Of a DNA stretch of 7,650 nt, positions 1 through 7,650 are shown one piece after another. A program made the position numbers and the translations under genes. The notes under the pieces were generated by a model. That model had not been told where the DNA came from, did no database searches, and saw only the letters and a program-made list of their open reading frames with translations. The number at the start of each line of letters is the position of its first letter. The first letter of the stretch is position 1. Source of the DNA: a bacterium (lineage in GTDB: Bacteria > B130-G9); the NCBI GenBank assembly GCA_021160245.1, contig JAGHCW010000078.1, positions 1-7,650 of the forward strand, read 5' to 3'.

Positions 1-21
1 ATTGTGTCATAAATGTGCCAT

Positions 22-64
22 ACTGCCGCGGTGAGGGAAGCACAAAACCGCTCTACAGGGCAGT
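22..64. repeat. Nested inverted repeat near the left window edge
   Basis: ACTGCC (22-27) is complementary to GGCAGT (59-64). Just inside it, GCGGT (28-32) is complementary to ACCGC (47-51), so 11 base pairs could form with a 7-nt bulge on one side and a 14-nt loop. No run of T follows on either strand, so it is not an obvious terminator. No gene is visible in positions 1-92. The structure may be incidental or part of a feature cut off by the window. Confidence 0.25.
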
Positions 65-92
65 TCTTGGAATCGGGGGATTTAAGGGCATG

Positions 93-112
93 AAACCGCC
101 GGAAAGGCGGCT
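93..112 (-). terminator. Probable intrinsic terminator of tRNA-Arg(CCU)
   Basis: Read on the minus strand, CCGCC (plus 106-110 complement) and GGCGG (plus 96-100 complement) form a 5-bp GC stem with a TTTCC loop. The stem is extended by a G-U and an A-U pair, and TTT follows (93-95). It starts about 9 nt past the 3' end of the tRNA, where a terminator would be expected. The T run is short, so termination strength is uncertain. Confidence 0.5.
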
Positions 113-120
113 ATGGAGAG

Positions 121-194
121 TGCGCCCGAGAGGACTCGAACCTCCGGCACGTGGATTAGGAATCCACTGCTCTATCCTGCTGAGCTACGGGCGC
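121..194 (-). tRNA. tRNA-Arg, anticodon CCU
   Basis: The minus strand folds into a complete cloverleaf. The acceptor stem is GCGCCCG (188-194) with CGGGCGC (122-128). The D stem is GCTC/GAGC. The anticodon stem GTGGA/TCCAC encloses the loop TTCCTAA, giving anticodon CCU, which reads AGG as arginine. The T arm has GGAGG/CCTCT with the loop TTCGAGT. Position 121 supplies discriminator A. CCA is not encoded and must be added after transcription. Confidence 0.95.
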
Positions 195-229
195 TCAGTT
201 TTAGTCGGTCAACCAAACCACTCGCCAAG

Positions 230-259
230 ACAATACTACGGTCTTCTGTCAGTGGGCAA
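230..259 (-). promoter_or_regulatory. Candidate sigma70-type promoter for tRNA-Arg(CCU)
   Basis: On the minus strand, TTGCCC (complement of 254-259) lies 18 nt upstream of TATTGT (complement of 230-235). Each hexamer matches the -35 or -10 consensus at 4 of 6 positions. Transcription would begin roughly 30 nt upstream of the mature tRNA 5' end at 194. The call rests on motif matching only. Confidence 0.4.
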
Positions 260-321
260 GGTCAAACGGCCTGCGTCAAAGCCAAGTACTAAAGGCCCAA
301 ACGTCTCTAATGCTAAACAAC

Positions 322-1206
322 TCAGTTTTTTTGGCCCTCATCATCGGGAGAATCAACCGGCGCCTCCACGCTCTCGGTCTTTCCAGATCGCGATGTTGGC
401 TCCTTCCGTGCAGATGCGACGACGGAAACGTCAAAGCTCTTGGTGGTTCCCCCCTCCAGCTGGACCTCGACTAGTCCCTTCAGAGGGTTCAACATCTTCA
501 CTCTGCCCGGTCCCGAAGGAGTGTCAACCATTGAGCCCTCTTTGGGGAACTTCCTTCTAAGCTCCTCATAGGTCTCCTGCTCATAGATCAAGCAGCAAAG
601 AAGCCGTCCACAAATCCCGGATATCTTGGACGGATTAAGCGTCAAGTTCTGGTCTCTCGCCATCTTCTTTGAGACGGGCTGGAAGCTCTTGAGGAACGCC
701 TTGCAGCAGAGCTCCCTGCCACAGTAGCCAATTCCTCCCAGTATCCGCGCCTCGTCCCGCACTCCAACCTGTTTCAATTCTATCCGCGTTCGGAACTTGT
801 GAGCGAGGTCCCTGACAAGCTCCCGAAAATCCACACGAGTCTCGGCCGTGAAATAGAATAGCGCCTGAGAACGGTCAAAAGCGTACTCCACTTTCACCAG
901 CTTCATCGGTAATTTCCTCTTTGAGATGAGCTGTTGGCAAACCTTGAACGCGTCGCGCTCTACCTCGGCATCCTCTTCAAGGCTCTTGTAGTCGTCTGGG
1001 GTTGGCTCTCTCAAAACCTCCCACTCATCCGCGGAAAGGTCCTCTGTATCCAGCATCCGTGGACTTGAAACGACCGTTCCGAATCTCTCGCCGTCCTTGC
1101 AGCCCACCACGCAATGCGATCCCACATTTATCCATTGGTGCGGACAGACACAATCCTCAAGACCGCATCCATGGCGCAATCTCACCTTGATAGCTCTTTT
1201 AAGCAA
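322..1206 (-). CDS. RicT/YaaT-like protein with PSP1 C-terminal domain
   Basis: This 294-aa protein carries the PSP1 signature, a paired cysteine motif seen as YCGRELCC (161-168) and ICGRLLCC (198-205), followed by a KFPKEGSMVDTPSGPGRV-type segment (219-236). The family includes Bacillus subtilis RicT (YaaT). RicT joins RicA and RicF in an iron-sulfur complex that supports RNase Y-dependent mRNA processing, sporulation and biofilm control. An iron-sulfur role for the paired cysteines here is inferred. The N-terminus differs from typical RicT in a further cysteine group (C14, C19, C21, C32, C36). The C-terminal ~30 residues are polar, low in complexity and probably disordered. Translation likely starts at TTG 1206, because AGGAGA lies 9 nt upstream and no nearby ATG fits. 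The gene stands alone, divergent from the radical SAM gene. No ricA, ricF or rny is visible here. Confidence 0.85.
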   Translation of the reverse strand: MLKRAIKVRLRHGCGLEDCVCPHQWINVGSHCVVGCKDGERFGTVVSSPRMLDTEDLSADEWEVLREPTPDDYKSLEEDAEVERDAFKVCQQLISKRKLPMKLVKVEYAFDRSQALFYFTAETRVDFRELVRDLAHKFRTRIELKQVGVRDEARILGGIGYCGRELCCKAFLKSFQPVSKKMARDQNLTLNPSKISGICGRLLCCLIYEQETYEELRRKFPKEGSMVDTPSGPGRVKMLNPLKGLVEVQLEGGTTKSFDVSVVASARKEPTSRSGKTESVEAPVDSPDDEGQKN

Positions 1207-1215
1207 CTCGCACTA

Positions 1216-1221
1216 TCTCCT
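1216..1221 (-). promoter_or_regulatory. Ribosome binding site supporting a TTG start
   Basis: The minus strand reads AGGAGA here, 9 nt before the TTG at 1206-1204. This spacing favours TTG over any internal start for the RicT-like protein. Confidence 0.7.
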
Positions 1222-1265
1222 ACTGGTACGAAACTGACTCGAGGCGCAAACCGCCTATGAATTGG

Positions 1266-1294
1266 AGGATATGAGATACATCACAGGAGGTCAA
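1266..1294 (-). promoter_or_regulatory. Sigma70-type promoter of the ricT-like gene
   Basis: On the minus strand, TTGACC (complement of 1289-1294, 5 of 6 matches to the -35 consensus) is followed after exactly 17 nt by TATCCT (complement of 1266-1271, 4 of 6 matches to the -10). Transcription would start near 1259, giving a leader of about 50 nt. That leader would begin with a small AGGCG/CGCCT hairpin (1242-1256). Confidence 0.5.
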
Positions 1295-1334
1295 CCGGCA
1301 ACCAATACGATTTCATCCATTTGAGGAGATTGGG

Positions 1335-1394
1335 ATGAGAAAACCGACTGCGCCCTTCTCACCAGTTTCTCGAAAGGCGCCTCGTCTGGCTTGA
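1335..1394 (+). CDS. Possible 19-residue small ORF upstream of the radical SAM gene
   Basis: ATG at 1335 is preceded by GAGGAG with 6 nt between, a good ribosome binding site. The ORF runs to TGA at 1392-1394 and would encode a basic, proline-containing peptide with no recognisable domain. Its stop overlaps the TTGACC of the candidate radical SAM promoter. It could be a leader peptide or chance. Only conservation in relatives would establish it. Confidence 0.15.
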   Translation: MRKPTAPFSPVSRKAPRLA

Positions 1395-1417
1395 CCAAAT
1401 GCTCCCCGTGATATAGT
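1391..1417 (+). promoter_or_regulatory. Weak candidate promoter for the radical SAM gene
   Basis: TTGACC (1391-1396) and TATAGT (1412-1417) each match the -35 and -10 consensus at 5 of 6 positions, but the spacer is only 15 nt, shorter than the optimum of 17. If used, it leaves a leader of about 150 nt before the start codon at 1572. No better pair was found closer to the gene. Confidence 0.3.
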
Positions 1418-1571
1418 TTGCCCGCGTGCTTCATTCAGGAGAATCAGTACTAACCCATGGAAGTTGAATGATCATCGTTATAGGGCTGAGTAGTTCGGCA
1501 AGTTAAGTATCCACGTTTGTGAGGGGCATGTTGGAATTGGAAGCAAACGAGCAAGGGCAAGAGAGAATCTT

Positions 1572-3059
1572 ATGAAACATGGCGTCAAAAACCTGAGTGA
1601 TGTGCGGGTCATGCTCCTCAATGGACCCTATTTTAAGAAGTTCTCGAGACCTCAGCGGAGCCCGGCTGTCACCAAGAGCGGCACGCTTTACTTCCCGATT
1701 TGGCTCGCGCATGCAACGGGAGTTTTGCTGTCGAATTCCGTTCAGGCTGTCCTGCTGGACGCCCCGGCAAGGGGTATGGACCTTGAACAAGTCCTCGAGG
1801 CGATTGCCGCCTTTGCGCCTCATCTAGTTATAACGTCAATCGTTACACCAAGCGTGGAGAATGACCTTCTTGTGGCCGAGGCGATAAAGGCTGGGATCAA
1901 GACAAAGGTCTTTGGCGTGGGCACACATCCGACTGCCGTTCCAGAGGAGACGCTTCTGTCATCGGACGCCTTAGATGGCATCTGTTTGGGGGAATACGAT
2001 TACACAGCTTTGGACCTTGCGAAATGGATAGCAGGGGAGATTAAGCTCGAATCGATAGACGGCATTGCGTTCTTAAGGGACGGCGAGTTTATCAGAACCG
2101 GCCAACGAGGCATGATTGAAGACCTCGATGCTCTCCCATTCGTCGCGCCGATTTACAGGCGGTTCTTGAGAATTGCGGATTATTTCAACCCAAATGCGCT
2201 CTACCCAATGGTGACGATCAACTCCGGGCGCGGCTGCCCAAACGGCTGCACATTCTGTGTCTATCCCCAGACAATGCACGGACGGCGGTATCGCTTCCGC
2301 TCGGCGGAGAATGTCGTGGAGGAGGTTGAGTACATCATTAAGAACTTCCCTGAAGCGAGATCGATCTTCTTTGAGGATGACACATTGCCCTCGAACAAAG
2401 CTCGCTGCATCGAGTTCTGCGAGCTGATGATCAAACGGGGGATTCGGTTCCCCTGGACTGCTAATTGCCGTGTTGATGTTGATTATGAGACGCTCAAAGC
2501 CATGAAGGGGGCCGGCTGCAGGATGGTCTGCGTGGGCTTTGAAAGTGGTGAACAGGCTCTCCTTGACGCCATCCACAAGGGCACACGGGTGGACATGATG
2601 CAGGGCTTTGCAAGGGACGCCAAGCGGGCGGGGATTCTCGTCCACGGCTGCTTTATGGTCGGGCTGCCCGGTGAGACGCGAGAGACAATGCAGAGCACGC
2701 TCGACCTCGCGCTTCGTATATCGCCCGACACGGCGCAGTTTTATCCGATTATGATCTACCCCGGGACGGAGCTCTATGACCAACTCAGGGCTCAGGGCTT
2801 CCTAACCGCCGAGAAATACTCCGATTGGCTAACCGACGAGGGCCTCCACAATTGCGTCGTCCGGACAAGTGATTTCACCGCCGAGGAGCTCGTCCTCTGG
2901 TGTGACGAGGCGCGAAGAAAGTTTTATCTAAGGCCGGGTTATATTGCCCGGAAGGCCTTGCAGATGTTGATGAATCCGAGAGAGATAAGCCGGACCAAGA
3001 AGGCCGCCCAGACGTTTTTCAGATATCTTTTTAGGGGCACCTTCGGCCAGAAGAAGTAG
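1572..3059 (+). CDS. B12-binding-domain radical SAM protein
   Basis: The 495-aa product has the two-part architecture of class B radical SAM enzymes. Residues about 10-190 form a Rossmann-like cobalamin-binding domain, with alternating strands such as VRVMLLNGP and LVITSIVTPS, and a VFGVGTHPTAVPEE segment. Residues about 212-440 form the radical SAM barrel. The [4Fe-4S] ligands are C222, C226 and C229 in GRGCPNGCTFC (CxxxCxxC). Later motifs VGFESGEQALLDAIHKG and GCFMVGLPGET are typical of the barrel. No DxHxxG motif is seen, so cobalamin may bind without a lower histidine ligand. Family members methylate or rearrange unactivated carbons in lipids, cofactors and natural products. Some relatives occur in O-antigen or hopanoid clusters, but no such neighbours are present, so the substrate is unknown. 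The ATG has only a weak purine-rich GAGAG upstream. Confidence 0.88.
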   Translation: MKHGVKNLSDVRVMLLNGPYFKKFSRPQRSPAVTKSGTLYFPIWLAHATGVLLSNSVQAVLLDAPARGMDLEQVLEAIAAFAPHLVITSIVTPSVENDLLVAEAIKAGIKTKVFGVGTHPTAVPEETLLSSDALDGICLGEYDYTALDLAKWIAGEIKLESIDGIAFLRDGEFIRTGQRGMIEDLDALPFVAPIYRRFLRIADYFNPNALYPMVTINSGRGCPNGCTFCVYPQTMHGRRYRFRSAENVVEEVEYIIKNFPEARSIFFEDDTLPSNKARCIEFCELMIKRGIRFPWTANCRVDVDYETLKAMKGAGCRMVCVGFESGEQALLDAIHKGTRVDMMQGFARDAKRAGILVHGCFMVGLPGETRETMQSTLDLALRISPDTAQFYPIMIYPGTELYDQLRAQGFLTAEKYSDWLTDEGLHNCVVRTSDFTAEELVLWCDEARRKFYLRPGYIARKALQMLMNPREISRTKKAAQTFFRYLFRGTFGQKK

Positions 3060-3385
3060 GGCATTTGCGGCTGTGGCTTCGGGTGTTGATGGTGAGGTAT
3101 ATTGCCTGCTCGATCCAGAGCCAGCGAACCGAATTCCATAAACACATGGGCATTCCACGGATTCCCAATGTGGCGCCAGAATCTGATCAGATAGACGACG
3201 TTCTCAGCCATCTCTCGAGCAATCAGTGTGATTAATGATGAAAATAAACGTAATCTGGTGAACATGGGATGCCCTCACGAGATTTCGGAAGCGGGTGTTG
3301 GCATTCAAAGCGCGCACTAGATTCAGGCCGGAGTTGAGTCGGTCGAGGTCGAGCTCTCTAAGAATCATGAAGGTGCAAGTGAAAC
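3060..3385. other. Intergenic region, no clear gene
   Basis: This 326-bp stretch separates two plus-strand genes. It contains an imperfect inverted repeat, CACATGGG (3143-3150) with CCCAATGTG (3164-3172, one bulged A). No T run follows, so it is not a clear terminator of the radical SAM gene. Reading frames here on the minus strand have no good start site or recognisable domain. I found no convincing promoter for the downstream gene. Confidence 0.4.
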
Positions 3386-3907
3386 ATGATAACATTAGTC
3401 CTGGTGGGATTTGGAGTCGCTGTTTTGAGCCTAATCTTCTGCGGGATTATTGCGCCGACGATTCACGACCATCTGCGGTATCGTCTCTTTGAGATCAGGG
3501 ATCATCTGCGTGAGGTGATGTATGAGCGCCCGGATGATATCTCGCTAGAACAGGCCAAGCTCTTACACTACGGAATCAATAATTCAATAAACTCTCCGGG
3601 GAATGTCAACTTCTACACATGCCACTGTATAAAAAAGTCCTTGGACCAAGATGACAGTTTGCGCAAAAGAGTCGAAGACAACATGAAGGTTATCTGGTCA
3701 TGCGAGTCAGAACAGTTTAAACTCATGCATGCAAAAGCCATGGAGACGTTGTTATACGCCTTGCTCGTTAATGTTACCATGTGGTTCGTATTACTGATCC
3801 CAGTTGCCTTGATCATCTATTTGCTAGGTAGGTTCGGCGGACTGGTGTATGGGACATTTTTCGTTCCTTGCGGCGAACTAGATCGGCCCGCACTGGCTCG
3901 AACCTGA
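3386..3907 (+). CDS. Hypothetical membrane protein with two transmembrane segments
   Basis: I do not recognise this 173-aa protein. A hydrophobic segment at residues about 2-25 and a second at about 122-148 flank a polar, charged region of nearly 100 residues, suggesting a hairpin topology with one sizeable soluble domain. That domain has C79 and C81 in a YTCHCIKK context, C106 in WSCESEQF, and helix-favouring stretches rich in K, E and R. The start is supported by AAGGTG (3370-3375), 10 nt before ATG. Codon use and the clear hydrophobic pattern make it a credible gene. It lies 326 bp past the radical SAM gene on the same strand, too far to assume an operon. The last ~15 residues, ending ELDRPALART, are polar. 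Function is unknown. Confidence 0.6.
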   Translation: MITLVLVGFGVAVLSLIFCGIIAPTIHDHLRYRLFEIRDHLREVMYERPDDISLEQAKLLHYGINNSINSPGNVNFYTCHCIKKSLDQDDSLRKRVEDNMKVIWSCESEQFKLMHAKAMETLLYALLVNVTMWFVLLIPVALIIYLLGRFGGLVYGTFFVPCGELDRPALART

Positions 3908-3973
3908 ACCTGGGCAATTACTGACGATTCGCGTCGGCCGAGAAAGCAACGGGGCCGGAAGAAGCCGGTTTCT

Positions 3974-4018
3974 GGGGACTGTGACGTTATTGTGCCGTAG
4001 CCACGTCACGGTATCCCC
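3974..4018. repeat. Long imperfect hairpin downstream of the membrane-protein gene
   Basis: GGGGACTGTGACGT (3974-3987) pairs with ACGTCACGGT (4003-4012) and CCCC (4015-4018). This gives 14 base pairs with one T-G wobble and a 2-nt bulge (4013-4014), around a 15-nt loop. The core half-sites GTGACGT/ACGTCAC are perfect. It begins 67 nt after the preceding stop codon. No T run follows on either strand, so it is not a standard intrinsic terminator. An mRNA 3'-end structure, a small palindromic repeat unit or an operator are all possible. Confidence 0.5.
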
Positions 4019-4098
4019 CGCTTTGCCCCTATTTCCGCCCTCCCCTGCACGTCACACTGATTGATGCTAATCCGCTCTCGATGCCGCTAAATAGTAAG

Positions 4099-4173
<75 letters not shown>

Positions 4174-4587
4174 ATAAGGATCAATTCTACGTCTACGCTC
4201 CAAGAGGGCGCGTGAAATACAGTAGTCCCGCAATCACAGATATGCAATAGCGCTAGCAAGGATTATCCATGGATGCGGGTCTTACTAAGACGGACTTGGG
4301 AACTTCCTTCGCCAAGTAACGCGGCAGTCAATCCAGAAATCGGTTTGAGGTTGGTCTGGGGCAGTAATATCAACTCGATCGAATACAAAGCGCCTCGTCC
4401 AGATAGGCCTCAGCCCTACTCAACACAGCGCCTTTTGTGCCCCGTGTATTCCGCGTCGGCGGTTATGATGCGGCGCATTGGCTTCTTCATTCATGGGGCC
4501 GTGTTCAATAGGCTGTTGAAAAGCCCACGCGAATGCTCTGCAAAAAACCTATTGCCTCAACCTGATTTTTGGGGGACACAGTTCGAC
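4174..4587. other. Gene-poor region between tRNA-Arg(UCU) and the small RNA
   Basis: These 414 bp contain no gene I can support. A plus-strand reading frame opens at ATG 4273 and runs on through the small RNA into the DUF3800 gene. It lacks a ribosome binding site at its start and a recognisable domain, so I treat it as non-coding. No repeat, terminator or strong promoter stands out. A promoter for the minus-strand tRNA should lie in the first ~90 bp, but only weak matches are visible. Confidence 0.4.
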
Positions 4588-4616
4588 TTGCCTTTTGTCG
4601 GATTGAAGCTTATATT
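4588..4616 (+). promoter_or_regulatory. Sigma70-type promoter of the candidate small RNA
   Basis: TTGCCT (4588-4593, 4 of 6 matches to the -35) is followed by exactly 17 nt and then TATATT (4611-4616, 5 of 6 matches to the -10). Initiation would fall at about 4622-4624, immediately before a series of stem-loops. Promoter, structured transcript and terminator are all on the plus strand, within about 115 bp. Confidence 0.6.
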
Positions 4617-4621
4617 ATGGG

Positions 4622-4703
4622 TAATCCGGGTTTCCGGAGGTGGATGGTATCAAAGAACCATCGGAGAGGGGTCCGCGCTTAAAAACCGGGCCCCTTTTCT
4701 TTT
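4622..4703 (+). ncRNA. Candidate structured small RNA convergent with the DUF3800 gene
   Basis: The predicted transcript of about 80 nt has three consecutive stem-loops. Stem 1 is TCCGG/CCGGA with a GTTT loop (4625-4638). Stem 2 is GATGGT/ACCATC with an 8-nt loop (4643-4662). Stem 3 is the GC-rich terminator stem (4668-4694) followed by a T tract. A 17-nt-spaced promoter lies just upstream. The last ~25 nt are antisense to the 3' end of the DUF3800 coding region. Published comparative searches have described several RNA motifs named DUF3800-I onward that occur near DUF3800 genes. Whether this RNA belongs to one of them, or acts in cis or trans, is inference. A 12-codon frame (ATG 4644 to TAA 4680-4682, SD-like GGAGG only 3 nt upstream) runs through it, so a short leader-type peptide cannot be excluded. 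Confidence 0.5.
4668..4703 (+). terminator. Intrinsic terminator of the candidate small RNA
   Basis: GGGGTCCG (4668-4675) pairs with CGGGCCCC (4687-4694), eight pairs including one T-G wobble, and TTTTCTTTT follows (4695-4703). The T tract is on the plus strand, fixing the direction away from tRNA-Arg(UCU) and into the 3' end of the DUF3800 gene. On the minus strand no T run follows the hairpin, so it would not readily terminate the DUF3800 mRNA. Confidence 0.75.
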
Positions 4704-5566
4704 GCGGGTATGAGCATCTTCAGCGAGGGAGCTTCTTCTAGTCGCCAGGGCAAAAGCTTCTTCCCCCATCCATAGACGACCTCGCGAGGTCCCCGATAAT
4801 ACTTCCCTTGCAGTATGTTGATGACACTTCGAGCAAACGGCGCGATCTTTCTTGGAAGCAATCCGAAATCGCTGAGTATCTCATTGCAGCTCGGATGGGC
4901 GATGAGGTCTGCTAATTGCAGCCCTGAGATATTGTCCTTCTTGGGTTTTACTTTGAGCTCTCTGCTGGTTAATACCGCCTGGAAACGCTCCTGAGAGACA
5001 TAGTCGGTTCCCTTTTCCCAGAGCCTATTGAATGATCCCTTAAGACGTCTGTCAGCTTTGCCACCCCTGGCCTCTGCCATCGCGTCTCCCCGGCTGTTCA
5101 AGTTCTCCAGAAAAAAGACATAACGTTCCAACAAAACCTGCAAGCAATAGTGATATGGGTCATAGGTCCAAACCGCATACATTTTCTTGTGCCGTTTCTT
5201 GTCGATACAGACGGTGATCACGACATACTGCCAAGACCGCAAATGCGCCAGAAAATCGCTATCAAAGCGTTTTCTAAGCGTACCATCTTTGAGAGCGTTG
5301 AAAGGATAGTTTGCATTCATAATCTCTTTCCGATGGAGTATAAGAGGCGGGTTGTCAGGATGGGGGCTGAAAAACTCCTGTTTCAAGGCCTCCATTTCGG
5401 GATGTAGAACATCCCTAACATACTCCAAGTTAACAACGACGCCCGTTAGACTTAAGAATCTATGATTGGGATCCTCAGAGCTTTCCAAGTCGGCGTTACC
5501 TACCTCATCTATGTAGATTCGATAGGCGGGCGTCGTAAAAGTCCCTTCTCTCGATGGTTGTCTCAT
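4679..5566 (-). CDS. DUF3800 domain protein, putative RNase H-fold nuclease
   Basis: The 295-aa product has the DUF3800 pattern: YIDEVG at residues 18-23 (D20, E21) in place of the common YIDESG, a conserved LHRKEI near 77-82, AEARGGKAD near 164-172 with E165, and NISGLQLADLIAHP near 212-225 with D220. Spaced acidic residues on these strands fit an RNase H-like active site, and length is about typical. DUF3800 proteins are scattered in accessory regions, often near mobile elements, and their activity is largely uncharacterised, so nuclease function is inference. ATG 5566 is the only usable start before the first conserved strand. Its ribosome site is poor, with GCAGGT abutting it. Only 30 bp separate the start from an IS256-type element, so the native promoter may be lost. 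The 3' end overlaps the terminator of a convergent small RNA. Confidence 0.82.
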   Translation of the reverse strand: MRQPSREGTFTTPAYRIYIDEVGNADLESSEDPNHRFLSLTGVVVNLEYVRDVLHPEMEALKQEFFSPHPDNPPLILHRKEIMNANYPFNALKDGTLRKRFDSDFLAHLRSWQYVVITVCIDKKRHKKMYAVWTYDPYHYCLQVLLERYVFFLENLNSRGDAMAEARGGKADRRLKGSFNRLWEKGTDYVSQERFQAVLTSRELKVKPKKDNISGLQLADLIAHPSCNEILSDFGLLPRKIAPFARSVINILQGKYYRGPREVVYGWGKKLLPWRLEEAPSLKMLIPAKEKGPGF

Positions 5567-5596
5567 ACCTGCAACGCTATGAGCTCACCCCAAAAG

Positions 5597-5615
5597 GTGT
5601 GTAAATTAGGTTAGG
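5597..5615 (+). repeat. Left terminal inverted repeat of the IS256-type element
   Basis: GTGTGTAAAT is followed by TAGGTTAGG. It aligns with the complement of the right end over about 19 positions with one gap and a few purine or pyrimidine changes. Confidence 0.7.
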
Positions 5616-5674
5616 CGGTGTTTACCTTAGTTGTGTAAGAAAAGGCAATTAAGGTGAAGAAAGGAAACACCGCC
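5614..5674 (+). repeat. Inverted repeat enclosing the transposase ribosome binding site
   Basis: GGCGGTGTTT (5614-5623) is perfectly complementary to AAACACCGCC (5665-5674), which ends at the base before the transposase ATG. Directly inside, ACCTTA (5624-5629) pairs with TAAGGT (5650-5655), leaving a 9-nt bulge that contains most of the AAAGGA ribosome site. A transcript entering from outside would carry the whole hairpin and could hide the start region. A transcript begun inside it would not. This would limit transposase made from read-through, as known for other insertion sequences. The role is inferred. Confidence 0.6.
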
Positions 5675-6919
5675 ATGAGCAAGAAGAGCACAGAGAATGA
5701 TAGAGAGTCAAGCCCGTGTTGGGAGGGTCTTGATGCGTGGATTCGGGGCGAGATTCAAAGATGTTTTCAGGACGTGTTGGAAGAGGAAGTGACGGCATTT
5801 CTAGGTAGGTCAAGATACGAGCGGCGAGACGCTATCGATGCGTCCTTAGGCAGCCGCAATGGCTACGGTAAGCCTCGGAATGTAACGTTGAGTTGCGGGA
5901 CTATAACGGTTCGGCGTCCACGAGTTCGGGAGGTTGAGGAGCGTTTCGAGAGCCGTCTCTTGCCGTTTTTTCAGCGTCGCACGAAAGAAGTGAACGAGTT
6001 GATACCCGAGCTGTACTTGCACGGTCTTGCCGAGGGGGATTTCGACCTAGCACTTCGGGGCCTCTTGGGCGCCGATGCGCCGATCTCGGCCTCGACCGTT
6101 GCGCGTCTGAAGACGAAATGGCAGGCGGAGTTTCGGGAATGGTCCTCGCGTCCGCTGGATGCCCTTGAGGTGGTGTATCTCTGGGTTGACGGGATTTATG
6201 TGAAGGCTGGCTTGGAGAAGGAGAAGGCGGCGGTTCTCGTCGCGATCGCGGGCTTAAGCGATGGCCGCAAAGTTGTCGTGGCCGTCCAGCCGGGACATCG
6301 TGAGTCGATAGAGAGTTGGTCTTCGTTCTTAAGGGACTTGAAGAAACGCGGCATGAATGCGCCTCGTCTGGTCATCGGGGACGGCCACCTGGGCATTTGG
6401 GGCGGTCTGCGAAACATCTATCCCGAGTCGCGGGAGCAACGGTGCTGGAACCACAAGATGCGTAATGTCCTGGACAAGTTACCTAAGAAGCTCCAGCTGG
6501 ACGCGAAGTTGTGTTTGCGACGAGTGGTTTACGCCTCGTCCACAGCGGAGGCAGAGCGGGAGAAAGCGAGATTCCAAACCTGGTGTCGTGAACTTGATCA
6601 GGAGAGAGCTGCTTCAGTCTTGGACCGAGATTGGGAGCGGATGGTAACATTCTTCAAGTATCCCGAAGAGCACTGGAGACACCTTCGGACAACGAATCCC
6701 GTCGAATCGCCGTTCGCAAGCGTGCGGTTGCGAACTAATGCCGCCAAACGCTACAAGAAAGTCGATAACGCGACAGCGGTTCTGTGGAAAATGCTGATGA
6801 TAGCAGAAAGGAGGTTTAAACGACTAAAGGCGCCAGAACTTATGAAACGGGTCTTTGACGGCACCGTTTATATCGATGGAAAAGACAATCAGATTGACAA
6901 AACAAACCAAGCCGCTTAA
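5675..6919 (+). CDS. IS256-family (Mutator-like) DDE transposase
   Basis: The 414-aa protein has the IS256/Mutator catalytic triad: D172 in LWVDGIYVKAG, D236 in VIGDGHLGIWGGL and E344 in TTNPVESPFASVRLRT. The family C-x2-H motif is present as CWNH (C257, H260). An N-terminal region with QDVLEEEVTAFLGRSRYER, RNGY and TITVRRPRVR matches the family's DNA-binding part. The protein moves the element by cut-and-paste or copy-paste through a circular form. I place the start at ATG 5675, with AAAGGA 9 nt upstream. A GTG 21 nt further upstream would add seven residues but has a poorly spaced ribosome site and lies inside the hairpin. Length is normal for the family, with no frameshift or missing catalytic residue, so the enzyme is probably active or only recently inactive. 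Confidence 0.95.
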   Translation: MSKKSTENDRESSPCWEGLDAWIRGEIQRCFQDVLEEEVTAFLGRSRYERRDAIDASLGSRNGYGKPRNVTLSCGTITVRRPRVREVEERFESRLLPFFQRRTKEVNELIPELYLHGLAEGDFDLALRGLLGADAPISASTVARLKTKWQAEFREWSSRPLDALEVVYLWVDGIYVKAGLEKEKAAVLVAIAGLSDGRKVVVAVQPGHRESIESWSSFLRDLKKRGMNAPRLVIGDGHLGIWGGLRNIYPESREQRCWNHKMRNVLDKLPKKLQLDAKLCLRRVVYASSTAEAEREKARFQTWCRELDQERAASVLDRDWERMVTFFKYPEEHWRHLRTTNPVESPFASVRLRTNAAKRYKKVDNATAVLWKMLMIAERRFKRLKAPELMKRVFDGTVYIDGKDNQIDKTNQAA

Positions 6920-6934
6920 CTTGTATTTACACAC
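6915..6934 (-). repeat. Right terminal inverted repeat of the IS256-type element
   Basis: On the minus strand this end reads GTGTGTAAAT then ACAAGTTAAG. It matches the left end perfectly for 10 nt and imperfectly beyond. The transposase stop codon (6917-6919) lies inside it. Confidence 0.7.
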
Positions 6935-7127
6935 TTAATGATGGTAACTCGAATCTCTGCTCGGATGAGCAGGAAGTAAAGGGCATGATCATCTGCAAAG
7001 AATCTAGTTCGAATCTCCTGTATGCGCTGAGGATGACTCCGGACATTGATCTGATGTATTATCAGGTTGACTTTAAGTTGGACAGTGTGAACCTCAAAGA
7101 GCGAAGAGATATCCCCAAACGGCGGGA
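6935..7127. other. Flank right of the insertion sequence, no recognised gene
   Basis: A perfect 6-bp hairpin, CTGCTC GGAT GAGCAG (6957-6972), lies 22 bp outside the element. An ATG at 6985, with GGAAG 8 nt upstream, opens a 110-codon frame. Its first ~50 residues match nothing I recognise, and its second half is the DUF433 pseudogene read in the wrong frame. I therefore do not call it. The stretch may be the remnant of a gene interrupted by the element or its rearrangements. Confidence 0.35.
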
Positions 7128-7357
7128 GAAGACTGGACTCAGCACATCGTCAGCACACCCGGTGTGCTTCGCGGCACGCCCGAATCAAAGGAACCAGAAT
7201 CAAAGCAAGTTTGATTCTAGGCTATTTGGCTGCCGGGAGAACCGCAGCCGAGATCATAGAGGAATTTCCTGGTCTGACGGAGGAGCAGATTGCAGCCTGT
7301 CTCGCGTTCGGCCGTGAGCTCCCCGGACTGCGTGCGTCGCTTCTGATACCGCGTTAG
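7128..7357 (+). pseudogene. DUF433 (VapB-like antitoxin family) pseudogene with frameshift
   Basis: Two adjacent frames together spell a DUF433 domain. The first (7128 to about 7181) reads EDWTQHIVSTPGVLRGTP. The second, one base back, continues RIKGTRIKASLILGYLAAG and then AAEIIEEFPGLTEEQIAACL to TAG at 7355-7357. A family member would read through this join as GTPRIKGTRI, so one C seems lost from a CCCC run near 7179-7181. No ATG, GTG, TTG or CTG lies in frame between the upstream stop (7074-7076) and the domain, so the start is also missing. DUF433 proteins resemble VapB-type antitoxins and often precede a DUF5615 PIN-like toxin gene. Here a methyltransferase follows instead. A sequencing error at the C run is possible but would not explain the missing start. 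Confidence 0.75.
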
Positions 7358-7376
7358 GACAAACCAAGATGTCAAC

Positions 7377-7650
7377 ATGAAAAGCGACTCTCCTGCCATC
7401 TTCACCGACAAGGCCGAGCTGCTGAGAGAGACGCTCCGGCCTATCGATCTCGAGGGCAAGAGGGTGCTCGATGCGGGCACCGGCAGAACGAGTGCGAGGG
7501 CATTGCTCTCAAAGCATCCATCGAAAATCGTGCTTGTGACGGGGCCGGGGGACGAGAGGAAGGCGAAGCCGGCTCGGGAGCAACTTGCTGATTTCCCTGA
7601 GGTCTGTGGGCGGGTCATTCTCGGTGATCTTGCCGACGCCGGTCTTTTTG
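7377..7650 (+). CDS. Class I SAM-dependent methyltransferase, 5' part only
   Basis: The reading frame stays open to the window edge, giving 91 residues. VLDAGTGRTS (30-39) is the glycine-rich motif I that binds S-adenosylmethionine in class I Rossmann methyltransferases. KIVLVTGP (50-57) fits the second strand, although the usual acidic residue at its end is not obvious. RVILGDLADAGLF (79-91) fits the later strand with its GD motif. The start is taken as ATG 7377, because upstream codons in this frame offer nothing better. The ribosome site is weak, with only AACCAAG about 8 nt upstream. It starts 19 nt after the DUF433 pseudogene stop and could have been in one operon with it. The substrate cannot be inferred without the C-terminal part. 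Confidence 0.7.
   Translation, partial: MKSDSPAIFTDKAELLRETLRPIDLEGKRVLDAGTGRTSARALLSKHPSKIVLVTGPGDERKAKPAREQLADFPEVCGRVILGDLADAGLF

What the first reader, a model, noticed from the sequence alone, without database searches (positions are those of the whole stretch)
4588..5566. DUF3800 gene paired tail-to-tail with a compact structured RNA
The sequence shows a promoter with a 17-nt spacer, three stem-loops and an intrinsic terminator packed into about 115 bp on the plus strand, ending inside the last codons of a minus-strand DUF3800 gene. Published comparative work described a set of RNA motifs (DUF3800-I and following) found near DUF3800 genes, function unknown. This pair may be another example or a new subtype. 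The RNA could be a guide, substrate or inhibitor of a putative RNase H-fold nuclease; that part is inference.
Basis: partly seen in the sequence, partly recalled or inferred. Interest (0 to 1): 0.7.

Follow-up and report, generated by a model that had tools for sequence, protein, structure and literature searches.

The report
DUF3800 nuclease gene with partner RNA
A gene for an RNase-H-like nuclease of unknown function carries, tail to tail, a gene for a tiny three-hairpin RNA; the same pair recurs in at least ten bacterial phyla, sometimes inside anti-phage loci, so the RNA is almost certainly the nuclease's dedicated partner and may hold it in check.

Summary
Window 4623-4703 (+) encodes a constant RNA of about 80 nt: three hairpins, the last a terminator, with a sigma-70 promoter placing the start at AAUCC. 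It recurs at the 3' end of close DUF3800 homologues in at least 10 phyla, on the opposite strand, with extensive compensatory change (0/500 shuffles reach it). A covariance model built without the window finds the window at E=1e-12. In 39/39 intact homologues its U-tract lies -3 to +20 nt from the stop codon. In Bacteroidota and Desulfobacterota surveys every DUF3800 protein close to this clade has the RNA; distant DUF3800s lack it but mostly carry a different convergent RNA. No Rfam 15 family matches, including DUF3800-I and -IX. The protein is predicted with high confidence to have an RNase HII-like fold. Some cassettes sit in restriction-modification loci, three between type III res and mod. 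The RNA has no room for a guide. In four lineages it survives after the gene is gone; an intact gene without RNA was never seen. Best reading: an RNA-controlled nuclease, RNA probably inhibitory, untested. New subtype of a known kind, unless already among the 2017 DUF3800 motifs, which could not be consulted.

The parts
4588..4593 (+). -35 box (TTGCCT) of the RNA promoter
   Evidence: position conserved among homologues
4611..4616 (+). -10 box (TATATT), 17-nt spacer, 6 nt before the inferred start AAUCC
   Evidence: -10 box ends 5-6 nt before AAUCC in 24/24 non-Bacteroidota RNAs
4623..4703 (+). DUF3800-partner RNA (about 80 nt), inferred start to end of the U-tract
   Evidence: cmsearch with model R1, which was built without the window: 4623-4700, 42.7 bits, E=1.2e-12
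4625..4638 (+). hairpin H1, UCCGG-GUUU-CCGGA
   Evidence: inner pairs switch G-C / A-U / U-A / C-G across homologues
4639..4642 (+). conserved linker GGUG (invariant apart from G[G/U]UG), followed by conserved GA
4643..4662 (+). hairpin H2, GAUGGU-(8-nt loop)-ACCAUC
4668..4694 (+). hairpin H3, the terminator stem GGGGUCCG / CGGGCCCC
4695..4703 (+). U-tract TTTTCTTTT
4679..5566 (-). DUF3800 gene, 295 aa, predicted RNase HII-like nuclease
   Evidence: Pfam PF12686 E=7e-14; AlphaFold2 pLDDT 92, pTM 0.88; best PDB matches RNase HII/H2/HIII, Z up to 9.8
4679..4747 (-). derived 22-codon 3' extension plus stop of the DUF3800 gene, running into the RNA terminator; usual stop position (4745-4747) reads TGG
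   Evidence: protein alignment, stop positions of homologues

Best explanation
A two-part cassette. DUF3800 is a small nuclease with an RNase HII-like RNase H fold. Next to it, converging on its stop codon, is an independently transcribed RNA of 60-80 nt, constant within the clade: H1 hairpin, GGUG linker, H2 hairpin, terminator hairpin. Shown: the RNA is real, structured, has its own promoter at a conserved position, is co-inherited with and specific to this DUF3800 clade, and lacks any guide. Inferred: the RNA folds into a scaffold that DUF3800 binds. Most likely (inference) binding keeps the nuclease inactive, so that a fall in this short RNA, for example when a phage shuts down host transcription or the defence locus is damaged, frees the nuclease. 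That would be an RNA-antitoxin or guard module, often carried by restriction-modification and other defence loci.
For: RNA reality: 46 RNAs aligned; in the clean subset of 27, 70 double-changed cells, 95.6% of cells paired, 0/500 shuffles as high, slid controls at most 54% paired. Window found by a model that excludes it, E=1.2e-12. Promoter fixed 5-6 nt before AAUCC, and in Bacteroidota replaced by TTTG / TAnnTTTG. Specificity: U-tract -3..+20 nt from the stop in 39/39 intact genes. One copy per genome in 38 of the 39 genomes with a match; the thirty-ninth has a second, weak hit. In 395 Bacteroidota the 5 RNA hits at E<=1e-10 are exactly the 5 DUF3800 proteins with >=361 bits. In Desulfobacterota 12/12 non-overlapping gene hits with >=239 bits carry the RNA, 0/9 with <=180 bits do. 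RNA and protein distances correlate, Mantel r=0.81, 0/2000 permutations. Nuclease fold; DExG motif and invariant D20, E21, H78, K123, Q217, D220. Inhibitor reading: in four Desulfobacterota lineages (six genomes) the RNA stands alone, in two loci beside a C-terminal gene remnant, while no intact gene of the clade lacked the RNA. Genes with internal stops or frame breaks keep it. Defence setting: ResIII in 8 and N6/N4 methylase in 5 of 69 nearest-neighbour proteins; res - DUF3800 - RNA - mod in L015, L031 and L036; Eco57I, HsdR-like, Schlafen and Fic neighbours. DUF3800 also accompanies Cas12a2 and type VI-F loci (PMC10910872, PMC12669027).
Against: No experiment: neither expression, binding, nuclease activity nor toxicity was shown. 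RNA outliving the gene could be chance, because an 80-nt RNA is a smaller mutational target than a 780-nt gene, and the orphan pair L189/L190 already shows three broken pairs. A positive cofactor would also never be missing beside an intact gene. Many cassettes sit among housekeeping genes. No control set of random neighbourhoods was run for the defence enrichment. PADLOC has no matching model for the protein.
Confidence: 0.5

Rival explanations
1. The RNA is a positive, constant cofactor: DUF3800 and RNA form a guide-less ribonucleoprotein nuclease or processing enzyme, the RNA activating or positioning it.
For: Same anatomy and one-to-one linkage. An intact gene is never without the RNA. RNase H-fold enzymes often work with nucleic-acid partners; Argonaute/Piwi domains are the next PDB matches.
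Against: RNA persists where the gene is lost in four lineages, which a cofactor does not predict, though decay may simply be recent.
Confidence: 0.27
2. The RNA is a cis-antisense or convergent regulator of the DUF3800 mRNA: its transcription or duplex with the 3' end of the message limits expression, and the protein does not bind it.
For: Tail-to-tail position at the stop codon in every locus. The terminator is one-sided by inspection (no T-run on the gene strand after the stem), so gene transcripts should run into the RNA gene.
Against: Antisense pairing needs no conserved fold, yet stems covary and unpaired AAU, GGUG and GA are conserved across phyla. Overlap with the coding part is only a few nt.
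Confidence: 0.13
3. RNA-guided nuclease (OMEGA- or Argonaute-like) in which the RNA supplies a guide.
For: RNase H-like fold and a private structured RNA.
Against: Start at AAUCC and terminator at the other end leave no variable guide; only loops of about 3-11 nt vary. Single copy per genome.
Confidence: 0.03
4. The RNA has its own trans-acting regulatory role and is merely a neighbour of DUF3800.
For: Orphan RNAs exist.
Against: All strong hits in 395 Bacteroidota genomes adjoin DUF3800. Orphans keep DUF3800 remnants (L184, L187) or are decaying (L189, L190).
Confidence: 0.05

Closest known systems
DUF3800 RNA motifs (Rfam DUF3800-I RF02969, DUF3800-IX RF02968; 2017 comparative study known here from memory and from its citation in PMC10910872)
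   Same: Small structured RNA beside a DUF3800 gene; a sub-threshold DUF3800-IX hit in L146 sits at the same place, 3' of and opposite to its DUF3800 gene.
   Different: This RNA matches neither model nor any other Rfam family at E<=1 in the tested loci; in the short window search there were only weak non-DUF3800 hits, all under their cut-offs. Its consensus AAUCCnn..GGAGGUGGA.GG is its own.
BjrC68 (Rfam RF02353), an sRNA of Bradyrhizobium
   Same: Weak matches (20.6-23.4 bits) lie exactly 3' of and opposite to other DUF3800 genes in L116, L119 and L175, so BjrC68 is probably a DUF3800-type RNA; the window RNA scores 18 bits.
   Different: All scores are below the gathering cut-off of 39; belongs with the GGAUUGGG...CCCGGUCGGC type, not this one.
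Type III toxin-antitoxin systems (ToxIN, PMC8860590; review PMC5086642)
   Same: Proposed logic: nuclease held by a dedicated small RNA; defence role.
   Different: There the RNA is co-transcribed and made of repeats; here it is convergent, with its own promoter, a single unit, and the protein has an RNase H fold.
PrrC and CreTA guards of R-M and CRISPR systems (PMC2610378, PMC10097628)
   Same: Proposed logic: a lethal factor tied to a defence locus and silenced while the locus is intact.
   Different: PrrC is silenced by the R-M protein, CreT by the CRISPR effector with CreA RNA; here the candidate silencer is an RNA next to the nuclease gene.
RNase HII / RNase H2 / RNase HIII
   Same: Fold (ranks 1-14 are all RNase H2-type) and an N-terminal D-E-x-G motif.
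   Different: About 8-14% identity; the other catalytic residues not shown to coincide; an earlier study reports a catalytic rearrangement in DUF3800 (PMC10910872).

Membership tests
DUF3800 protein family (Pfam PF12686) | Profile match above the curated cut-off | tested here: met
   53.2 bits, cut-off 21, E=7e-14
DUF3800-associated RNAs (as a kind) | Conserved structured RNA next to a DUF3800 gene | tested here: met
Rfam DUF3800-I / DUF3800-IX | cmscan score above the gathering score | tested here: not met
   (cmscan); for DUF3800-I in the window's genome: no match
The 2017 DUF3800 motifs not held in Rfam | Match to the published alignments | not testable with these tools
   the paper (doi 10.1093/nar/gkx699) is not held
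BjrC68 (RF02353) | cmscan score above gathering (39 bits) | tested here: not met
   18 bits
Type III toxin-antitoxin | RNA co-transcribed with the toxin and made of tandem repeats | tested here: not met
   convergent single-unit RNA with its own promoter
Type III toxin-antitoxin | RNA inhibits the nuclease | not testable with these tools
   needs binding and toxicity assays
RNA-guided nuclease (OMEGA type) | Variable guide segment in the RNA | tested here: not met
   start and end fixed, constant sequence
RNase HII-like RNase H fold | Fold match to solved RNase HII structures | tested here: met
   Z 9.8, 172 residues, rmsd 4.1 (1eke); Foldseek E=2e-3
RNase HII-like RNase H fold | Complete catalytic residue set in place | not tested
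   D20-E21 in the first strand are invariant; spatial match of the other carboxylates not measured

The most novel reading that the evidence does not exclude
DUF3800 genes in general are RNA-controlled RNase HII-derived effectors, each clade with its own convergent RNA abutting the stop codon (at least three unrelated-looking RNA types seen here), forming a new kind of RNA-antitoxin or guard module of defence loci.
Probability: 0.35. Interest if true: 0.85.

Novelty: new variant of a known kind. Interest (0 to 1): 0.68.

Why it matters
The association of DUF3800 genes with small RNAs has lacked a function since it was reported. This cassette gives a precise, minimal and widespread test object: a constant RNA of 60-80 nt with an inferred start and end, a confident RNase H-fold model, cultured hosts (Longilinea arvoryzae, Runella zeae), natural orphan RNAs and broken genes as controls, and a defence setting. 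If the RNA restrains the nuclease, it would be a new RNA-antitoxin architecture; if it activates it, a new guide-less ribonucleoprotein nuclease. DUF3800 is also an accessory of two CRISPR subtypes, so the answer would carry over.

Tried and rejected
Rfam at gathering and permissive thresholds on the window and on further loci with this RNA: no DUF3800 family match. Terminator scan negative because of its loop limit. RNAalifold on the unadjusted MAFFT alignment gave a poor consensus and a doubtful GG-CC long-range pair that hardly varies; replaced by an anchored reading of H1 and a clean subset. Short-ORF reading: GGAGGUGGAUG looks like a ribosome site plus AUG, but the AUG is absent in Bacteroidota and other RNAs (GGUGGAAGG), so not a peptide. 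Guide RNA rejected (no variable segment). Viral contigs: no relative; phages and plasmids only distant DUF3800s at <=29% identity in the rows shown, and no convincing R1 match in those fetched. Sequence search of solved structures: no relative. PADLOC, NCBIfam, PHROGs: no useful match for the protein. A search for DUF3800-IX in relatives of G040 covered only two genomes and gave no hit.

Full report
What is in the window. DUF3800 (4679-5566, minus; Pfam E=7e-14) is followed tail to tail by a plus-strand RNA gene at 4623-4703: promoter TTGCCT-17-TATATT, then AAUCC, three hairpins and TTTTCTTTT. Folding is better than shuffles (z -3.5), but one sequence proves little, so relatives were used.

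Relatives. 53 DUF3800 loci from named genomes and members of the window's own family (G002 appears to be the same contig as the 'Candidatus Coatesbacteria' locus L059, equal length 10,894) were read at their 3' ends. nhmmer with the window RNA alone already hit 16 loci (15 distinct, L004 and L059 being the same), all at the 3' end of the gene and on the opposite strand. Reading the flanks showed the same RNA nearly everywhere: AAUCCnn-loop-nnGGA-GGUG-GANGG...-terminator. Sources include Bacteroidota, Ignavibacteriota, Chloroflexota, Planctomycetota, Acidobacteriota, Thermodesulfobacteriota, Myxococcota, Verrucomicrobiota, Armatimonadota and Fidelibacterota, plus KSB1 and Coatesbacteria.

Structure. 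In H1 the fourth pair is G-C in 23 and A-U in 23 sequences, and the second C-G in 39 and U-A in 7. On the clean subset (27 RNAs, window excluded) 95.6% of cells pair, with 70 double-changed cells against 24 in shuffles (0/500) and at most 19 in slid controls. The covariance model R1 then finds the window at 42.7 bits, E=1.2e-12, although the window was not used.

Transcription unit. In all 24 non-Bacteroidota RNAs the best -10 box ends 5-6 nt before AAUCC, and 20/24 score 9 or more of 12 against 8% of shuffles. In the Bacteroidota/Ignavibacteriota group the same place holds TTTG at -34 and TAnnTTTG at -12 to -5, which fits my knowledge of the Bacteroidetes promoter. The promoter thus follows the host while the RNA stays the same. 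Start and terminator bound a constant RNA without a guide.

Position. In 39 of 39 intact homologues the end of the U-tract lies between -3 and +20 nt of the stop codon, median 3. The window differs: its usual stop (4745-4747) is TGG, so the protein gains 22 residues and ends inside the terminator.

One-to-one linkage. Genomes holding the cassette have one RNA copy; one of 39 has a second, weak hit. In 395 Bacteroidota genomes the five RNA hits with E<=1e-10 all adjoin DUF3800 and correspond exactly to the five DUF3800 proteins with >=361 bits; the 20 more distant DUF3800 hits (<=250 bits) give no convincing match to the model. In Desulfobacterota all 12 gene hits with >=239 bits carry it and none at <=180 bits (a second fragment of the broken G723 gene is not counted; three of the twelve carry a divergent form at 28-30 bits). 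RNA and protein distances correlate at r=0.81 (0/2000 permutations). This shows co-inheritance, not contact.

Broken cassettes. Genes with internal stops or breaks keep the RNA (L059/G002, G047, G723, L033, L052, L054; some may be assembly errors). Six Desulfobacterota RNAs have no gene, falling by RNA similarity into four lineages (L184/L187, L189/L190, L191, L195). L184 keeps the last 26 codons and L187 about eight; L190 now sits by a gene that I read as DUF4276-like (not searched). L189/L190 show three broken pairs, as expected if the RNA is useless without the protein. No intact gene of the clade without RNA was found where the 3' flank was available.

Protein. AlphaFold2 gives pLDDT 92.1, pTM 0.88. 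The fourteen best PDB entries are RNase HII, H2 or HIII (Z 7.8-9.8), then Piwi and Argonaute. Z below 8 alone could be a common arrangement, but the ranking is coherent and the N-terminal DEVG resembles the RNase HII DEAG motif (own knowledge). An RNase H fold with catalytic rearrangement was reported before (PMC10910872). D20, E21, H78, K123, Q217 and D220 are invariant even with distant DUF3800s.

Setting. Among 69 nearest-neighbour proteins 8 match ResIII and 5 a DNA methylase. In L015, L031 and L036 the order is res - DUF3800 - RNA - mod of a type III system, and the DUF3800 start lies 3-4 nt from the upstream gene in L031 and L036. Others sit by Eco57I-like, HsdR-like, Schlafen, Fic or reverse transcriptase genes, yet several are among housekeeping genes. 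No random control was run, so enrichment is a strong impression, not a statistic.

General pattern. More distant DUF3800 genes mostly carry another terminator-ended antisense RNA at the same spot: GGAUUGGG-nnnn-CCCGGUCGGC in many, GAAUCC...AGUAGGAUUC-CCGGG in L130, L172 and L176. Rfam does not name these either, apart from sub-threshold BjrC68 and DUF3800-IX hits.

Mechanism. Shown: conserved structured RNA, own promoter position, strict partner of this DUF3800 clade, no guide. Inferred: complex with the nuclease; inhibitory sign. I put inhibition (antitoxin or guard) at about one half, a positive cofactor at about a quarter, antisense control at an eighth.

Novelty. The association of DUF3800 with RNAs is known. 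This RNA is absent from Rfam 15 and may be one of the 2017 motifs that I could not read. I therefore call it a new variant of a known kind, with that caveat.

Noticed in passing
L116 2246-2315, L119 2227-2294, L175 1967-2034 (minus): Rfam BjrC68 (an sRNA first described in Bradyrhizobium) matches weakly, exactly 3' of and opposite to DUF3800 genes; BjrC68 is probably a DUF3800-partner RNA, a link I did not find in the papers read.
   Followed up: partly
L116-L122, L124, L160, L162-L165, L167, L168, L170, L171, L173-L175, 3' of DUF3800: A second, widespread antisense RNA type, GGAUUGGG-nnnn-CCCGGUCGGC plus terminator, abuts DUF3800 genes in proteobacterial plasmids, phages JBD68 and Pkon1, and Bacteroidota; no Rfam family at the gathering score.
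   Followed up: partly
L130, L172, L176, 3' of DUF3800: A third type, GAAUCC...AGUAGGAUUC-CCGGG(A/C)CGGC plus terminator, at the same position.
   Followed up: no
L192, L194, L196, L207, L208, L210: Divergent form of the window's RNA (AAUCCA...UUGGAGGUGGAUGGCCCGU...) beside more distant DUF3800 proteins (35-42% identity where measured); a bridge between subtypes.
   Followed up: partly
window 5597-6934: Mutator/IS256-type insertion element (transposase 5654-6919) with GTGTGTAAAT / ATTTACACAC ends, inserted about 31 bp upstream of the DUF3800 start codon, so the gene's native promoter is probably displaced.
   Followed up: partly
window 4679-4747: Lost stop codon adds 22 residues to the window's DUF3800 protein and makes it overlap the RNA terminator; not seen in the aligned intact homologues.
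   Followed up: yes
G563: C25:33928-33985 and C110:4175-4233 (L188, L195): One genome carries the RNA twice, once with DUF3800 and once alone.
   Followed up: no
L015, L031, L036: DUF3800 plus RNA lies between res and mod of a type III restriction-modification system; in L036 the RNA promoter lies just ahead of mod, pointing away from it.
   Followed up: partly
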